Notes under the pieces: model-generated
What the model saw: only the letters and a program-made list of their open reading frames with translations
The model's database searches: none
Told to the model about the DNA's origin: nothing
Made by a program: the position numbers and the translations under genes
Origin: Sulfuritalea sp.
GTDB taxonomy: Bacteria > Pseudomonadota > Gammaproteobacteria > Burkholderiales > Rhodocyclaceae
DNA length: 64,000 bases
NCBI GenBank assembly: GCA_022842325.1
Contig: JALHPU010000006.1
Location: forward strand, 1 to 64,000
Reading direction: 5' to 3'
Shown: positions 1 through 64,000 of the stretch, in pieces
How the letters are laid out: each line of letters starts with the position of its first letter
How positions within the stretch are numbered: the first letter of the stretch is position 1

Positions 1-843
1 AACTCAGGATCGCCGCGTCGTTGGTGCCGTGGATGGTCACCGTGACGCTGGTGGTGGTGCCGTCGGCCGCCGTCACCGGGAAGGTGTCGGACACGCTGTC
101 GCCCACGCTGTCGCCCACGTTCCCACCAACAATCTCATCCACCGCCCCCCATCCCGCGTTCCAAACTGATACCCCAACGGATCCACGGCCTCCGCAATCC
201 GCAGCAGTTGAACAAACGAATGCCCATCATCCGTCCTTCCAAACAAGGCAGGCCTACCAGCCGATGTTTCCTCCAACAGCCGGTCAAGGCTATTGCCTTC
301 CGCAATGGCGCGGGAAATGTCTTCCAACTCACCGCCACGGCCAGGCATCAGGGCGCCTTCCTTGGCATCTGCCGCCCGGTCACCGAATACCATGCGGTCA
401 AGCGTTACGGATTCCTTGTCACGAAGGAAATAGGCAGAGCCATTATCGAAAGCCAGTTCGACGCGGCCTCCGGCCGGGGTCTGGATGATGTCGCCTTCAT
501 AGACCGGGTCGCCCACCTTGAGCATGCGCACCACGCCGCTCGCGCCTTTGGCGAACACCTGACCCTCGATCGAGGCAACCTTGCCAATAACATCACTGGC
601 CTGGGCGTTGCTGCCACCAAACACCCTGCCATCCAGCGTGACGGATTCCCTGTCACGGGCGAAGAAGGCACTTCCATCCCTGAAGGCGAGCTCGACATGA
701 CCACCAGCCGATGCCTCGACCACCTCACCTTCGAATACCGGATCGCCGACCTTGATCTGGCGCACCACACCGGCCGAATCCTTTGCAATCGCCAGGCCCA
801 GAACCGACGCGACGCTACCAATGATGTTGTTTGCTTCAGCCAT
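1..843 (-). CDS. LapA-like giant adhesin, N-terminal part (3' end outside window, apparent frameshift)
   Basis: Start of a giant type I-secreted surface adhesin. The first ~165 residues contain two similar FecR-like retention modules in tandem, each ending in a stretch like RESVTLDGRVFG or KESVTLDRMVFG. A segment resembling the LapA cleavage region follows (DISRAIAEGNSLDRLLEETSAG, read in two parts), where TSAG would sit at the LapG-type TAAG site. The frame that starts at 843 (ATG, GGAG upstream) stops at 73. One extra G in the G6 run at 145-150 would restore a frame open to base 1 that reads as a VCBS repeat (TVTIHGTNDAA). The true gene therefore probably continues beyond the window. The exporter and adaptor genes lie just upstream on the same strand. 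Family knowledge: the retention module plugs the outer-membrane pore and holds the adhesin on the cell until a periplasmic protease cuts it. No LapD or LapG gene is visible here. Confidence 0.82.
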
Positions 844-937
844 GATGCTTGCTCCGGACGAGACTATGGAATGCTCGCCACTCTACCCGCCGGGTACACT
901 GACCGCTATTGGACCAAAGGACAGGGTCGGGGATGGG

Positions 938-1615
938 TCAGGACGACCGCTGGCCGTTCACGATCAGGGCCAGATGCAGCCTGTCGCGAGCGTTGAGCTT
1001 CTGAAAGACCGAGCCAATGTGCGCTTTAACGGTGCGTTCCGTGATCCCCAGTTGTCGGGCGATTTCCTTGTTGCTGGACCCCCTGGCAACCGCCCTGGCG
1101 ACTTCCACTTCGCGCCCGGTCAGCGTTGACAGACGCTCCGCAGATGCGCGACTTGTCTCATCGAGCGCCAACCCGGCCGCAGGCGTTCTCGACATGGCCG
1201 CCTGAGTGGATGCGAGCAACCTCTGCATCAATGCCTCGCCAATCCATAGGCCGCCCGCCTGAACGACGCTGGCTACCTGGCGCAGGTTGGCCGGCGTTGC
1301 ATGTGCGTTGCAGTAGCCACGTACTCCCGCAGAAAACAGGGCCAAGGCTTCCTCGCTGTCGGGTTGGTTGGCCAGTACGATCACTCGCGCAGTGCCCATC
1401 GTCTTGCGCAATGCGGCAAGTTGCTCCAGCGCAGGCCGGGCCTCATCAAGCCTCAACCAAACCAGCGAATTGCCTGGCGGAGGCTTGACTGCAACACCTT
1501 GAGCAAGCACGGCGCCAGTCGGAAATGCGGCCAGCCAGCGCGGCAACGCCTCGCCGGAGAGCGACAGGAACAGGTGCCGAGTGGCGCCAAGCGACCGGGA
1601 CGACACTGCATTCAC
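938..1615 (-). CDS. LuxR/NarL-type regulator with degenerate receiver
   Basis: A 225-residue transcription factor. The C-terminal ~65 residues form a clear LuxR helix-turn-helix (LTGREVEVARAVARGSSNKE, then IARQLGITERTVKAHIG). The N-terminal half is receiver-like in spacing but lacks the paired acidic residues, and the expected phospho-acceptor strand reads LVWLRLDEARP, so ordinary phosphorylation is doubtful. It starts with GTG overlapping the stop of the HlyD gene (GTGA) and lies 94 bases before the adhesin start. This makes it part of the secretion operon and a likely local regulator of adhesin expression. That role is inferred from position only. Confidence 0.85.
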   Translation of the reverse strand: MNAVSSRSLGATRHLFLSLSGEALPRWLAAFPTGAVLAQGVAVKPPPGNSLVWLRLDEARPALEQLAALRKTMGTARVIVLANQPDSEEALALFSAGVRGYCNAHATPANLRQVASVVQAGGLWIGEALMQRLLASTQAAMSRTPAAGLALDETSRASAERLSTLTGREVEVARAVARGSSNKEIARQLGITERTVKAHIGSVFQKLNARDRLHLALIVNGQRSS

Positions 1616-3042
1616 CGTTCGGTAAGCGCCCCCTGCTTGGCCCTGAGTACCGGCTTCAGAAGGTAAGAGAGAATGCTTTTTTGGCCGGTAATGATATCCA
1701 CCTCGGCGACCATACCCGGGATGATTGGCAGATTGGCGCCAAGCGAGGACTTGTTGGTACGCACCCTTACAAGAAAAAAGGTATTCCCTTTCTCGTCGGT
1801 TATGGAGTCCGCGCCAATATGCTCAAGCTTCGCGTCGAGACCGCCATAAGTTGAAAAATCATAGGCGGTGAACTTCACCATTGCCGGCTGACCGGGGCGC
1901 AGGAATGCAATGTCCTTCGGCGCCACCTTGGCTTCCAGAATCAGCGCATCATCGAACGGAACAACCTCGACCAAGTCCCGACCCGGCTGGACCACACCGC
2001 CTACGGTGTTTATCAGCAGCCGCTTGACAGTGCCCTTGACCGGCGAGCGGATGGCAGCATGCTTTACCTTGTCTTCGAGTGCGATACTGCCTTGGGTAAA
2101 GGCATTGAGTTTGGCCATGGTCTCCGCAAGCTCGCGGCGAACCTCATTGCGAGCATTGAGCTCAACTTCCTCGATTTTGCGCGAAGCTTCCGCCATCGCC
2201 GCCTGCGAGCGCAGGATCTGGGCCGCTGCCATGTCCCGCTCGCCGCGGAAACGCGACGTATCGCGCTCCAGACGCAGCAATTCGACTTCGGATACCGCAC
2301 CCGAACTGATCAATGGTTTTGTCACGGCCAGCTCTCTTGCCGTGAGCTCATACGCCTGCGACGCCTGTTCGCGTTTGGCGCGCATCTCCGACAGTTCCTG
2401 CTGGCGCTGCACCAGTTGTTGGCGGGCGATCGAAATCTGGGCTTCGACGTTGGATCGAGCCGTCTCGTAAAGACGCTGCTCGTCCTGAATGGTCTTCGGG
2501 TCCTCGATCATGACTTCCGGCGGTGGAACAAAAGGCAATCCCTCTGCCAGTGCGCGCAGACGCGCCGCCTTGGTAGTCAGTGCCAGGTACTGCGAACGAT
2601 TCTCACGCACCGAGGATTCAAAGCGTGTCGGATCAACGCGCAGCAGGATTTGCCCGGCTTCAACAAGCTGCCCTTCCTTGACGTTGATTTCCACCACGAT
2701 GCCGCCGTCCAGACTTTGCAGCACCTGTATCTGGCTGGAGGGAATGACCTTCCCTTCACCTTTGGTGATTTCGTCGACCAGCGCCACTGCCGCCCACATG
2801 ACGAACAGCGCCACGGCGATCAGGATGGTCTTGACCAGGATCCTCGCGCGCAAGGGTTCCTGATGAATCATGAAGTTGTCGGCGTCCTGGACGAAGTCCG
2901 CGTCGCGAGCTTCGGGATTCTCCTTCCAGTTTGCCAGCCAGACATCGACCCGTGGCTGGATCCTGAGCCGAATCGACTCCAGCATGCGGTGAACCCAGCC
3001 CAGCGCGCCCGCCAGTCGTTGCAGCACGGCCGGATGGTTCAT
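1612..3042 (-). CDS. Type I secretion periplasmic adaptor (HlyD/LapC family)
   Basis: A 476-residue membrane-fusion protein linking the inner-membrane ABC exporter to an outer-membrane TolC-type channel. A cytoplasmic N-terminus of ~70 residues precedes one membrane helix (TILIAVALFVMWAAVALV). Then come a biotinyl-lipoyl-like segment (GGIVVEINVKEGQLVEAGQI), a long coiled-coil hairpin rich in Q, E, R and A, and a C-terminal beta domain with the HlyD-type sequence FLRPGQPAMVKFTAYDFSTY. Its ATG overlaps the exporter stop codon (ATGA), and its own stop overlaps the start of the LuxR gene. No TolC/LapE partner gene is present in the window. Confidence 0.93.
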   Translation of the reverse strand: MNHPAVLQRLAGALGWVHRMLESIRLRIQPRVDVWLANWKENPEARDADFVQDADNFMIHQEPLRARILVKTILIAVALFVMWAAVALVDEITKGEGKVIPSSQIQVLQSLDGGIVVEINVKEGQLVEAGQILLRVDPTRFESSVRENRSQYLALTTKAARLRALAEGLPFVPPPEVMIEDPKTIQDEQRLYETARSNVEAQISIARQQLVQRQQELSEMRAKREQASQAYELTARELAVTKPLISSGAVSEVELLRLERDTSRFRGERDMAAAQILRSQAAMAEASRKIEEVELNARNEVRRELAETMAKLNAFTQGSIALEDKVKHAAIRSPVKGTVKRLLINTVGGVVQPGRDLVEVVPFDDALILEAKVAPKDIAFLRPGQPAMVKFTAYDFSTYGGLDAKLEHIGADSITDEKGNTFFLVRVRTNKSSLGANLPIIPGMVAEVDIITGQKSILSYLLKPVLRAKQGALTER

Positions 3043-5273
3043 GTCGCTCTCCCCACTCGACCGGCCTGGAGCGACTCGACCACTTGCTGGCGCGGACCAT
3101 CGGTCACGACCCTGCCATCGTCGATGACGATCATGCGCTCGGCCAGATCGATCAGGCTCATGCGGTGGGTCACGATGACCATGGTCTTGTGCAGCATGAA
3201 ACGGGTCAATCTGTCCTTGAAGTGGCTCTCCGATGTGTAGTCCATGGAACTGGTCGGTTCATCGAGCAGCAATACCGGCGGATCAAGCAGCACCGCCCGC
3301 GCTATGGCCACCCCTTGACGTTGGCCGCCGGAGAGCGAGGCGCCGCGCTCTCCGATGACCATGTCATAGCCTTCCGGGTGTCTGTTGACGAACTCTGACA
3401 GGCCGCCAACTTCAGCCGCGGTGACCACTGCCAGATCGTCCGCATAGGGTGCTCGCAGCGCGATGTTCTCGCGCAGGCTGCCATAGAACAGCAAAGTGTC
3501 CTGCTCCACATAACCGACATTGCGCCTCAAGTCCGCGGGATCGAGTTGCCGCAAGTCGACTCCATCGAGAAAGACTGCGCCTTCGGTCGGCTGATAGAGG
3601 CCCAGCATCAGTTTGTGCAGCGTGGTCTTGCCCGAACCCACCCGTCCGAGCACGACAACCCGCTCGCCGGCCTTGATGCGGAATGAAACATTGCGCAAAA
3701 CCTCCTGCGCATGCCCGGGATAGCTGAAGCTGACATTGCGAAACTCGATCTCTCCACGAATTTCGGGACGATGAACAAACGAACTCTCTTCCGCGCGCTC
3801 GCCAGGTGTGGTCATCGTCTTTTCCAGTCCGGCCAGCGCCGTCTTGGCGTTCTCGAACTGCATCAGCAAGCCTACCACCTGCCCCAGGGGCGCCATGGCC
3901 CGGCCCGCCAGCATGGTGCATGCGATCAACCCGCCCATCGTCAGCCAGCGCTCGTGGATCAAATACACGCCGGCGACGACTATCGACAGGTTGACCAGTT
4001 GCGTCAGCGTTGCGGCACCGTTCATGGCAGAGGCGGACAACAGTCGCAAGCGGGCACTGACGCGGGCCAGAAATGCCGCCGTCTTTTCCCACTTGGCCTG
4101 CATCAGGCCTTCCGCACCGTTGGCCTTGATGGTCTCGAGGGCAGTCAGGCTCTCCACCAGAGTCGCATTGCGCAAAGCGGCCGCACGAAAGCTCGTTTCC
4201 GACAGCTCGCGCATCTTGTACTGAATGACGTAGCTGTATATCAACACGCCGATGATGCCCAGAATCGGGAGCGCGACCAGTGGCCACGATATCCAGAGGA
4301 TCACCATCAGGAACAAAATGGCAAATGGCAGGTCGATCACCGCCGTCACGGTGGCAGAGGCGATGAAATCCCGCACGGTCTCGAACGAGCGCAAATTAGC
4401 GGCGAAAGAGCCTACCGAGGCCGGACGATCGGCGAGACGCATGCCCAGCACGCGCTCCATGATGAGCGCCGACAGCTTCAGGTCGATGCGCGAACTGGCC
4501 AGATCAACAAAATGGCCGCGCAATAAGCGAATGGCATAGTCGACGCCGAATACCAGCAGCAAGCCGGCTGCCAGCATCCACAAGGTCTCGACCGCGTTGT
4601 TGGGCACCACCCGGTCATACACGTTCATGGTGAAAATCGGCATTGCCAACGCGAAAACGTTGACAAGCGCGGCTGCCCCGAGAATGTCCTTATAGACCGG
4701 TAGCTGGTCCAGGATTGCGCCCCAGAACCAGTGGCGCTTGACCACCTCGACGACTTCCGGCGTGCGCCGGTCGAAGCGGAAATGAGGCCGGGCAAACAGA
4801 GTAATGCCCTCATAGCGCTCCTCGAGTTGCTCTCGCGGCAGCGACACCGCCCCTTGCGCCGTATCTGGAAACAGAAGTTTGGCATTGCCGTTCTCCTCGT
4901 CCCAGCCTAGCAAGATACAGGCCTCGTCGCCCTTCAGCAGCAAGATGACCGGCAGCAGGGCCGCGTCGATATCCTGCAGGGGGCGCCGCACCAGTTTGCT
5001 GGCAAACCCGGCGCGCTGCGCCGCGCGCACAAACAGCGATGGCGTCAGGCCCTCGGGAGGCAGGGGTAACCCGGCCGTCAGTGCCGCATGGGTGCTCGGT
5101 CGACCATGGATCCGGGTCAGTTCGACCAGGCAATCAAGCAGTGGGTCATGGTGCAGCAGGTCCTCGCGGACACCGTCAACTCGTGTAAATAGACCGCGTC
5201 GCTCCGGGCCGACATAGGAGGGATGGCGATCCTGGCGACGGTCGACACCGTCCCAGGTTGGAGTCGGACTCAT
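3039..5273 (-). CDS. Type I secretion ABC transporter (permease fused to ATPase, LapB/RtxB type)
   Basis: A 744-residue exporter. An N-terminal C39-like domain (DPLLDCLVELTRIHGRPS) lacks the catalytic QxxCG arrangement, so it is probably a substrate-binding, non-cleaving domain as in RTX exporters. A six-helix membrane region follows at about residues 190-480. The nucleotide-binding domain has Walker A GRVGSGKTT near 543, signature LSGGQRQ near 647, Walker B VLLLDEPTSS and the H-loop IVTHR. The ATG at 5273 is preferred over an upstream TTG at 5291 because GGAGGG lies about 10 bases before it. It is the first gene of the operon that ends with the adhesin, its likely cargo. Confidence 0.93.
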   Translation of the reverse strand: MSPTPTWDGVDRRQDRHPSYVGPERRGLFTRVDGVREDLLHHDPLLDCLVELTRIHGRPSTHAALTAGLPLPPEGLTPSLFVRAAQRAGFASKLVRRPLQDIDAALLPVILLLKGDEACILLGWDEENGNAKLLFPDTAQGAVSLPREQLEERYEGITLFARPHFRFDRRTPEVVEVVKRHWFWGAILDQLPVYKDILGAAALVNVFALAMPIFTMNVYDRVVPNNAVETLWMLAAGLLLVFGVDYAIRLLRGHFVDLASSRIDLKLSALIMERVLGMRLADRPASVGSFAANLRSFETVRDFIASATVTAVIDLPFAILFLMVILWISWPLVALPILGIIGVLIYSYVIQYKMRELSETSFRAAALRNATLVESLTALETIKANGAEGLMQAKWEKTAAFLARVSARLRLLSASAMNGAATLTQLVNLSIVVAGVYLIHERWLTMGGLIACTMLAGRAMAPLGQVVGLLMQFENAKTALAGLEKTMTTPGERAEESSFVHRPEIRGEIEFRNVSFSYPGHAQEVLRNVSFRIKAGERVVVLGRVGSGKTTLHKLMLGLYQPTEGAVFLDGVDLRQLDPADLRRNVGYVEQDTLLFYGSLRENIALRAPYADDLAVVTAAEVGGLSEFVNRHPEGYDMVIGERGASLSGGQRQGVAIARAVLLDPPVLLLDEPTSSMDYTSESHFKDRLTRFMLHKTMVIVTHRMSLIDLAERMIVIDDGRVVTDGPRQQVVESLQAGRVGRAT

Positions 5274-5522
5274 GCCGGTTTCGCCCTCCAAATGCTATAT
5301 GCCCGAGCGAACAGATCCATGTTGCCTCGTACCCATACTCATGTAAGGAGTATGGATTATGCCTTGAAAATTGGGGGCAGAAGGTCTCTGCGACAGAGAT
5401 ATAGGCTACTCCATTGGCTCCAGGGCCGACGCTTTGCGAACAATGGGCCGGGAGTCGCAAAACGCCATGCCGATCATTCCACAACCTGCACTCGGCAACC
5501 CCTGAGCCAGGCAGGGCTGAGT

Positions 5523-5550
5523 CACGAGCGCCCTTCGTGAAACGCTCGTG
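5523..5550 (-). terminator. Hairpin after prpE
   Basis: Perfect 8-bp inverted repeat CACGAGCG / CGCTCGTG with a 12-base loop, lying 13 bases beyond the prpE stop codon. No run of T follows on the minus strand, so it may be a weak or factor-dependent terminator rather than a classical intrinsic one. The rest of 5274-5563 shows no gene. Confidence 0.4.
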
Positions 5551-5563
5551 CCCCTGCGATGAC

Positions 5564-7456
5564 TCAGGCGGCCAAAGCCGCCTTGATCTGTTCCAGCGTA
5601 GAAGGATCGTCGATGGTGGTCAGATCACCGGCATCACGACCTTCAGCAAGCGCCTGAATGGAGCGACGCAACATCTTCCCTGACCGCGTCTTGGGCAGGC
5701 CGGTGACAAAATGAATCCGCTTCGGGCGCGCGATGGCACCGAGATTGCCGTCCACCACCTTCTTGATCTCGGCTTCCAGCGCCGTACGCAATTCCGCGGT
5801 GGCCACCCGTGCCTGGTCTTTGACGACGACGAAGGCGACCGGCTCCTGGCCTTTCAACTGGTCATTGACGCCCACTACCGCAACTTCGGCGACCGCCGTA
5901 TGGCCTTGTATGGCCTCTTCGATCTCGCGCGTGCCGAGACGGTGTCCGGCGACGTTGATGACGTCGTCGGTGCGACCGAGGATGTAGTGATAGCCTTCCT
6001 CGTCCCTGATGCCCCAGTCGAACGAAGAGTAGACCTGCGGTTCCTTGAACAGGCTGAAATAGGTGCTGACGAAGCGCTCGTCATCACCCCAGATGGTGGA
6101 CAGGCAGCCCGGCGGTAGCGGCGGGACGATGCCGACGATGCCCTTTTCATTGGCGTCGCACACCGTCCCGTCTTCACGGAAAATGCGCAGGTCGTAGCCA
6201 TAGACAGGAAAGCTCGGTGTGCCGAACTTGATCTTGGTGTCCTCGACGCCGCGCACCGTCGACAGAATCGGCCAGCCGGTCTCGGTCTGCCAGTAGTTGT
6301 CGATCACCGGCAGTTTGAGTTCGCCCATGATCCACTCGTGCGTCGTTTCGTCCAGTGGCTCGCCGGCCAGGAACAGGTGCTTGAGCGAAGACAGGTCGTA
6401 TTTGTGCAGCCAGCTGTTGTCATATTTTTTCAGCACCCGAATTGCGGTGGGCGCCGAAAACATCACGGTGATCTTGTACTTCTCGACGATCTGCCACCAG
6501 ATGCCCGGATCGGGGCGAACCGGCGTGCCTTCGTACATGATGGTGGCCATGCCGGCGATCAGCGGACCGTAGATGATGTAGCTGTGGCCGACTACCCAGC
6601 CGATGTCGGAGGTGGAGAACATGGTCTCGCCCTCGCCGCCAGTGAAGATCAGCTTCATCGACGCCGCCAGCGCCACGGCATAGCCGCCGGTGTCGCGCTG
6701 TACGCCTTTCGGCTTGCCGGTGGTGCCGGAGGTGTAGAGGATGTAGGAGGGCTCGGTCGACTCCATCCACTCGCACGGTACTTCGGCGTTCATGTGTTGC
6801 GCGCGGAGCGCGGCGTAATCGACATCGCGGCCGGCCACCCGCGGCCAGCCCTTGTCCAGACCGCGGTCGACCATCAGCACGTTTTGCGGCGGGAATTCCG
6901 CAAGCTTGCAGGCCTCGTCAAGCAGGTGCTTGTACGGTACGGCCTTGCCGCCACGCATGCCGGCATCGCTGGAAATGATCAGCTTGGGCTTGGCGTCGTC
7001 GATGCGGGTCGCCAGCGAGCCCGAAGCGAAGCCGCCGAACACCACGGAATGGATCGCGCCAATGCGGGCGCAGGCGAGAATGGCGAAAGTGGCTTCGGCG
7101 ATCATCGGCATGTAGATCAGCACGCGGTCGCCCTTGACCACGCCGAGCGACTGCATGATCGCTGCCATGCGCATCACCTCGGACTTCAGCTCGGCGAAGG
7201 AGTAGGTCTTCTCTTCATCGGTCTCGGTCGAGATGAAGACCAGCGCATGGTCATTGGGACGCTTGGCGGCATGGCGGTCGACAGCGTTGTGGCAGAGATT
7301 GGTCTTGCCGCCGACGAACCACTTGGCAAACGGCGGCCGCGAAAAATCGCAGATCTGCTGCGGCGGCGTCTGCCAGTCGATCAGCGCCGACTGCTCGCGC
7401 CAGAATTCATCCCGTTGGGTAATCGAGCGCTGGTGGAACTCAGTATACTTTCCCAT
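5564..7456 (-). CDS. prpE: Propionate--CoA ligase
   Basis: A 630-residue AMP-forming acyl-CoA synthetase that activates propionate to propionyl-CoA. The N-terminus (MGKYTEFHQRSITQRDEFW, then LIDWQTPPQQ) and the C-terminal TRSGKMLRRSIQALAEGRD and DLTTIDDPSTLEQI are characteristic of PrpE rather than acetyl-CoA synthetase. The AMP-binding loop YTSGTTGKPKGVQRD and the acylation-site lysine in the SGK motif are intact. The start at 7456 is chosen because GAGG lies 6 bases upstream and the family begins here; an upstream in-frame extension to 7519 has no support. It lies 59 bases downstream of acuI on the same strand, so the two form an operon feeding propionyl-CoA. Confidence 0.95.
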   Translation of the reverse strand: MGKYTEFHQRSITQRDEFWREQSALIDWQTPPQQICDFSRPPFAKWFVGGKTNLCHNAVDRHAAKRPNDHALVFISTETDEEKTYSFAELKSEVMRMAAIMQSLGVVKGDRVLIYMPMIAEATFAILACARIGAIHSVVFGGFASGSLATRIDDAKPKLIISSDAGMRGGKAVPYKHLLDEACKLAEFPPQNVLMVDRGLDKGWPRVAGRDVDYAALRAQHMNAEVPCEWMESTEPSYILYTSGTTGKPKGVQRDTGGYAVALAASMKLIFTGGEGETMFSTSDIGWVVGHSYIIYGPLIAGMATIMYEGTPVRPDPGIWWQIVEKYKITVMFSAPTAIRVLKKYDNSWLHKYDLSSLKHLFLAGEPLDETTHEWIMGELKLPVIDNYWQTETGWPILSTVRGVEDTKIKFGTPSFPVYGYDLRIFREDGTVCDANEKGIVGIVPPLPPGCLSTIWGDDERFVSTYFSLFKEPQVYSSFDWGIRDEEGYHYILGRTDDVINVAGHRLGTREIEEAIQGHTAVAEVAVVGVNDQLKGQEPVAFVVVKDQARVATAELRTALEAEIKKVVDGNLGAIARPKRIHFVTGLPKTRSGKMLRRSIQALAEGRDAGDLTTIDDPSTLEQIKAALAA

Positions 7457-7515
7457 GACGAACCTCGTAGTTTGTGCTTCGCGGTGGTAGAAATCGGGTC
7501 GAATCCAGGCTGCCG

Positions 7516-8517
7516 TCAAGCGGCGATGTTGACCACAACTCGGCCCTTGGCCCTGCCCTGGATGAAGTCGTCGAATGCGACGGGCAAGTCGGCAAAAGCG
7601 ATGTCGCGGACCATCCGGGCCGCTCCCGGCGCCAGATGAGCCGGCCTCATGTCGGTCGCCAGACGCTGCCAGACCTGGGCCCGCTGCGGCATCGGACAGT
7701 TCACCGAGTCGATTCCGAGCAGGCTGACGCCGCGCAATATGAAAGGCATCACGGTCGTGTTGAGGCTAAAGCTCGCCGCCAGGCCGATCGAAGCCAGCGC
7801 CCCACCTACCTGCATGGTGCTGGCCATCCAGGCCAGCACGTCGCCGCCCAGGTTATCCACCGCCCCGGCCCAGGTTTCCTTGCCCAGCGGCTTGATCTTT
7901 GCCAGGTCGAGCGACTGGCGCAGCAACACTTCCCTGGCGCCAAGTCCCTTCAAATAGTCGCTCTCGGCTTCCTTGCCGGTCAGGGCGACGACGTGATAGC
8001 CGCGTTTGGCCAGAATCTCGATCGCGATGCTGCCGACCCCGCCCGTGGCGCCGGAAACGATCACCGGCCCCTTGTCCGGCGTCAGGCCCTCGTGCTCCAT
8101 GCGCACCACCGCCAAGCCTGCCGTAAATCCGGCCGTACCCAAAGCCATGGCGTCGTGCAGGGACAATCCCGCCGGCAGTTTGACCACCCAATCGGCAGGC
8201 AGGCGTGCCTTTTGCGAATAACCACCGTGGTGGGCGACACCAATGTCGTAACTGGTCGCCAGTATCTCGTCGCCCGCCTTGAAACGGGAATCCGTGCTGG
8301 CTTCGACGCGCCCGGCCAGATCGACGCCGCCGATGCAGGGAAAGCGGCGAATGATGCGGCCTGTCCCGGTCGCGGCCAGGGCGTCCTTGTAATTGATGCT
8401 GGAGTAGGTGACCGCGATGCTGACTTCGCCGGGGTCGAGTTGCGCTTCGTCCATATCGACGAATCGGCTGACAACCTTGCCTTCCTCCTGATTGATCAGG
8501 TAAGCCTTGAAACTCAC
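7516..8517 (-). CDS. acuI: Acrylyl-CoA reductase (YhdH/AcuI family MDR oxidoreductase)
   Basis: A 333-residue zinc-independent medium-chain reductase. It contains the family N-terminus (MSFKAYLINQEEG, YSSINYKDALAATGTG), the IGGVDLAGRVEAS segment and a nucleotide-binding motif VSGATGGVGSIAIEILAKRG. AcuI enzymes reduce acrylyl-CoA to propionyl-CoA with NADPH. The start codon is GTG with a full AAGGAGG Shine-Dalgarno 8 bases upstream. Pairing with prpE supports the acrylate/propionate assignment over a generic quinone reductase, although YhdH homologues outside this context have uncertain substrates. Confidence 0.88.
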   Translation of the reverse strand: MSFKAYLINQEEGKVVSRFVDMDEAQLDPGEVSIAVTYSSINYKDALAATGTGRIIRRFPCIGGVDLAGRVEASTDSRFKAGDEILATSYDIGVAHHGGYSQKARLPADWVVKLPAGLSLHDAMALGTAGFTAGLAVVRMEHEGLTPDKGPVIVSGATGGVGSIAIEILAKRGYHVVALTGKEAESDYLKGLGAREVLLRQSLDLAKIKPLGKETWAGAVDNLGGDVLAWMASTMQVGGALASIGLAASFSLNTTVMPFILRGVSLLGIDSVNCPMPQRAQVWQRLATDMRPAHLAPGAARMVRDIAFADLPVAFDDFIQGRAKGRVVVNIAA

Positions 8518-8674
8518 GATATCCTCCTTGAGTTCACGCCCTGCCAGCGGCGGACGTGGTTGTCTTAGTGCTCTCTGCAGCGGGCGATTATAGCCAGACC
8601 AGACTTACGGCACGCTGAATCGGCGAGGATCAAGGGTTTACAGAAGGTGCCGGTCAAGGCTATAGTCCGGCCCC

Positions 8675-9190
8675 ATGCACGGAACACCCACCTGTCTGGC
8701 AAGGGTTTTACTGATTGCCAGTATGTTTTTCTCCACCTGCGCCAATGCCGACGAAACCATAGTGGTTCCGCCGCCGTTGCGTGTTTCCTTCGTCGACCGG
8801 GCGACCGCCACGGCGCAGGATGCGATTGATAGCGCCTTGGATCTGCTGGGTATCCGCTATCGTCGCGGCGGCAGTTCGCCGGAAGCCGGCTTCGATTGCT
8901 CCGGTTTGGTCAGCCACGTTTTCCGCGAACGCCTAGGCTTGATGCTGCCACGCAGTTCCAGGGAAATGAGCAAATCCGGCGAGGCCGTCAGTCGCGATGA
9001 ACTCCAGCCCGGCGACCTGGTTTTTTTCAATACCATGCGCAATGCCTTTTCCCATGTCGGGATCTATCTGGGCGACAACCAGTTCGTCCACGCCCCGCGT
9101 AGCGGAGGGCATGTCCGCGTCGAGGATTTGCGCGGAAGCTATTGGCAGAAGCGCTTCAATGGAGCGCGGCGAATCAGCCTGGAACAGTAG
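8675..9190 (+). CDS. Exported NlpC/P60 cell-wall hydrolase
   Basis: A 171-residue C40-family peptidase. A signal peptide (ARVLLIASMFFSTCANA) precedes one catalytic domain with Cys75 in FDCSGLVSHVF, His127 in AFSHVGIYLGD and His139 in FVHAPRSGG, so the triad is intact. These enzymes cleave the gamma-D-Glu to diamino-acid bond in peptidoglycan stem peptides. The length fits the short single-domain periplasmic type (Spr/MepS-like). It is a single gene between the acuI operon (divergent) and the iron transporter. Confidence 0.9.
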   Translation: MHGTPTCLARVLLIASMFFSTCANADETIVVPPPLRVSFVDRATATAQDAIDSALDLLGIRYRRGGSSPEAGFDCSGLVSHVFRERLGLMLPRSSREMSKSGEAVSRDELQPGDLVFFNTMRNAFSHVGIYLGDNQFVHAPRSGGHVRVEDLRGSYWQKRFNGARRISLEQ

Positions 9191-9250
9191 CCAGCCGCAT
9201 AATCCCGCCCCGAAGCCAGCCGCGTGCTGGTTTTATTTTGACTTGCCATT

Positions 9251-9269
9251 GCGAATGATTCTTAATACA
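9251..9269 (+). promoter_or_regulatory. Putative Fur box upstream of the iron-binding protein gene
   Basis: GCGAATGATTCTTAATACA agrees with the 19-bp Fur consensus at about 13 positions, including the AATGATTCT core. It lies 38 bases before the fbpA start codon within an AT-rich stretch that stands out in this GC-rich genome. The role as iron-dependent repressor site is inferred from the match and the downstream gene. Confidence 0.5.
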
Positions 9270-9306
9270 ATTACGAATCACTCAATTTCAACCGGAACCC
9301 CGCACC

Positions 9307-10329
9307 ATGAAATCATCGCGCTCGCCCCTCGTCCTGCTTGCACTGCTCACGCTCGCTGCCGGCCCCGCCGCGGCGCAGGAGAAAGTGCTCAATCTCTACT
9401 CGGCCCGCCATTACCAGACCGATGAAGCCCTCTATGCCAACTTCACGCGGCAGACCGGGATCAAGATCAACCGCATCGAAGCGAAAGAAGATGAACTCCT
9501 GGAGCGCATCCGCAACGAAGGCGCCAACAGTCCGGCCGACATCTTCCTCACCGTCGACGCGGCGCGCCTGGCCAAGGCAGACGAACTTGGCCTGTTCGCC
9601 CCGGTGAAGTCCAAACTGCTGGAAGACCGCATTCCGGCCAATCTGCGCAGCCCCGACTGGTTCGCCTTCTCGACCCGTGCCCGCGTCATCATCGCCAACA
9701 AGGATCTGGTCAAAGCCGAGGACGTGCAGAACTATGAAGACCTGGCCAGCCCCAAGCTGAAAGGCAAAGTCTGCTCGCGCTCGGGCAGCCACCCTTACAA
9801 CATTTCGCTGATGGCCGCGCTGATCGCGCACCTTGGCGAGGCCAAGGCCGAAGAATGGGCGCGCGGCGTGGTCGCCAATTTCGCCCGTGCGCCGAAGGGC
9901 GGCGACACCGACCAGATCAAGTCCGTGGCGGCCGGCGAATGCGGCGTGGCGGTGTCCAACAGCTACTACCTGGCCCGTCTGCTGCGCTCGGACAAGGCCG
10001 ACGACCGGCGCCTGATGGAACGCGTCACGATCATCTGGCCGAACCAGAAGACCTTTGGCGCCCACATCAACATTTCCGGTGGCGGCATGCTGAAGACCGC
10101 GCCGAACAAGGAATCCGCGATCAAGTTCCTCGAGTATCTGGCCAGCGACGACGCCCAGCGCTACTTTGCCGACGGCAACAACGAATGGCCCGCGGTTGCC
10201 GGTGCCGCCGTGCGAAATCCGGCGCTCGAAGCCATGGGCAAATTCAAGGCCGACAGCCTGCCGGTCGCCACCCTGGCGAAGAACGCCGTCGCCGCACAGC
10301 GCATCTACGACCGCGCCGGCTGGAAGTAA
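9307..10329 (+). CDS. fbpA: Fe(3+) ABC transporter periplasmic binding protein (FbpA/FutA type)
   Basis: A 340-residue ferric-iron binding protein with an N-terminal signal peptide cleaved after AAGPAAAQ. The mature start (KVLNLYSARHYQTDEALY) and the paired iron-coordinating tyrosines in VSNSYYLARLL are typical of the family. Also typical are FGAHINISGGGMLKTAPN and the DNNEWP-like segment near the C-terminus (DGNNEWPAVAG). It captures Fe(3+) in the periplasm and delivers it to the FbpB permease. Unusually, the permease and ATPase genes are not directly downstream: a terminator and a CDGSH gene intervene and the permease gene is on the opposite strand. Confidence 0.94.
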   Translation: MKSSRSPLVLLALLTLAAGPAAAQEKVLNLYSARHYQTDEALYANFTRQTGIKINRIEAKEDELLERIRNEGANSPADIFLTVDAARLAKADELGLFAPVKSKLLEDRIPANLRSPDWFAFSTRARVIIANKDLVKAEDVQNYEDLASPKLKGKVCSRSGSHPYNISLMAALIAHLGEAKAEEWARGVVANFARAPKGGDTDQIKSVAAGECGVAVSNSYYLARLLRSDKADDRRLMERVTIIWPNQKTFGAHINISGGGMLKTAPNKESAIKFLEYLASDDAQRYFADGNNEWPAVAGAAVRNPALEAMGKFKADSLPVATLAKNAVAAQRIYDRAGWK

Positions 10330-10360
10330 CAGTCGATCCGCCCATTGGGAGGCAACGGGC

Positions 10361-10395
10361 GCAGGAGTCGGCGTGCCGCCAGCGCCGACTCCTGC
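10361..10395 (+). terminator. Intrinsic terminator after fbpA
   Basis: Perfect 13-bp stem GCAGGAGTCGGCG / CGCCGACTCCTGC with a 9-base loop, followed by TTGTTATTGTT. It lies 31 bases after the fbpA stop codon and separates it from the CDGSH gene. Confidence 0.75.
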
Positions 10396-10501
10396 TTGTT
10401 ATTGTTCGTCTGTCCGAAACAAACTGTTCCCGATCCGCGATTTCGCTTCATGACGAATGTGCCTATAGTCCGCACTTCGCCAACCCGTTCGGGAGAACAG
10501 C

Positions 10502-10741
10502 ATGTCCAAGCCGGAAATCGCAGCAAAAAACCCCTTCGCCGTCGCCGTGGAAAAAGGCAAGGACTACTACTGGTGCGCCTGCGGCAAGAGCAAGACGCAG
10601 CCGTTTTGTGACGGCAGCCACAAGGGTTCGGAGTTCAATCCGGTCAAATACACCGCCGAAGAAAGCAAGACCGTGTATTTCTGCGGCTGCAAGCACAGCG
10701 GCAATGGCGCGCTATGCGACGGCACGCATAAGTCGCTCTAG
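10502..10741 (+). CDS. Twin CDGSH iron-sulfur protein
   Basis: A 79-residue protein with two complete CDGSH iron-sulfur motifs. The first has Cys25, Cys27, Cys36 and His40 (CACGKSKTQPFCDGSH); the second has Cys61, Cys63, Cys72 and His76 (CGCKHSGNGALCDGTH). Each should bind a redox-active [2Fe-2S] cluster through three Cys and one His. Bacterial tandem CDGSH proteins of this size are cytoplasmic, with proposed redox or iron-handling roles. A GGAG Shine-Dalgarno precedes the ATG. The last codons overlap the end of the convergent permease gene by 4 bases. Its place between the parts of an iron uptake system suggests an iron-linked role. Confidence 0.93.
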   Translation: MSKPEIAAKNPFAVAVEKGKDYYWCACGKSKTQPFCDGSHKGSEFNPVKYTAEESKTVYFCGCKHSGNGALCDGTHKSL

Positions 10742-12420
10742 CAGGAACTGACCTCGCTGCGTCCGGCGGAAATCTGCCGGGCCAGCAGGATGATGGGCAA
10801 CAGGCCCACAGCGACGATGGCCAGCGCCGCACTCGATGCCTCGGCCAGACGCTCGTCGGCCGCCAGCGTGAAGGTTTGCGTCGCCAGCGTGTCAAAGTTG
10901 AAGGGGCGCATCACCAGCGTGGCCGGCAATTCCTTCATCACATCGACGAACACCAGCAGCGCGGCGGTCAGCAGGCTGCCGCGCAACAGCGGCAGATGCA
11001 CGCGGCGCAGGGTTTCCGCCGGACGGCTGCCGAGGCTCTGCGCCGCCGCCTCCATGCTCGGCGTAATGCGACCCAGCCCCGCTTCGACGGTCTGCAGGGC
11101 TATCGCCAGGAAGCGGGCGAGGTAGGCATAGACCAGCGCGGCAATACCACCGGTAAGGATCAGACCGGGATTGACGCCCGTCATCTGCTGCCACAAACCC
11201 GCCAGCCAATGGTCGAGCCGCGTCACCGGGATCAGCACGCCGACTGCAATGACCGAACCCGGAACCGCATAACCGAGGCCGACGATGCGACTCGCCACGC
11301 GCGGCAATTTGTGGCCATTTCGCGCCGCGAAGCCAAGCAACAAGGCCAGCAGCGCGGCCAGCACCGCGGCCAGCGCGGCGAGGGTAAAACTGTTCCGCGC
11401 CAGCACCAGAAAGCGTCCGGCAAATCCGCCGCCTGCTTCGCCGGGGTCGCCCATCGACAAACGCAGCAACAGCACAGCGGGCAAGGCAAAGCCGATCACC
11501 ACCGGAATCGCGCAGCCGATCTGCGCCAGCAGGGCATGCCAGCCGGTGAGTACCTGCCGCGTCGCACGACGCCGGCCACTCGTGTCGTGATAGCGGGCGC
11601 GACCGCGGCTGATGCGTTCCAGCAGGATCAGCAGGGCGACGAAGCCGAGCAGCGCGGCGGCCAGTTGGGCGGCGGCGACTCGATCACCGAGTGAAAACCA
11701 CGCGCGGTAGATGCCCGTGGTGAAAGTCTGCACCGCGAAGTAGGCCACTGTGCCGTAATCGGCCAGGGTTTCCATCAGCGCCAGCGCCATGCCGGCGGCG
11801 ATGGCCGGGCGCGCCAGCGGGATCGAGACGCGCCAGAAACCCTGCCAGGGATTGAGGCCCAGCGCGCGCGCCGCTTCGATCATGCCGCCGGCGCGCTCCA
11901 GAAAGGCGGTGCGCACCAGCAGATAGACATAGGGATACAGCACGCAGGAGAACAGCACGATGGCACCGCCCAGCGAGCGCACGTCGGGGAACCAGTAGTC
12001 GTCCTTGCTCCAGCCGAAGCTCTCGCGCAGGCCGGTCTGCACCGGGCCGACGAACTGCAGGAAATCGGTATAGGTATAGGCCAGCACATAAGCCGGCATG
12101 GCCATCGGCAACAGCAGCGCCCATTCTGCGATGCGCCGGCCGGGAAAGTCGTTCAGCGCCACCAGCCAGGCCGCGCCGGTACCCATCGCGGCGACACCGA
12201 TGCCGACGCCGAGGCAGAGCCAGATCGAGTTCGCCACATACTCGGGCAGCACTGTCGCCATCAGATGGCCCCAGGTCTCTCCGGTGCCGCCGGCAAAAAG
12301 ATTGGCGCCGACGGCGAGCACCGGCAGCGCGACCAGAACGGCGAGCGCGAAGGCGAAGGCGGGAAGCGGCGATGAGAAGAATGAGCGGGCCACGGCCAGC
12401 CGATTATAATTGAGACTCAT
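10738..12420 (-). CDS. fbpB: Fe(3+) ABC transporter permease (FbpB/FutB type)
   Basis: A 560-residue inner-membrane permease with two fused six-helix halves, as in FbpB and FutB. The EAA loops are visible in both halves (EAARALGLNPWQGFWRVSIP and MEAAAQSLGSRPAETLRRVH), where the ATPase docks. The first ATG upstream (12429) would add only three residues; MSLNYNRLAVARSF from 12420 is preferred. The gene is divergent from fbpC, sharing a ~30-base intergenic region that holds a Fur-box-like sequence, and convergent with the CDGSH gene. Confidence 0.93.
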   Translation of the reverse strand: MSLNYNRLAVARSFFSSPLPAFAFALAVLVALPVLAVGANLFAGGTGETWGHLMATVLPEYVANSIWLCLGVGIGVAAMGTGAAWLVALNDFPGRRIAEWALLLPMAMPAYVLAYTYTDFLQFVGPVQTGLRESFGWSKDDYWFPDVRSLGGAIVLFSCVLYPYVYLLVRTAFLERAGGMIEAARALGLNPWQGFWRVSIPLARPAIAAGMALALMETLADYGTVAYFAVQTFTTGIYRAWFSLGDRVAAAQLAAALLGFVALLILLERISRGRARYHDTSGRRRATRQVLTGWHALLAQIGCAIPVVIGFALPAVLLLRLSMGDPGEAGGGFAGRFLVLARNSFTLAALAAVLAALLALLLGFAARNGHKLPRVASRIVGLGYAVPGSVIAVGVLIPVTRLDHWLAGLWQQMTGVNPGLILTGGIAALVYAYLARFLAIALQTVEAGLGRITPSMEAAAQSLGSRPAETLRRVHLPLLRGSLLTAALLVFVDVMKELPATLVMRPFNFDTLATQTFTLAADERLAEASSAALAIVAVGLLPIILLARQISAGRSEVSSC

Positions 12421-12424
12421 TCTC
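12406..12424. promoter_or_regulatory. Putative Fur box between fbpB and fbpC
   Basis: ATAATTGAGACTCATTCTC, read on the opposite strand as GAGAATGAGTCTCAATTAT, shares about 12 of 19 positions with the Fur consensus. It overlaps the fbpB start codon and lies 27 bases before the fbpC start. One site here could control both divergent genes. Confidence 0.42.
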
Positions 12425-12450
12425 CACAAGCCGCTATCTACGCACCGATC

Positions 12451-13514
<1,064 letters not shown>

Positions 13515-13518
<4 letters not shown>

Positions 13519-14231
13519 TCCCCTGGCTGCCGCAGGACCTGGTTTTTCCACCGCTGGAATCGGCGCTCCGCGACCCCAACGGCCTGCTCGCCGCCGGCGG
13601 CGACCTGAGCCCGCAACGCATCCTCGCCGCCTACCGGCGCGGCATATTCCCATGGTATTCGGCGGACGATCCGATCCTCTGGTGGAGTCCCGATCCGCGC
13701 ATGGTGCTGCTGCCGGACCAACTCAAGATTTCGCGCTCGCTGGCCAAAACCCTGCGCAATGCCGACTACGAAGTGCGCCTCGACACGGCCTTCGCCGCGG
13801 TAATCGGTGCCTGCGCCGGCAAACCGCGCGACGGCCAGCCCGGCACCTGGATCACGCGCGAGATGCAGATGGCGTACCTTGAGCTGCATCGCCTCGGCCA
13901 TGCCCACAGCGTTGAAACCTGGGTGGCCGGCAAGCTCGTCGGCGGCCTCTACGGCATCGCACTGGGGGCGGCGTTCTACGGCGAATCGATGTTCAGCGAT
14001 GCGCGCGACGCCTCGAAAATCGCACTGGCGCATTTGTGCGCCCACCTCAATCGTCGCGGATTCGGCATAATCGACTGCCAAATGGAAACCGCACACCTCG
14101 CCTCGCTCGGTGCCAGACCGATTCCCCGCCGCGACTTTGCCGCACGGCTGGATGAGTTTTGCCTGCGCGGCGATGCGCCGGGCCACTGGGCGCCGGATGC
14201 CATCGACGGTCATTACAGGCGCCGGCCATGA
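13515..14231 (+). CDS. aat: Leucyl/phenylalanyl-tRNA--protein transferase
   Basis: A 238-residue Aat enzyme that transfers Leu or Phe from tRNA to N-terminal Arg or Lys, creating degrons for ClpS-ClpAP. Family landmarks are present: [20 protein letters not shown], the [20 protein letters not shown] block, the [20 protein letters not shown] region and [16 protein letters not shown]. The start at 13515 overlaps the fbpC stop. Bpt, another N-end-rule transferase, starts 7 bases after its stop codon. Confidence 0.95.
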
Positions 14232-14238
14232 CCCACCC

Positions 14239-14967
14239 ATGACCCACCTTCGCGACCTGCCACCGTTCCCGCTGCTGCAGTTCTATGCCACGGCGCCCTA
14301 CGGCTGTTCCTACCTGCCGGGACGCATCGCGCGCTCGCAGGTGGCGACGCCGACCCATCTGATCGACAGCGCGACCTACAGCGAACTGGTGCGCGCCGGC
14401 TTTCGCCGCAGCGGCGTATTCACCTATCGTCCCTATTGCGATGCCTGCCGCGAATGCCAGCCGGTGCGGCTTGACGTTGCGGCCTTCGTGCCCAATCGCA
14501 GCCAGCGCCGCGCTCTGGTGCAGCACGCCGCCCTCACCGCGCGCGAATGCAGCCTGAGCTTCCGCGAAGAGCACTACCAGCTCTACCAGACCTATCAGGC
14601 GGCGCGCCACTCCGGCGGCGGCATGGACCAGGACAGCCGTGACCAGTACGCCCACTTCCTGCTGCAGACCCATGTCGATAGCCGGCTCGTTGAATTCCGC
14701 GAGAACGGCGTGCTGCGCGTGGTCAGCATCATCGACATCCTCGCCGACGGGCTCTCGTCGGTCTATACCTTCTACGATCCCGATGTGACCAACGCCAGCT
14801 ATGGCACCTTCGCCATCCTCTGGCAGATCGCGCAGTGCCAGCATGTTGGTTTGCCCTGGCTGTATCTCGGTTACTGGATCCGCGACAGCCGCAAGATGGC
14901 CTACAAGGCCCGCTTCCGTCCGCTCCAGGCGCTGCGCCACGGCGAGTGGCAGCCGGTCGAAGAATAA
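14239..14967 (+). CDS. bpt: Aspartate/glutamate leucyltransferase (Bpt, arginyltransferase family)
   Basis: A 242-residue tRNA-protein transferase of the ATE/Bpt family, which adds Leu to N-terminal Asp or Glu to mark proteins for ClpS. The N-terminal cysteine pair and its repeat ([24 protein letters not shown]), the FSYRPYC-like FTYRPYC, and the C-terminal [20 protein letters not shown] are diagnostic. The start at 14239 follows the aat stop by 7 bases, so aat and bpt make an N-degron operon, here attached to the end of an iron transporter gene. Confidence 0.93.
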
Positions 14968-14983
14968 AGGACTTTTCCCCCGG

Positions 14984-15004
14984 CCCCTTCTCCAGGAGAA
15001 GGGG
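14984..15004. repeat. Perfect 21-base palindrome between convergent genes
   Basis: CCCCTTCTCC and GGAGAAGGGG flank one central A, 17 bases after the bpt stop codon and before the convergent substrate-binding protein gene. It could fold on both strands and may act as a bidirectional transcription end, but no T run follows. The remainder of 14968-15108 shows no gene. Confidence 0.55.
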
Positions 15005-15108
15005 TGACCACGGCTCGCTGCGCTCGCAGGCTTTTGACGGGTCTGCCTTGGGACGGCCCGGCGGCAGACCATAAAAGTCGGCGCTGGCGACACGGCGACA
15101 GAAATTGC

Positions 15109-17253
15109 CTAACGCGCAGTCGCAGTCTCCCGCCGCCGGTAACCGCGCCACGCCGGCCATATCGCTGCACCCAGCACCAACACGACAACCAGCAGGGGCC
15201 ACACGACCGGACGATTCCACTCGGCGCGTCGCTGCGCGCGCAACGCCGCATCCACGCGCTGGTACTTCAGCGTGTTGTGGCCGACCTTGCTCGGCTTGCG
15301 GTTGGTCAGCCAGGCATGACGCAAGGTGTAGTCCTTGGGATGGAAGCCCCAGACCCACGGCGCGTCATGGCGCAGGATGTCCGTCATGCGGTCGATCAGT
15401 TCCTGCCGCGGCGCGCCGTTCTCCATCGCCTTGACGCGCTCGAACAGACTGTCGTACTCGGGATTCTCGTAGTTAGACGCGTTCTCGCCCGTGTGTTTGA
15501 CCTTGCCCTGCTTGCCATGCAGCAGGAACAGGAAATTCTCCGGGTCGGGATAATCGGCATTCCAGCCAAAGTAGAACAGCTGCACCGCGCCCTTGCGCAC
15601 CTTTTCCTGGAAGCGGTTGTAGTCCGTGCTGCGCACCACCAGTTGCGTGTCGATCTTGGCGAATTGCTTGTTGAGCCAGTCGATGCGGGCCTTGGCGCCG
15701 ACGCCGGTGGCCGTGGTGTCGAGATTGATCACCAGCGGCTCACCGGTTTTGGCATTGCGCCCGTTGGGCCAGCCGGCCTCGGCCAGCAGACGTTTGGCTT
15801 CGGCGACGGCCTTGCGCCGTGGCTGGCCATCGACCCAGTCGTACATGTAGCGATTGATTCCTTCGGCACCTTCGCGGTGGCCGAAAATCCCCGGCGGGAT
15901 CGGCCCCTGGGCCGCAACGCCGCGACCGTTCTGGAATATCGAAATGAACTCTTCCTGGTCGATGGCCAGCGCAATCGCCTGGCGCAGCTTGCGCGTGTTT
16001 TCGGCCGTCTTCGGGTCGCTGCCGCCGACCAGCGGATCCAGCCAGTTGAAGCCCATGTAGAAGGTCGAGGTCGCCACCGAGGTGGTCAGCACGATGCCCT
16101 GCCTGCGCATGTCGTCGGACAGCGTGATCTCGCCGGCGGTCACCTGCACGGCTTGGTCGAAGGCATCCGACGAAATTCCGGACGCGTCGTAGTAGCCCTG
16201 GAGGAACTTGTTCCAGTAGGGGATCTGCTCCTTCTCGCGGGTGAACACCACCTTGTCGATGAAGGGCATGGTCTGGCCGCAATCCTTGAGCAGCCCCGCA
16301 TCCTTGTCCTCGGCCTCGCCTTCGCAGGGATAGGTTTCCTGGCGAAAATTCGGATTCCGCTCCAGCACCATGCGCGCATTCGGATTGTTCTCGGTCAGCA
16401 TGTAGGGGCCGGTGCCGATCGGATACCAGTCCAGCGTCAGGTTCTTTTCCGCCATGCCCGGCTGGCTGTGGAACTTGTCGGCCTCCCAGGGCATCGGCGC
16501 AAAGAACGGCATCGCCAGCCAGTAGAGGAACTGCGGGTACTTGCCCTTGACGCGAATGCGGTAGCGATAACGGTCGAGGGCCTCGGCGCCTTCGAGACGG
16601 TGTGCGCGCAGATCGATCCACGGCATATCCTTCCCCGCCTTCAGGCGTTTGGCAAGATCGCCCAGACCGAGCACGTAATCGTCCATCAAACCGAATATCG
16701 GCGAGTGCAGCCGCGGATGTGCCAGGCGCTTGAGGCCATAGACGTAGTCGTCGGCCGTCAATTCGCGCGAGTCGCGCAGGGCGAAATCGCTCAAGGCGTT
16801 GATGCCGGCCAGTTGCGCGACGCTCAGCGCGTGATAGGCGAATTCCGCGCCGGCGGCATTGCGGGCAAAGGCCGGGTGCGGCTGATAGCGTATGCCCGGC
16901 TTGATGGTGATGACATAGTCGGTGAAGGCGATCTGCGCCGCGTCTGCACCGTCCGGCAGCGGGCGCCCCTGTGCATCCAGGTAGCGCGGCTGCGGCACCG
17001 CCTCGGCGGTCGCCGCGGCCAGTGCATAGGGCCGCTTGAGGTAGTGGTATTGCAGCGGCGGCTCGTAGATCTGTGCCGTGAATGTGATCTCGTCCTCGCT
17101 GTACGACTGCACCGGGTCGAGATGCTTGGGCCGATCCGTGAAGGCGCTGTACAGAATATTCCTTCCCCGATCCGCCGCCGGGTAGGGATCGTTCCAGGCA
17201 CTGCCGCAGGCATTCAGCAACAGTACAAAAAGGCATGGAAATACGCTACGCAT
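15109..17253 (-). CDS. Large lipoprotein ABC substrate-binding protein (OppA family) with C-terminal membrane helix
   Basis: A 714-residue extracytoplasmic solute-binding family 5 protein (peptide/nickel/oligopeptide type). The N-terminus is a lipoprotein signal with lipobox LNAC at about residue 16. The start at 17253 gives exactly this signal peptide, so a longer in-frame extension is unlikely. Family segments include FTDRPKHLDPVQSYSEDE, RQAIALAIDQEEFISIFQNG and PWVWGFHPKDYTLRHAWL. The C-terminus carries a membrane helix (WPLLVVVLVLGAAIWPAW) followed by basic residues, an extra anchor unusual for this family. No permease or ATPase genes adjoin it, so the substrate is unknown. Confidence 0.85.
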   Translation of the reverse strand: MRSVFPCLFVLLLNACGSAWNDPYPAADRGRNILYSAFTDRPKHLDPVQSYSEDEITFTAQIYEPPLQYHYLKRPYALAAATAEAVPQPRYLDAQGRPLPDGADAAQIAFTDYVITIKPGIRYQPHPAFARNAAGAEFAYHALSVAQLAGINALSDFALRDSRELTADDYVYGLKRLAHPRLHSPIFGLMDDYVLGLGDLAKRLKAGKDMPWIDLRAHRLEGAEALDRYRYRIRVKGKYPQFLYWLAMPFFAPMPWEADKFHSQPGMAEKNLTLDWYPIGTGPYMLTENNPNARMVLERNPNFRQETYPCEGEAEDKDAGLLKDCGQTMPFIDKVVFTREKEQIPYWNKFLQGYYDASGISSDAFDQAVQVTAGEITLSDDMRRQGIVLTTSVATSTFYMGFNWLDPLVGGSDPKTAENTRKLRQAIALAIDQEEFISIFQNGRGVAAQGPIPPGIFGHREGAEGINRYMYDWVDGQPRRKAVAEAKRLLAEAGWPNGRNAKTGEPLVINLDTTATGVGAKARIDWLNKQFAKIDTQLVVRSTDYNRFQEKVRKGAVQLFYFGWNADYPDPENFLFLLHGKQGKVKHTGENASNYENPEYDSLFERVKAMENGAPRQELIDRMTDILRHDAPWVWGFHPKDYTLRHAWLTNRKPSKVGHNTLKYQRVDAALRAQRRAEWNRPVVWPLLVVVLVLGAAIWPAWRGYRRRETATAR

Positions 17254-17276
17254 GACGGCGAGTTTAGCTGATCCGC

Positions 17277-17282
17277 TATAAT
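17277..17282 (+). promoter_or_regulatory. fabI promoter -10 element
   Basis: A perfect TATAAT hexamer 29 bases upstream of the fabI start codon. No convincing -35 hexamer is seen at the usual distance. An AAGGAAAAG Shine-Dalgarno lies between it and the ATG. Confidence 0.45.
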
Positions 17283-17311
17283 CCGCCGTCTGCTTCAACC
17301 AAGGAAAAGCG

Positions 17312-18112
17312 ATGGGATTTCTCGCTGGCAAACGCATTCTGATCACTGGTCTGATTTCCAACCGGTCTATCGCCTACGGCATCGCCAAAGCCTGCCACCG
17401 CGAAGGCGCCGACCTGGCCTTCACCTACCAGAACGAACGGGTTCGCGATCGCATGGTCAAGTTTGCCGACGAATTCGGCTCCAAGGCGATTTTTCCTTGC
17501 GACGTCTCCGATGACGCGCAAATCGACGCGGTCTTCAACGAACTTGCCAAGCACTGGGACGGGCTGGACGGCTTGGTGCATTCCATCGCCTTCGCGCCCA
17601 ACGATGCGATTGAGGGCGACTTTCTCGAAGGCATGTCGCGCGAGTCCTTCCGCATCGCCCACGACGTGTCCTCCTACAGCTACCCCGCCCTGGCCAAGGC
17701 CGCCCGCCCCCTGCTGCTGAAGGGCAACAACGCCTCGGTCCTGGCGCTGACCTATCTCGGCGCGGTCCGCACCATGCCCAACTACAACACCATGGGCCTG
17801 GCCAAGGCCAGCCTAGAAGCGGCGACGCGCTATCTGGCCTTCTGCCTCGGGCCGCAGGGCATCCGCGCCAACGCGCTGTCCGCCGGCCCGATCAAGACCC
17901 TGGCTGCCTCCGGTATCGGCAACTTCGGCAAGCTGCTGGCCTACAACGCGCACCACGCGCCGCTGCGGCGCAATGTCACGATCGACGAAGTCGGCAACGC
18001 CGCCGCCTTCCTGCTCTCCGACCTGGCCAGCGGCATCACCGGCGAGATTCTCTACGTCGATGGTGGCACGCATACCACGGCCATGGGCAACGCCGACCCG
18101 CTGCCGGGCTGA
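17312..18112 (+). CDS. fabI: Enoyl-[acyl-carrier-protein] reductase (NADH)
   Basis: A 266-residue SDR-superfamily enzyme catalysing the last step of each fatty acid elongation cycle. The divergent FabI glycine motif [15 protein letters not shown] and the active-site residues Tyr148, Tyr158 and Lys165 (Tyr-X6-Lys) are present. Also present are [13 protein letters not shown] and the C-terminal [18 protein letters not shown]. The length matches FabI. It is convergent with ppiD and separated from it by a strong bidirectional terminator. Confidence 0.97.
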
Positions 18113-18137
18113 AGGAAGGCCGGTCGGCCACCCAAAC

Positions 18138-18167
18138 AAAAAGGCCCCGCAGTGCGGGGCCTTTTTT
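18138..18167. terminator. Bidirectional intrinsic terminator between fabI and ppiD
   Basis: Stem AAGGCCCCGC / GCGGGGCCTT with loop AGT, flanked by A5 on the left and T6 on the right. It therefore has a U-tail in both directions and can end transcription of both convergent genes. Confidence 0.9.
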
Positions 18168-18186
18168 CGTACGGCTGTGACGCCGA

Positions 18187-20091
18187 TCAGCGCTCCTTGT
18201 TTTCCAGTGCAGACTTGTTGACCTTGACCGGATAATTTTCCTTGAGGCTGGCCATCCAGGCCGCGAACTCTTCCTCGGCCACGATGCGCGCATACTGCTC
18301 GGTCAGCGCGCGGGCACGCGGATCGTCCTTGCCCACCTCGCCGGCCTTGATCGTCGAACTGATTCGATACAGCGCGTAGCCCTGGCCCGGATAGGCCACG
18401 CCGGCATGCGCCGGCAACTTCGCGACGTCGGCGGCAAACACCACCCGTACGGATTCGGGCGGCAGCCCCGGCGCCTGGGTGCGGCTGATCTTGCGGGCCG
18501 GCGACCACTTGAGGTCGGTCGCCTCGCCTTTGGCCAACCGAGCCAGTTTTTCCTCGCCATCCTTGATCGCCAGTTTCACCGCTTCCTCGCGAACCAGGCG
18601 CTTCTCGATTTCACCCTTGACGGCTTCAATGGGCTGCAGAGCCGCCGGCTTGTGTTCGAGCACGCGCGCCGAGACCAGGGTGCCAGGCGCGACTTCGACG
18701 GCCTCGGAGTTGCGCTTGTTCTTCAGGCCATCGTCACTGAACAAGGCGGCGGCCAATTTCTGATTGTCGAAAGGTGCCGCCAGCTTGCCGCCCTTTGCCA
18801 GCCACTGCGTCTGCCGCAGTTCCAGTTTCCACTTGTCGGCAGCCGGCTTCAGGCTGTCGGCCTGCTCATAAACCATATTGCCGAAAGCCTCGGCCGCCTC
18901 CGAATACTTCTTGATTCCGGTTTCGCGCTTGATTTCATCCACGATCTGCGCCTTGACCTCCGCCAGCGGCTTGATCCGCTCTGGACGCACGCCCGTCACG
19001 CGAATGATGTGAAAGCCGAAGTCGGAGCGAACGACTTCCGAAATCTGCCCCTCCTTGAGCGTGAAGGCGGTGTCCTCGAAGGCCTTGACCATCGCGCCGC
19101 GAGCAAACCAGTCGAGATCGCCTCCCTTCGCCGCGGAGCCGGGATCCTGTGAATTATCCTTGGCGATCTTGGCAAAGTCGCCGGGAGTCTTGCGCACTTG
19201 CGCCAGAAGCTGCTCCGCCTTGGCCTTTGCCGCCGTGGCTTCCGCCTCCGGCGCATCCTTGGCGGCCCGAATCAGGATATGGCTGGCGCGACGCGTTTCG
19301 CCTTCCTTGTACCGATCGGCATGCGACTTGTAGTAGGCCGCGACTTCCTCGTCACCGATGGATGCCGTGGCGGTCAGCGCGTCGCGGCTCAGCACCAGGT
19401 ATTCGGCACGCACCTGTTCGGGCAACTCGAACTGTTTGCGGTTGGCCTCGTAGTATTTCTGCACCGCATCGGCGGCAAGCTGGACCCGACCGGCATAACT
19501 GTCCGGCAACAACGGCGCTTCGCTTATTTCGCGTTGCTCGAGCTGCGTAGCCAGCCAGCGGCCGGTGGCCACCTGACCGCCGATACCGGCCTCGGTCACC
19601 GGCAGCATCAGTTGCTGCATCGCCAGGTCCTGCCGCAGGCGTGCCTCGAACATCTCCTTGCTCATGCCCTGCGCCGCGACCAGCGCTTCATAACGTTCCT
19701 TGGAAAACTTGCCGTTTTCCTGCAACGACGGTACGCCGGCAATGAACTGAACCAGTTGCTCGTTGCCAATGACCAGCTTGGATTTTTGCGCCTGCTCGGC
19801 CAGCAGACGTTGCGTCACCAGCGAGTCGAGCACGGCACGGCGCATTTGCGGTGTATCGAGCATGGCCGGATCGACTTTGCCACCGAACTGGGTACGCAGG
19901 CGATCCTGTTGTTCGCGCAAGGCGGACTGCAATTCCTGCTGCGTGATCTTGCCACGTCCGACGCTGGCGACATCCGCCCCGCTATCGATGTTGCGCACGT
20001 AGGATTCAACGCCCCAGAAAGCGAACGGGAGGGTGATCAGAACAAGGAAACCCTGGGTGATTCTCTTGTTGTTGCGAACGAAATCGAGCAT
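18187..20091 (-). CDS. ppiD: Periplasmic folding chaperone/peptidyl-prolyl isomerase PpiD
   Basis: A 634-residue protein of the SurA/PpiD type anchored in the inner membrane. An N-terminal helix (FLVLITLPFAFWGVESYV) precedes a SurA-like N-terminal chaperone domain up to about residue 250. A parvulin domain follows (RASHILIRAAKDA, then GGDLDWFARGAMVKAFEDTA and SDFGFHIIRVTG), and then a long C-terminal chaperone region. It assists folding of proteins emerging from the SecYEG translocon. It lies downstream of lon and tRNA-Val on the same strand, a common proteobacterial order. Confidence 0.95.
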   Translation of the reverse strand: MLDFVRNNKRITQGFLVLITLPFAFWGVESYVRNIDSGADVASVGRGKITQQELQSALREQQDRLRTQFGGKVDPAMLDTPQMRRAVLDSLVTQRLLAEQAQKSKLVIGNEQLVQFIAGVPSLQENGKFSKERYEALVAAQGMSKEMFEARLRQDLAMQQLMLPVTEAGIGGQVATGRWLATQLEQREISEAPLLPDSYAGRVQLAADAVQKYYEANRKQFELPEQVRAEYLVLSRDALTATASIGDEEVAAYYKSHADRYKEGETRRASHILIRAAKDAPEAEATAAKAKAEQLLAQVRKTPGDFAKIAKDNSQDPGSAAKGGDLDWFARGAMVKAFEDTAFTLKEGQISEVVRSDFGFHIIRVTGVRPERIKPLAEVKAQIVDEIKRETGIKKYSEAAEAFGNMVYEQADSLKPAADKWKLELRQTQWLAKGGKLAAPFDNQKLAAALFSDDGLKNKRNSEAVEVAPGTLVSARVLEHKPAALQPIEAVKGEIEKRLVREEAVKLAIKDGEEKLARLAKGEATDLKWSPARKISRTQAPGLPPESVRVVFAADVAKLPAHAGVAYPGQGYALYRISSTIKAGEVGKDDPRARALTEQYARIVAEEEFAAWMASLKENYPVKVNKSALENKER

Positions 20092-20112
20092 GCGCTATAA
20101 ACCCTGAATGCG

Positions 20113-20140
20113 ACAAAGGCGAACTCTTGTTCGCCTTTGT
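20113..20140 (-). terminator. Hairpin after tRNA-Val
   Basis: Perfect 12-bp stem ACAAAGGCGAAC / GTTCGCCTTTGT around TCTT, five bases beyond the tRNA-Val CCA end. It probably ends the tRNA transcript upstream of ppiD. The 3' side ends in TTTGT, a modest U tail. Confidence 0.65.
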
Positions 20141-20144
20141 TCGG

Positions 20145-20220
20145 TGGTGGGTGCTGACGGGGTCGAACCGCCGACATTCTGCGTGTAAGGCAGACGCTCT
20201 ACCAACTGAGCTAAGCACCC
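20145..20220 (-). tRNA. tRNA-Val (anticodon TAC)
   Basis: A full cloverleaf is readable on the minus strand. The acceptor GGGTGCT pairs with AGCACCC. The D arm is TTAGCTCAGTTGGTAGAGC, the anticodon loop CTTACAC has anticodon TAC, and the T arm contains GGTTCGAACCC. The CCA end is encoded (20145-20147). Confidence 0.95.
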
Positions 20221-20279
20221 GCTGAACGGCGGCTACCCCTACCGGGCAGCCGGCCGCAATTCTATCAGGTCATGGCCGC

Positions 20280-22697
<2,418 letters not shown>

Positions 22698-22773
22698 CGT
22701 GTCCTTCGGTTATGAGTCACGCCATTCCACATTGGGGCGGCTGACCCGTATTCAAGGCAGCATTGCCGGCGGA

Positions 22774-24042
22774 TCAGTTCGAGCCGGAGACTTTCGGCTG
22801 GTCGGCGTAGATCATCAGCGGCTGGGCGCCGCTTTCGATGGTGGTCTCGTCGATCACGACCTTGCTCACGCTCTCCATGGTCGGCAGTTCGTACATGGTA
22901 TCGAGCAACACGTTTTCCAGAATCGAGCGCAGGCCGCGCGCACCGGTCTTGCGTTTCAAGGCCTTCTTGGCTATCGCCTGCAGTGCCGAGGGGCGCACTT
23001 CAAGTTCCACACCCTCCATCGCGAACAGCTTGTGATACTGCTTGATCAGGGCATTCTTCGGTTCGATCAAAATTTCGACCAGGGCCGCTTCATCGAGTTC
23101 CCGCAGGGTCGCGATGACCGGCAGACGCCCGATCAGTTCCGGGATCAGGCCGAACTTGATCAGGTCCTCGGGCTCGACCTGCTTCAGCATCTCGTCGATG
23201 TTACCCGCGTCGCGGCTCTTGACCTCGGCGCCGAAGCCGATGCCGCCTTTCTCCGAGCGATTGCGGATGACCTTGTCGAGGCCGTCGAAGGCGCCGCCAC
23301 AGATGAACAGGATGTTGGTCGTGTCGATCTGGATGAAATCCTGGTTCGGGTGCTTGCGCCCGCCCTGCGGCGGAATGCTCGCCACCGTGCCCTCGATCAG
23401 CTTCAACAGCGCCTGCTGCACGCCTTCGCCGGACACGTCGCGGGTGATCGAGGGGTTGTCCGACTTGCGCGAGATCTTGTCGATCTCGTCGATGTAGACA
23501 ATGCCCTGCTGCGCCTTTTCGACCTCATGGTCGCACTTTTGCAGCAGCTTCTGGATGATGTTTTCGACGTCCTCGCCGACATAGCCGGCTTCGGTCAGGG
23601 TCGTCGCATCGGCCATGACGAAGGGCACGTTCAGCGTGCGCGCCAGGGTCTGCGCCAGCAGGGTCTTGCCCGATCCGGTGGGGCCGATCAGCAGGATGTT
23701 GCTCTTCGACAGCTCGATGCCGTCGCTGCCCTTTTCCTGGTGGCGGATGCGCTTGTAATGGTTATAGACGGCGACGGCCAGTATCTTTTTCGCCGAGTCC
23801 TGCCCGATCACGTACTGATCGAGCATCTCGCGGATTTCCTTCGGCGCCGGCAGTTCGCGCTTGGCCGATCCCGCCGGCTCGGCGGCGATCTCGTCGCGAA
23901 TGATGTCATTGCACAGCTCGATGCACTCGTCGCAGATGAATACGGAGGGACCGGCGATCAGCTTCTTGACTTCATGCTGGCTCTTGCCGCAGAAGGAGCA
24001 ATACAACAGCTTTTCGCCGCCGCCAGGTTTCTTGTCCGCCAT
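22774..24042 (-). CDS. clpX: ClpXP protease ATPase subunit ClpX
   Basis: A 422-residue AAA+ unfoldase. An N-terminal C4 zinc finger (CSFCGKS then CDECIELC) is followed by Walker [17 protein letters not shown], Walker [12 protein letters not shown] and sensor 2 [10 protein letters not shown]. It unfolds tagged substrates and feeds them to ClpP, whose gene ends 24 bases upstream. The order tig-clpP-clpX-lon is conserved in proteobacteria. Confidence 0.98.
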
Positions 24043-24066
24043 CTTTGTCTCCGTACCAGCGAAGGA

Positions 24067-24726
24067 TCAGGCCGCGACGGCTTCGTCGCGGCTGGTCAGC
24101 ACCTTGTCGACCAGACCATACTCTACCGCGGCTTCGGCGGAAAGGAAGTTATCGCGATCGGTATCGCGCTCGATGCGCTCGATCGACTGCCCGGTATGGT
24201 GCGCCAGCATGCTGTTGAGCTTCTGCTTGAGGAACAGGATCTCCTTGGCATGGATCTCGATGTCCGAGGCCTGGCCCTGGAAGCCCCCCATCGGCTGATG
24301 GATCATCACGCGCGAATTGGGCAGGCAGTAGCGCTTGCCCTTTTCGCCGGCGGCGAGCAGGAAGGAACCCATGCTGGCCGCCTGACCGATGCACAGCGTC
24401 GAGACGTTGGGCTTGATGAACTGCATCGTGTCGTAGATGGCCATGCCCGCCGTCACGGAACCGCCCGGCGAGTTGATGTAGAAGAAGATGTCCTTGTCAG
24501 GGTTTTCCGATTCCAGAAACAGCAGCTGAGCCACGATCAGATTGGCCGTATTGTCGTTGACCTGGCCAACCAGAAAAATCACCCGTTCGCGCAGCAGGCG
24601 CGAATAGATGTCATAGGCCCGTTCGCCGCGCCCACTGGTCTCGATGACCATGGGCACCAGGCCCAAAGCCTGGGTGTCAGGGGTCGGCGTATCCCAGGCA
24701 CCACCGTTTTGACGCGAACCGTACAT
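24067..24726 (-). CDS. clpP: ClpXP protease proteolytic subunit ClpP
   Basis: A 219-residue serine peptidase. The catalytic triad is visible: Ser in [11 protein letters not shown], His in MIHQPMGG and Asp in ERDTDRDNF. The start is uncertain. The ATG at 24747 overlaps the tig stop (ATGA) but has no good Shine-Dalgarno, while GGAG sits 6 bases before the ATG at 24726, which is used here. The N-terminus ([19 protein letters not shown]) is longer than in many ClpPs and is probably a cleaved propeptide. Confidence 0.96.
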
Positions 24727-24743
24727 GGACATCTCCGGCAGGA

Positions 24744-26081
24744 TCATGCTGCATTACCCATCAGCGCATCGAAGGCGATGGGGGTTTCAGTGACTTTGGC
24801 GTTGGCGAGCACCCAATCCACGACGTTGTTTTCCAGCGCCAGGGCCTCGGCCTCCGCCAGTCGCTGTGGCTGGGAATAGTACCAGCGCACCACTTCCTTG
24901 GGGTCTTCGAAGGTCTCGGAAAATTCATCGACAATTGCACGCACCTGTTCGGGCTTGACATGCAGGTCCTTGGCCTTGACCAGTTCAGCCAGCAGCAGGC
25001 CGAGTTTGACCCGGCGCGTGGCCTGTTCGGTGAACCACGATGCCTCGACCGGGATGTTCTTCATGCCCATGCCGCGCTGTTCCATGTCGCGCTTCGCCGC
25101 TTCGGCCATCTGCTCCGACTCCATCGCGACCAGCGCCTTGGGCACCTCGATCGGATTCACCTTGAGCAGCGCATCCATGACCTGTTCCTTGACCTTGCCC
25201 AGCAGGCGCTTCTTGACTTCGCGTTCCAGGTTGGCGCGCACGTCGACCCGCATCTTGGCGATATCGCCATCGGCAACGCCGAGTTGTTTGGCGAATTCGG
25301 CATCGATCTCGGGCACACGGTGCGCCTCGACCTTCTTCACCGTCATCTCGAATTGAACGGTGGCACCGGCAAGTTCCGCGGCCTGGTAGTCGGCCGGAAA
25401 ACTGACGTCGAAGGTCTTGGTCTCGCCAGCCTTGACTCCAATCATCTGGGCTTCGAAATCCGGCAGCATCATGCCGGCGCCGACCATCACGCTGTAGTCG
25501 GTGGCCTTGCCGCCGGGAAACTCCTCGCCGTTCTTGCGACCGACGAAGTCGATCACCAGGCGATCCTCCTTTTCCGAGGCACGGTCGGTCTCGGCGTAGG
25601 TGACGCGCTGCTTGCGCAGGACCTCGAGGGTCTTTTCGACTTCGGCGTCGGTCACGATCAGGGTCGGCTTATCGATCGTCTGGCCCGAAATGTCGGCCAG
25701 GGTGACGTCCGGATAAACCTCGAATATGGCGGTGAAGCCCAGTTGTCCCTGTCCGGCGTCGGCCTTGGGCTCGATGCGCGGGTAGCCGGCGACGCGCAGG
25801 TTCTGTTCGCGCACTTTCTCGCCATAGGCCTTTTCCACTGCGGCACCGATGGCCTCCGAGCGCGCCTGGGAACCGTATTGCTGGGCGACCATTTTCATCG
25901 GCACCTTGCCCGGACGGAAGCCCGCCATCTTTACGGTCCGCGACATCTGCTGCAGACGCTGTGCGACATCCTTTTCTATGTCCGCCAGAACCACCGTCAT
26001 GTCGATGCGCCGTTCCAGTGCGCTGCCCGTCTCGCTTGCAGCTTCCGCCGTTGCCATGTCCGTCATCTTTGTATCCGTCAT
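24744..26081 (-). CDS. tig: Trigger factor
   Basis: A 445-residue ribosome-associated chaperone. It has the ribosome-binding signature GFRPGKVP, then an FKBP-type isomerase domain ([20 protein letters not shown]) and a helical C-terminal chaperone domain. The usual start lies closer to [18 protein letters not shown]; the ATG at 26081 adds about 25 residues rich in T, A and E with no Shine-Dalgarno in front, so ATGs at 26063 or 26054 are alternatives. It is preceded by tRNA-Leu and overlaps the possible first ATG of clpP. Confidence 0.95.
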
Positions 26082-26165
26082 TGAAAAATTCGTTAAAAAA
26101 TCCGCATCGGTACGCAAGCCCGCGCAAACCCGCTCAATCCCGGCCAAACTCCTGCGTGCCAACGC

Positions 26166-26250
26166 TGGTGCCCAGGAAGGGACTCGAACCCCCACGCCTC
26201 GCGGCGCCAGAACCTAAATCTGGTGCGTCTACCAATTCCGCCACCTGGGC
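26166..26250 (-). tRNA. tRNA-Leu (anticodon TAG)
   Basis: An 85-base class II tRNA on the minus strand. The acceptor GCCCAGG pairs with CCTGGGC, the anticodon stem-loop CAGATTTAGGTTCTG carries anticodon TAG, a long variable arm follows, the T arm contains GGTTCGAGTCC, and CCA is encoded. It lies 84 bases upstream of tig on the same strand. Confidence 0.95.
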
Positions 26251-26427
26251 GCATGTCGCAAGCGGCCGGCGATGCATGGCCGCGCAACACGACGTGGATT
26301 GCGAATTTTACCTGCTTTCGCCATTTCTTTCCGGCTTGCGCCGAGCCGGCAGCGAGGCACCCGGACGCTTCGTCCCGATGGAAAGCCGCATGCGCGGAAA
26401 GCTCTGTAGCTATACTCCTGCCGCATC

Positions 26428-27252
26428 ATGGCCGTCGAACACTACGAAAACTTCCCGGTTGCCTCGATTCTGCTGCCGGCGCCCCTGCGCGAGCCGGTCG
26501 CGGCGATCTATGGCTTCGCCCGCAGCGCCGACGACTTCGCCGACGAAGGCGATCTGTCGCCCGGACAGCGCAGCGCGCTGCTGGCCGGGTATCAGGCGGA
26601 ACTCGACGCAATCGAACGCGGCGAACCGACGCAGCATCCGGTGTTCGTCCGTCTGCGGCCGGTGATCGCGCATTACAGCCTGCCGCTGCAACTGTTTCGC
26701 GACCTGCTCGATGCCTTCCAGCAGGACGTGGTCAAGCAACGCTATGCCGACTTTGCCGAACTGATGGACTACTGCCGCCGTTCCGCCGATCCGGTCGGCC
26801 GCCTGCTGCTGCACCTGTTCGGCCAGGCCACGACGCAGAACCTGTCGCGCTCCGACGCCATCTGCTCGGCGCTGCAGTTGATCAACCACTGGCAGGATGT
26901 CGGCATCGACGCCGCCAAGGGCAGCCATGGCAGGATTTACCTGCCACAGGACGAGATGACCCGCTTCGGCGTCGATGAAACGACGATTCATCGCCGTGTC
27001 GCCAGCGCCGACTTCAAGCAGCTTCTGCGCTTCCAAATAAATCGCGCCCGATCCCTGATGCTTTCGGGCGCCCCGCTCGGCTGGGACCTGCCGGGTCGCA
27101 TCGGCCTCGAAATCCGCGCCATCGTCGCCGGCGGCCTGCGCATCCTGGATAAAATCGAGGCCATCGATTACGACGTATTCATTCGGCGGCCAAAGCTCGA
27201 AGCCTTCGACTGGCCACTGATCCTGTGGCGCTCGCTGGTCCGTCCCCTATGA
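26428..27252 (+). CDS. hpnC: Hydroxysqualene synthase HpnC
   Basis: A 274-residue member of the squalene/phytoene synthase family. The first Asp-rich motif is ARSADDFADE and the second is HWQDVGIDAAKG, with the family GRIYLPQDEM segment following. In the HpnCDE route this protein converts presqualene diphosphate to hydroxysqualene. The assignment as HpnC rests on its N-terminus (MAVEHYENFPVASILLPAPL) and its place first in the hpnC-hpnD-hpnE set. Its stop overlaps the hpnD start (ATGA). Confidence 0.95.
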   Translation: MAVEHYENFPVASILLPAPLREPVAAIYGFARSADDFADEGDLSPGQRSALLAGYQAELDAIERGEPTQHPVFVRLRPVIAHYSLPLQLFRDLLDAFQQDVVKQRYADFAELMDYCRRSADPVGRLLLHLFGQATTQNLSRSDAICSALQLINHWQDVGIDAAKGSHGRIYLPQDEMTRFGVDETTIHRRVASADFKQLLRFQINRARSLMLSGAPLGWDLPGRIGLEIRAIVAGGLRILDKIEAIDYDVFIRRPKLEAFDWPLILWRSLVRPL

Positions 27253-28082
27253 CTCCCGATCAATATTGCCAGGAACGCGCGGCCGGCAGCGGCTCCAGCT
27301 TCTACTACAGCTTCCTGTTCCTCGAACCGCGCCGGCGCCAGGCGATCACGGCGCTGTATGCCTTCTGCCGCGAAGTCGACGACGTGGTCGACGAATGTCC
27401 CGATACCGAACTGGCGCGCACCAAGCTCGCCTGGTGGCGCGGCGAGGTGAAGGCCTTGTTCGAGGGCCGTCCCAGCCATCCCGTGACGCAGGCGCTGACG
27501 ACCACCCTGAAAAGCTTCTACCTGCCGCAGGAGCAGTTGCTGGAGATCATCGACGGCATGGAAATGGACCTCGAACAGGTCCGCTATGCCGATTTCAAGG
27601 CGCTGAACCTGTACTGCTACCGCGTCGCCAGCGTGGTCGGCCTGCTTGCCGCCGAAATCTTCGGCTACCGCGAGCGCCAAACACTGAAATACGCGCACGA
27701 CCTGGGCCTCGCCTTCCAGCTCACCAACATCATCCGCGACGTCGGCGAAGACGCGCGGCGCGGCCGCATCTACCTGCCGCAGGACGAGCTGGCGCGCTTC
27801 GGCGTCACCGAGGCGGATCTGCTCCATGCCAATCATTCGGACAACTTCCGCCGCCTGATGGCCTTCCAGGTCGAGCGCGCCCAGGCCACCTATCAACAGG
27901 CCTTTGCCCAGCTGCCGGCGGCCGACCGCAAGGCGCAGCGCGCCGGCCTGGTCATGGCGGCGATCTACCGCGCCACGCTGAATGAAATCGTGCGCGACAG
28001 CTATCGTGTGCTGGATCAGCGCATCTCGCTGCCGCCACTGCGCAAGTTGTGGCTGGCGGGGAAAACCTGGTTTCTGGCGTGA
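27249..28082 (+). CDS. hpnD: Presqualene diphosphate synthase HpnD
   Basis: A 277-residue prenyl condensing enzyme that joins two farnesyl diphosphates into presqualene diphosphate. It has the two Asp-rich motifs REVDDVVDE and IIRDVGEDARRG, with YLPQDELARFGV next to the second. The start at 27249 overlaps the hpnC stop and matches the family (MTPDQYCQERAAGSGSSFYY). The stop overlaps the GTG start of hpnE (GTGA), so the three genes are translationally coupled. Confidence 0.96.
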   Translation: MTPDQYCQERAAGSGSSFYYSFLFLEPRRRQAITALYAFCREVDDVVDECPDTELARTKLAWWRGEVKALFEGRPSHPVTQALTTTLKSFYLPQEQLLEIIDGMEMDLEQVRYADFKALNLYCYRVASVVGLLAAEIFGYRERQTLKYAHDLGLAFQLTNIIRDVGEDARRGRIYLPQDELARFGVTEADLLHANHSDNFRRLMAFQVERAQATYQQAFAQLPAADRKAQRAGLVMAAIYRATLNEIVRDSYRVLDQRISLPPLRKLWLAGKTWFLA

Positions 28083-29335
28083 AGCTGGCCGTCATCGGCG
28101 CCGGCTATGCCGGCATGGCGGCGGCCGTCGAACTGGCTGCGGCCGGCCATCAGGTGGAGGTTTTCGAAGCCTCGCGCACCCTCGGCGGGCGCGCCCGCGC
28201 GGCGCAGATCGACGGCTTCAGCGTGGACAACGGACAGCACATCCTGATCGGTGCCTACAGCGAAACCCTGCGCCTGATGCGCACCGTCGGCGCCGATCCC
28301 GACGCCCTGCTCAAGCGCATGCCCTTGCGCCTGGAATTTCCCGGCGAATTCCTGATGTGCGCCCCACGCCTGCCGGCGCCGCTGCATACGCTGTTTGCCC
28401 TGCTCTTCGCCCACGGACTCGACTGGCGCGAAAAATTGGCGGCGATCCGGCTCATGAGTGCGCTGCAGACCCGGCGCTTTCGCATCGGGCCGGACCTCAC
28501 GGTCAGCGCGTGGCTGGACCGCAATAAAACGCCGTCCCGCCAGCGCCGACTGCTGTGGGAACCGCTGTGCATCGCCGCGCTGAACACGCCAGCCGAACGC
28601 GCCTCGGCCCAGGTGCTGGCCAATGTGCTGCGCGACAGCCTGGGCGGCATCCGCGAGGCGAGCGACCTGCTGCTGCCGCAGGTCGATCTGACCGCCCTGT
28701 TCCCGGAACCGGCGGCGCAGTTCGTCGCCCAGCACGGCGGCGCGGTCCATACCGGCCGGCGCGTCGCCTCGCTGCGGCGCGAAGGCGACGCCTGGCTGAT
28801 CGACGATGCAGGCCCCTACGCGCAGATCGTGCTCGCCGTGGCGCCCTATCATCTCGGCACCCTCGTGCCGGAACTGGAACCGCAGGTAGCGCATTTCGAA
28901 TGGGAACCCATCGTCACCAGCTACTTCAGCTACCCGGAATGGGTGCGCCTGCCGCAAACGATGCTGGGCGTCGACGCCGGCCTCGCGCAATGGCTGTTCG
29001 ATCGCGGCGCCCTGTGCGGGCAGGATGGCCTGATCGCCGCCGTGATCAGCGCCCGCGGCCGCCATCTGGATTTGCCCACGGCCGAACTGGAACGCCGCAT
29101 CCACCAGGAAATCGCCCGCCTGGTGCCGGACCTGCCGTCACCGCTGAAGGTGCAGACCATCACCGAAAAGCGCGCCACCTTCGCCTGCGTGCCGAATCTG
29201 CAACGGCCGCCGGCACGCACCGAATTTTCGGGCCTGTGGCTGGCCGGCGACTACGTCGCCAGCGATTATCCGGCGACCCTCGAAGGCGCCGTGCGCAGCG
29301 GCGTCGCCGCGGCGCAGGCGATACTCGCCGCCTGA
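28079..29335 (+). CDS. hpnE: FAD-dependent hydroxysqualene dehydroxylase HpnE
   Basis: A 418-residue flavin amine-oxidase-like enzyme that reduces hydroxysqualene to squalene. The N-terminal dinucleotide fold reads VIGAGYAGMAAAVELAAAGH, the ASRTLGGRARA segment is typical, and the C-terminal LWLAGDYVASDYPATLEGAV is the second FAD-binding motif. The GTG start at 28079 overlaps the hpnD stop and puts the nucleotide fold at the extreme N-terminus. No squalene-hopene cyclase gene is present in this window, so hopanoid production can only be suspected. Confidence 0.95.
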   Translation: MKLAVIGAGYAGMAAAVELAAAGHQVEVFEASRTLGGRARAAQIDGFSVDNGQHILIGAYSETLRLMRTVGADPDALLKRMPLRLEFPGEFLMCAPRLPAPLHTLFALLFAHGLDWREKLAAIRLMSALQTRRFRIGPDLTVSAWLDRNKTPSRQRRLLWEPLCIAALNTPAERASAQVLANVLRDSLGGIREASDLLLPQVDLTALFPEPAAQFVAQHGGAVHTGRRVASLRREGDAWLIDDAGPYAQIVLAVAPYHLGTLVPELEPQVAHFEWEPIVTSYFSYPEWVRLPQTMLGVDAGLAQWLFDRGALCGQDGLIAAVISARGRHLDLPTAELERRIHQEIARLVPDLPSPLKVQTITEKRATFACVPNLQRPPARTEFSGLWLAGDYVASDYPATLEGAVRSGVAAAQAILAA

Positions 29336-29343
29336 TTCAGCTC

Positions 29344-30015
29344 TCAGTTGTCGAGCCGCCCGCCCGACAGGCGCAGCGTGCGCCCGCAGCGATGCGCCAG
29401 GGCCTCGTCGTGGGTCACCAGGATCAGCGTGGTGCCGGCTTCGGCATTCATGGCAAACATCAGGTCGATGACCTGCGCGCCGGTGGCGGCATCGAGGTTG
29501 CCGGTCGGCTCGTCGGCCAGCAGCAGTTGCGGGCGCATGGCGAAGGCGCGCGCCAGCGCCACGCGCTGCTGCTCGCCGCCGGAAAGATGCTTGGGATAGT
29601 GCCCCAGCCGGGCGCCGAGGCCGACCCGCTCCAGCATGGCTTCGGCCGTGGCGCGGGCGTCGCTGCGGCCGGCCAGTTCCAGCGGCAGCATGGTGTTCTC
29701 CAGCGCGGTCAGGGCCGGCAGCAGCTGGAAGGACTGGAAGACAAAGCCGAGCAGCCGGCCGCGCAATTCCGCGCGGGCATCTTCGTCGAGCGCGGCGAGA
29801 TCCTGCCCGCCCAGGTGCACGGTGCCCGACGAGGGCAGATCGAGGCCGGCCATCAGGCCCAGCAGCGTGGACTTGCCCGAACCCGAGGCGCCGACGATGG
29901 CCACCGCCTCGCCTGCCGTTACGGCGAATGAAATCTCGTGCAGAATCGTAAGCGTGCCATCGCCGCTGGGCACGCTCTTGCCCAATGCCGCTACATCGAT
30001 CACCGCATCTGTCAT
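29344..30015 (-). CDS. ybbA: ABC transporter ATPase, YbbA type
   Basis: A 223-residue stand-alone ATPase of the LolD/MacB group. It has Walker A GASGSGKSTLLGLMAGLD, signature LSGGEQQRVALARA, Walker B LLLADEPTGNLD and the H-loop LVTHDEA. It starts 16 bases from the divergent tesA, the same arrangement as E. coli ybbA-tesA. The usual partner permease (YbbP, FtsX-like) does not follow: the gene ends 8 bases from the end of the convergent hpnE. Confidence 0.9.
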   Translation of the reverse strand: MTDAVIDVAALGKSVPSGDGTLTILHEISFAVTAGEAVAIVGASGSGKSTLLGLMAGLDLPSSGTVHLGGQDLAALDEDARAELRGRLLGFVFQSFQLLPALTALENTMLPLELAGRSDARATAEAMLERVGLGARLGHYPKHLSGGEQQRVALARAFAMRPQLLLADEPTGNLDAATGAQVIDLMFAMNAEAGTTLILVTHDEALAHRCGRTLRLSGGRLDN

Positions 30016-30031
30016 CAAACCACTTTCAACC

Positions 30032-30646
30032 ATGTTCAAGAAACTTGCCTCCTGCCTGTTGCTGCTGTTGTGTTTCAGTCTGTCCGCCGCTGCGGCTGAA
30101 CAACGCATTCTGGTCTATGGCGACAGCCTCTCCGCCGGTTTCGGCATTGGCGTCAGCCAGAGCTGGCCGGCCCTGCTCGGACAGCGGCTGCAGGCCAAGG
30201 GTTCCCGCTACAGCCTGAGCAACGCCAGCATCAGCGGTGAAACCACGGCCGGCGGGCGGGCGCGCTTCGCCGCGACACTGGCCCGTTTCAAACCGACCGT
30301 CGTGATCCTGGCCCTGGGCGCCAACGACGGCTTGCGCGGCCTGCCGGTCGCCGCCATGAAGGACAACCTGGCCTTCATGGTGAAACTGGCGAAGAAACAG
30401 AAAATCAAGGTGCTGCTGGTCGGCATGCAGCTGCCGCCGAACTACGGCGCGAAATACCGCGACGAATTCGATGCCGCCTACCGCGACATTGCCAAACGCG
30501 AAAAAATTGCCCTGCTGCCCTTCCTGCTGGAACCCATCGCGCTCGACCGCAATGCCTACCAGGCCGACGGCCTGCATCCGACCGCCGCGGCACAGCCGAA
30601 GCTGCTCGATCATGTCTGGAGCGCCCTGCAACCGCTGCTCGGCTGA
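30032..30646 (+). CDS. tesA: Periplasmic GDSL esterase/thioesterase I TesA
   Basis: A 204-residue SGNH hydrolase with a signal peptide (LASCLLLLLCFSLSAAAA). Catalytic Ser32 lies in YGDSLSAGFG. Block II Gly is in SISGETTAGG, block III Asn in ALGANDG, and the Asp/His pair in DGLHPT. It hydrolyses acyl-CoAs and small esters in the periplasm. Its divergence from ybbA is conserved in many proteobacteria. Confidence 0.95.
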   Translation: MFKKLASCLLLLLCFSLSAAAAEQRILVYGDSLSAGFGIGVSQSWPALLGQRLQAKGSRYSLSNASISGETTAGGRARFAATLARFKPTVVILALGANDGLRGLPVAAMKDNLAFMVKLAKKQKIKVLLVGMQLPPNYGAKYRDEFDAAYRDIAKREKIALLPFLLEPIALDRNAYQADGLHPTAAAQPKLLDHVWSALQPLLG

Positions 30647-30665
30647 TGCACTTTGCCTGAAATCC

Positions 30666-31727
30666 ATGTCTGAAAAACTGCCCAAGGGAGTGGTGACGGT
30701 AGCACAAGTCGCCGAATTCGACGCCGTGATCGACGCGCGCGCACCGGCCGAGTTCGCCGAGGACCGACTGCCACGCGCCGTCAGCATGCCGGTGCTGGAC
30801 GATGACGAGCGCGCCCGGGTCGGTACGCTGTACAAACAGGTCTCGGTGTTCGAGGCGAAAAAACTCGGCGCGGCGCTGGTGTCGAAGAACATCGCGCGCC
30901 ACATCGAACAGCACCTGCTGGACAAGCCCAAAAGCTGGCGGCCGCTGGTCTATTGCTGGCGCGGCGGCCAGCGCAGCGGCGCCTTCACCCACATCCTGCG
31001 CGAAATCGGCTGGGACGCCCAGCGCCTGCAGGGCGGCTACAAGCGCTGGCGCCAGCATGTCATCGAACAACTCGCGCAACTGCCGCCGAGGATCAGCTTT
31101 CGCGTCGTCAGCGGTGCCACCGGCAGCGGCAAGAGCCGCCTGCTCGAGGCCATCGCCGCACGCGGCGGACAGATACTGCACCTGGAGCAACTGGCGGCGC
31201 ACAAAGGATCGGTGCTGGGCAACCTGCCGGGCCAGCCGCAACCGGCGCAGAAAGGCTTCGAGTCGATGCTGCTGGCCGCCATCGAGGCGCTGGACCTGAG
31301 CCGGCCGGTATATGTCGAGGCCGAAAGCCGCAAGATCGGCCGCCTGCAGGTGCCCGACGCCCTGCTTGAGGCCATTCGCCAGGCCCCCGGTCTGCGCATC
31401 GACGCCGCGCTCGACGCCCGCGTCGAATTCCTCCTGCGCGACTACGACTACGCCGTGGCGGATCCGGCCTGGCTGCTGGAGCGGCTGGAACACCTCAAGG
31501 GCCTGCAGAGCAACGAGATTCTCGACCACTGGCGGGCACTGATCGCCGCCGGCGATTTTCCGGCGCTGGTGGCGGAGCTGCTGGCGAAGCACTATGACCC
31601 GCTTTACCAACGCTCGCAGGCGCGCAACTACGACTCGTTCGACGCCTCGACCCGCTATGTCGCCGATCGGCTCGACGCTGCCGCGCTGGACCGGCTGGCC
31701 GTCGAAATCCTCGCCGCAACGGCATGA
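30666..31727 (+). CDS. selU: tRNA 2-selenouridine synthase
   Basis: A 353-residue SelU/MnmH enzyme that replaces 2-thiouridine by 2-selenouridine at the wobble base of Lys, Glu and Gln tRNAs. An N-terminal rhodanese domain carries the catalytic Cys97 in VYCWRGGQRSG. A P-loop domain follows with Walker A GATGSGKSR at about 150-158 and VYVEAESRKIG. It starts 19 bases after the tesA stop. Its presence implies a selenophosphate supply (SelD), which is not in the window. Confidence 0.96.
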   Translation: MSEKLPKGVVTVAQVAEFDAVIDARAPAEFAEDRLPRAVSMPVLDDDERARVGTLYKQVSVFEAKKLGAALVSKNIARHIEQHLLDKPKSWRPLVYCWRGGQRSGAFTHILREIGWDAQRLQGGYKRWRQHVIEQLAQLPPRISFRVVSGATGSGKSRLLEAIAARGGQILHLEQLAAHKGSVLGNLPGQPQPAQKGFESMLLAAIEALDLSRPVYVEAESRKIGRLQVPDALLEAIRQAPGLRIDAALDARVEFLLRDYDYAVADPAWLLERLEHLKGLQSNEILDHWRALIAAGDFPALVAELLAKHYDPLYQRSQARNYDSFDASTRYVADRLDAAALDRLAVEILAATA

Positions 31728-31757
31728 GCCGGCGCGTATTGGCTCACCGCGCGAAGC

Positions 31758-34700
31758 TCAGCCTTGTGCCGCATTCCGCATCAGCGAACGCAGCGTCGCC
31801 AGGGCGGCCGGATAGTTGAAATCCGCCAGTTGGCGCTCAAGCGGCATCACGCTCGTGCCGAGCGTCGCCAGCAATAGCAGCCGATTGGCCTCGAACAAAT
31901 CGCCTGCGGCCGTGTCGTCGCTGGCCAGCAGCGGCTCGAGTTGGGCCAGCACGTCCCGCGCGCGGGTCGGGTCGGCTCCGCTACCGCCGCCAGGGGCGTC
32001 GCTCACCTGTGCCATCACGGCGTCCAGTTCATTCTGCTGCTGCTGCAGGGTAGCAAACATATCCGGCGGCAAGGCCGCATCATCATCGTCGCGCAGGGCC
32101 TGTTCGATCGCCGCTGCCGTCGCCTGCAATGCGATCGCCCCCAGCGCGCCCGCCGCCCCCTTGAGCGCGTGTGCCCGCAACCGTGCCGCATCGCGCCGAC
32201 CCGCTGCGAGATCCAGGCGCAAAGCCTGGGCGTCGTCGCGGTGGCTGGCAGCAAACTGTCGCAACAGCTTGAGATAGGCCGCCGCGTCGCCACGCAACAC
32301 GGCCAGCCCGCGCTGGGCGTCTAGTCCGCTGAATCCGGCCAGGGCCTGGTCCAGGCCCTGCGGCGCGTTCCCTTGCAGGGCGGGCTGTAGGGCCGGCTTC
32401 AGCCCGCCATCCATCCGGCCGGCTGAAGCCGGCCCTACAAAACCATAGCGGGCTGCAGCCGGTCCGGCAGCCGTCGCCGGCAGCCATTGCAGCAGAGTCT
32501 GGTAAAGCGCATCCGGCTCGACCGGCTTGGTGATGAAGTCGTTCATGCCCGCTTCGGCACACGCCAGCCGGTCTTCATCGAAGGCATTCGCCGTCATCGC
32601 CAGAATCGGCGTCCGCTCGCGGCCAGGCAGGGCGCGAATGGCGCGGGTGGCATCGAGTCCGTCCATGTTCGGCATCTGCATGTCCATCAGGATCAGGTCG
32701 TAGTCGCTGGCCTGCGCCATCGCCAGGGCCTCGCGGCCGTCTGCCGCGGTGTCCACCGCCAGCTCCACCCCGTTCAGCAGTTCCAGCGCCACTTCGCGAT
32801 TGATCGGGTGGTCCTCGGCGAGCAGCAGTCGCGAGCCGCCGTGATCGCGCCGCAACCGGGTCTCGGCATTTTCCGCGATCGGGGTCGGCGCACCCGGCAT
32901 GATGCCGTGGCCGCGTTGCAGGCTGGCCGTGAACCAGAAGGTGCTGCCTTCGCCCGGCGTGCTGTCAGCGCCGACTTCTCCGCCCATCAGCTGGGCCAGG
33001 CGCCGCGTGATGACCAGGCCAAGCCCGGTGCCGCCATACCTGCGCGTAATCGAGGCATCGGCCTGCTCGAAGGCACGGAACAACTGCTTCAGCTGCTCGG
33101 GATCGATGCCGATGCCGTCGTCTTCGACTTCGAAGCGGACCAGAATCCGTTCGTCGTTTTCATGCAGCAGCAGTGCGCGCAGCGTGATGGCGCCACGCTC
33201 GCTGAACTTGACGGCATTCCCCGCGTAGTTGAGCAAGGCCTGCTGCAGCCGCGTTGCATCGCCACGCAACCAGAGCGGCACCCCGCCGTGGTCGATTTTG
33301 ATTTGCAGGCCCTTGGCGCGCGCCGATTGCTCGATGATGCTGGCGACGCCGTCGAGAATGGCGTCGAGGTGAAAGTCGGCACTTTCCAGTCGCAAGCGGC
33401 CGGCCTCGATCTTCGACAGATCGAGAACATCGTTGATGATCGCCAGCAGATGCCGTCCGGCGCTGTCGATCTTGTCCAGCCGGGCGATCTGCCTCTCATC
33501 CGACTCGGCGCGACGTACCAGGTGGGTCAGGCCGAGAATGGCATTCATCGGGGTGCGAATCTCGTGGCTCATGTTGGCCAGGAAAACGCTCTTGGCCAGG
33601 TTGGCGGCGTCCGCCTGCACCCGTGCCGCGGTAAGTTGCGCCGTGCGTTCCTGTACCAGACGTTCGAGATGGTAGCGATGCGCATCCAGTTCGGTGGCCA
33701 GTCGCTGCTTCTCGGTGATATCCATGAAAGTGCAGATCGAACCCACTACCTGATCGTTGTTCATGACCGGATTCGACCAGTACTCGACCGGAATGGCCCG
33801 GCCGTCGCGGTGCCAGAACACCTCATCGGTGACATGCACCGACTCCCCGGCGCGGGAAGCCCCGTCCGTCCGGCATTCGCTCACCGGATAGGAGCTGCCG
33901 TCGGCATGCGAGTGATGAATGAGTTCGTGGATGTGCTTGCCGAGCACCTCGGCGGCATCGCCGTAACCCAGGATTTCGAGGAAGGCCCGATTGACGAAGC
34001 TGCAGTTTCCCCTGGTGTCCACGCCGTAAGTGCCTTCACTCATGGAATCGAGCAGGCGCTGCAGACTCTCGCGCGACTCGCGCAAGGCGCTCTCGGACTT
34101 CTTGCGCTCGGTGATATCGACCATGACCCCGGTAAAGAACCGGCCCTGGTCGGTCGCCCATTGCGCTACCGAAATCTCCAGCGGAAACTCGCTGCCGTCC
34201 TTGCGCTGCCCGGACACTTCTACCGACTTGCCGCCCATGCAGGGTGCGCCATCGTCCAGGCGCTGCCGCATGCCGGCCAGGTGTCTTTGCCGGAACCGCT
34301 GCGGCACCACCAGCGTCAGCGGCTGGTCGACGATCTCGGCTTCGGTGTAGCCGAACAGCCGCTCGGCCGCCGGGTTCCAGCCGACCACGTGGCCCCCGCT
34401 ATCGACCGTGACGATGGCGCTGCCGGCGGTCTCGGTCACTGCCCGGTAACGCGCCTCGTTGGTCCGCAGTTGGTCTTCTGCCTGCCGGGCGCGGGTGATG
34501 TCGCGGGCAAGGACAATGCAGCGTGGCGCCTCCCCGGCAACGGCGTCCTTGCGGGCCATGGACGCCGCGTACCAGCGTGCGCCCTGCGGCAGCGGCACCT
34601 GGTACCGAATTCCCGATACGTAGCCGCTGGCCAGCGTTTCGCGCAAGCCGGCCTCAAAAAGGGGCCAAGTATCGGGCGATACAAAGTCGGCCAGGCAACG

Positions 34701-35753
34701 GCCAAGAAACTCCTCGGGTGACAACAGCAGCTGTTCGCTGCGCGAGGAATGGAAGCCAAGAATCCGGCCATCCGCCCCGAGCTCGAACATCAGGTCGGGA
34801 ATCGCCGCCAGGGTGGCCTGCAGCTGGCTTTGGGTAACGAGGATTTCCGCCGTGCGCGCGGCCACCTCGACCTCAAGGCCGCGTTCATGCGCCCGCGACT
34901 CCACCAGCAGCTTGGCCAGCAGCGCCATCAGCAGGCTGAACAGCACTCCCAGCACCGCATTCAACGCGAGGTCGAGGGGTTTGCCCCAGCCGGTGACAGG
35001 TGCCGCGCTCAGGGTCCAGTCGCTGTATGCCAGTCCGAGACCGGCATTTTCCGGATCGACCAGCGCAGCGGCGCTCGACTCATGGATGACTTGCATTTGG
35101 CCGCCATCGGGGTTGATCCGCCAAAGCTTGTAGGCCACCTCTTCGGCGCTCAGGTTCGGCAAGCCGCCCCCGACCAGAAGGTCGGGAAAACGCATCAACA
35201 CCGCGACAAAGCCCCAGAAGACCTTGCCTTCCTCGTAGGAAATGAATACCGGCAGGCGTGCCACCACCCCTTCGCCTCCCTGGCGCAGAGGATAGGGCCC
35301 GGCCAGGGTCAGCGCGCCGGTGGTGCGCGCCAGCAAGGCCTCCTTGTTGGTCTTCGGGTCCTGTAGCACGTTGTGACCGATCGCGCTCTCGTTGCCGGCC
35401 AGCGGCACGATCTGCTGCACGATGCCGTCCGGGGCCAGTTGCAGCGCGGACACGCCGGGATAGTAAGGCAGCAGTTGGCTGGCGACTTCGTTGAAATCCC
35501 GAATCCGGCCGTGGCCATGCTGAACCAGTGCGGCCAGGGTGAAGGTGACCGACATGCTGCGTTCGATGTGCTGCCGCAGCGTTTTCGCGGTTTGTTCGGC
35601 CCGGTTCGATACTTCGCTGCGCTGCTGGCGCAGGCGGCCCTGCTCGAGCTGCCATATCACCATGGCGGCCAGCGCGGCGGCAATCAGAAATACAGCGATC
35701 GCCACGCTCCAGGCTGGCGCCAGGCGCACACGGCCCCTGACCGGGTTTGACAT
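31758..35753 (-). CDS. Hybrid sensor kinase: CHASE-PAS-PAS-PAS-HisKA-HATPase-REC-Hpt
   Basis: A 1331-residue membrane sensor. A periplasmic CHASE-like domain (about 40-275) lies between two membrane helices. Three PAS domains follow to about residue 700, then a kinase core with phospho-acceptor His in [13 protein letters not shown] and ATP-binding boxes [19 protein letters not shown] and [12 protein letters not shown]. The receiver has Asp in [13 protein letters not shown], and the C-terminal Hpt domain has His in [11 protein letters not shown]. The linker between receiver and Hpt is made of translated palindromic repeat (32376-32463). It starts 1 base after the stop of the paralogous kinase upstream. 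The stimulus and output regulator are unknown. Confidence 0.92.
32376..32463. repeat. Palindromic repeat inside the kinase gene (REC-Hpt linker)
   Basis: Contains GTAGGGCCGGCTTCAGCC, then GGCCGGCTGAAGCCGGCCC followed by TAC, in the same family as the intergenic array at 52924-53046. It is in frame with the kinase and is translated on the minus strand as a Gly/Pro/Ala-rich linker including [18 protein letters not shown]. Confidence 0.8.
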
Positions 35754-35754
35754 C

Positions 35755-40131
<4,377 letters not shown>

Positions 40132-40201
40132 GATCGCCCCTGCAACGGGCCGCCTACCCGATGACGAAACCGCGCGCGCAGCGCGCCGCGCAAGCCACGG
40201 C

Positions 40202-41071
40202 TCATGAAGACTCGCCGCCGGCGCGCGGGTCCGTGTCCGTGGCCGCAACGGCAGTCGGCGGCTCGGCGAAGTCCAGGTCGAAGGGCGCCTCCCGCCCGAG
40301 TTGCCGCGCCAGGGCGTTCACCTGCTGCTTGAGCGCGATCATCTGCAGCTCGCGTCCGACCGCGACGCGGTTGAAGCGCTCCAGCTCCTCGAGGTTCCGG
40401 CGCAAGGCCATTTCCGCCTGCTGACGCTGGGTGATGTCGCGGGCGATGCCGAACATGCCGATCACCTTGCCATCGCCATCGCGTAACGGCCCCTTGGTCG
40501 CCTGGTATACGCGCTCGCCGTCGACCGTCGAAATAGGCTCCTCGTAGCTGCAGATAAAATTCCCGGCCATCACGCGGAGATCATTGGCGCGAATCAGCGC
40601 CGCCTGTGCTTGGGAAAAAAGCGCGGCGTCATCGCAGCCCAGCGCCTGCTCGACGGTCTTGCCCAAGACCCGGGCGGTTTCCAGATTGCACAACAGGTAG
40701 CGGCCTTCGAGATCCTTGGCAAAAATCGCGTCGGACGAGTTGTCGGCGATCGTCGCCAGCAACTGCAGGGCGCGCGTCTTTTCCGCCTGCGCCTCGATCT
40801 CGCGCCGGGACGCGGCCATGGCCTGGTCGAGCCGTCTGCGTATGAAGCCGAACAACAGCAGCGATGTCACGGCGACAAACAACCAGCCCTTCATGGTGCT
40901 GGCCAGGACAAGCTGGACCGGATCGGTGACTAGCCAGCCTAGCGCTTTGTCGGAAAGCAGTATCCAGAGCCCGGCGAACACCGCATAGGCAAGTACGATC
41001 TTCAGCGCAACGGCTCCGGTTGCCTGTAGGTCGCTGGCTGCCGTCGACGGCTTGATTGGTGCGGTGTCCAT
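40202..41071 (-). CDS. Membrane-bound PAS protein without output domain
   Basis: A 289-residue protein. Two N-terminal membrane helices ([20 protein letters not shown] and [17 protein letters not shown]) are followed by one PAS domain ([36 protein letters not shown]). A C-terminal helix contains [20 protein letters not shown], a tail often seen at the end of sensor PAS modules. No kinase, GGDEF or EAL domain is present. It lies 35 bases downstream of the HD-GYP gene and 70 bases upstream of the 1458-residue kinase on the same strand, so it may sense for one of them. Confidence 0.8.
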
Positions 41072-41106
41072 GGCGGGGCTTTCGTCCGATTGCCGGATGG
41101 CGCGCC

Positions 41107-42192
41107 TTACCCGGCGTCGTGATAGCGCTCGGCGATGGCGACAAACTCGTCGAAACCGGCAAGAAACGCCTCGGTCACGTCGGGATCGAAGTGCTTGCCG
41201 TGTCCCGCAGCGATGATCGCGCGCGCCTCGGCATACGACATCGCCGGTTTGTAGACGCGTACCGTGATCAGGGCATCGAACACGTCGGCCAATGCCATCA
41301 GCCGCGCGGAAATCGGGATGGCGTCGCCGGCGAGCGCGTCGGGATAGCCGCTGCCATCCCATTTCTCGTGATGCCAGTGGGCGATCTCCTTGGCCAGCAC
41401 CAGGAAGGCGACCGGCTCTTCGACGTCGCGCTCTGCCTGTTCGATGGCATCCGAACCCAGCCTGGCATGGGTTTTCATAACCGCCCATTCCTCGGGCGTC
41501 AGCGGCCCGGGCTTGAGCAGGATGTTGTCGGGAATGCCAACTTTGCCGATGTCGTGCAGCGGGGCCGACTTGGTCAGCAGATTGATGGTGCGCTGATCGA
41601 GAAAGGCCGAAAAGTCCGGGTGCTCCCGCAGCCGCAAGGCCAGACACTGCACGTAATTCTGCGTGCGCAGGATGTGATTGCCGGTTTCGGGATCGCGTGT
41701 CTCCGCCAGGTGCGCCAGGGCGCGGATGCTGACCAGCTGGGTGAGGTCGGCTTCGGCCATGCGGCGCGCCACTTCCGCCTCGAGCATGGCGTTCTGGTCC
41801 TGCAGCCAGTCGCGTGCCAGTTTCGCCTCGAGCTGGGTGCGTACCCGGGCCAGCACCACCGCCGGCTTGATCGGCTTGGTGATGTAGTCGGCGGCGCCCA
41901 GCTGAAGCCCGCGTTCCTCGTCCCCGGACTCGGCCAGCGCCGTCAGGAAAATCACCGGAATGTCGCGCGTGGCAGTGTTCTCGCGTAGCCGGGCGAGGAC
42001 GGCGTAGCCATCCATCGCCGGCATCATGACATCGAGCAGGATCAGGTCGGGACGCGGCTGAGTCATCGCAACGCGCAGCGCGTTTTCGCCGGAGTTGGCG
42101 GCACGCACCATGAATTCCGGCCGCAACAATCCGGTCAGCAGATGCAGATTGGTCGGTTCGTCGTCGACGATGAGGATTGTTGCCGTAGCCAT
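41107..42192 (-). CDS. Response regulator with HD-GYP phosphodiesterase domain
   Basis: A 361-residue two-domain protein. The receiver (ILIVDDEPTNLH; phospho-acceptor Asp in LILLDVMMPAMDG; Lys in YITKPIKP) is linked to an HD-GYP domain with HDIGKVGIPD and HHEKWDGSGYP. HD-GYP enzymes hydrolyse cyclic di-GMP. It is the first gene of the minus-strand signalling operon, and the hybrid kinases downstream are candidate phospho-donors. Confidence 0.94.
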   Translation of the reverse strand: MATATILIVDDEPTNLHLLTGLLRPEFMVRAANSGENALRVAMTQPRPDLILLDVMMPAMDGYAVLARLRENTATRDIPVIFLTALAESGDEERGLQLGAADYITKPIKPAVVLARVRTQLEAKLARDWLQDQNAMLEAEVARRMAEADLTQLVSIRALAHLAETRDPETGNHILRTQNYVQCLALRLREHPDFSAFLDQRTINLLTKSAPLHDIGKVGIPDNILLKPGPLTPEEWAVMKTHARLGSDAIEQAERDVEEPVAFLVLAKEIAHWHHEKWDGSGYPDALAGDAIPISARLMALADVFDALITVRVYKPAMSYAEARAIIAAGHGKHFDPDVTEAFLAGFDEFVAIAERYHDAG

Positions 42193-42395
42193 GGGCGCAA
42201 GTCTTCATGCAAGAGTGGAGCGAAGCATACCTCCAGGCGCCGCGTTATAACCGGCGCAGCGCGCTGTCGCGGAAAATTTTGGATGCCACGTACAAACTAC
42301 TGCGGCAAGGGCTGCCGCCTTTCCTCTGCAGGCTCGGCCGGGCGCATAATAGGCTTACTGTTGAAATGGCGAAACCCGCTGCAAAGGGAAAGTAA

Positions 42396-43436
42396 ATGCG
42401 CACCCTGGATCAGAAAATGGATACTCGTACCTCCTTCGAGCAGGAAGAGCTGCGGGGGATCACCCGCTCGGTCGGCGAAATCGAATGGCTGCTGCTGATC
42501 GTGGTGTTGCTCTACCACGTCTTCGGCGGCACTGCGCCGGATAGCAGGTCGGAAGTCGTATTCGCCATGGTGCTTTATGTCATGTTCATCATGGGCTTTC
42601 GCTACGCCACATTTTTCATGCCCGAATCGCGCTGGAAGCTCGCGGCGCAAACCTGGATCATGACCGGCTTCATCACCTGGATGCTGCTGTACACCGGCCG
42701 CCTCGAAAGCCCGCTGCTGAACTGCTATTTGCTGGTGATCATCACCAGCGCGCTGGCCCTGGGCAAACTCACCACCCTGCTGGAACTGGCGCTGATCGCG
42801 GCCTGCCTTGCCTTTCTCGGCGACTATTCATCCGCCGCGGAAATCGTCTCGCTCAAATATATTGCGGGAATGTTTGCCGTGTTCGCACCGTTCGTGCTGG
42901 TGGCCTACATCACCACGATGTTCGCCTCGGATATACGCTATGGCCTGAACAAGGAAGCCCTGCCCAAGGACACCGAGGATCTGTCGACGGCCGTCAATAT
43001 GCGCGGCTTCGCCATCATCGCCGACCGCCTGTTCGGTCAGGCCATGCGTCATAACGGCCCGATCAGCCTGCTGGTCATCGAATGCGACAACCTCAAGGAA
43101 ATCAACGACGAGTTCGGCCCCAAAACGGCCGATGCCTTGCTCCTGGCGCTGACCAAGTGCATCAAGGAACAACTCCGCCATACCGACGTGCTGGCGCGCC
43201 AGGGCGGCGAGGAGTTCGTCGCGCTGCTGCCGGAAACCCCGGCCGCTGGCGCCCTGGCGGCCGCCAGAAAAGTTCGCATGGCGGTCGCCGCGACGCCGCT
43301 GATGCTCGGCGGCCAGGTGGTCAGAACCAGCGTCAGCGTCGGCGCGGCCAGCTACCCGCAGGACGGCAGCACTCTGGATCTTCTGCTGGATCACGCCAAC
43401 GGCAACCTTCACGGTGCCGCCCCCGGTGGTCAGTAA
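42396..43436 (+). CDS. Membrane diguanylate cyclase (GGDEF)
   Basis: A 346-residue protein. About six membrane helices in residues 25-185 precede a GGDEF domain with metal-binding Asp in VIECDNLKEINDEFG and the signature RQGGEEFVALLPE. The usual C-terminal ALYxAKxxGRN stretch is replaced by LLDHANGNLHGAAPGGQ, so the end of the domain is degenerate although the active site is intact. It lies divergent from the HD-GYP operon, giving one likely maker and one likely breaker of cyclic di-GMP side by side. Confidence 0.88.
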   Translation: MRTLDQKMDTRTSFEQEELRGITRSVGEIEWLLLIVVLLYHVFGGTAPDSRSEVVFAMVLYVMFIMGFRYATFFMPESRWKLAAQTWIMTGFITWMLLYTGRLESPLLNCYLLVIITSALALGKLTTLLELALIAACLAFLGDYSSAAEIVSLKYIAGMFAVFAPFVLVAYITTMFASDIRYGLNKEALPKDTEDLSTAVNMRGFAIIADRLFGQAMRHNGPISLLVIECDNLKEINDEFGPKTADALLLALTKCIKEQLRHTDVLARQGGEEFVALLPETPAAGALAAARKVRMAVAATPLMLGGQVVRTSVSVGAASYPQDGSTLDLLLDHANGNLHGAAPGGQ

Positions 43437-43455
43437 GCGGCAGCCATGCGTCGGG

Positions 43456-43989
43456 TCAGCCGGGCAGAATCGATTCGAGGCGGCGAGTGGCGCACAGTCG
43501 CTGCACCACGGCCGGACGCGGCATGCTCACCCGCCCCTGTTCGAATGCCACTACCGTCAACTTTCCGCGCACCAGATCAAGCAATTCGTGCGGACGCAGC
43601 AGAAAGTCCGGGTTGGACGGCTTGCCGCAGCGCTCATTGCCGATCATGAAGGTTTCATAGATCAGTACGCCGTTTTCGTCGAGGCTGTCGAGCAGCGTCG
43701 CCAGCAGTGGCCGAAACAGGTAGTTGGTCACCACGATGCCGTCGAATCGGCGCCCCGGGTAAGGCCAGGGTCCGTCTTCGAGGTCGGCGACGCGGGTCAC
43801 GATCCCGGGCGATCCGGCAGCGATCCTCGTCAAGGCATCGGCATCCCGGTCTACCGCTGCGACTCTGAAGCCGCATGCCGCAAGCAGCCGGGAATGGCGC
43901 CCATTGCCGCAAGCCAGATCGAGCACGGCTCCACCCGGCTCGATCAGCGGCAGAAAACGGCGTACCCACTGTGATGCGTCTTCGTTCAT
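43456..43989 (-). CDS. Class I SAM-dependent methyltransferase
   Basis: A ~177-residue methyltransferase with SAM motif I VLDLACGNGRHSRLLAACGF, the acidic loop AAVDRDADAL and motif IV FDGIVVTNYLF. The substrate is not recognisable; TehB-like small methyltransferases are the nearest type. Start codons at 44013, 44001 and 43989 are all possible without a clear Shine-Dalgarno; 43989 (MNEDASQWVRRFLPL) fits the domain best. It is divergent from the cyclase gene at 44062. Confidence 0.8.
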   Translation of the reverse strand: MNEDASQWVRRFLPLIEPGGAVLDLACGNGRHSRLLAACGFRVAAVDRDADALTRIAAGSPGIVTRVADLEDGPWPYPGRRFDGIVVTNYLFRPLLATLLDSLDENGVLIYETFMIGNERCGKPSNPDFLLRPHELLDLVRGKLTVVAFEQGRVSMPRPAVVQRLCATRRLESILPG

Positions 43990-44061
43990 GTGTCCGTTCA
44001 TGTCAGGTATCATTTTGCGTCTAACCCACGTCGCAGGCCGCGTCCCGCCCATTATTGCCTG

Positions 44062-45402
44062 ATGTCCGCACTACCGACCCAATTGCCAGGCACCGCACAG
44101 GACAATCCCGAGGCCCTGCGCGAACGGCTCGACACGACCACCGCAGCTTACAGCCGCTTCGTGCCGCGCCAGTTCCTCAACCTGCTGGGAATCGAAGATA
44201 TCCGCCGCGTGGAAATCGGACAGCAGGTCGAGCGCAAGATGACGATCCTGTTCGCCGACATCCGCAACTTTACCTCGCTGTCGGAAACCATGAGTCCGCA
44301 GGAGAACTTCAACTTCCTGAACTCCTACCTGATCCAGATGGAGCCGGTGATCACCGCGCATGGCGGCTTCATCGACAAGTACATCGGCGACGCCATCATG
44401 GCCCTGTTTCCCGACTCGCCGGATCAAGCCCTGCATTGCAGCCTGGCCATGCTGCAGCGTCTGGACGAATACAACGACGGTCGCCAGCGCGCCGGCTACC
44501 GTCCGATCAAGATCGGCATCGGCGTCAATACCGGCATCGTCATCCTCGGCACCGTTGGCGGCGCCGCACGCATGGACGGTACGGTGATCGGCGATGCGGT
44601 CAATCTCGCCGCGCGCATGGAGCGCATGACGAAGGAATACCGGGCGTCGATTCTGATCAGCGAACACACCTTGTATTGCCTCGACCAGCCTGATCTCTGG
44701 CTGATCCGCTTCCTCGATCGCACCCGCGTGCGCGGCAAGCAGGGCACCCAGTCGGTATACGAAGTCCTCAATTGCGAGCCGACACGATTGCGCGAGGCCA
44801 AGACGCGAAACCAGAAGCGTTTCGAACAGGCGCTGGCCTACTACCACATCGACGACATCCTCAGCGCCCGCGAGCAGCTCCTGGCCTATATCGCCACGGT
44901 TCCCGAGGACACGGCGGCCCATGTCTATCTCGAACGCTGCGAAGCGCCCAATGAGGGCCTGGACAATCTGCGGGCCGAACTGCCCTATGTGTGGCGCGAC
45001 GACTACGCGATCGGGCCGGCCGTCGTCGATTCGGCGCACAAGGGCCTGCTGGCCGAGATGAACGCCCTGGCCAGGGCGATCAACAGCAGTGCCCTGGATC
45101 TGACTTTGCAGCTGATGGCGAACATTCAGGCCGCCGCATCACGCGACTTCGAGATCGAACAGCAGCTGATGGAGGAAGACGGATACCCATTCGTCGACCT
45201 GCACAGTCGCCAGCACACGCGTTTTTTCGAATTTTTTGCCGAATTGCGCGGCGAAATCCAGAACGGCGAGCAGGACCGCGTCTATCTGGCCTTTCGCGTC
45301 AAACGCTTGCTGAGCGGATGGCTGGTCAACCACATCCTCAGCGCCGATCGCCACTACGGTCATTATCGAAACAGCAAACGGCGGGAACAAGCCAAACTCT
45401 AG
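44062..45402 (+). CDS. Class III nucleotide cyclase fused to a hemerythrin-like domain
   Basis: A 446-residue fusion. Residues 55-240 are a class III cyclase with metal Asp66 (LFADIRNFTSLSE) and Asp110 (IDKYIGDAIMALF), substrate Lys106 and Thr174, and the catalytic pair Asn181/Arg185 (VIGDAVNLAARME), so cAMP synthesis is likely. A bridging segment ends in HVYLERC. Residues 305-435 resemble a bacteriohemerythrin: His326, Glu366, His381, His385, His424 and Asp429 match the di-iron ligands. The second-helix His (HFxxEE) is Asp362, leaving six or fewer normal ligands. The obvious idea is an oxygen- or NO-responsive cyclase. No membrane helix is seen. Confidence 0.85.
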   Translation: MSALPTQLPGTAQDNPEALRERLDTTTAAYSRFVPRQFLNLLGIEDIRRVEIGQQVERKMTILFADIRNFTSLSETMSPQENFNFLNSYLIQMEPVITAHGGFIDKYIGDAIMALFPDSPDQALHCSLAMLQRLDEYNDGRQRAGYRPIKIGIGVNTGIVILGTVGGAARMDGTVIGDAVNLAARMERMTKEYRASILISEHTLYCLDQPDLWLIRFLDRTRVRGKQGTQSVYEVLNCEPTRLREAKTRNQKRFEQALAYYHIDDILSAREQLLAYIATVPEDTAAHVYLERCEAPNEGLDNLRAELPYVWRDDYAIGPAVVDSAHKGLLAEMNALARAINSSALDLTLQLMANIQAAASRDFEIEQQLMEEDGYPFVDLHSRQHTRFFEFFAELRGEIQNGEQDRVYLAFRVKRLLSGWLVNHILSADRHYGHYRNSKRREQAKL

Positions 45403-45500
45403 ACGCGCCGAAAGGCACGAGCGAGCGGAAGGTGTTATGCTTTTGCTGCACTGCACCAACCATTACGCAAGACAGCTTACCGACGCTGCGGAGCGCCGCC

Positions 45501-48191
45501 ATGCATAACGAACGACACTACCTGCACACACTCTTCGAGCCCCAATCGATTGCGATCATCGGCGCCTCCGAGAGCCCCAGCTCGATCGGCGTCACGCTGG
45601 TGCGCAACATGCTCGACTCGGGCTACCAGGGCAAGCTGTTCTTTGTCAATCCCAAGCACGAAACCGTGTTCGGCCAGAAAAGCTATGCCTCGGTCGATAC
45701 CATTCCGCAACGCCTCGATATTGCGGTGATTTGCACCAAGGCGGCGACCGTGCCGGACATCGTCGATGCCTGCGGCCGATCCGGCTGCAGGAACGCCATA
45801 GTCATCGCCGGCGGTTTTGCCGAGGCAGGCCCGCGCGGTGCGGCACTGGAACGTGCGGTACTGGAGAATGCCCGGCGCCACGGCATGCGCCTGCTCGGCC
45901 CCAACTGTCTCGGCATCATGCGTCCCGGCAGCCAGGTCAACCTGACTTTCGGCCATGGCTTCGCCCATGCCGGCACCATCGGTCTGATCTCGCAATCCGG
46001 CGCGCTGTGCACTGCGATCCTCGACTGGGCACTGCCCAACAAGGTCGGATTTTCCAATGTCGTTTCGCTGGGCTCCGAAAGCGATGTCGACTTCGGCGAG
46101 GTACTCGACTATATGGTTTCGGATCCGCGTACCGAGAACATATTCCTGTACATCGAAGGCATCAAGAACGCCCGCCGCTTCATGAGCGCACTGCGCGCGG
46201 CGGCGCGCTGCAAGCCGGTGCTGCTGATCAAGGTCGGCAAGCACCCGGCGGGTGAAAAGGCCGCGCGCTCGCACACCGGCGCCCTGGTCGGCGCCGACGA
46301 CGTGTTCGACGCCGCGCTACGCCGGGCCGGCGTCGTGCGCCTGGCCAACGTCGGTCAGATGTACGCCGCGGCATCGGCCCTGTTCTCGCATTTCCGTCCG
46401 CGCGGCAAGCGCCTGGCGATCATCACCAACGGCGGCGGACCCGGCGTCATGGCGGCCGACCACGCCGAGGACATCGGCATCCCGCTGGCCCAGCTCGACC
46501 CCTCCACCCTGACCCGACTCAACGAACTGCTGCCCGCCACCTGGTCGAAATCCAATCCCATCGACATCCTCGGCGACGCCGATCCGACGCGCTATGGTGC
46601 TGCACTGCAGGCCTGCATCGACGACGACAATGTCGACGGTGTGCTGGCGATCCTGACGCCGCAGGCGATGACCGACCCGACCCAGGCGGCGCGCACGGTG
46701 ATCGAGATCGCGCGCAAGACCGACAAGCCCCTGGTGACCTGCTGGATGGGCGAAGAGCAGGTGGGCGAAGCGCGCAGGCTGTTCCAGGGTGCGGCGATTC
46801 CTACCTTCCGCACGCCGGAACCGGCGGTCGACCTGTTCTCGCACATTTCGAACTACTACCGCAACCGGCAACTGCTGATGCAGACGCCGCCCTCGATTTC
46901 GGAACAGGCGCCGCCGCGGCTCGAATCGGCCCGGCTGGTGATCGAAACCGCGCTGATGGAAGGGCGCAAGGTGCTCAACGAGATGGAATCGAAGGCGGTC
47001 CTGGCGGCCTTCCGGATTCCCATCGCGCACACGGCGGTGGCGCGTTCGGCGTCCGAAGCCATGGTGCTGGCCGAGGAAATCGGCCTGCCGGTAGTGATGA
47101 AGATCGATTCGCCCCAGATCGTGCACAAGAGCGATTCCGGCGGCGTGCGCCTGAACCTGAACAGCCTTGCCGCAGTGCGTGATGCCTGGCTGGAAATCAT
47201 GGATGACGTGAAGAAGAACCGTCCTGACGCGCAGGTCAACGGAATTTCGATCGAACCGATGATCCAGAAGGCCAACGGCCGCGAACTGGTAGTCGGCATG
47301 ACGCGCGACAAGATCTTCGGCCCCACCATCGTCTTCGGCCCCGGCGGCACCAGCGTCGAGGCCTACAACAGCGACCGCGCCGTGGCCCTGCCGCCGCTCA
47401 ACTCCTTCCTGGTGGCCGACATGCTGGCCTCCACCCGCACCACCGCGCGCCTCGGCGAATTCCGCAACATGCCGCCGGTGAACATGGAAGCCATCGAATC
47501 CGTGCTGCTGCGCGTTTCATCGATGGTCTGCGAACTGCCCTGGATCAGCGAAATGGACATCAATCCGCTGATCGTCGACGAGCACGGCGCCGTCGCGGTC
47601 GATGCGCGGATCAGCATCGAGAACACGCCGATCACTGCGGGCCGCTACGACCACATGGCGATCCATCCCTATCCCTCGCACCTCAAGACGAGTTTCCAGG
47701 CCAAGGACGGCACCCAGGTCACGATCCGCCCGATCCGGCCCGAAGACGTACGCATGGAGCAGGAGTTCGTCAAGGCGCTGTCGCCCGAAGCTCGCTACAT
47801 GCGCTTCATGAACACCATCCGCGAAGTCTCGCCGTCGCAGCTGGTGAGGCTCACCCAGATCGACTACGACCGCGAAATGGCCTACGTCGCAACCATCGAG
47901 ATCGATGGTGCGGAGAAGGAAATCGGCGTGGTCCGCTACGCCACCAACCCGGACGGCGAATCCTGCGAATTCGCCATCGTCGTCGCCGACGACTGGCAGG
48001 GCAAGGGTCTCGCCCGGCGCCTGATGGGCACGCTGATCGATACCGCGCGCAGCAGCGGCCTGCGTTACATGCATGGCGACTTCCTCGCCGAGAATTCGCG
48101 CATGCTGGCCTTCGTCTCCAGCCTCGGCTTCGTCCTGTCGACCCATCCCGAAGATCCCGGGCTCAAGCGCGGCGAACTGGTGCTGAATTGA
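45501..48191 (+). CDS. Pat-type protein lysine acetyltransferase (acyl-CoA synthetase-like plus GNAT)
   Basis: An 896-residue protein. An N-terminal CoA-binding domain (EPQSIAIIGASESPSSIG) is followed by a succinyl-CoA-synthetase-like flavodoxin domain (GLISQSGALCTAILDWAL; SHTGALVGADDVF), an ATP-grasp domain (PVVMKIDSPQIVHKSDSGGV) and a C-terminal GNAT domain (CEFAIVVADDWQGKGLARRL). This order is that of Pat/YfiQ, which acetylates and inactivates AMP-forming acyl-CoA synthetases. It lies between two class III cyclase genes, and an acyl-CoA synthetase follows the second. Its stop codon overlaps the proposed TTG start of tag. Confidence 0.92.
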   Translation: MHNERHYLHTLFEPQSIAIIGASESPSSIGVTLVRNMLDSGYQGKLFFVNPKHETVFGQKSYASVDTIPQRLDIAVICTKAATVPDIVDACGRSGCRNAIVIAGGFAEAGPRGAALERAVLENARRHGMRLLGPNCLGIMRPGSQVNLTFGHGFAHAGTIGLISQSGALCTAILDWALPNKVGFSNVVSLGSESDVDFGEVLDYMVSDPRTENIFLYIEGIKNARRFMSALRAAARCKPVLLIKVGKHPAGEKAARSHTGALVGADDVFDAALRRAGVVRLANVGQMYAAASALFSHFRPRGKRLAIITNGGGPGVMAADHAEDIGIPLAQLDPSTLTRLNELLPATWSKSNPIDILGDADPTRYGAALQACIDDDNVDGVLAILTPQAMTDPTQAARTVIEIARKTDKPLVTCWMGEEQVGEARRLFQGAAIPTFRTPEPAVDLFSHISNYYRNRQLLMQTPPSISEQAPPRLESARLVIETALMEGRKVLNEMESKAVLAAFRIPIAHTAVARSASEAMVLAEEIGLPVVMKIDSPQIVHKSDSGGVRLNLNSLAAVRDAWLEIMDDVKKNRPDAQVNGISIEPMIQKANGRELVVGMTRDKIFGPTIVFGPGGTSVEAYNSDRAVALPPLNSFLVADMLASTRTTARLGEFRNMPPVNMEAIESVLLRVSSMVCELPWISEMDINPLIVDEHGAVAVDARISIENTPITAGRYDHMAIHPYPSHLKTSFQAKDGTQVTIRPIRPEDVRMEQEFVKALSPEARYMRFMNTIREVSPSQLVRLTQIDYDREMAYVATIEIDGAEKEIGVVRYATNPDGESCEFAIVVADDWQGKGLARRLMGTLIDTARSSGLRYMHGDFLAENSRMLAFVSSLGFVLSTHPEDPGLKRGELVLN

Positions 48192-48814
48192 AAGTTCCCG
48201 AAGGCGACCCGAAGCTAGTGCAGAGCAAGCACCGCGCTGGCGCTGGCACCACGGCGCGCTGTCCCTGGTGCGGCGCCGACCCCTTGTATGTCGCCTACCA
48301 CGACACCGAGTGGGGGGTGCCCTGCCACGACGAGCGCACGCTGTTCGAATTCCTGATTCTCGAGGGGGCGCAAGCGGGTCTGTCCTGGATCACCATCCTC
48401 AGGAAGCGCGAGAACTATCGACGTGCCTACGCCAATTTTGATCCGGCGCAGATCGCGCGTTACGGTGAAAGGGATGTAGCCCGTCTGCTGGGCGATCCCG
48501 GCATCGTCAGGAACCGGCTGAAAATTGCCGCCAGCATCGGCAACGCCCGTGCCACGCTGGAACTCTACGAGCAGGGCGGCAGCCTGGACCAGCTGTTGTG
48601 GGCCTTCGTCGACGGCCGTCCGCGCATCAACCGCCGGCGCAGCATGGCGGACATTCCCGCCATCACGCCGGAGGCCGAGGCCCTGTCGAAGGAGCTCAAG
48701 CGCCGCGGTTTCCGCTTCATCGGTCCGACGGTCATCTACGCCCACATGCAGGCCACCGGGATGGTCAACGATCACCTGGTTTCCTGCCCGCGCCACGCCG
48801 ACCTGGGCGGCTGA
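48188..48814 (+). CDS. tag: DNA-3-methyladenine glycosylase I
   Basis: A ~208-residue base-excision enzyme removing 3-methyladenine from DNA. It shows the zinc-snap Cys near the start (ARCPWCGADPLYVAYHDTEW), EGAQAGLSWITILRKRENYR and the C-terminal His/Cys pair in MVNDHLVSCPRH. The frame can start at TTG 48188, overlapping the upstream stop (TTGA), or at GTG 48218; neither has a strong Shine-Dalgarno. Both keep the whole domain. Confidence 0.93.
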   Translation: MKVPEGDPKLVQSKHRAGAGTTARCPWCGADPLYVAYHDTEWGVPCHDERTLFEFLILEGAQAGLSWITILRKRENYRRAYANFDPAQIARYGERDVARLLGDPGIVRNRLKIAASIGNARATLELYEQGGSLDQLLWAFVDGRPRINRRRSMADIPAITPEAEALSKELKRRGFRFIGPTVIYAHMQATGMVNDHLVSCPRHADLGG

Positions 48815-48893
48815 GCGACACCGGCGCGCGCTTCCCGGCGGCCGGCCGTGCCCGACAAGCCCGCCAAGGCAATGGATACGCAGCGAATCTGGT

Positions 48894-48899
48894 TACAAT
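48894..48899 (+). promoter_or_regulatory. Possible -10 element before the GAF cyclase
   Basis: TACAAT within GGTTACAATAG, 41 bases before the cyclase start codon. No clear -35 hexamer is present. Confidence 0.3.
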
Positions 48900-48940
48900 A
48901 GCCGCCACTTCTGCCCATTGGTCGCCTGTCCAGATCGCGC

Positions 48941-51298
48941 ATGCAAATCGGCGTCGAAACCATTCGCGAGATCCTCGAACACCGCCTGCACCAGGAGGAT
49001 ATCGAGAAGCTGCTGCAAGGGCTCGACGAGTCCGGCAAGGTTCAGCTGTTCTTGCGGATTACCGAGCTGCTGCGCCGCAGTTCGGCACTGGCCGATATCG
49101 CCAATCGGGTTTCCGACACCCTTTCCCTCGATATCCTGTTTCCGCGCCTGATGGCGGTGGTCACGGAAGCACTGAACGCCGACCGCAGTTCACTGTTCCT
49201 CTACGACGCCGAGGCCGACGAGCTGTTTTCGCGCGTGATGCAAGGCGACACCATCGGCGAGATCCGCTTTCCCAGCAACGTTGGCGTGGCCGGCGCGGTA
49301 TTCGCCAGCGGCGAGGCGGTCATCATCGCCGACGCCTATGCCGATCCGCGCTTCAATCAGGAAGTCGATCGTCATACCGGCTACCACACCCGCAACATCC
49401 TCTGCGTGCCGATCCGCAACAAGAAGCGCGAACTGATCGGCATCACCCAGGTACTCAACAAGCAGGGCGGGGATTTCGATGCCGAAGACCAGCGGCTGCT
49501 CGAAGGGCTCTCGCTGCAGGCCTCCGCGGCACTGGAAAATGCGCACTTGTTCGAGAAGGTCGAGCGCCAGCAGCGCGAGGAAGCGACGCTGCTCGAAGTC
49601 AGCAGTTCGATCGTCTCCGAGATCAATCTCGATCCGCTGCTGATGAAGATCCTGGCGGCGGCCACCACCTTGCTCGACGCCGACCGCGGCACCCTGTTCC
49701 TCTACGATGCGGCGTACCACGAACTGTTTTCCAGGGTGGCCGGCGGCATTGCCGGCGACGAAATCCGCTTTCCGGCGAATGCCGGCATTGCCGGCGAGTG
49801 CTTCATCAGCGGCAGCGTGATCAATATTGCCGATGCCTACAACGATCCGCGCTTCAATCCCGAGGTCGATCGACAAACCGGATACCGCACCATCAGCATG
49901 CTGTGCATGCCGATCGTCGCCCGCGGCGAGCGCAAGATCGGCGTCATGCAGATCCTCAATCGCAAGGGCGGGGTGTTCGGCATTGCCGACGAACGTCGCC
50001 TGCGCGCCTTCTCGGCCCAGGCCGCCGTCGCCATCGAAAATGCGCAGCTGTTCGACCAGGTCAGCGCCTCGCGCAACTACAACGAGGCCATTCTGCACAG
50101 CATGAACAATGCGGTGCTGACGCTGGCCGCCAATGGCAAGCTGATCAAGGTCAACGCGGCGGCCAAGCGCATTCTGCGCCGCAGTGCCGAACAACTGATC
50201 GGGAAGACGCTGGCCGAGCATTTCACCGGCCGCAACAGCTGGGTGGCAAAAAGCCTGGAGAAGGTCCGCAGTTCGGGAACCACCGACATCACGGTCGATA
50301 CCGATCTGTTGATCGAGGGCAGCGAGGTGGTGTCGGTGAATCTGACCACGGTGCCGCTGACCAGCACCAGCAACGATCCGATCGGCTACATGCTGATGAT
50401 GGAAGACATCACGCGCGAGAAGCGCCTGCGCAACACCATGTCGCGTTACATGAGCAAATCGGTGGTCGATCAACTGATGGAAAGCGGCGAAGCGGTGCTG
50501 GGCGGCACCGGCCGCGACGTCAGCGTGCTGTTCTCGGACATTCGCGGCTTCACATCGATCTCCGAGCGCCTCGGCGCCAAGGAGACCGTGGCCCTGCTCA
50601 ACGAGTACTTCACCGACATGGTGGATATCGTCTTCGCACATGACGGCGTGCTCGACAAGTACATCGGCGACATGATCATGGCGGTGTTCGGTGCGGTGCT
50701 GCAAGGCGACGACGATGCCATCAATGCGGTGACGGTAGGCAACAAGATGCTGACCGGCCTGCATCTGCTGAACCGGCGCCGCCTGGCGCGCGGCGGCGAA
50801 GCGATCCGGATCGGGGTGGGCATCAGCACCGGCAACGTCGTCGCCGGCAACATCGGTTCGCTCAAGCGCATGGAGTACACCGTGATCGGCGACCGGGTCA
50901 ATCTGGCCGAGCGCCTGGAAGGCGCCAACAAGTTCTACGGCACCTCGATCCTGATCTGCGACGCCACCTGGACGGCCGTCAGAGACCATGTCGCCACCCG
51001 TGAAATCGACCTGATCCGGGTGCGTGGCAGGGATACGCCGGTGGCCATCCATGAAGCGCTGGGCCATTACTCGGAAGACAGCTTCCCCCATCGCGAGGAG
51101 GTGCTGGCTGCCTTCACCGAGGGCGTGATGCGCTACCGCCAGCGCGACTGGATCGCCGCCGAGCGCGCATTTGCCACAGCGCTGGCCGCCAACCCGCAGG
51201 ACAGCCCCTCGCGGATCTACCTCGAACGCTGTCGGATTTACCGCAATACTCCGCCTCCCGCAAGCTGGGACGGAGTATGGACGATGCCCCACAACTGA
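48941..51298 (+). CDS. Class III nucleotide cyclase with two GAF domains and a PAS domain
   Basis: A 785-residue soluble cyclase. A short helical N-terminus is followed by GAF1 (about 65-215) and GAF2 (about 225-370), which are similar to each other (IADAYADPRFNQEVDRHTGY and IADAYNDPRFNPEVDRQTGY). A PAS domain runs to about 505. The catalytic domain has LFSDIRGFTSISERLG, DKYIGDMIMAVFG and VIGDRVNLAERLEGA, with all metal and transition-state residues intact. The C-terminus ends with a short helical repeat and SRIYLERCRIYRNTPP, a motif shared with the hemerythrin-cyclase upstream. It probably makes cAMP in response to GAF ligands, possibly cyclic nucleotides. Confidence 0.92.
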   Translation: MQIGVETIREILEHRLHQEDIEKLLQGLDESGKVQLFLRITELLRRSSALADIANRVSDTLSLDILFPRLMAVVTEALNADRSSLFLYDAEADELFSRVMQGDTIGEIRFPSNVGVAGAVFASGEAVIIADAYADPRFNQEVDRHTGYHTRNILCVPIRNKKRELIGITQVLNKQGGDFDAEDQRLLEGLSLQASAALENAHLFEKVERQQREEATLLEVSSSIVSEINLDPLLMKILAAATTLLDADRGTLFLYDAAYHELFSRVAGGIAGDEIRFPANAGIAGECFISGSVINIADAYNDPRFNPEVDRQTGYRTISMLCMPIVARGERKIGVMQILNRKGGVFGIADERRLRAFSAQAAVAIENAQLFDQVSASRNYNEAILHSMNNAVLTLAANGKLIKVNAAAKRILRRSAEQLIGKTLAEHFTGRNSWVAKSLEKVRSSGTTDITVDTDLLIEGSEVVSVNLTTVPLTSTSNDPIGYMLMMEDITREKRLRNTMSRYMSKSVVDQLMESGEAVLGGTGRDVSVLFSDIRGFTSISERLGAKETVALLNEYFTDMVDIVFAHDGVLDKYIGDMIMAVFGAVLQGDDDAINAVTVGNKMLTGLHLLNRRRLARGGEAIRIGVGISTGNVVAGNIGSLKRMEYTVIGDRVNLAERLEGANKFYGTSILICDATWTAVRDHVATREIDLIRVRGRDTPVAIHEALGHYSEDSFPHREEVLAAFTEGVMRYRQRDWIAAERAFATALAANPQDSPSRIYLERCRIYRNTPPPASWDGVWTMPHN

Positions 51299-51355
51299 CG
51301 CAGCAAGGCAGTGGTCGGCGATTGCCACTGACACGGCCCGAAAAGGAATCGGATC

Positions 51356-52891
51356 ATGGAACTTTCATCGCTGCTGGCACACCACGCGCGCTTCCGGCCC
51401 GATGCCACGGCAGTGGTGTTCGATGATCGGCGACTCGACTGGCGCAACTTCAACGCGCGCGTCAATCGGCTCGCCCATGTGCTGAACGGCCTGGGTGTGC
51501 ACAAGGCCGATCGCGTCGCCAGCCTGTTGCCCAACACCATGGAACTGCTGGAACTCTACTGGGCCTGCGCCAGGATCGGCGCCGTCGCCGTGCCGCTGTC
51601 GCCGCTGCTGACCGGGATCGGGCTGGCCAGCCTGATCAACGATGCCGGGGCGGTCTGCCTGATCACGCAGAAGACCCTGCTGCCTGCGGTCGACTCCGTG
51701 CTGCCATCGCTGACCACGCTGACGCCGGCGCGCATCCTGCTGATCGATGGCCCCGCGCCGCCCTGGGGCGACTATGCGGCGCTGACTGCTGCGGCGCCTG
51801 AAACCGCACCACCCGACGCCGCCGTCACTCCCGACGACCTGTTCAACATCATGTATACCTCGGGCACCACCGGCCTGCCCAAGGGCATCATGCACAGCCA
51901 TCGCGTGCGCGCCATGTACGCCCTGCTGCTCGGCGCCGCCTGGCGCATGACGCCCGAATCGGTGGTGCTGCACACCGGTGCCATCGTCTTCAACGGCGCC
52001 TTCGTCACCCTGATGCCGGCCTTCCACCTCGGCGCCACCTACATCCTGCACCGCCAGTTCGACGCTGCGGCAATGATCGACACCATTGCCCGCGAGAAAG
52101 TCACCCACATCATGGTGGTGCCGGCGCAGATCATCGCCCTGCTCGATTCGCCGGCTTTCGATCCCGAAAAACTCGCCTCGCTGCAAATGATTCTTTCCCT
52201 CGGCGCGCCGCTGGCGCAGCCGCGCAAGGACCAACTGAACCAGTTGCTGCCCGGACGCTTCCACGAGCTCTACGGACTGACCGAGGGCTTCCTGACCATC
52301 CTCGACAAGACCGAAGCGGCACGCAAAACCGGCTCGGTCGGCTGCCCGCCGCCCTTCAGCGGCGTGCGCATCGTCGATGACGCCGGCCGCGACCTGCCGC
52401 CCGGCCAGCCCGGCGAGATCGTCGGCCGCGGCCCCTTCATGATGCAGGGCTACTGGGGCAAGCCGCAGCTCACGGCGGAAACCCTGCGCGACGGCTGGAT
52501 TTTCAGCGGCGACATCGGCTACCTCGACGACGAAGGCTATCTGTATCTCGTCGATCGCAAGAAGGACATGATCGATTCCGGCGGGGTCAAGGTCTATCCG
52601 CGCGACGTCGAAGACATCGCCAGCCGCCATCCGGCGATTGCCGAAGTTGCCGTGTTCGGCATTCCGCACGAGACCTGGGGTGAGACCCCGCTTGCCGCGG
52701 TAGTGTTGAAAGTCGGCGCTGACGCCACGGCGAACGAGCTGCGCGACTGGATCAACGAGCGCGTCGCGGCGCGTTACCAGCGCGTGCACGAGGTCGTGAT
52801 CCTGCCGGCCTTCCCGCGCAACGCCGCGGGCAAGACGCTGAAGCGCGAAATGCGCGATCCCTGGTGGGCCGGGCGCGCCAGGCAGATCTAG
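51356..52891 (+). CDS. AMP-forming acyl-CoA synthetase
   Basis: A 511-residue class I adenylate-forming enzyme. It contains the P-loop-like MYTSGTTGLPKGIMHSH, the A5 motif ELYGLTEGF, A8 in DGWIFSGDIGYLDDEGYLYL then VDRKKDMIDSGGVKVYPRDVE (read in parts), and the catalytic Lys in RNAAGKTLKREM. It resembles medium-chain or aromatic acid CoA ligases; the substrate cannot be told from sequence. AAGGA lies 11 bases before the ATG. Acyl-CoA synthetases are classical targets of Pat acetylation, and a pat-like gene lies 3 kb upstream. Confidence 0.9.
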   Translation: MELSSLLAHHARFRPDATAVVFDDRRLDWRNFNARVNRLAHVLNGLGVHKADRVASLLPNTMELLELYWACARIGAVAVPLSPLLTGIGLASLINDAGAVCLITQKTLLPAVDSVLPSLTTLTPARILLIDGPAPPWGDYAALTAAAPETAPPDAAVTPDDLFNIMYTSGTTGLPKGIMHSHRVRAMYALLLGAAWRMTPESVVLHTGAIVFNGAFVTLMPAFHLGATYILHRQFDAAAMIDTIAREKVTHIMVVPAQIIALLDSPAFDPEKLASLQMILSLGAPLAQPRKDQLNQLLPGRFHELYGLTEGFLTILDKTEAARKTGSVGCPPPFSGVRIVDDAGRDLPPGQPGEIVGRGPFMMQGYWGKPQLTAETLRDGWIFSGDIGYLDDEGYLYLVDRKKDMIDSGGVKVYPRDVEDIASRHPAIAEVAVFGIPHETWGETPLAAVVLKVGADATANELRDWINERVAARYQRVHEVVILPAFPRNAAGKTLKREMRDPWWAGRARQI

Positions 52892-52923
52892 CGGTCTGCC
52901 GCGGAAATTCGACAAACTCTGTG

Positions 52924-53046
52924 GGGCCGGCTTCAGCCGGCCAGGGTGGATGGCGGTGTAGGGCCGGCTTCAGCCGGCCAGGGTGAATGGCGGTGTAGGG
53001 CCGGCTTCAGCCGGCCAGGGTGAATGGCGGACTAAAGTCCGCCCTA
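52924..53046. repeat. Array of palindromic repeats
   Basis: Three 37-base units start at 52924, 52961 and 52998, each with GGGCCGGCTTCAGCCGGCC followed by a short spacer (AGGGTGRATGGCG...). A different inverted repeat, GGCGGACT AA AGTCCGCC, ends in CTAC at 53047. The same family occurs inside both hybrid kinase genes. No unique spacers separate the units, so this is not CRISPR. The end of the array encodes the stop codon of the convergent MFS gene. Confidence 0.9.
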
Positions 53047-54291
53047 CGATCCGCCTTGTTTAGTCGCCGTGCCGGTTGCCGTGACTTTGCGCCCCATCGC
53101 CAGCACCGTCAGCACCGCCAGGATCTGCAGCAGGGCCACGCCGGGCAGCACGCCGTCGCGGCCGCCGGCATCGAGCAACATGCCGAAGGCCAGCGGCCCC
53201 AGCGCCAGGCCGACGTCGAGCCCCGAATATACGAAGCCATAGACGCGGCCGAAGGCCGGCGAAGCATTGCCGCCGGCCAGCGATTCGGTGGCGACGCGCC
53301 GCACCAGCAGATCGCGCGACGGGCCGGCGAGGCCGACGCCGATGCCGATGCCGACCATCAGCGGAATCACGCTCCAGGCCGGCGGCAAGCCGCTGGCCAG
53401 CGCCGAGGCAAACACGGCGGCGCCGACCAGGGCGGCGCCCACGGTGCGCTCATGTGCATGCACGCGCACCGCGACGAAGCCGCCGATCACCATGCCGCCG
53501 GCCGAACCCAGCAGATACCCGGTGAGGGCCGCCACGCCGGCCGCCGCGGACAAACCGTAGATGCCGCCCAGCACCGGTGCCGAAAAACTCTGCAGGCCGC
53601 CAAAGGCCGCAGTGATCAGCAGGAAAAACATGAAGGCCAGCCAGATCGCCGGCAGGCCGAGAAAGCCGAACGTGGGTCCCGGCGCCGTGCTGCCAGCGCC
53701 GACTCTTGCCACATCGTCATCCAGCAGCGGCCGCGCCATTTGCAGTGCGGCCACCGCGCACAAGGCCACCAGCGCCGCCGCGATTCCAGCCCCGCGCCAT
53801 CCGGCCCAGGCCAGCGCGGTGCCGGAGATGGTGGCACCGATGGCCCAGCCCAGGTTGCCGGACAGGCCGTGTACGGAGAACGCGTAGCCGAGGCGCGCCG
53901 GCGACACCTTCTTGTTCAGCAGCGAAAAGTCCGCCGGATGGAACACCGAATTGCCGATGCCGGCCAGCGCCACGGCCAGCAGCAGCATCGGATAGTTTGC
54001 GGCGGCCGACAGGGCCAGGCCCGACGCCGCGAGCAGGCCCACCCCGGCCATCAGCACGCGGCGCGCACCGTAGCGATCGACCACGATCCCGGCGAAGGCC
54101 TGGCCGACGCCCGAGATGGCGAAAAACACCGTCATCAGGAAACCGGCCTCGGTGTAGCCGAAACCGAAGTCCGGCATCAGCAGCGGGAACAGCGGAGGTA
54201 ACAAAAGGTGAAACAGGTGCGACGTGGCGTGGGCCATGCCGACCACGGCAATCACCGCGGCATCGGCACGAACAGGGGTGTTGGCGATCAT
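53044..54291 (-). CDS. MFS transporter
   Basis: A 415-residue twelve-helix major facilitator. The cytoplasmic loop motif after helix 2 reads GIVVDRYGARRVLMAG. The family is near fosmidomycin-resistance or general drug-efflux antiporters (MAHATSHLFHLLLPPLFPLL), but the substrate is unknown. The stop codon TAG lies in the terminal GTAGGGC of the repeat array, so the C-terminus was probably set by repeat insertion. Confidence 0.88.
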   Translation of the reverse strand: MIANTPVRADAAVIAVVGMAHATSHLFHLLLPPLFPLLMPDFGFGYTEAGFLMTVFFAISGVGQAFAGIVVDRYGARRVLMAGVGLLAASGLALSAAANYPMLLLAVALAGIGNSVFHPADFSLLNKKVSPARLGYAFSVHGLSGNLGWAIGATISGTALAWAGWRGAGIAAALVALCAVAALQMARPLLDDDVARVGAGSTAPGPTFGFLGLPAIWLAFMFFLLITAAFGGLQSFSAPVLGGIYGLSAAAGVAALTGYLLGSAGGMVIGGFVAVRVHAHERTVGAALVGAAVFASALASGLPPAWSVIPLMVGIGIGVGLAGPSRDLLVRRVATESLAGGNASPAFGRVYGFVYSGLDVGLALGPLAFGMLLDAGGRDGVLPGVALLQILAVLTVLAMGRKVTATGTATKQGGS

Positions 54292-54421
54292 CGGCCGATG
54301 CTAACCGAAATCCACAGGCGAAATATCCGCTGACACTTGCTGACAGATCGGCACGCCGGACCGGCCTATGTTGCGGCAATGGGCAGCGCGGGTGCGCCGT
54401 CCGCACACAGAGGAGATACTC

Positions 54422-54997
54422 ATGCAAGCCAGAACACTGCAACTCAGTATGATCGCCACGGCGCTGCTGGCCCTGAGCGCCGTCACGGCGCCGGCACGTG
54501 CCGACGATGCCCGCCGCGAGTGGCGCCAGGACAGCCGCGAAATCCGCCAGGACCGCCGCGAACTGCGCGGCGACTATCGCGAACTGGCCGAGGATCGCGC
54601 CGACTATCAGCGCGCCAGGGCACGCGGCGATGTCGTCGGCATGTTCCGCGAGCGCATGGAAATGCGCCAGGATCGGCAGGAGATCCGCCGCGACCAGGCC
54701 GAACTGCGTCATGACCTGCGCGACCGCCGCCAGGATGCACGCGGACATCAGGACCAGCGCAGTCACTGGGGCCAGCAGCGCTACGACCGGCATGACGGTC
54801 GCCATGACCTGCGCGCCGTGCGTCATGACTTCCGCCAGGACCGTGGGCCGGGGCATCCGGCTCAGGCGGCCAACTCGCAAGGCCCTCGCCAGCAGCACGC
54901 GAACCCCGCCACCGCCTCACCACCGGCCAATGCGCAGCAGAACAACGGCCGCCACCTGGGATGGCAGCAAGGTCGCGGTAACCCGCACCGCAGCTAG
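54422..54997 (+). CDS. Exported Arg/Asp-rich helical protein
   Basis: A 191-residue protein with a signal peptide (MIATALLALSAVTAPARA). The mature part is dominated by short heptad-like repeats rich in R, D, Q and E (REWRQDSREIRQDRRELRGD, RQDRQEIRRDQAELRHDLRD), then an Asn/Gln/Pro/Gly tail. Extended charged helices are likely. AGGAG lies 7 bases before the ATG. I do not recognise a family. It is the only plus-strand gene beside the minus-strand envelope-protein cluster and may share its role. Confidence 0.8.
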   Translation: MQARTLQLSMIATALLALSAVTAPARADDARREWRQDSREIRQDRRELRGDYRELAEDRADYQRARARGDVVGMFRERMEMRQDRQEIRRDQAELRHDLRDRRQDARGHQDQRSHWGQQRYDRHDGRHDLRAVRHDFRQDRGPGHPAQAANSQGPRQQHANPATASPPANAQQNNGRHLGWQQGRGNPHRS

Positions 54998-55043
54998 GCC
55001 TGGCCAAGGCCTTGGGCGGCACCGGAGGCGCGTGCCGCATAGC

Positions 55044-55070
55044 GGCGAACTCGATCTCGTCGAGTTCGCC
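55044..55070. other. Perfect hairpin between convergent genes
   Basis: GGCGAACTCGA and TCGAGTTCGCC form an 11-bp stem around TCTCG. It lies between the ends of the plus-strand gene at 54422 and the minus-strand cluster. There is no T run on either side, so it may be a weak bidirectional terminator or an RNA end-protecting stem. Confidence 0.5.
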
Positions 55071-55174
55071 CGCGGCCGGACCTGCCCCCGCAAACCGCCG
55101 GCGACGCGCGGATCCCTGAAGCAGCGCATCGGCGCGCCGAAGCCATGCAGCAAATGCCGCATGTTGCCGCCTTG

Positions 55175-55723
55175 TCAGCGCACGGAAGCGCCCGGCGGTG
55201 GCGGCGGCGGATTGCCCGGGGGCGGCGGCGGATAGGCGCCGCTCGCCGGCGCCGCAGGTACACGCTGAACCGGCCCTTCCAGCTGGCTGCGCTGGCCTGC
55301 GGTGACCGGCACCCGTTGCCCCTTGGCGTACATGCACTGGACATAGGCATTGTCGTAGCTGCGCTGGGAGCCGTAGGCCGAAACCTGGGCCGTTTCGGTG
55401 CCGACCATGCTGCCTACCAGCAGACCGGTTCCGGCGCCGACCCCGGCACCGCCGCGCCCGCCGATGGCGGCACCGGCAACGGCGCCCACCGCAGTACCGA
55501 CGACGGCGCTGCGTACGCCGGCATCGACCGCCGCCTGATTCGCACCGCCGCCCACCTGATGCAGCGCATAGCGGCGGCATTCGGCATCGTCACTGCGAAA
55601 CTGGTCGAAGTTCTTCCCGGTCCCGGGCAGGGCCATCACGCTCGGGCCGGTCGGCAGCGACGCACAGCCGGCAAGCAGCACCAGGGCCGACGCGGCGGCG
55701 AGAGACGACATTGGAATTTTCAT
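55175..55723 (-). CDS. Glycine-zipper lipoprotein with proline-rich tail
   Basis: A 182-residue protein. The lipoprotein signal has lipobox LAGC. A Cys-containing region (DDAECRRYALHQVGGG) is followed by a long glycine zipper (VVGTAVGAVAGAAIGGRGGA and GVGAGTGLLVGSMVG). A second conserved part (RSYDNAYVQCMYAKGQRVPV) precedes a polyproline tail. Such glycine-zipper envelope proteins are widespread in proteobacteria, with unclear roles in outer-membrane integrity or stress. It starts 21 bases after the preceding gene on the same strand. Confidence 0.85.
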   Translation of the reverse strand: MKIPMSSLAAASALVLLAGCASLPTGPSVMALPGTGKNFDQFRSDDAECRRYALHQVGGGANQAAVDAGVRSAVVGTAVGAVAGAAIGGRGGAGVGAGTGLLVGSMVGTETAQVSAYGSQRSYDNAYVQCMYAKGQRVPVTAGQRSQLEGPVQRVPAAPASGAYPPPPPGNPPPPPPGASVR

Positions 55724-55744
55724 GGCGGCGATTCCCGGTTCGTT

Positions 55745-56116
55745 TCAAGGCTGACCCGGAGGCTGCGGCAATACCCTTTGCCATCCGCCGGGGCACTCCT
55801 TGACGTAGGGGTAGTAGCCCGCTGCCGCGGCGCAGTAGTACCAATAATTGCCTGGCGTGACGATCCCGGACGCAGCCGGTGGCGGGGCAAGCAGCGCCGG
55901 CTGTTGTTCGATGTACACCAGCGGGGCGGAACGCTCGACCACGATCGGCGGATAGTAGGGAGGGTAGTAGCGCGGACCCCAGTACGGGCCCCAGTACGGA
56001 CCGATGATCACACTGAAATGCCCATGGCTGCGATGGCCGCCACGGCGCCCGTCGGCATTGCTGACGCCGGTCGCGCCCAGCAACAGAAGCACGATGAGGA
56101 GTTTTGTTGCGTTCAT
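55745..56116 (-). CDS. Small exported Tyr/Pro-rich protein
   Basis: A 123-residue protein with a signal peptide (LLIVLLLLGATGVSNA). A Tyr/Pro/Trp-rich segment (GPYWGPYWGPRYYPPYYPP) precedes a C-terminal motif YYPYVKECPGGWQRVLPQPP, a pattern common in small envelope proteins of unknown function. The start at 56116 is fixed by AAGGAG 8 bases upstream. Confidence 0.82.
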   Translation of the reverse strand: MNATKLLIVLLLLGATGVSNADGRRGGHRSHGHFSVIIGPYWGPYWGPRYYPPYYPPIVVERSAPLVYIEQQPALLAPPPAASGIVTPGNYWYYCAAAAGYYPYVKECPGGWQRVLPQPPGQP

Positions 56117-56419
56117 GGCAGATCTCCTTTCCTGGAGACGACAGCGACGGGATATCCGGCCGCCTGCACTGCTTCGACTCCAAGGCCATTGAACGCCTTG
56201 CATGTAATCGATTTACTCCAAACGCAAGGTGATTTGTAAGCAATCGTTACGCGGCTTCGTTCCCGAACGGACTCATCGTCCCCGCGCTTCCAGCAGCGCG
56301 CATAGCCAGGCAGCGAACCCAGTCTCTCGAGTTCGCCGGCGGCGAGGGACAAACCTACCGAGAGAATCGCTGCGCGCTTGTTGCCAATCAATCCGCTGCG
56401 CAGGACTGGCGTCGTTCCG
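56117..56419. other. 303-base gap without a recognised gene
   Basis: Apart from the Shine-Dalgarno of the gene at 56116, nothing convincing is seen here: no tRNA, no clear sigma-54 element and no codon-like frame with a start. It could hold an internal promoter for the last two genes of the cluster or a decayed gene. Confidence 0.4.
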
Positions 56420-56725
56420 TCATCGCATGCGGCATGGCGCTGCTGCACATCGGGCTTCGACCAGGGTGGCGAAATCATGCTGCCAATTGCCGAGGCCCAT
56501 ACCGCCGCGCCCTCCGGTGGCCGGTGGTCTGGCGTCGATTTCATGCACCTCGACCGCGTCGCCATTCAAGGGCGCATCGCACGCCCCGTTGGCAAGCGCC
56601 CGCTCCCCCGCCGGCAGGACAAACACCCGAAACCTTGCGCCGCAGGCCGGGTTTCCGGAGACCAGGAAAAGCCGGCCGTACTGGCCGGTCTCGGACAGCT
56701 TCGCAAATTCCTCGGCGCCTCTCAT
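56420..56725 (-). CDS. Hypothetical 101-residue protein
   Basis: A small frame with a perfect AAAGGAGGG Shine-Dalgarno 2-3 bases before the ATG, the same type of site as its neighbours. It has no signal peptide. The sequence (FAKLSETGQYGRLFLVSGNP, FRVFVLPAGERALANGACD) suggests a compact beta-rich domain that I do not recognise. It lies 42 bases after the 275-residue protein gene on the same strand. Confidence 0.6.
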   Translation of the reverse strand: MRGAEEFAKLSETGQYGRLFLVSGNPACGARFRVFVLPAGERALANGACDAPLNGDAVEVHEIDARPPATGGRGGMGLGNWQHDFATLVEARCAAAPCRMR

Positions 56726-56767
56726 GACCCTCCTTTCGCGTGATCGTTCAGGTGTGCCGCTCCGCCG

Positions 56768-57595
56768 TCAGCGGCCGCGACCCTGACCGCCGTTACCGTT
56801 GTTAGCGTGGCCGCTGCCGCCGAAATTGCCCGCGGCGCGCAAGCCCAACCCCGACGTTGCAGAAACGCTCGCACTCGCCGGCAACACATGGTCGCTGCCG
56901 GAGCGCATCGACTTCGTCTCCGTACCGTCGCCCCGCACCTGGACACGACTGCCGCCATGCGAGCTTGCTGGGCGCAGAATCTCGCCGCTGGCCGTGGTCA
57001 CGGCGCCGGCACGATGGCCACGTGCCGTGACTGCCCCCGATGTGGTGCCAGATGCGGTGCCGGACGCCTTGATCGACGCCGCATTTCCCAGCGGCACCCC
57101 GGTTGTTTTTGATATCTGCCCCCATCCCATGCCCTGGCTGCGCAAGCTCAGGGTGCCGGACAGCGTCGCCGTGTCGCCCGTGGCGGTGGTGATGCTGCCG
57201 CCGGTCAGCGCGGCCTGCAGTTCGGCCGGCGTCGGATCGGTGATGCCCTGTGCCGCCAGATCCCGCTGCGCGAGCGTCAGCGCATGCCGTACGTTGCCCC
57301 AACCCATCGGGCGCGTCGGCGGCATGAAACCGATGCCGGCATCGGCACCGGCACTGCCGCCCGTCGTAGCCGGAGCAAGAGTGACGAGGCTGCCCGAGCG
57401 CAGGCCGTTGACCAGGCTGGCCGCATTTTCTTCGGAACCGGCGAACTTGCTGAAACTGGAGACCAGCTTCTGGCGCGCCGGAACCGAGGTTTGCGCGGAC
57501 GTCGAGGTCAGCGCCGCCGTGTCGGCGGCGGCCGCGCCGGCCAGCAGATAAGCGCTGCTCACGGCAAGAAAGCCGATGACGATGGTTCGCTTCAT
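56768..57595 (-). CDS. Exported Gly/Ser/Thr/Ala-rich protein of unknown function
   Basis: A 275-residue protein with a signal peptide (IGFLAVSSAYLLAGAAAA). The mature part contains a helix resembling a phasin-like or bacteriocin-like stretch (KLVSSFSKFAGSEENAASLV), two MGWG motifs (PMGWGNVRHALTLAQRDLA, GMGWGQISKTTGVPLGNAA) and a low-complexity C-terminus ending GGQGRGR. The MGWGxxxxALxL pattern recurs in exported proteins of proteobacteria without known function. The start is fixed by AAGGAGG upstream of 57595. Confidence 0.8.
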   Translation of the reverse strand: MKRTIVIGFLAVSSAYLLAGAAAADTAALTSTSAQTSVPARQKLVSSFSKFAGSEENAASLVNGLRSGSLVTLAPATTGGSAGADAGIGFMPPTRPMGWGNVRHALTLAQRDLAAQGITDPTPAELQAALTGGSITTATGDTATLSGTLSLRSQGMGWGQISKTTGVPLGNAASIKASGTASGTTSGAVTARGHRAGAVTTASGEILRPASSHGGSRVQVRGDGTETKSMRSGSDHVLPASASVSATSGLGLRAAGNFGGSGHANNGNGGQGRGR

Positions 57596-57608
57596 GACTT
57601 CCTCCTTT

Positions 57609-58037
57609 TCACGAATTGCCGAGCACGCGCTCGGTCTGTGCAATGATTTCCAGGGCGGTGGCGCTGTCATTCAGCAGGCCATCCTTGGCCACGGCGCGCA
57701 TGCGCGTGGTGTTGGAACTCAGCGCTTCGAGTTCGACCTCGATGTCACGGTTTTCCGCCCGGGCCTGAATGACTTCCACGCCCCTGGTCTTTTTGGCCGA
57801 GGCGACCTTGATGTTCATCCGCTGCAGGGCCGCCAGCGTTGCTGCCTTGATCCTTACTTCCGGTGCCGTGAAGGTCCGGTAGGCATAGCCGTTCAGCGTA
57901 TGCGAGACGCCGGCCGCCGAGCCGACGCCGAAAGCCGTCAGCGCCAGGGATTCACAGCCGGCGGCGGCCACGCTCGCCAGCAGCGCCACGGCCGCAAGGC
58001 TCGGCGACAAGGAACGACGGGGATGGGTGTTGGTCAT
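57609..58037 (-). CDS. DUF3568-like lipoprotein
   Basis: A 142-residue lipoprotein (lipobox AAGC near residue 28). After ALTAFGVGSAAGVSHTLNGY comes a conserved alpha/beta domain (YRTFTAPEVRIKAATLAALQ, IEVELEALSSNTTRMRAVAK). It resembles the DUF3568 family of small beta/gamma-proteobacterial lipoproteins. AGGAG lies 8 bases before the ATG. It starts 16 bases after the glycine-zipper gene upstream and is very likely co-transcribed. Confidence 0.82.
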   Translation of the reverse strand: MTNTHPRRSLSPSLAAVALLASVAAAGCESLALTAFGVGSAAGVSHTLNGYAYRTFTAPEVRIKAATLAALQRMNIKVASAKKTRGVEVIQARAENRDIEVELEALSSNTTRMRAVAKDGLLNDSATALEIIAQTERVLGNS

Positions 58038-58053
58038 GGAATTGCTCCTGTTC

Positions 58054-58647
58054 TCAACTGCGCGCCACGACGGCGCCGTTCACCACGCGAACCTTGTCGC
58101 CGACCGCGACACCAGGGTTGCTGGCCATGTGGGCGGTAGCGACACCGCCCTTATCCAGACGTACTCGCACCTCGTAAGTCGTCCTGCGTTTGACGTTTTT
58201 CTCGATCTCATTGCCGGCGTAGGCGCCGCCGACGCCACCCAGCACGGTCATCGCGGTACGGCCGTCGCCGCGCCCGAACTGATTGCCCACCAGCATGCCG
58301 GTCACGCCGCCGGCCACCGCGCCCAGCCCGGAGCCGCTGCCGCGCTGCTCGACGACGCGAATCGACTCGACCACGCCGCAATCGGCGCAGACTGCCGCCA
58401 GTTTGGAGGACGCGGATTGCGTCTGGCCCGGCGTCTGAGCCTGCGCCTTGCGCTGCGACTGGGCCTGGGCCTGGCGCTGGGCGCCGGCGACGGGCTGTGA
58501 GGCGATCTGCTTTTCAGCGGGTTTCTCAGCAGAGCTCGCGCTGGGGAGGTAGCCCATCATCATGGCGATGCCAAGCGCACTGAACAGCGTGACGGCGATT
58601 GCCGCGATCACCATCAGCGGATACAGAAGCTTGTTGCGGGATTCCAT
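58054..58647 (-). CDS. Membrane-anchored glycine-zipper 2TM protein
   Basis: A 197-residue protein. One N-terminal membrane helix (LMVIAAIAVTLFSALGIAMM) is followed by a Gln/Ala/Lys-rich linker. A glycine zipper (GLGAVAGGVTGMLVGNQFG and VLGGVGGAYAGNEIEKNVKR) and a small C-terminal beta domain (YEVRVRLDKGGVATAHMASN) follow, as in SlyB-like outer-membrane stress proteins. Two Cys in AAVCADCGVVESI precede the zipper. It is the second gene downstream of the sigma-54 promoter. Confidence 0.88.
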   Translation of the reverse strand: MESRNKLLYPLMVIAAIAVTLFSALGIAMMMGYLPSASSAEKPAEKQIASQPVAGAQRQAQAQSQRKAQAQTPGQTQSASSKLAAVCADCGVVESIRVVEQRGSGSGLGAVAGGVTGMLVGNQFGRGDGRTAMTVLGGVGGAYAGNEIEKNVKRRTTYEVRVRLDKGGVATAHMASNPGVAVGDKVRVVNGAVVARS

Positions 58648-58709
58648 GGCGCCTCTGCGTTCCTGCGAAGCCGCCTGCGGACGCCCGGTCAGCAATGCGG
58701 GCCGGGCGT

Positions 58710-58928
58710 TCACTTGCGCTCCATTTCCTTGCCGATGCGGTTGCCGATGACACCGCCGACCGCGGCTCCGCCCACGGTGCCGACGGTGCTGCCGCCGGTC
58801 AGCGAGGAACCGACGATGCCGCCGACCACCGCGCCGCCGACGGTGCCGATTTCCTGCCGCGTCGGATTGGAATTGCAACCCGCCACGGTCAACGCTGCCA
58901 CCAGCAGAATCATCAGTTTGGTTTTCAT
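58710..58928 (-). CDS. Small glycine-zipper lipoprotein
   Basis: A 72-residue osmotically-inducible-lipoprotein-like (OsmB-type) protein. It has lipobox VAGC near residue 17, then a full glycine zipper (GTVGGAVVGGIVGSSLTGG, VGTVGGAAVGGVIGNRIG) and a basic end. AAGGAG lies 7 bases before the ATG at 58928. It is the first gene after the sigma-54 promoter at 58980-58995. Confidence 0.9.
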   Translation of the reverse strand: MKTKLMILLVAALTVAGCNSNPTRQEIGTVGGAVVGGIVGSSLTGGSTVGTVGGAAVGGVIGNRIGKEMERK

Positions 58929-58979
58929 GCCTTGCTCCTTGTCGATGCACGCGCAACGCTGCGCGCTCACCTCTCTCTA

Positions 58980-58995
58980 CGCAGCGACCGTGCCA
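58980..58995 (-). promoter_or_regulatory. Sigma-54 (RpoN) promoter
   Basis: Minus strand reads CTGGCACGGTCGCTGCG from 58996. The -24 part CTGGCACGG matches the sigma-54 consensus fully, and the -12 part is CTGC in place of TTGC at exact spacing. The predicted start of transcription is near 58969, about 40 bases before the glycine-zipper lipoprotein gene. Confidence 0.8.
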
Positions 58996-59061
58996 GGGGA
59001 TCAAATCCCATGTATTTCAATTAGATAGACAAGGAGTGAAAACCAGGAAGCGCCATCGCGC

Positions 59062-59079
59062 CGTCGCCGATCGGCGACA
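59062..59079. promoter_or_regulatory. GlrR/QseF-type activator site 1
   Basis: CGTC-N10-GACA with palindromic interior (CGTCGCCGATCGGCGACA), one base from the TGTC-N10-GACA site known for enterobacterial GlrR. It is centred about 100 bases upstream of the predicted sigma-54 start. Confidence 0.68.
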
Positions 59080-59126
59080 GCTTTGCTGTGCCATCAGGCA
59101 AGCCTTTGATTTATAGACTCAAGGGC

Positions 59127-59144
59127 TGTCGCCGGAATGCGACA
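59127..59144. promoter_or_regulatory. GlrR/QseF-type activator site 2
   Basis: TGTCGCCGGAATGCGACA is an exact TGTC-N10-GACA match, 65 bases (about six helical turns) from site 1 and centred about 165 bases upstream of the predicted start. It lies just after the glrR stop codon. Confidence 0.72.
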
Positions 59145-59153
59145 GGAAGGCCG

Positions 59154-60506
59154 CTACTTGAACAGGGCCGGATCGAGCTGGTGGCGTTCGAGCAGGCGGT
59201 AGAACTCGGTGCGGTTGCGCTTGGCCAGGCGCGCGGCCTGGCTCACGTTGCCCGCGGCCAGGCGCAGGATCCGGCTCAGGTAGTCGTGCTCGAAGCGCCG
59301 CCGCGCTTCCTCGAAGGAAACCGTTGTATCCACCGCGCTGATCGCGGTGGTGATCAGCCCAAGCGGAATGATCGGGGCGGTGGCCAGCGCCACGGCCTGT
59401 TCCACCACGTTGTACAACTGCCGCACGTTGCCGGGCCAGGCGGCGCCGACCAGGGCCTCCATCGCCTCGGGCGCAAAACCAGTGAGCTTCTTGCCGTAGC
59501 GTTCGGCCAGCCGGCGCAGGAAAGCGCCGGCCAGCAACGGGATGTCGTCACGCCGCGCGCCGAGCGCGGGAAGCGCCAGGGCGACGACGTTGAGCCGATA
59601 GAACAGATCCTCGCGGAAACGGCCCGCGGCCATCTCGTCCTCCAGTCGGCGATGCGTGGCGGAAATGATGCGCACATCCACCGGCAGCGAGCGGGCGGAA
59701 CCGACCGGCCGCACCTGTCTTTCTTCCAGCACCCGCAGCAGCTTGACCTGCAGCACCGTCGGCATGTCGCCGATTTCGTCGAGCAGCAGCGTGCCGCCCG
59801 CAGCCTCCTGGAACAGCCCGCGATGGTCGCGCACGGCGCCGGTAAACGCGCCCTTGACGTGGCCGAAGAGTTCCGATTCGAGCAGCGCCTCCGGAATGGC
59901 GCCGCAATTCACCGCGAGGAAGGGCCCTTGGCGGCGCCGGCTGGCGCGGTGGATCGCCATCGACAACAACTCCTTGCCGCTGCCCGACTCGCCGCGGATC
60001 AGCACGCTGGCATCGCCCGCCGCGACCAGCCTGGCCTGGGCCAGCAGGTCCTCCATGGCCGGGTTGCGGGTGATCAGGCCGGCCCGCCACTCATCGTCCG
60101 CGCCGCCCGCGGCGGATGCCCCGCTCAGGGCCAGGCCGCGCTCGATCTGCGCCAGCAGGTCCCTGGCTTCGTAAGGCTTGGTCAGGTAGCCGAAAATGCC
60201 GCGCCGCATCGCCGCCACCGCGTCGGGAATGGTGCCGTGGGCGGTCAGGATGATTACCGGCAGCGTCGGATGGGCGCGATGAATCGCATCGAACAGCGCG
60301 ACGCCGTCCATGCCCGCCATGCGCATGTCGGACAGCACCAGTTGCGGGCGTTCGGCGGCGATCGCGGCCAGCGCCTGCTCACCACTTTCGACCGCCGTCA
60401 CGCCGTAGCCGGCCGCCGTCAGCCGGATCGAAAGCAGGCGCAGCAAATCGTGGTCGTCGTCGACCAGCAGCAGCCTGGCCTTGGGGGACTCCGGGCGGGC
60501 GCTCAT
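59154..60506 (-). CDS. glrR: Sigma-54-dependent response regulator GlrR (QseF)
   Basis: A 450-residue NtrC-type activator. The receiver has phospho-acceptor Asp60 (LVLSDMRMAGMDG) and YLTKPYEA. The AAA+ domain has Walker A GESGSGKE, the sigma-54 contact loop GAFTGA and Walker B GGTLLLDEIGDM. A Fis-type helix-turn-helix closes the protein (NVSQAARLAKRNRTEFYRLL). Assignment as GlrR/QseF rests on the partner genes qseE and qseG upstream. Its ATG overlaps the qseG stop. Two candidate binding sites and a sigma-54 promoter follow directly downstream. Confidence 0.93.
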   Translation of the reverse strand: MSARPESPKARLLLVDDDHDLLRLLSIRLTAAGYGVTAVESGEQALAAIAAERPQLVLSDMRMAGMDGVALFDAIHRAHPTLPVIILTAHGTIPDAVAAMRRGIFGYLTKPYEARDLLAQIERGLALSGASAAGGADDEWRAGLITRNPAMEDLLAQARLVAAGDASVLIRGESGSGKELLSMAIHRASRRRQGPFLAVNCGAIPEALLESELFGHVKGAFTGAVRDHRGLFQEAAGGTLLLDEIGDMPTVLQVKLLRVLEERQVRPVGSARSLPVDVRIISATHRRLEDEMAAGRFREDLFYRLNVVALALPALGARRDDIPLLAGAFLRRLAERYGKKLTGFAPEAMEALVGAAWPGNVRQLYNVVEQAVALATAPIIPLGLITTAISAVDTTVSFEEARRRFEHDYLSRILRLAAGNVSQAARLAKRNRTEFYRLLERHQLDPALFK

Positions 60507-61048
60507 CGCGGCTTCTCCGGCGAACTGCGCTGGATCATGCGCTGCTCGATGGACTTCAGCGCCTCCAGCTTCTGGTCGAGGTCGGCGGCGCGGCGCTGTT
60601 CGTCGTTCGCGCGCCGCTGCTCGTCGCGCGAGCGGCGCTCGGCATCGAGCAGCTCGCCGGCCGCGGCATGCAGATGCGCCGCCAGCCGCCGCAACTCGAT
60701 GTCGTGGCTGTCGTCTTTGAGCAAGGGCTCCAGCAACTGGCGGGCGCGCGGCAGATCGCGGCCCGGACCGGCGGCAGTCGACAGCAGCAGGACGTACTGG
60801 AGGCGCACGAAATCGCTGCGATCCCTGGCGGCAAAGGCCAGGCGCTGGCGCTCATGCTCCCGCGCCGACTCGGCGGCGGACAGGCCGCGGACGTATTCGG
60901 CATAGGCCAGCAGCGATTCGACGTGGCTGGCCGGCCGCGCCGCACCGGCCTTGATCCAGTAAGTAGCATCGGCCTGGCCGGGCGGCCACGGAAAAGTGCT
61001 GCAGGCGGTCAGCAGCGCGGCACAGCAGATGGCAAGGCAGCGCTTCAT
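60503..61048 (-). CDS. qseG: QseG-like outer-membrane lipoprotein
   Basis: A 181-residue lipoprotein with lipobox LTAC at residue 16 and a mostly helical mature part (ESLLAYAEYVRGLSAAESAR; LDQKLEALKSIEQRM). In enterobacteria QseG is an outer-membrane lipoprotein that activates the kinase QseE. Sequence identity to QseG cannot be judged by eye; position between kinase and regulator genes, with ATGA overlaps on both sides, is the main basis. Confidence 0.82.
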   Translation of the reverse strand: MKRCLAICCAALLTACSTFPWPPGQADATYWIKAGAARPASHVESLLAYAEYVRGLSAAESAREHERQRLAFAARDRSDFVRLQYVLLLSTAAGPGRDLPRARQLLEPLLKDDSHDIELRRLAAHLHAAAGELLDAERRSRDEQRRANDEQRRAADLDQKLEALKSIEQRMIQRSSPEKPR

Positions 61049-62478
61049 GCCGACGCGGCCAGCGGCTGACCGAGCGGCAGGACCACGCGGAAGCGCGCAC
61101 CGGCGCCCGGCAGCAACTCAATGCGCCCGCCATGGGCGAGCACGTGCTCCCTGACGATAGACAAGCCGAGACCGGAGCCTTTCACCGCCGACTCGCCCCG
61201 TGCCCCGCCCTGATAAAAGGGGTCGAATATCCGTTCCCGGTCTTCGGGTGCCACACCGGGCCCCTCGTCTGCCACTTCCAGCAATGCATTTCCGTCCTCC
61301 GTCTTCCAGCTCAGTGCAATGGTAGCGCCCGGCGGCGAAAACTTGATGGCATTCGACAGCAGGTTGTCCAACACCACCCGCAACCGCTCGCCGTCAGCCA
61401 CCAGTGAAAAATCATCGACGTCGACCTGCAGCGCCAGCTTGCGGGAGGCCAATGCCAGATCGTGTTTTGCCACGACATGGGCTGCAAAATCGCGCGGATC
61501 GATGGTCTGCAACTTGAGCGAGGCCTGCTGGAACTCGGCGGCACTATAACTGAGGAGATCCTCGATCAAACGCCGCAGGTGCAGGCTGTTCTCGCGCAGG
61601 ATACGGACAATTTCCTCCTGCTGCGCCGTCAGCGGCCCCGCCGCCTGCTCGGCGAGCAGGTCGGAACCTTCGCGCAAGGCGGTCAACGGCGTCTTCAGCT
61701 CGTGCGAGACATGGCGCAGAAATCGGCTCTTCTGTTCCTCCAGCTGCATCAGGCGCAGGCGCAGCCAGTCGAGCTGGCTGCCCAGCTGCTCCAGATCCTC
61801 GGGGCCGTTGACGGCGATCTTGCGCTCGAAGCGGCCCTCGCCGAGACCGCGGATGCCGCGGTCCAGTTCGGCGATCGGCCGCGACAGCAGGTGGCTGAAT
61901 CCCAGCACCAGGAACACGGCAACCGGCAGCAGCGCCAGCAACTGGCCATAGACGACGCGCTCGGCATCGCTGGCAAGCGCGCGCAGCGACTCGACTTCGC
62001 GTTCGATGCCCTCGCTGCTGTGCCTGAGCAAGACACCGGCCACCTCGGCCATCCGGTCGAAACCCGCCACGGCATCGGCCTGGCGTCCGGCGCCGACCGC
62101 CGTGAATATCTCCTGCTCGGCACTCAGCAGCCGCTCCAGTTCGCGCCGCTGGTCGTCGGTCAGGGGCAGCGCCGCCAGGCGCTGGCCGCTGTCGACGAAG
62201 GCGCGGTGCAGCCGATCGTAACTTTCCCGCATCGCCGGATCCTTGATGACAAGGTACTGGCGTGCCGCGCGCTCGAGCAAGGACAGGTTTTCCTGCAGGG
62301 CGCGGCTGGCCTGGGTAACCTGCACCGCCTGATACACGACCTGCTGGCTCTGGGCCGCCAGGCGCCGGATCGATACCGCGTTGCCGATCAGGCCTATCAG
62401 CAGGGGCAGCGCGACCAGCGCAAAGCCGATCGAGAGCAGCTTGACGAAGGATCGCGGATAGCGGAACTTGAACTGCAT
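61045..62478 (-). CDS. qseE: Sensor histidine kinase QseE (GlrK)
   Basis: A 477-residue kinase with two membrane helices (LLSIGFALVALPLLIGLIGN; LLALLPVAVFLVLGFSHLL) around a helical periplasmic domain of ~150 residues. A HAMP domain follows, then the HisKA box with His in FLRHVSHELKTPLTALREG and the ATPase boxes LLSNAIKFS, ADEGPGVAPEDRE and GSGLGLSIVREH. It would phosphorylate GlrR. The three-gene order kinase-lipoprotein-regulator matches enterobacterial qseE-qseG-qseF. A TAGAAT-like -10 element lies at 62508-62513 on this strand. Confidence 0.92.
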   Translation of the reverse strand: MQFKFRYPRSFVKLLSIGFALVALPLLIGLIGNAVSIRRLAAQSQQVVYQAVQVTQASRALQENLSLLERAARQYLVIKDPAMRESYDRLHRAFVDSGQRLAALPLTDDQRRELERLLSAEQEIFTAVGAGRQADAVAGFDRMAEVAGVLLRHSSEGIEREVESLRALASDAERVVYGQLLALLPVAVFLVLGFSHLLSRPIAELDRGIRGLGEGRFERKIAVNGPEDLEQLGSQLDWLRLRLMQLEEQKSRFLRHVSHELKTPLTALREGSDLLAEQAAGPLTAQQEEIVRILRENSLHLRRLIEDLLSYSAAEFQQASLKLQTIDPRDFAAHVVAKHDLALASRKLALQVDVDDFSLVADGERLRVVLDNLLSNAIKFSPPGATIALSWKTEDGNALLEVADEGPGVAPEDRERIFDPFYQGGARGESAVKGSGLGLSIVREHVLAHGGRIELLPGAGARFRVVLPLGQPLAASA

Positions 62479-62552
62479 GGACGCCGGGTGCCTTGGAAAA
62501 TGCGTGCATTCTAGGGCGCCCCCGTGGAAAAGAGAAAAGGCCGGCGCAAGCG

Positions 62553-62757
62553 CTAGCCTTTGGCGACGCCCACTTCTACGCGATCCTTCGGCCCGTAGCT
62601 TTCGTCGAGAATCAGACCGACCGACGCAAACGCTGCTCGCTTGTTGCCATCGACAAAAGGATGGTTCCGCGCCGTCCCGAAAGCATGGGCAAGCGCCGAC
62701 TCAGCGACGTCCGGAGGCCATACGTCGCTCCGCCGAGCAACCCGATGCCGGTCTCGC
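62553..62757 (-). pseudogene. Decayed Doc/Fic-family toxin fragment
   Basis: A frame without its own start codon reads PPDVAESALAHAFGTARNHP, then FVDGNKRAAFASVGLILDES, ending in TAG at 62553. HPFxDGNKR is the Fic/Doc catalytic motif, with its His, Asp and Lys/Arg present. The N-terminal third of a normal Doc protein is missing and two stop codons lie upstream in this frame. It is therefore a 3' remnant. No antitoxin gene is visible. The remaining 62479-62971 holds no other gene. Confidence 0.78.
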
Positions 62758-62808
62758 GGTCTGGCACGAGCGCACCTACGGTCGCTTTGCGGTCTTGTTT
62801 AGTTTCAC

Positions 62809-62835
62809 TTGACACCCTGACAAATGAGCTAGAAT
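62809..62835 (+). promoter_or_regulatory. Possible sigma-70 promoter for the FecR-domain gene
   Basis: A perfect TTGACA at 62809-62814 and TAGAAT at 62830-62835, separated by only 15 bases, which is short. It lies 137 bases upstream of the start codon in a comparatively AT-rich stretch. Confidence 0.4.
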
Positions 62836-62971
62836 CCGCCGTACGACACCAGTATGAACTCCCGACCTCGCCTCGGAGATCTGTAGCGGAAAGAGGCGCG
62901 GTGGGTGAAGGTTAAAGGCCAGGCGATCTTGCCTTGGCACCGGCCAAAATAGGACAAAGGGAAGATATCTC

Positions 62972-64000
62972 ATGCGCAGCCTACTCAAATCATTTCTCTC
63001 GTTGCTGCTTCTGTTTGCGTTGCCGCTCTCCAGCGCGATCGCCGCATCGGCCTACGTGCACGACCTCAAGGGCACGCTTACCGCAGCGGCCGGTGCCGGC
63101 GCGGCCAAGCCGCTCAAGATGGGCGATACCTTCGATGCGGGCGTCACGCTTGCCACCGGCAAGGACAGCACCGCCGTGGTCAAGTTCGAGGACGGCCAGG
63201 TCGTGACGCTGTCGCCGGATACGCGCTTCGCCGTACAGGAATACAACTACAACAAGAAGTCCGTGAAGGACAGCAACATGGTCTTTGCGCTGCTGCAGGG
63301 CGGCCTGCGCTTCGTTACCGGGGTGATCGGCGCCACCAACAACAACAAGTTCAAGCTGGCCGTGGGCACTGCGACCATCGGCGTGCGCGGCACCGACGGC
63401 TGGGCCAGCTACGTCGAAGGCGTAATCCTCGCCGCGGTAAATCAGGGCGCGCTCAGTTTCACCACGCCTGCCGGCACTCAAACGATCCCTGTGGCATCCA
63501 CGGCGCTTGTGGACACCCAAGGCCGGATTGCAGGAACACTCGTGGCGCCGACGGCGCAAATACGCGCCGCCGTTGCGGCGAACGCAGTGGTCCAGAGCAT
63601 TACCGCAAGTGCAGATACTGTTCGTTCGCAGGTCAATAACGTGACAATTCCAATCAACACGCCGGTGGTTGTCGCAGCGGCGGCGCAGGCGGCGCAGGTT
63701 GTCGCCACGGCGCGCGTAGCGCAGGCGCTGGCAGTGGCGGCGGCCAACAACGCCGCTGATGCGCCGCCAGGTCCGGCCAAGGTCGCAGCGGAAGCTGCGC
63801 TGCAGGCGGCCCGCGTGGCGGCCGCCCAGGCGACCGCGCTGGCGACGGCGGCGATAACCACCGCCCAGCAGGCGGCGGTCCAGGCCTTGAATGCCGCCGT
63901 ATCCGCTGGCGCTTCGCTGCCCACGGCGCCGCCCCCGACCCCGCAGGCAACCCCGCTGACTGCGGTCGTGCCTAGCCTTACAACGGCGCAGGTCCAGGCG
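62972..64000 (+). CDS. Exported FecR-domain protein with Ala-rich tail (3' end outside window)
   Basis: At least 343 residues, open to the window edge. A signal peptide (FLSLLLLFALPLSSAIAA) is followed by a FecR-like beta domain (GDTFDAGVTLATGKDSTAVV, KFEDGQVVTLSPDTRFAVQE, TATIGVRGTDGWASYVEG). After about residue 215 the sequence becomes a long Ala/Val/Gln-rich helical region (AAAAQAAQVVATARVAQALA) with a Pro-rich break. This is not the iron-signalling FecR but a secreted protein of the FecR-domain surface type. The fold is the same kind as the retention modules of the adhesin at 1-843. AAAGGGAAG precedes the ATG. Confidence 0.88.
   Translation, partial: MRSLLKSFLSLLLLFALPLSSAIAASAYVHDLKGTLTAAAGAGAAKPLKMGDTFDAGVTLATGKDSTAVVKFEDGQVVTLSPDTRFAVQEYNYNKKSVKDSNMVFALLQGGLRFVTGVIGATNNNKFKLAVGTATIGVRGTDGWASYVEGVILAAVNQGALSFTTPAGTQTIPVASTALVDTQGRIAGTLVAPTAQIRAAVAANAVVQSITASADTVRSQVNNVTIPINTPVVVAAAAQAAQVVATARVAQALAVAAANNAADAPPGPAKVAAEAALQAARVAAAQATALATAAITTAQQAAVQALNAAVSAGASLPTAPPPTPQATPLTAVVPSLTTAQVQA

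What the first reader, a model, noticed from the sequence alone, without database searches (positions are those of the whole stretch)
55175..58928. Seven-gene minus-strand cluster of small exported proteins, several with glycine zippers
Gaps are 62, 16, 13, 42, 303 and 21 bases. Products include an OsmB-like zipper lipoprotein, a membrane-anchored 2TM zipper protein, a DUF3568-like lipoprotein, two exported proteins of unknown family, a cytosolic unknown and a second zipper lipoprotein. Most starts have AAGGAG-type sites. The combination looks like an uncharacterised envelope-stress or surface-maintenance operon.
Basis: partly seen in the sequence, partly recalled or inferred. Interest (0 to 1): 0.7.

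Follow-up and report, generated by a model that had tools for sequence, protein, structure and literature searches.

The report
GlrR-controlled envelope protein operon
Four of the seven small envelope genes look like one operon switched on by the envelope-stress regulator GlrR encoded right next to them, including a relative of the membrane-guarding protein SlyB, while the other three genes do not seem to belong to it.

Summary
The seven ORFs and six gaps are as described, but they are not one conserved unit. g1-g4 (58928-56768) lie directly downstream of a GlrK / YfhG-like / GlrR operon (62478-59154). The 225-bp gap holds two GlrR-type enhancers 65 bp apart, an IHF-type site between them and a sigma54 promoter: the layout of E. 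coli glmY. Of 40 named loci with a g2 relative, 16 have glrR upstream and all 16 have enhancer plus promoter; of the 24 where no glrR was seen, none has both. The enhancer pair occurs at exactly three places in the 4.9-Mb genome: here, before a 118-aa exported protein and before a bactofilin, each with a -24/-12 match 65-67 bp on. g2 is homologous to SlyB (HMM E 3e-11; Foldseek E 1.6e-8) but has an N-terminal membrane helix instead of a lipid anchor. g5 was found only in this genome (1 of 61); g6-g7 are a separate conserved pair. Best reading: a GlrR/sigma54-activated envelope-protection operon. The regulation is well supported by comparison, the function is inferred from homology, and nothing was tested by experiment.

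The parts
61045..62478 (-). GlrK/QseE-like sensor histidine kinase
   Evidence: HisKA and HATPase_c; 33% identical to E. coli GlrK over 413 columns, E 8e-65
60503..61048 (-). YfhG/QseG-position small putative lipoprotein (lipobox by eye)
   Evidence: position between kinase and regulator; relatives in 18 of 61 genomes; no blastp match to E. coli QseG
59154..60506 (-). GlrR/QseF-like sigma54 response regulator
   Evidence: receiver, Sigma54_activat, weak HTH_8; best NCBIfam GlrR 603 bits, cut-off 763; 56% identical to E. coli GlrR
59127..59144 (-). UAS1, TGTCN10GACA, no mismatch
59099..59111 (-). IHF-type site AATCAAAGGCTTG, no mismatch to WATCARN4TTR
59062..59079 (-). UAS2, TGTCN10GACA, one mismatch, 65 bp from UAS1
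58980..58995 (-). sigma54 -24/-12 promoter TGGCACGGTCGCTGCG (two mismatches to TGGCACN5TTGCW, GG-N10-GC kept); transcription start inferred near 58968
58710..58928 (-). g1, OsmB-like glycine-zipper lipoprotein
   Evidence: conserved behind glrR
58054..58647 (-). g2, SlyB-like zipper protein with N-terminal membrane helix and CxxCG
57609..58037 (-). g3, DUF3568 putative lipoprotein
   Evidence: conserved behind g2
56768..57595 (-). g4, exported protein of no known family; residues about 37-170 predicted folded
56420..56725 (-). g5, orphan ORF with good ribosome site; membership in the operon uncertain
   Evidence: 1 of 61 genomes
56231..56249 (-). conserved block upstream of g6 (TAACGATTGCTTACAAATC), unlike the GlrR/sigma54 sites
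55745..56116 (-). g6, exported protein; separate pair with g7
55175..55723 (-). g7, glycine-zipper putative lipoprotein; separate pair with g6

Best explanation
g1-g4 are an operon activated by the adjacent GlrK/GlrR two-component system through sigma54. An envelope signal makes GlrK phosphorylate GlrR (inferred from E. coli). GlrR binds UAS1 and UAS2, IHF bends the DNA between them, and sigma54 polymerase starts at the promoter 58995-58980 (supported by conserved sequence and spacing, not shown by experiment). The products, an OsmB-like lipoprotein, a SlyB-like zipper protein held by its own membrane helix, a DUF3568 lipoprotein and g4, act in the envelope. g2 probably oligomerises through its zipper and stabilises stressed membrane or membrane proteins, as SlyB does (inferred; about 0.45 on its own). 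The same kind of GlrR site also precedes a 118-aa exported protein and a bactofilin elsewhere in the genome. g5 is uncertain; g6-g7 are a neighbouring unit. The confidence given is for GlrR/sigma54 control of g1-g4.
For: glrK-yfhG-glrR directly upstream. Two UAS, IHF-type site and sigma54 promoter in the gap, the layout of E. coli glmY in the same scan; consensus from PMC8745638 and PMC6075780 (passages). Both elements in 14 of 17 fetched glrR loci and in 16 of 16 named g2 loci with glrR, against 0 of 24 where no glrR was seen; UAS2 to -24 distance 79-83 bp in 14 of 16. In an alignment of 9 gaps the columns of the UAS half-sites and of the -24/-12 elements are among the few invariant ones. UAS plus promoter: 15 places in 11 of 61 genomes, reversed control 0. 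UAS pairs: 19 against 3 reversed in the seven genus members with yfhG, 1 against 5 in the other 24; all three in the own genome have a promoter match at 65-67 bp. SlyB homology of g2.
Against: No expression or binding data. Each motif alone is not rare: sigma54-like matches in the window 35 against 37 expected, UAS-like 26 against 19, reached by 5 of 100 shuffles. L059, L060 and L066 have glrR but failed the gap scan (L060's genome G046 does show a UAS pair there). IHF-type site absent in 6 of 16 spacers. Over all 61 genomes UAS pairs are 31 against 23 for the reversed control. The regulator is below the GlrR equivalog cut-off and the lipoprotein does not match QseG. g2 lacks a lipobox, and some relatives lack the zipper. 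Eight of the 16 named loci repeat contigs, and many loci are close relatives.
Confidence: 0.8

Rival explanations
1. All seven genes are one envelope-stress operon.
For: Same strand, short gaps except one of 303 bp, no clear terminator between g5 and g6.
Against: g5 only in this genome; g6-g7 a separate pair on other contigs in six genomes with a conserved upstream block of their own.
Confidence: 0.07
2. The promoter is real but served by another sigma54 activator than GlrR.
For: Sigma54 activators are a large family (established knowledge); only sequence evidence names GlrR.
Against: The UAS equal the E. coli GlrR consensus; UAS pairs track yfhG in the genus, 7 of 7 against 1 of 24 genomes.
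Confidence: 0.06
3. The products act mainly back on the sensor: g1-g4 tune GlrK signalling (feedback, or redox sensing by CxxCG of g2) rather than protecting the membrane.
For: g2 is the most constant gene behind glrR, has a conserved membrane helix and invariant CxxCG, and relatives without zipper keep both.
Against: SlyB homology over the zipper and sheet; other targets are a bactofilin and exported proteins.
Confidence: 0.2
4. Chance neighbourhood: zipper genes are common, and the sites are not functional.
For: g2-type matches at E<=0.001 occur in 57 of 61 genomes.
Against: Conserved order, spacing and motifs and repeated sites at unlinked genes.
Confidence: 0.03

Closest known systems
GlrK/QseG/GlrR (QseE/QseG/QseF) control of glmY and rpoE in E. 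coli
   Same: Gene order kinase - small protein - regulator; UAS consensus; UAS pair 63-65 bp apart with IHF-type site between; sigma54 promoter.
   Different: The target beside the system is a protein operon downstream of glrR instead of an sRNA upstream of glrK; the lipoprotein does not match QseG; no GlmY family hit in the window.
SlyB, outer-membrane lipoprotein of E. coli (PDB 7ojf)
   Same: Homologous zipper and sheet domain; SlyB is made under PhoPQ and also under sigmaE control and forms rings that may encapsulate outer-membrane proteins (PMC13067283, passage).
   Different: g2 has an N-terminal membrane helix and no lipobox, an invariant CxxCG, and a predicted sigma54/GlrR promoter.
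OsmB
   Same: g1 is a small glycine-zipper lipoprotein (42 bits to the OsmB model).
   Different: Below the curated cut-off of 98 bits; different predicted control.
Sigma54 as controller of the bacterial exterior (PMC3162934)
   Same: A comparative study already ties sigma54, with a QseF-like class, to surface and lipoprotein functions (passages).
   Different: The passages seen name no such operon and none of these genes.

Membership tests
GlrR/QseF response regulators | receiver, sigma54-activator and HTH domains | tested here: met
   HTH_8 17.4 bits is below its cut-off of 22, but the C-terminal helix aligns almost identically with E. coli GlrR
GlrR/QseF response regulators | curated score of the NCBIfam GlrR equivalog | tested here: not met
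   603.3 of 763 bits, best of 117 families; so GlrR-like rather than a filed member
GlrR/QseF response regulators | TGTCN10GACA binding | not testable with these tools
   sites present and conserved; binding not assayed
QseG lipoproteins | sequence homology to QseG | tested here: not met
   no blastp match at E<=10
SlyB | zipper and sheet homology | tested here: met
   E 3e-11; Foldseek E 1.6e-8, TM-score on target 0.52
SlyB | lipoprotein signal with lipidated cysteine | tested here: not met
   no lipobox by eye; predicted helix 8-31; hence SlyB-like only
SlyB | ring formation around outer-membrane proteins | not testable with these tools
   needs biochemistry
OsmB | curated OsmB score | tested here: not met
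   42.4 of 98 bits
DUF3568 | PF12092 gathering score | tested here: met
   32.6 over 23.2 bits

The most novel reading that the evidence does not exclude
In Betaproteobacteria GlrK/GlrR is a direct sigma54 envelope-protection regulon: it drives a SlyB-type membrane guard, accompanying lipoproteins and a bactofilin, and in some lineages the same promoter slot behind glrR drives a short RNA, as glmY does in enterobacteria. The output slot of GlrR would then switch between protein and RNA in evolution.
Probability: 0.55. Interest if true: 0.78.

Novelty: new variant of a known kind. Interest (0 to 1): 0.62.

Why it matters
GlrK/GlrR is known from enterobacteria, where it drives the sRNA gene glmY and rpoE. 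Here its predicted output in Betaproteobacteria is direct: a SlyB relative, lipoproteins, an exported protein and a bactofilin. That would give several uncharacterised small envelope proteins a regulator, tie a guard-type protein to a sigma54 stress circuit, and make the older role of GlrR testable. The listings of my paper searches (open-licence PMC full text only) showed me no paper linking GlrR to such genes; subscription papers were not searched.

Tried and rejected
Papers on the sRNAs S17 and NcS25 (passages only) looked promising for sigma54 and Rhodocyclaceae, but in the passages seen neither concerns GlrR. The Acidithiobacillia sigma-factor paper (passages) lists GlrR/GlrK without these targets. 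Rfam on the window found two tRNAs only. A first own-genome pattern with too short a gap found nothing. The looser order-wide pattern (139 of 300 genomes) is noisy and its reversed control also hits, so I used it only to choose places by eye: 20 stretches, of which 10 contained glrR. It counted three places in the own genome, of which the listing showed two; I did not see the third. g4 gave a weak model (mean pLDDT 57) and no significant fold match. The original paper on the GlrR consensus (PMC3045617) is not held, so the consensus comes from two later papers. Zipper similarity alone was rejected as evidence of orthology: 57 of 61 genomes match g2 at E 0.001, 10 (own included) below 1e-40. Two of the 19 UAS pairs of the seven genus members with yfhG (G001:C52, G012:C154) have no clear target.
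Full report
Observation. The seven ORFs are on the minus strand with exactly the stated gaps. Zippers in g1, g2 and g7 and DUF3568 in g3 are supported; g4, g5 and g6 match no Pfam or NCBIfam model at E<=1. Five of seven starts have AGGAG-type sites.

What lies upstream. Directly upstream on the same strand are a histidine kinase, a small putative lipoprotein and a sigma54 response regulator whose best NCBIfam model is GlrR (603 bits, cut-off 763). Against E. coli K-12 the regulator is 56% identical with a near-identical C-terminal helix-turn-helix and the kinase 33%; the lipoprotein has no match to QseG. The order is that of qseE-qseG-qseF (E. coli annotation).

The regulatory gap. Between glrR and g1 (225 bp) lie two TGTCN10GACA-type enhancers, one perfect and one with one mismatch, 65 bp apart, a perfect IHF-type site between them, and a sigma54 promoter that keeps GG-N10-GC with two mismatches to TGGCACN5TTGCW. 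The published QseF consensus is TGTCN10GACA (PMC8745638, passage) or TGTN12ACA with IHF helping (PMC6075780, passage). The same scan on E. coli glmY gives three perfect UAS, two of them 63 bp apart with an IHF-type site between, and the sigma54 promoter. Counts of single motifs in the window are at or little above chance (35 against 37 for the promoter; 26 against 19 for the UAS), so the weight lies on arrangement and conservation. An IHF-type site with at most one mismatch is in 10 of 16 UAS spacers, 1.05 expected from shuffles; many of these loci are close relatives.

Conservation of the link. Of 61 genomes (own plus 60 relatives), 10 have a g2 match below 1e-40 and 18 a YfhG-like match. In 8 of the 10, own included, that match follows glrR. 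In G047 the copy behind glrR scores only 6e-36 and two better copies lie elsewhere; G039's match lies near a contig end without glrR. All of g1, g2, g3 and g4 are present behind glrR in six other genomes of the genus (L050, L051, L052, L054, L055, L056). Of 17 fetched glrR loci, 14 have a UAS (at most 1 mismatch) and a promoter (at most 2) behind glrR; L059, L060 and L066 do not, although a UAS pair is found in the L060 gap. A scan of named genomes with a g2 alignment gave 40 loci: 16 have glrR upstream and all 16 have both elements; of the 24 others none has both, five have a lone UAS-like match. The stretch scanned was the glrR-g2 gap (284-1184 bp) in the first group and up to 500 bp in the second, and some of the 24 lie near contig ends (L123 has 374 bases upstream), so glrR may be missed there. 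UAS2 to the -24 element is 79-83 bp in 14 of the 16, 94 in L127 and 127 in L095.

Regulon. UAS plus promoter within a fixed distance: 15 places in 11 of 61 genomes, reversed control none. The UAS-pair pattern, which asks for no promoter, finds 31 places in 17 of 61 genomes against 23 for the reversed control, so on the whole it is near noise; in the seven genus members with a yfhG match it finds 19 against 3, in the other 24 genus members 1 against 5. The window's genome (121 contigs, completeness 99.94, contamination 5.15) has three pairs: before g1, before a 118-aa exported protein and before a bactofilin (PF04519 2.2e-17). A -24/-12 match follows at 67, 67 and 65 bp. A bactofilin gene follows the same site in G001, G010, G012 and G016 (a sixth, G027:C41, was not fetched), and a bactofilin-like ORF follows g2 or g4 in L099, L101, L102 and L106 (by eye). 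The 118-aa family has its own site in G001, G008, G016 and G027 and lies behind g4 in G012 (L056). In 10 order-level stretches with glrR, chosen by eye, the next gene is a g2 relative without a zipper in four (L168, L175, L176 by tblastn, L180 by eye) and a BON or EF-hand/BON exported protein in six (L164, L165, L171, L174, L177, L178; Pfam run on L165 and L174 only).

g2. A profile of 13 g2 sequences has one PDB hit, SlyB, E 3e-11. The model has mean pLDDT 64.8 (helix 8-31, disordered linker 33-83, strand, helical hairpin, sheet), with one Foldseek hit below 0.001, SlyB (E 1.6e-8, probability 1.00, TM-score 0.39 on the query and 0.52 on the target). SlyB forms ring-shaped complexes that may encapsulate outer-membrane proteins where LPS is absent, and is under PhoPQ and sigmaE control (PMC13067283, one passage). 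g2 differs by its membrane helix and an invariant CxxCG, and two relatives in the alignment (L060, L062) lack the zipper. Whether the helix is a lasting anchor or is cleaved is open: the close orthologues share a P-x-A-x-S motif that could be a cleavage site. I call it SlyB-like, not SlyB. In E. coli GlrR acts on rpoE and sigmaE on slyB; here the link would be direct (inference).

g5-g7. g5 is found only in its own genome among 61. g6 and g7 occur in 23 and 24 of 61 genomes and are neighbours in 12 of 12 loci examined, own included. They are on other contigs than the glrR operon in six genomes. The window and four loci share a block upstream of g6 that is unlike the GlrR sites, weakest in L209; seven further loci were left out of that alignment by my script because of their orientation. 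No clear terminator separates g5 from g6, so read-through is possible.

Side result. In the family of the order relative G057, 12 of 28 genomes match a short stretch behind glrR; glrR is in all 12 loci, and UAS plus promoter were scored in 11 of 11 further loci and in the query locus. The stretch ends in a terminator whose stem shows paired changes. No Rfam family reached its gathering score; a lax scan of seven of the 12 loci gave three weak matches, one of which (AniS, 25.3 of 50 bits, E 1.5) overlaps the candidate in L251. This is a candidate GlrR-driven sRNA in the slot where others have g2.

Verdict. GlrR/sigma54 control of g1-g4 is strongly supported by comparison; membrane protection is a homology-based inference; nothing was tested by experiment.

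Noticed in passing
L065 and L246-L257 (family of G057): Candidate sRNA with a terminator directly behind glrR, under UAS and sigma54 promoter, in 12 of 28 genomes of the family; no Rfam family at gathering score, a weak AniS match overlaps it in L251.
   Followed up: partly
L061, about 190-340 bases past the end of glrR (oriented): UAS and sigma54 promoter followed by another terminator-like hairpin of different sequence: a second candidate RNA.
   Followed up: no
L163 (G000:C6:129794-129891): Second predicted GlrR target of the window's genome: a 118-aa exported protein of no Pfam family, with orthologues under the same sites in four genus mates.
   Followed up: partly
L234 (G000:C19:26730-26810): Third predicted GlrR target of the window's genome: a bactofilin.
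   Followed up: partly
L089 (G047:C3:81504-81599): UAS plus sigma54 promoter before genes that look by eye like a glycosyltransferase, a sugar epimerase and a UTP-glucose uridylyltransferase.
   Followed up: no
window 54422-54997 (+): Exported protein rich in R, D and Q, convergent with g7; a relative lies beside g6-g7 in G016 too (L206).
   Followed up: no
window 56231-56249: Conserved block upstream of g6 that might be a box for an OmpR/CpxR-type regulator (motif likeness recalled, not tested).
   Followed up: no
L093, L094, L096, L097, L098 behind g4: A different small ORF beginning MFQM, about 94-110 aa, takes the place of g5 in five loci; no Pfam match for the one tested (L096).
   Followed up: no
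L090 (G007), L091 (G011): UAS plus sigma54 matches in two genus members without a yfhG match; in L091 a cytochrome c-like gene follows; perhaps another activator.
   Followed up: no
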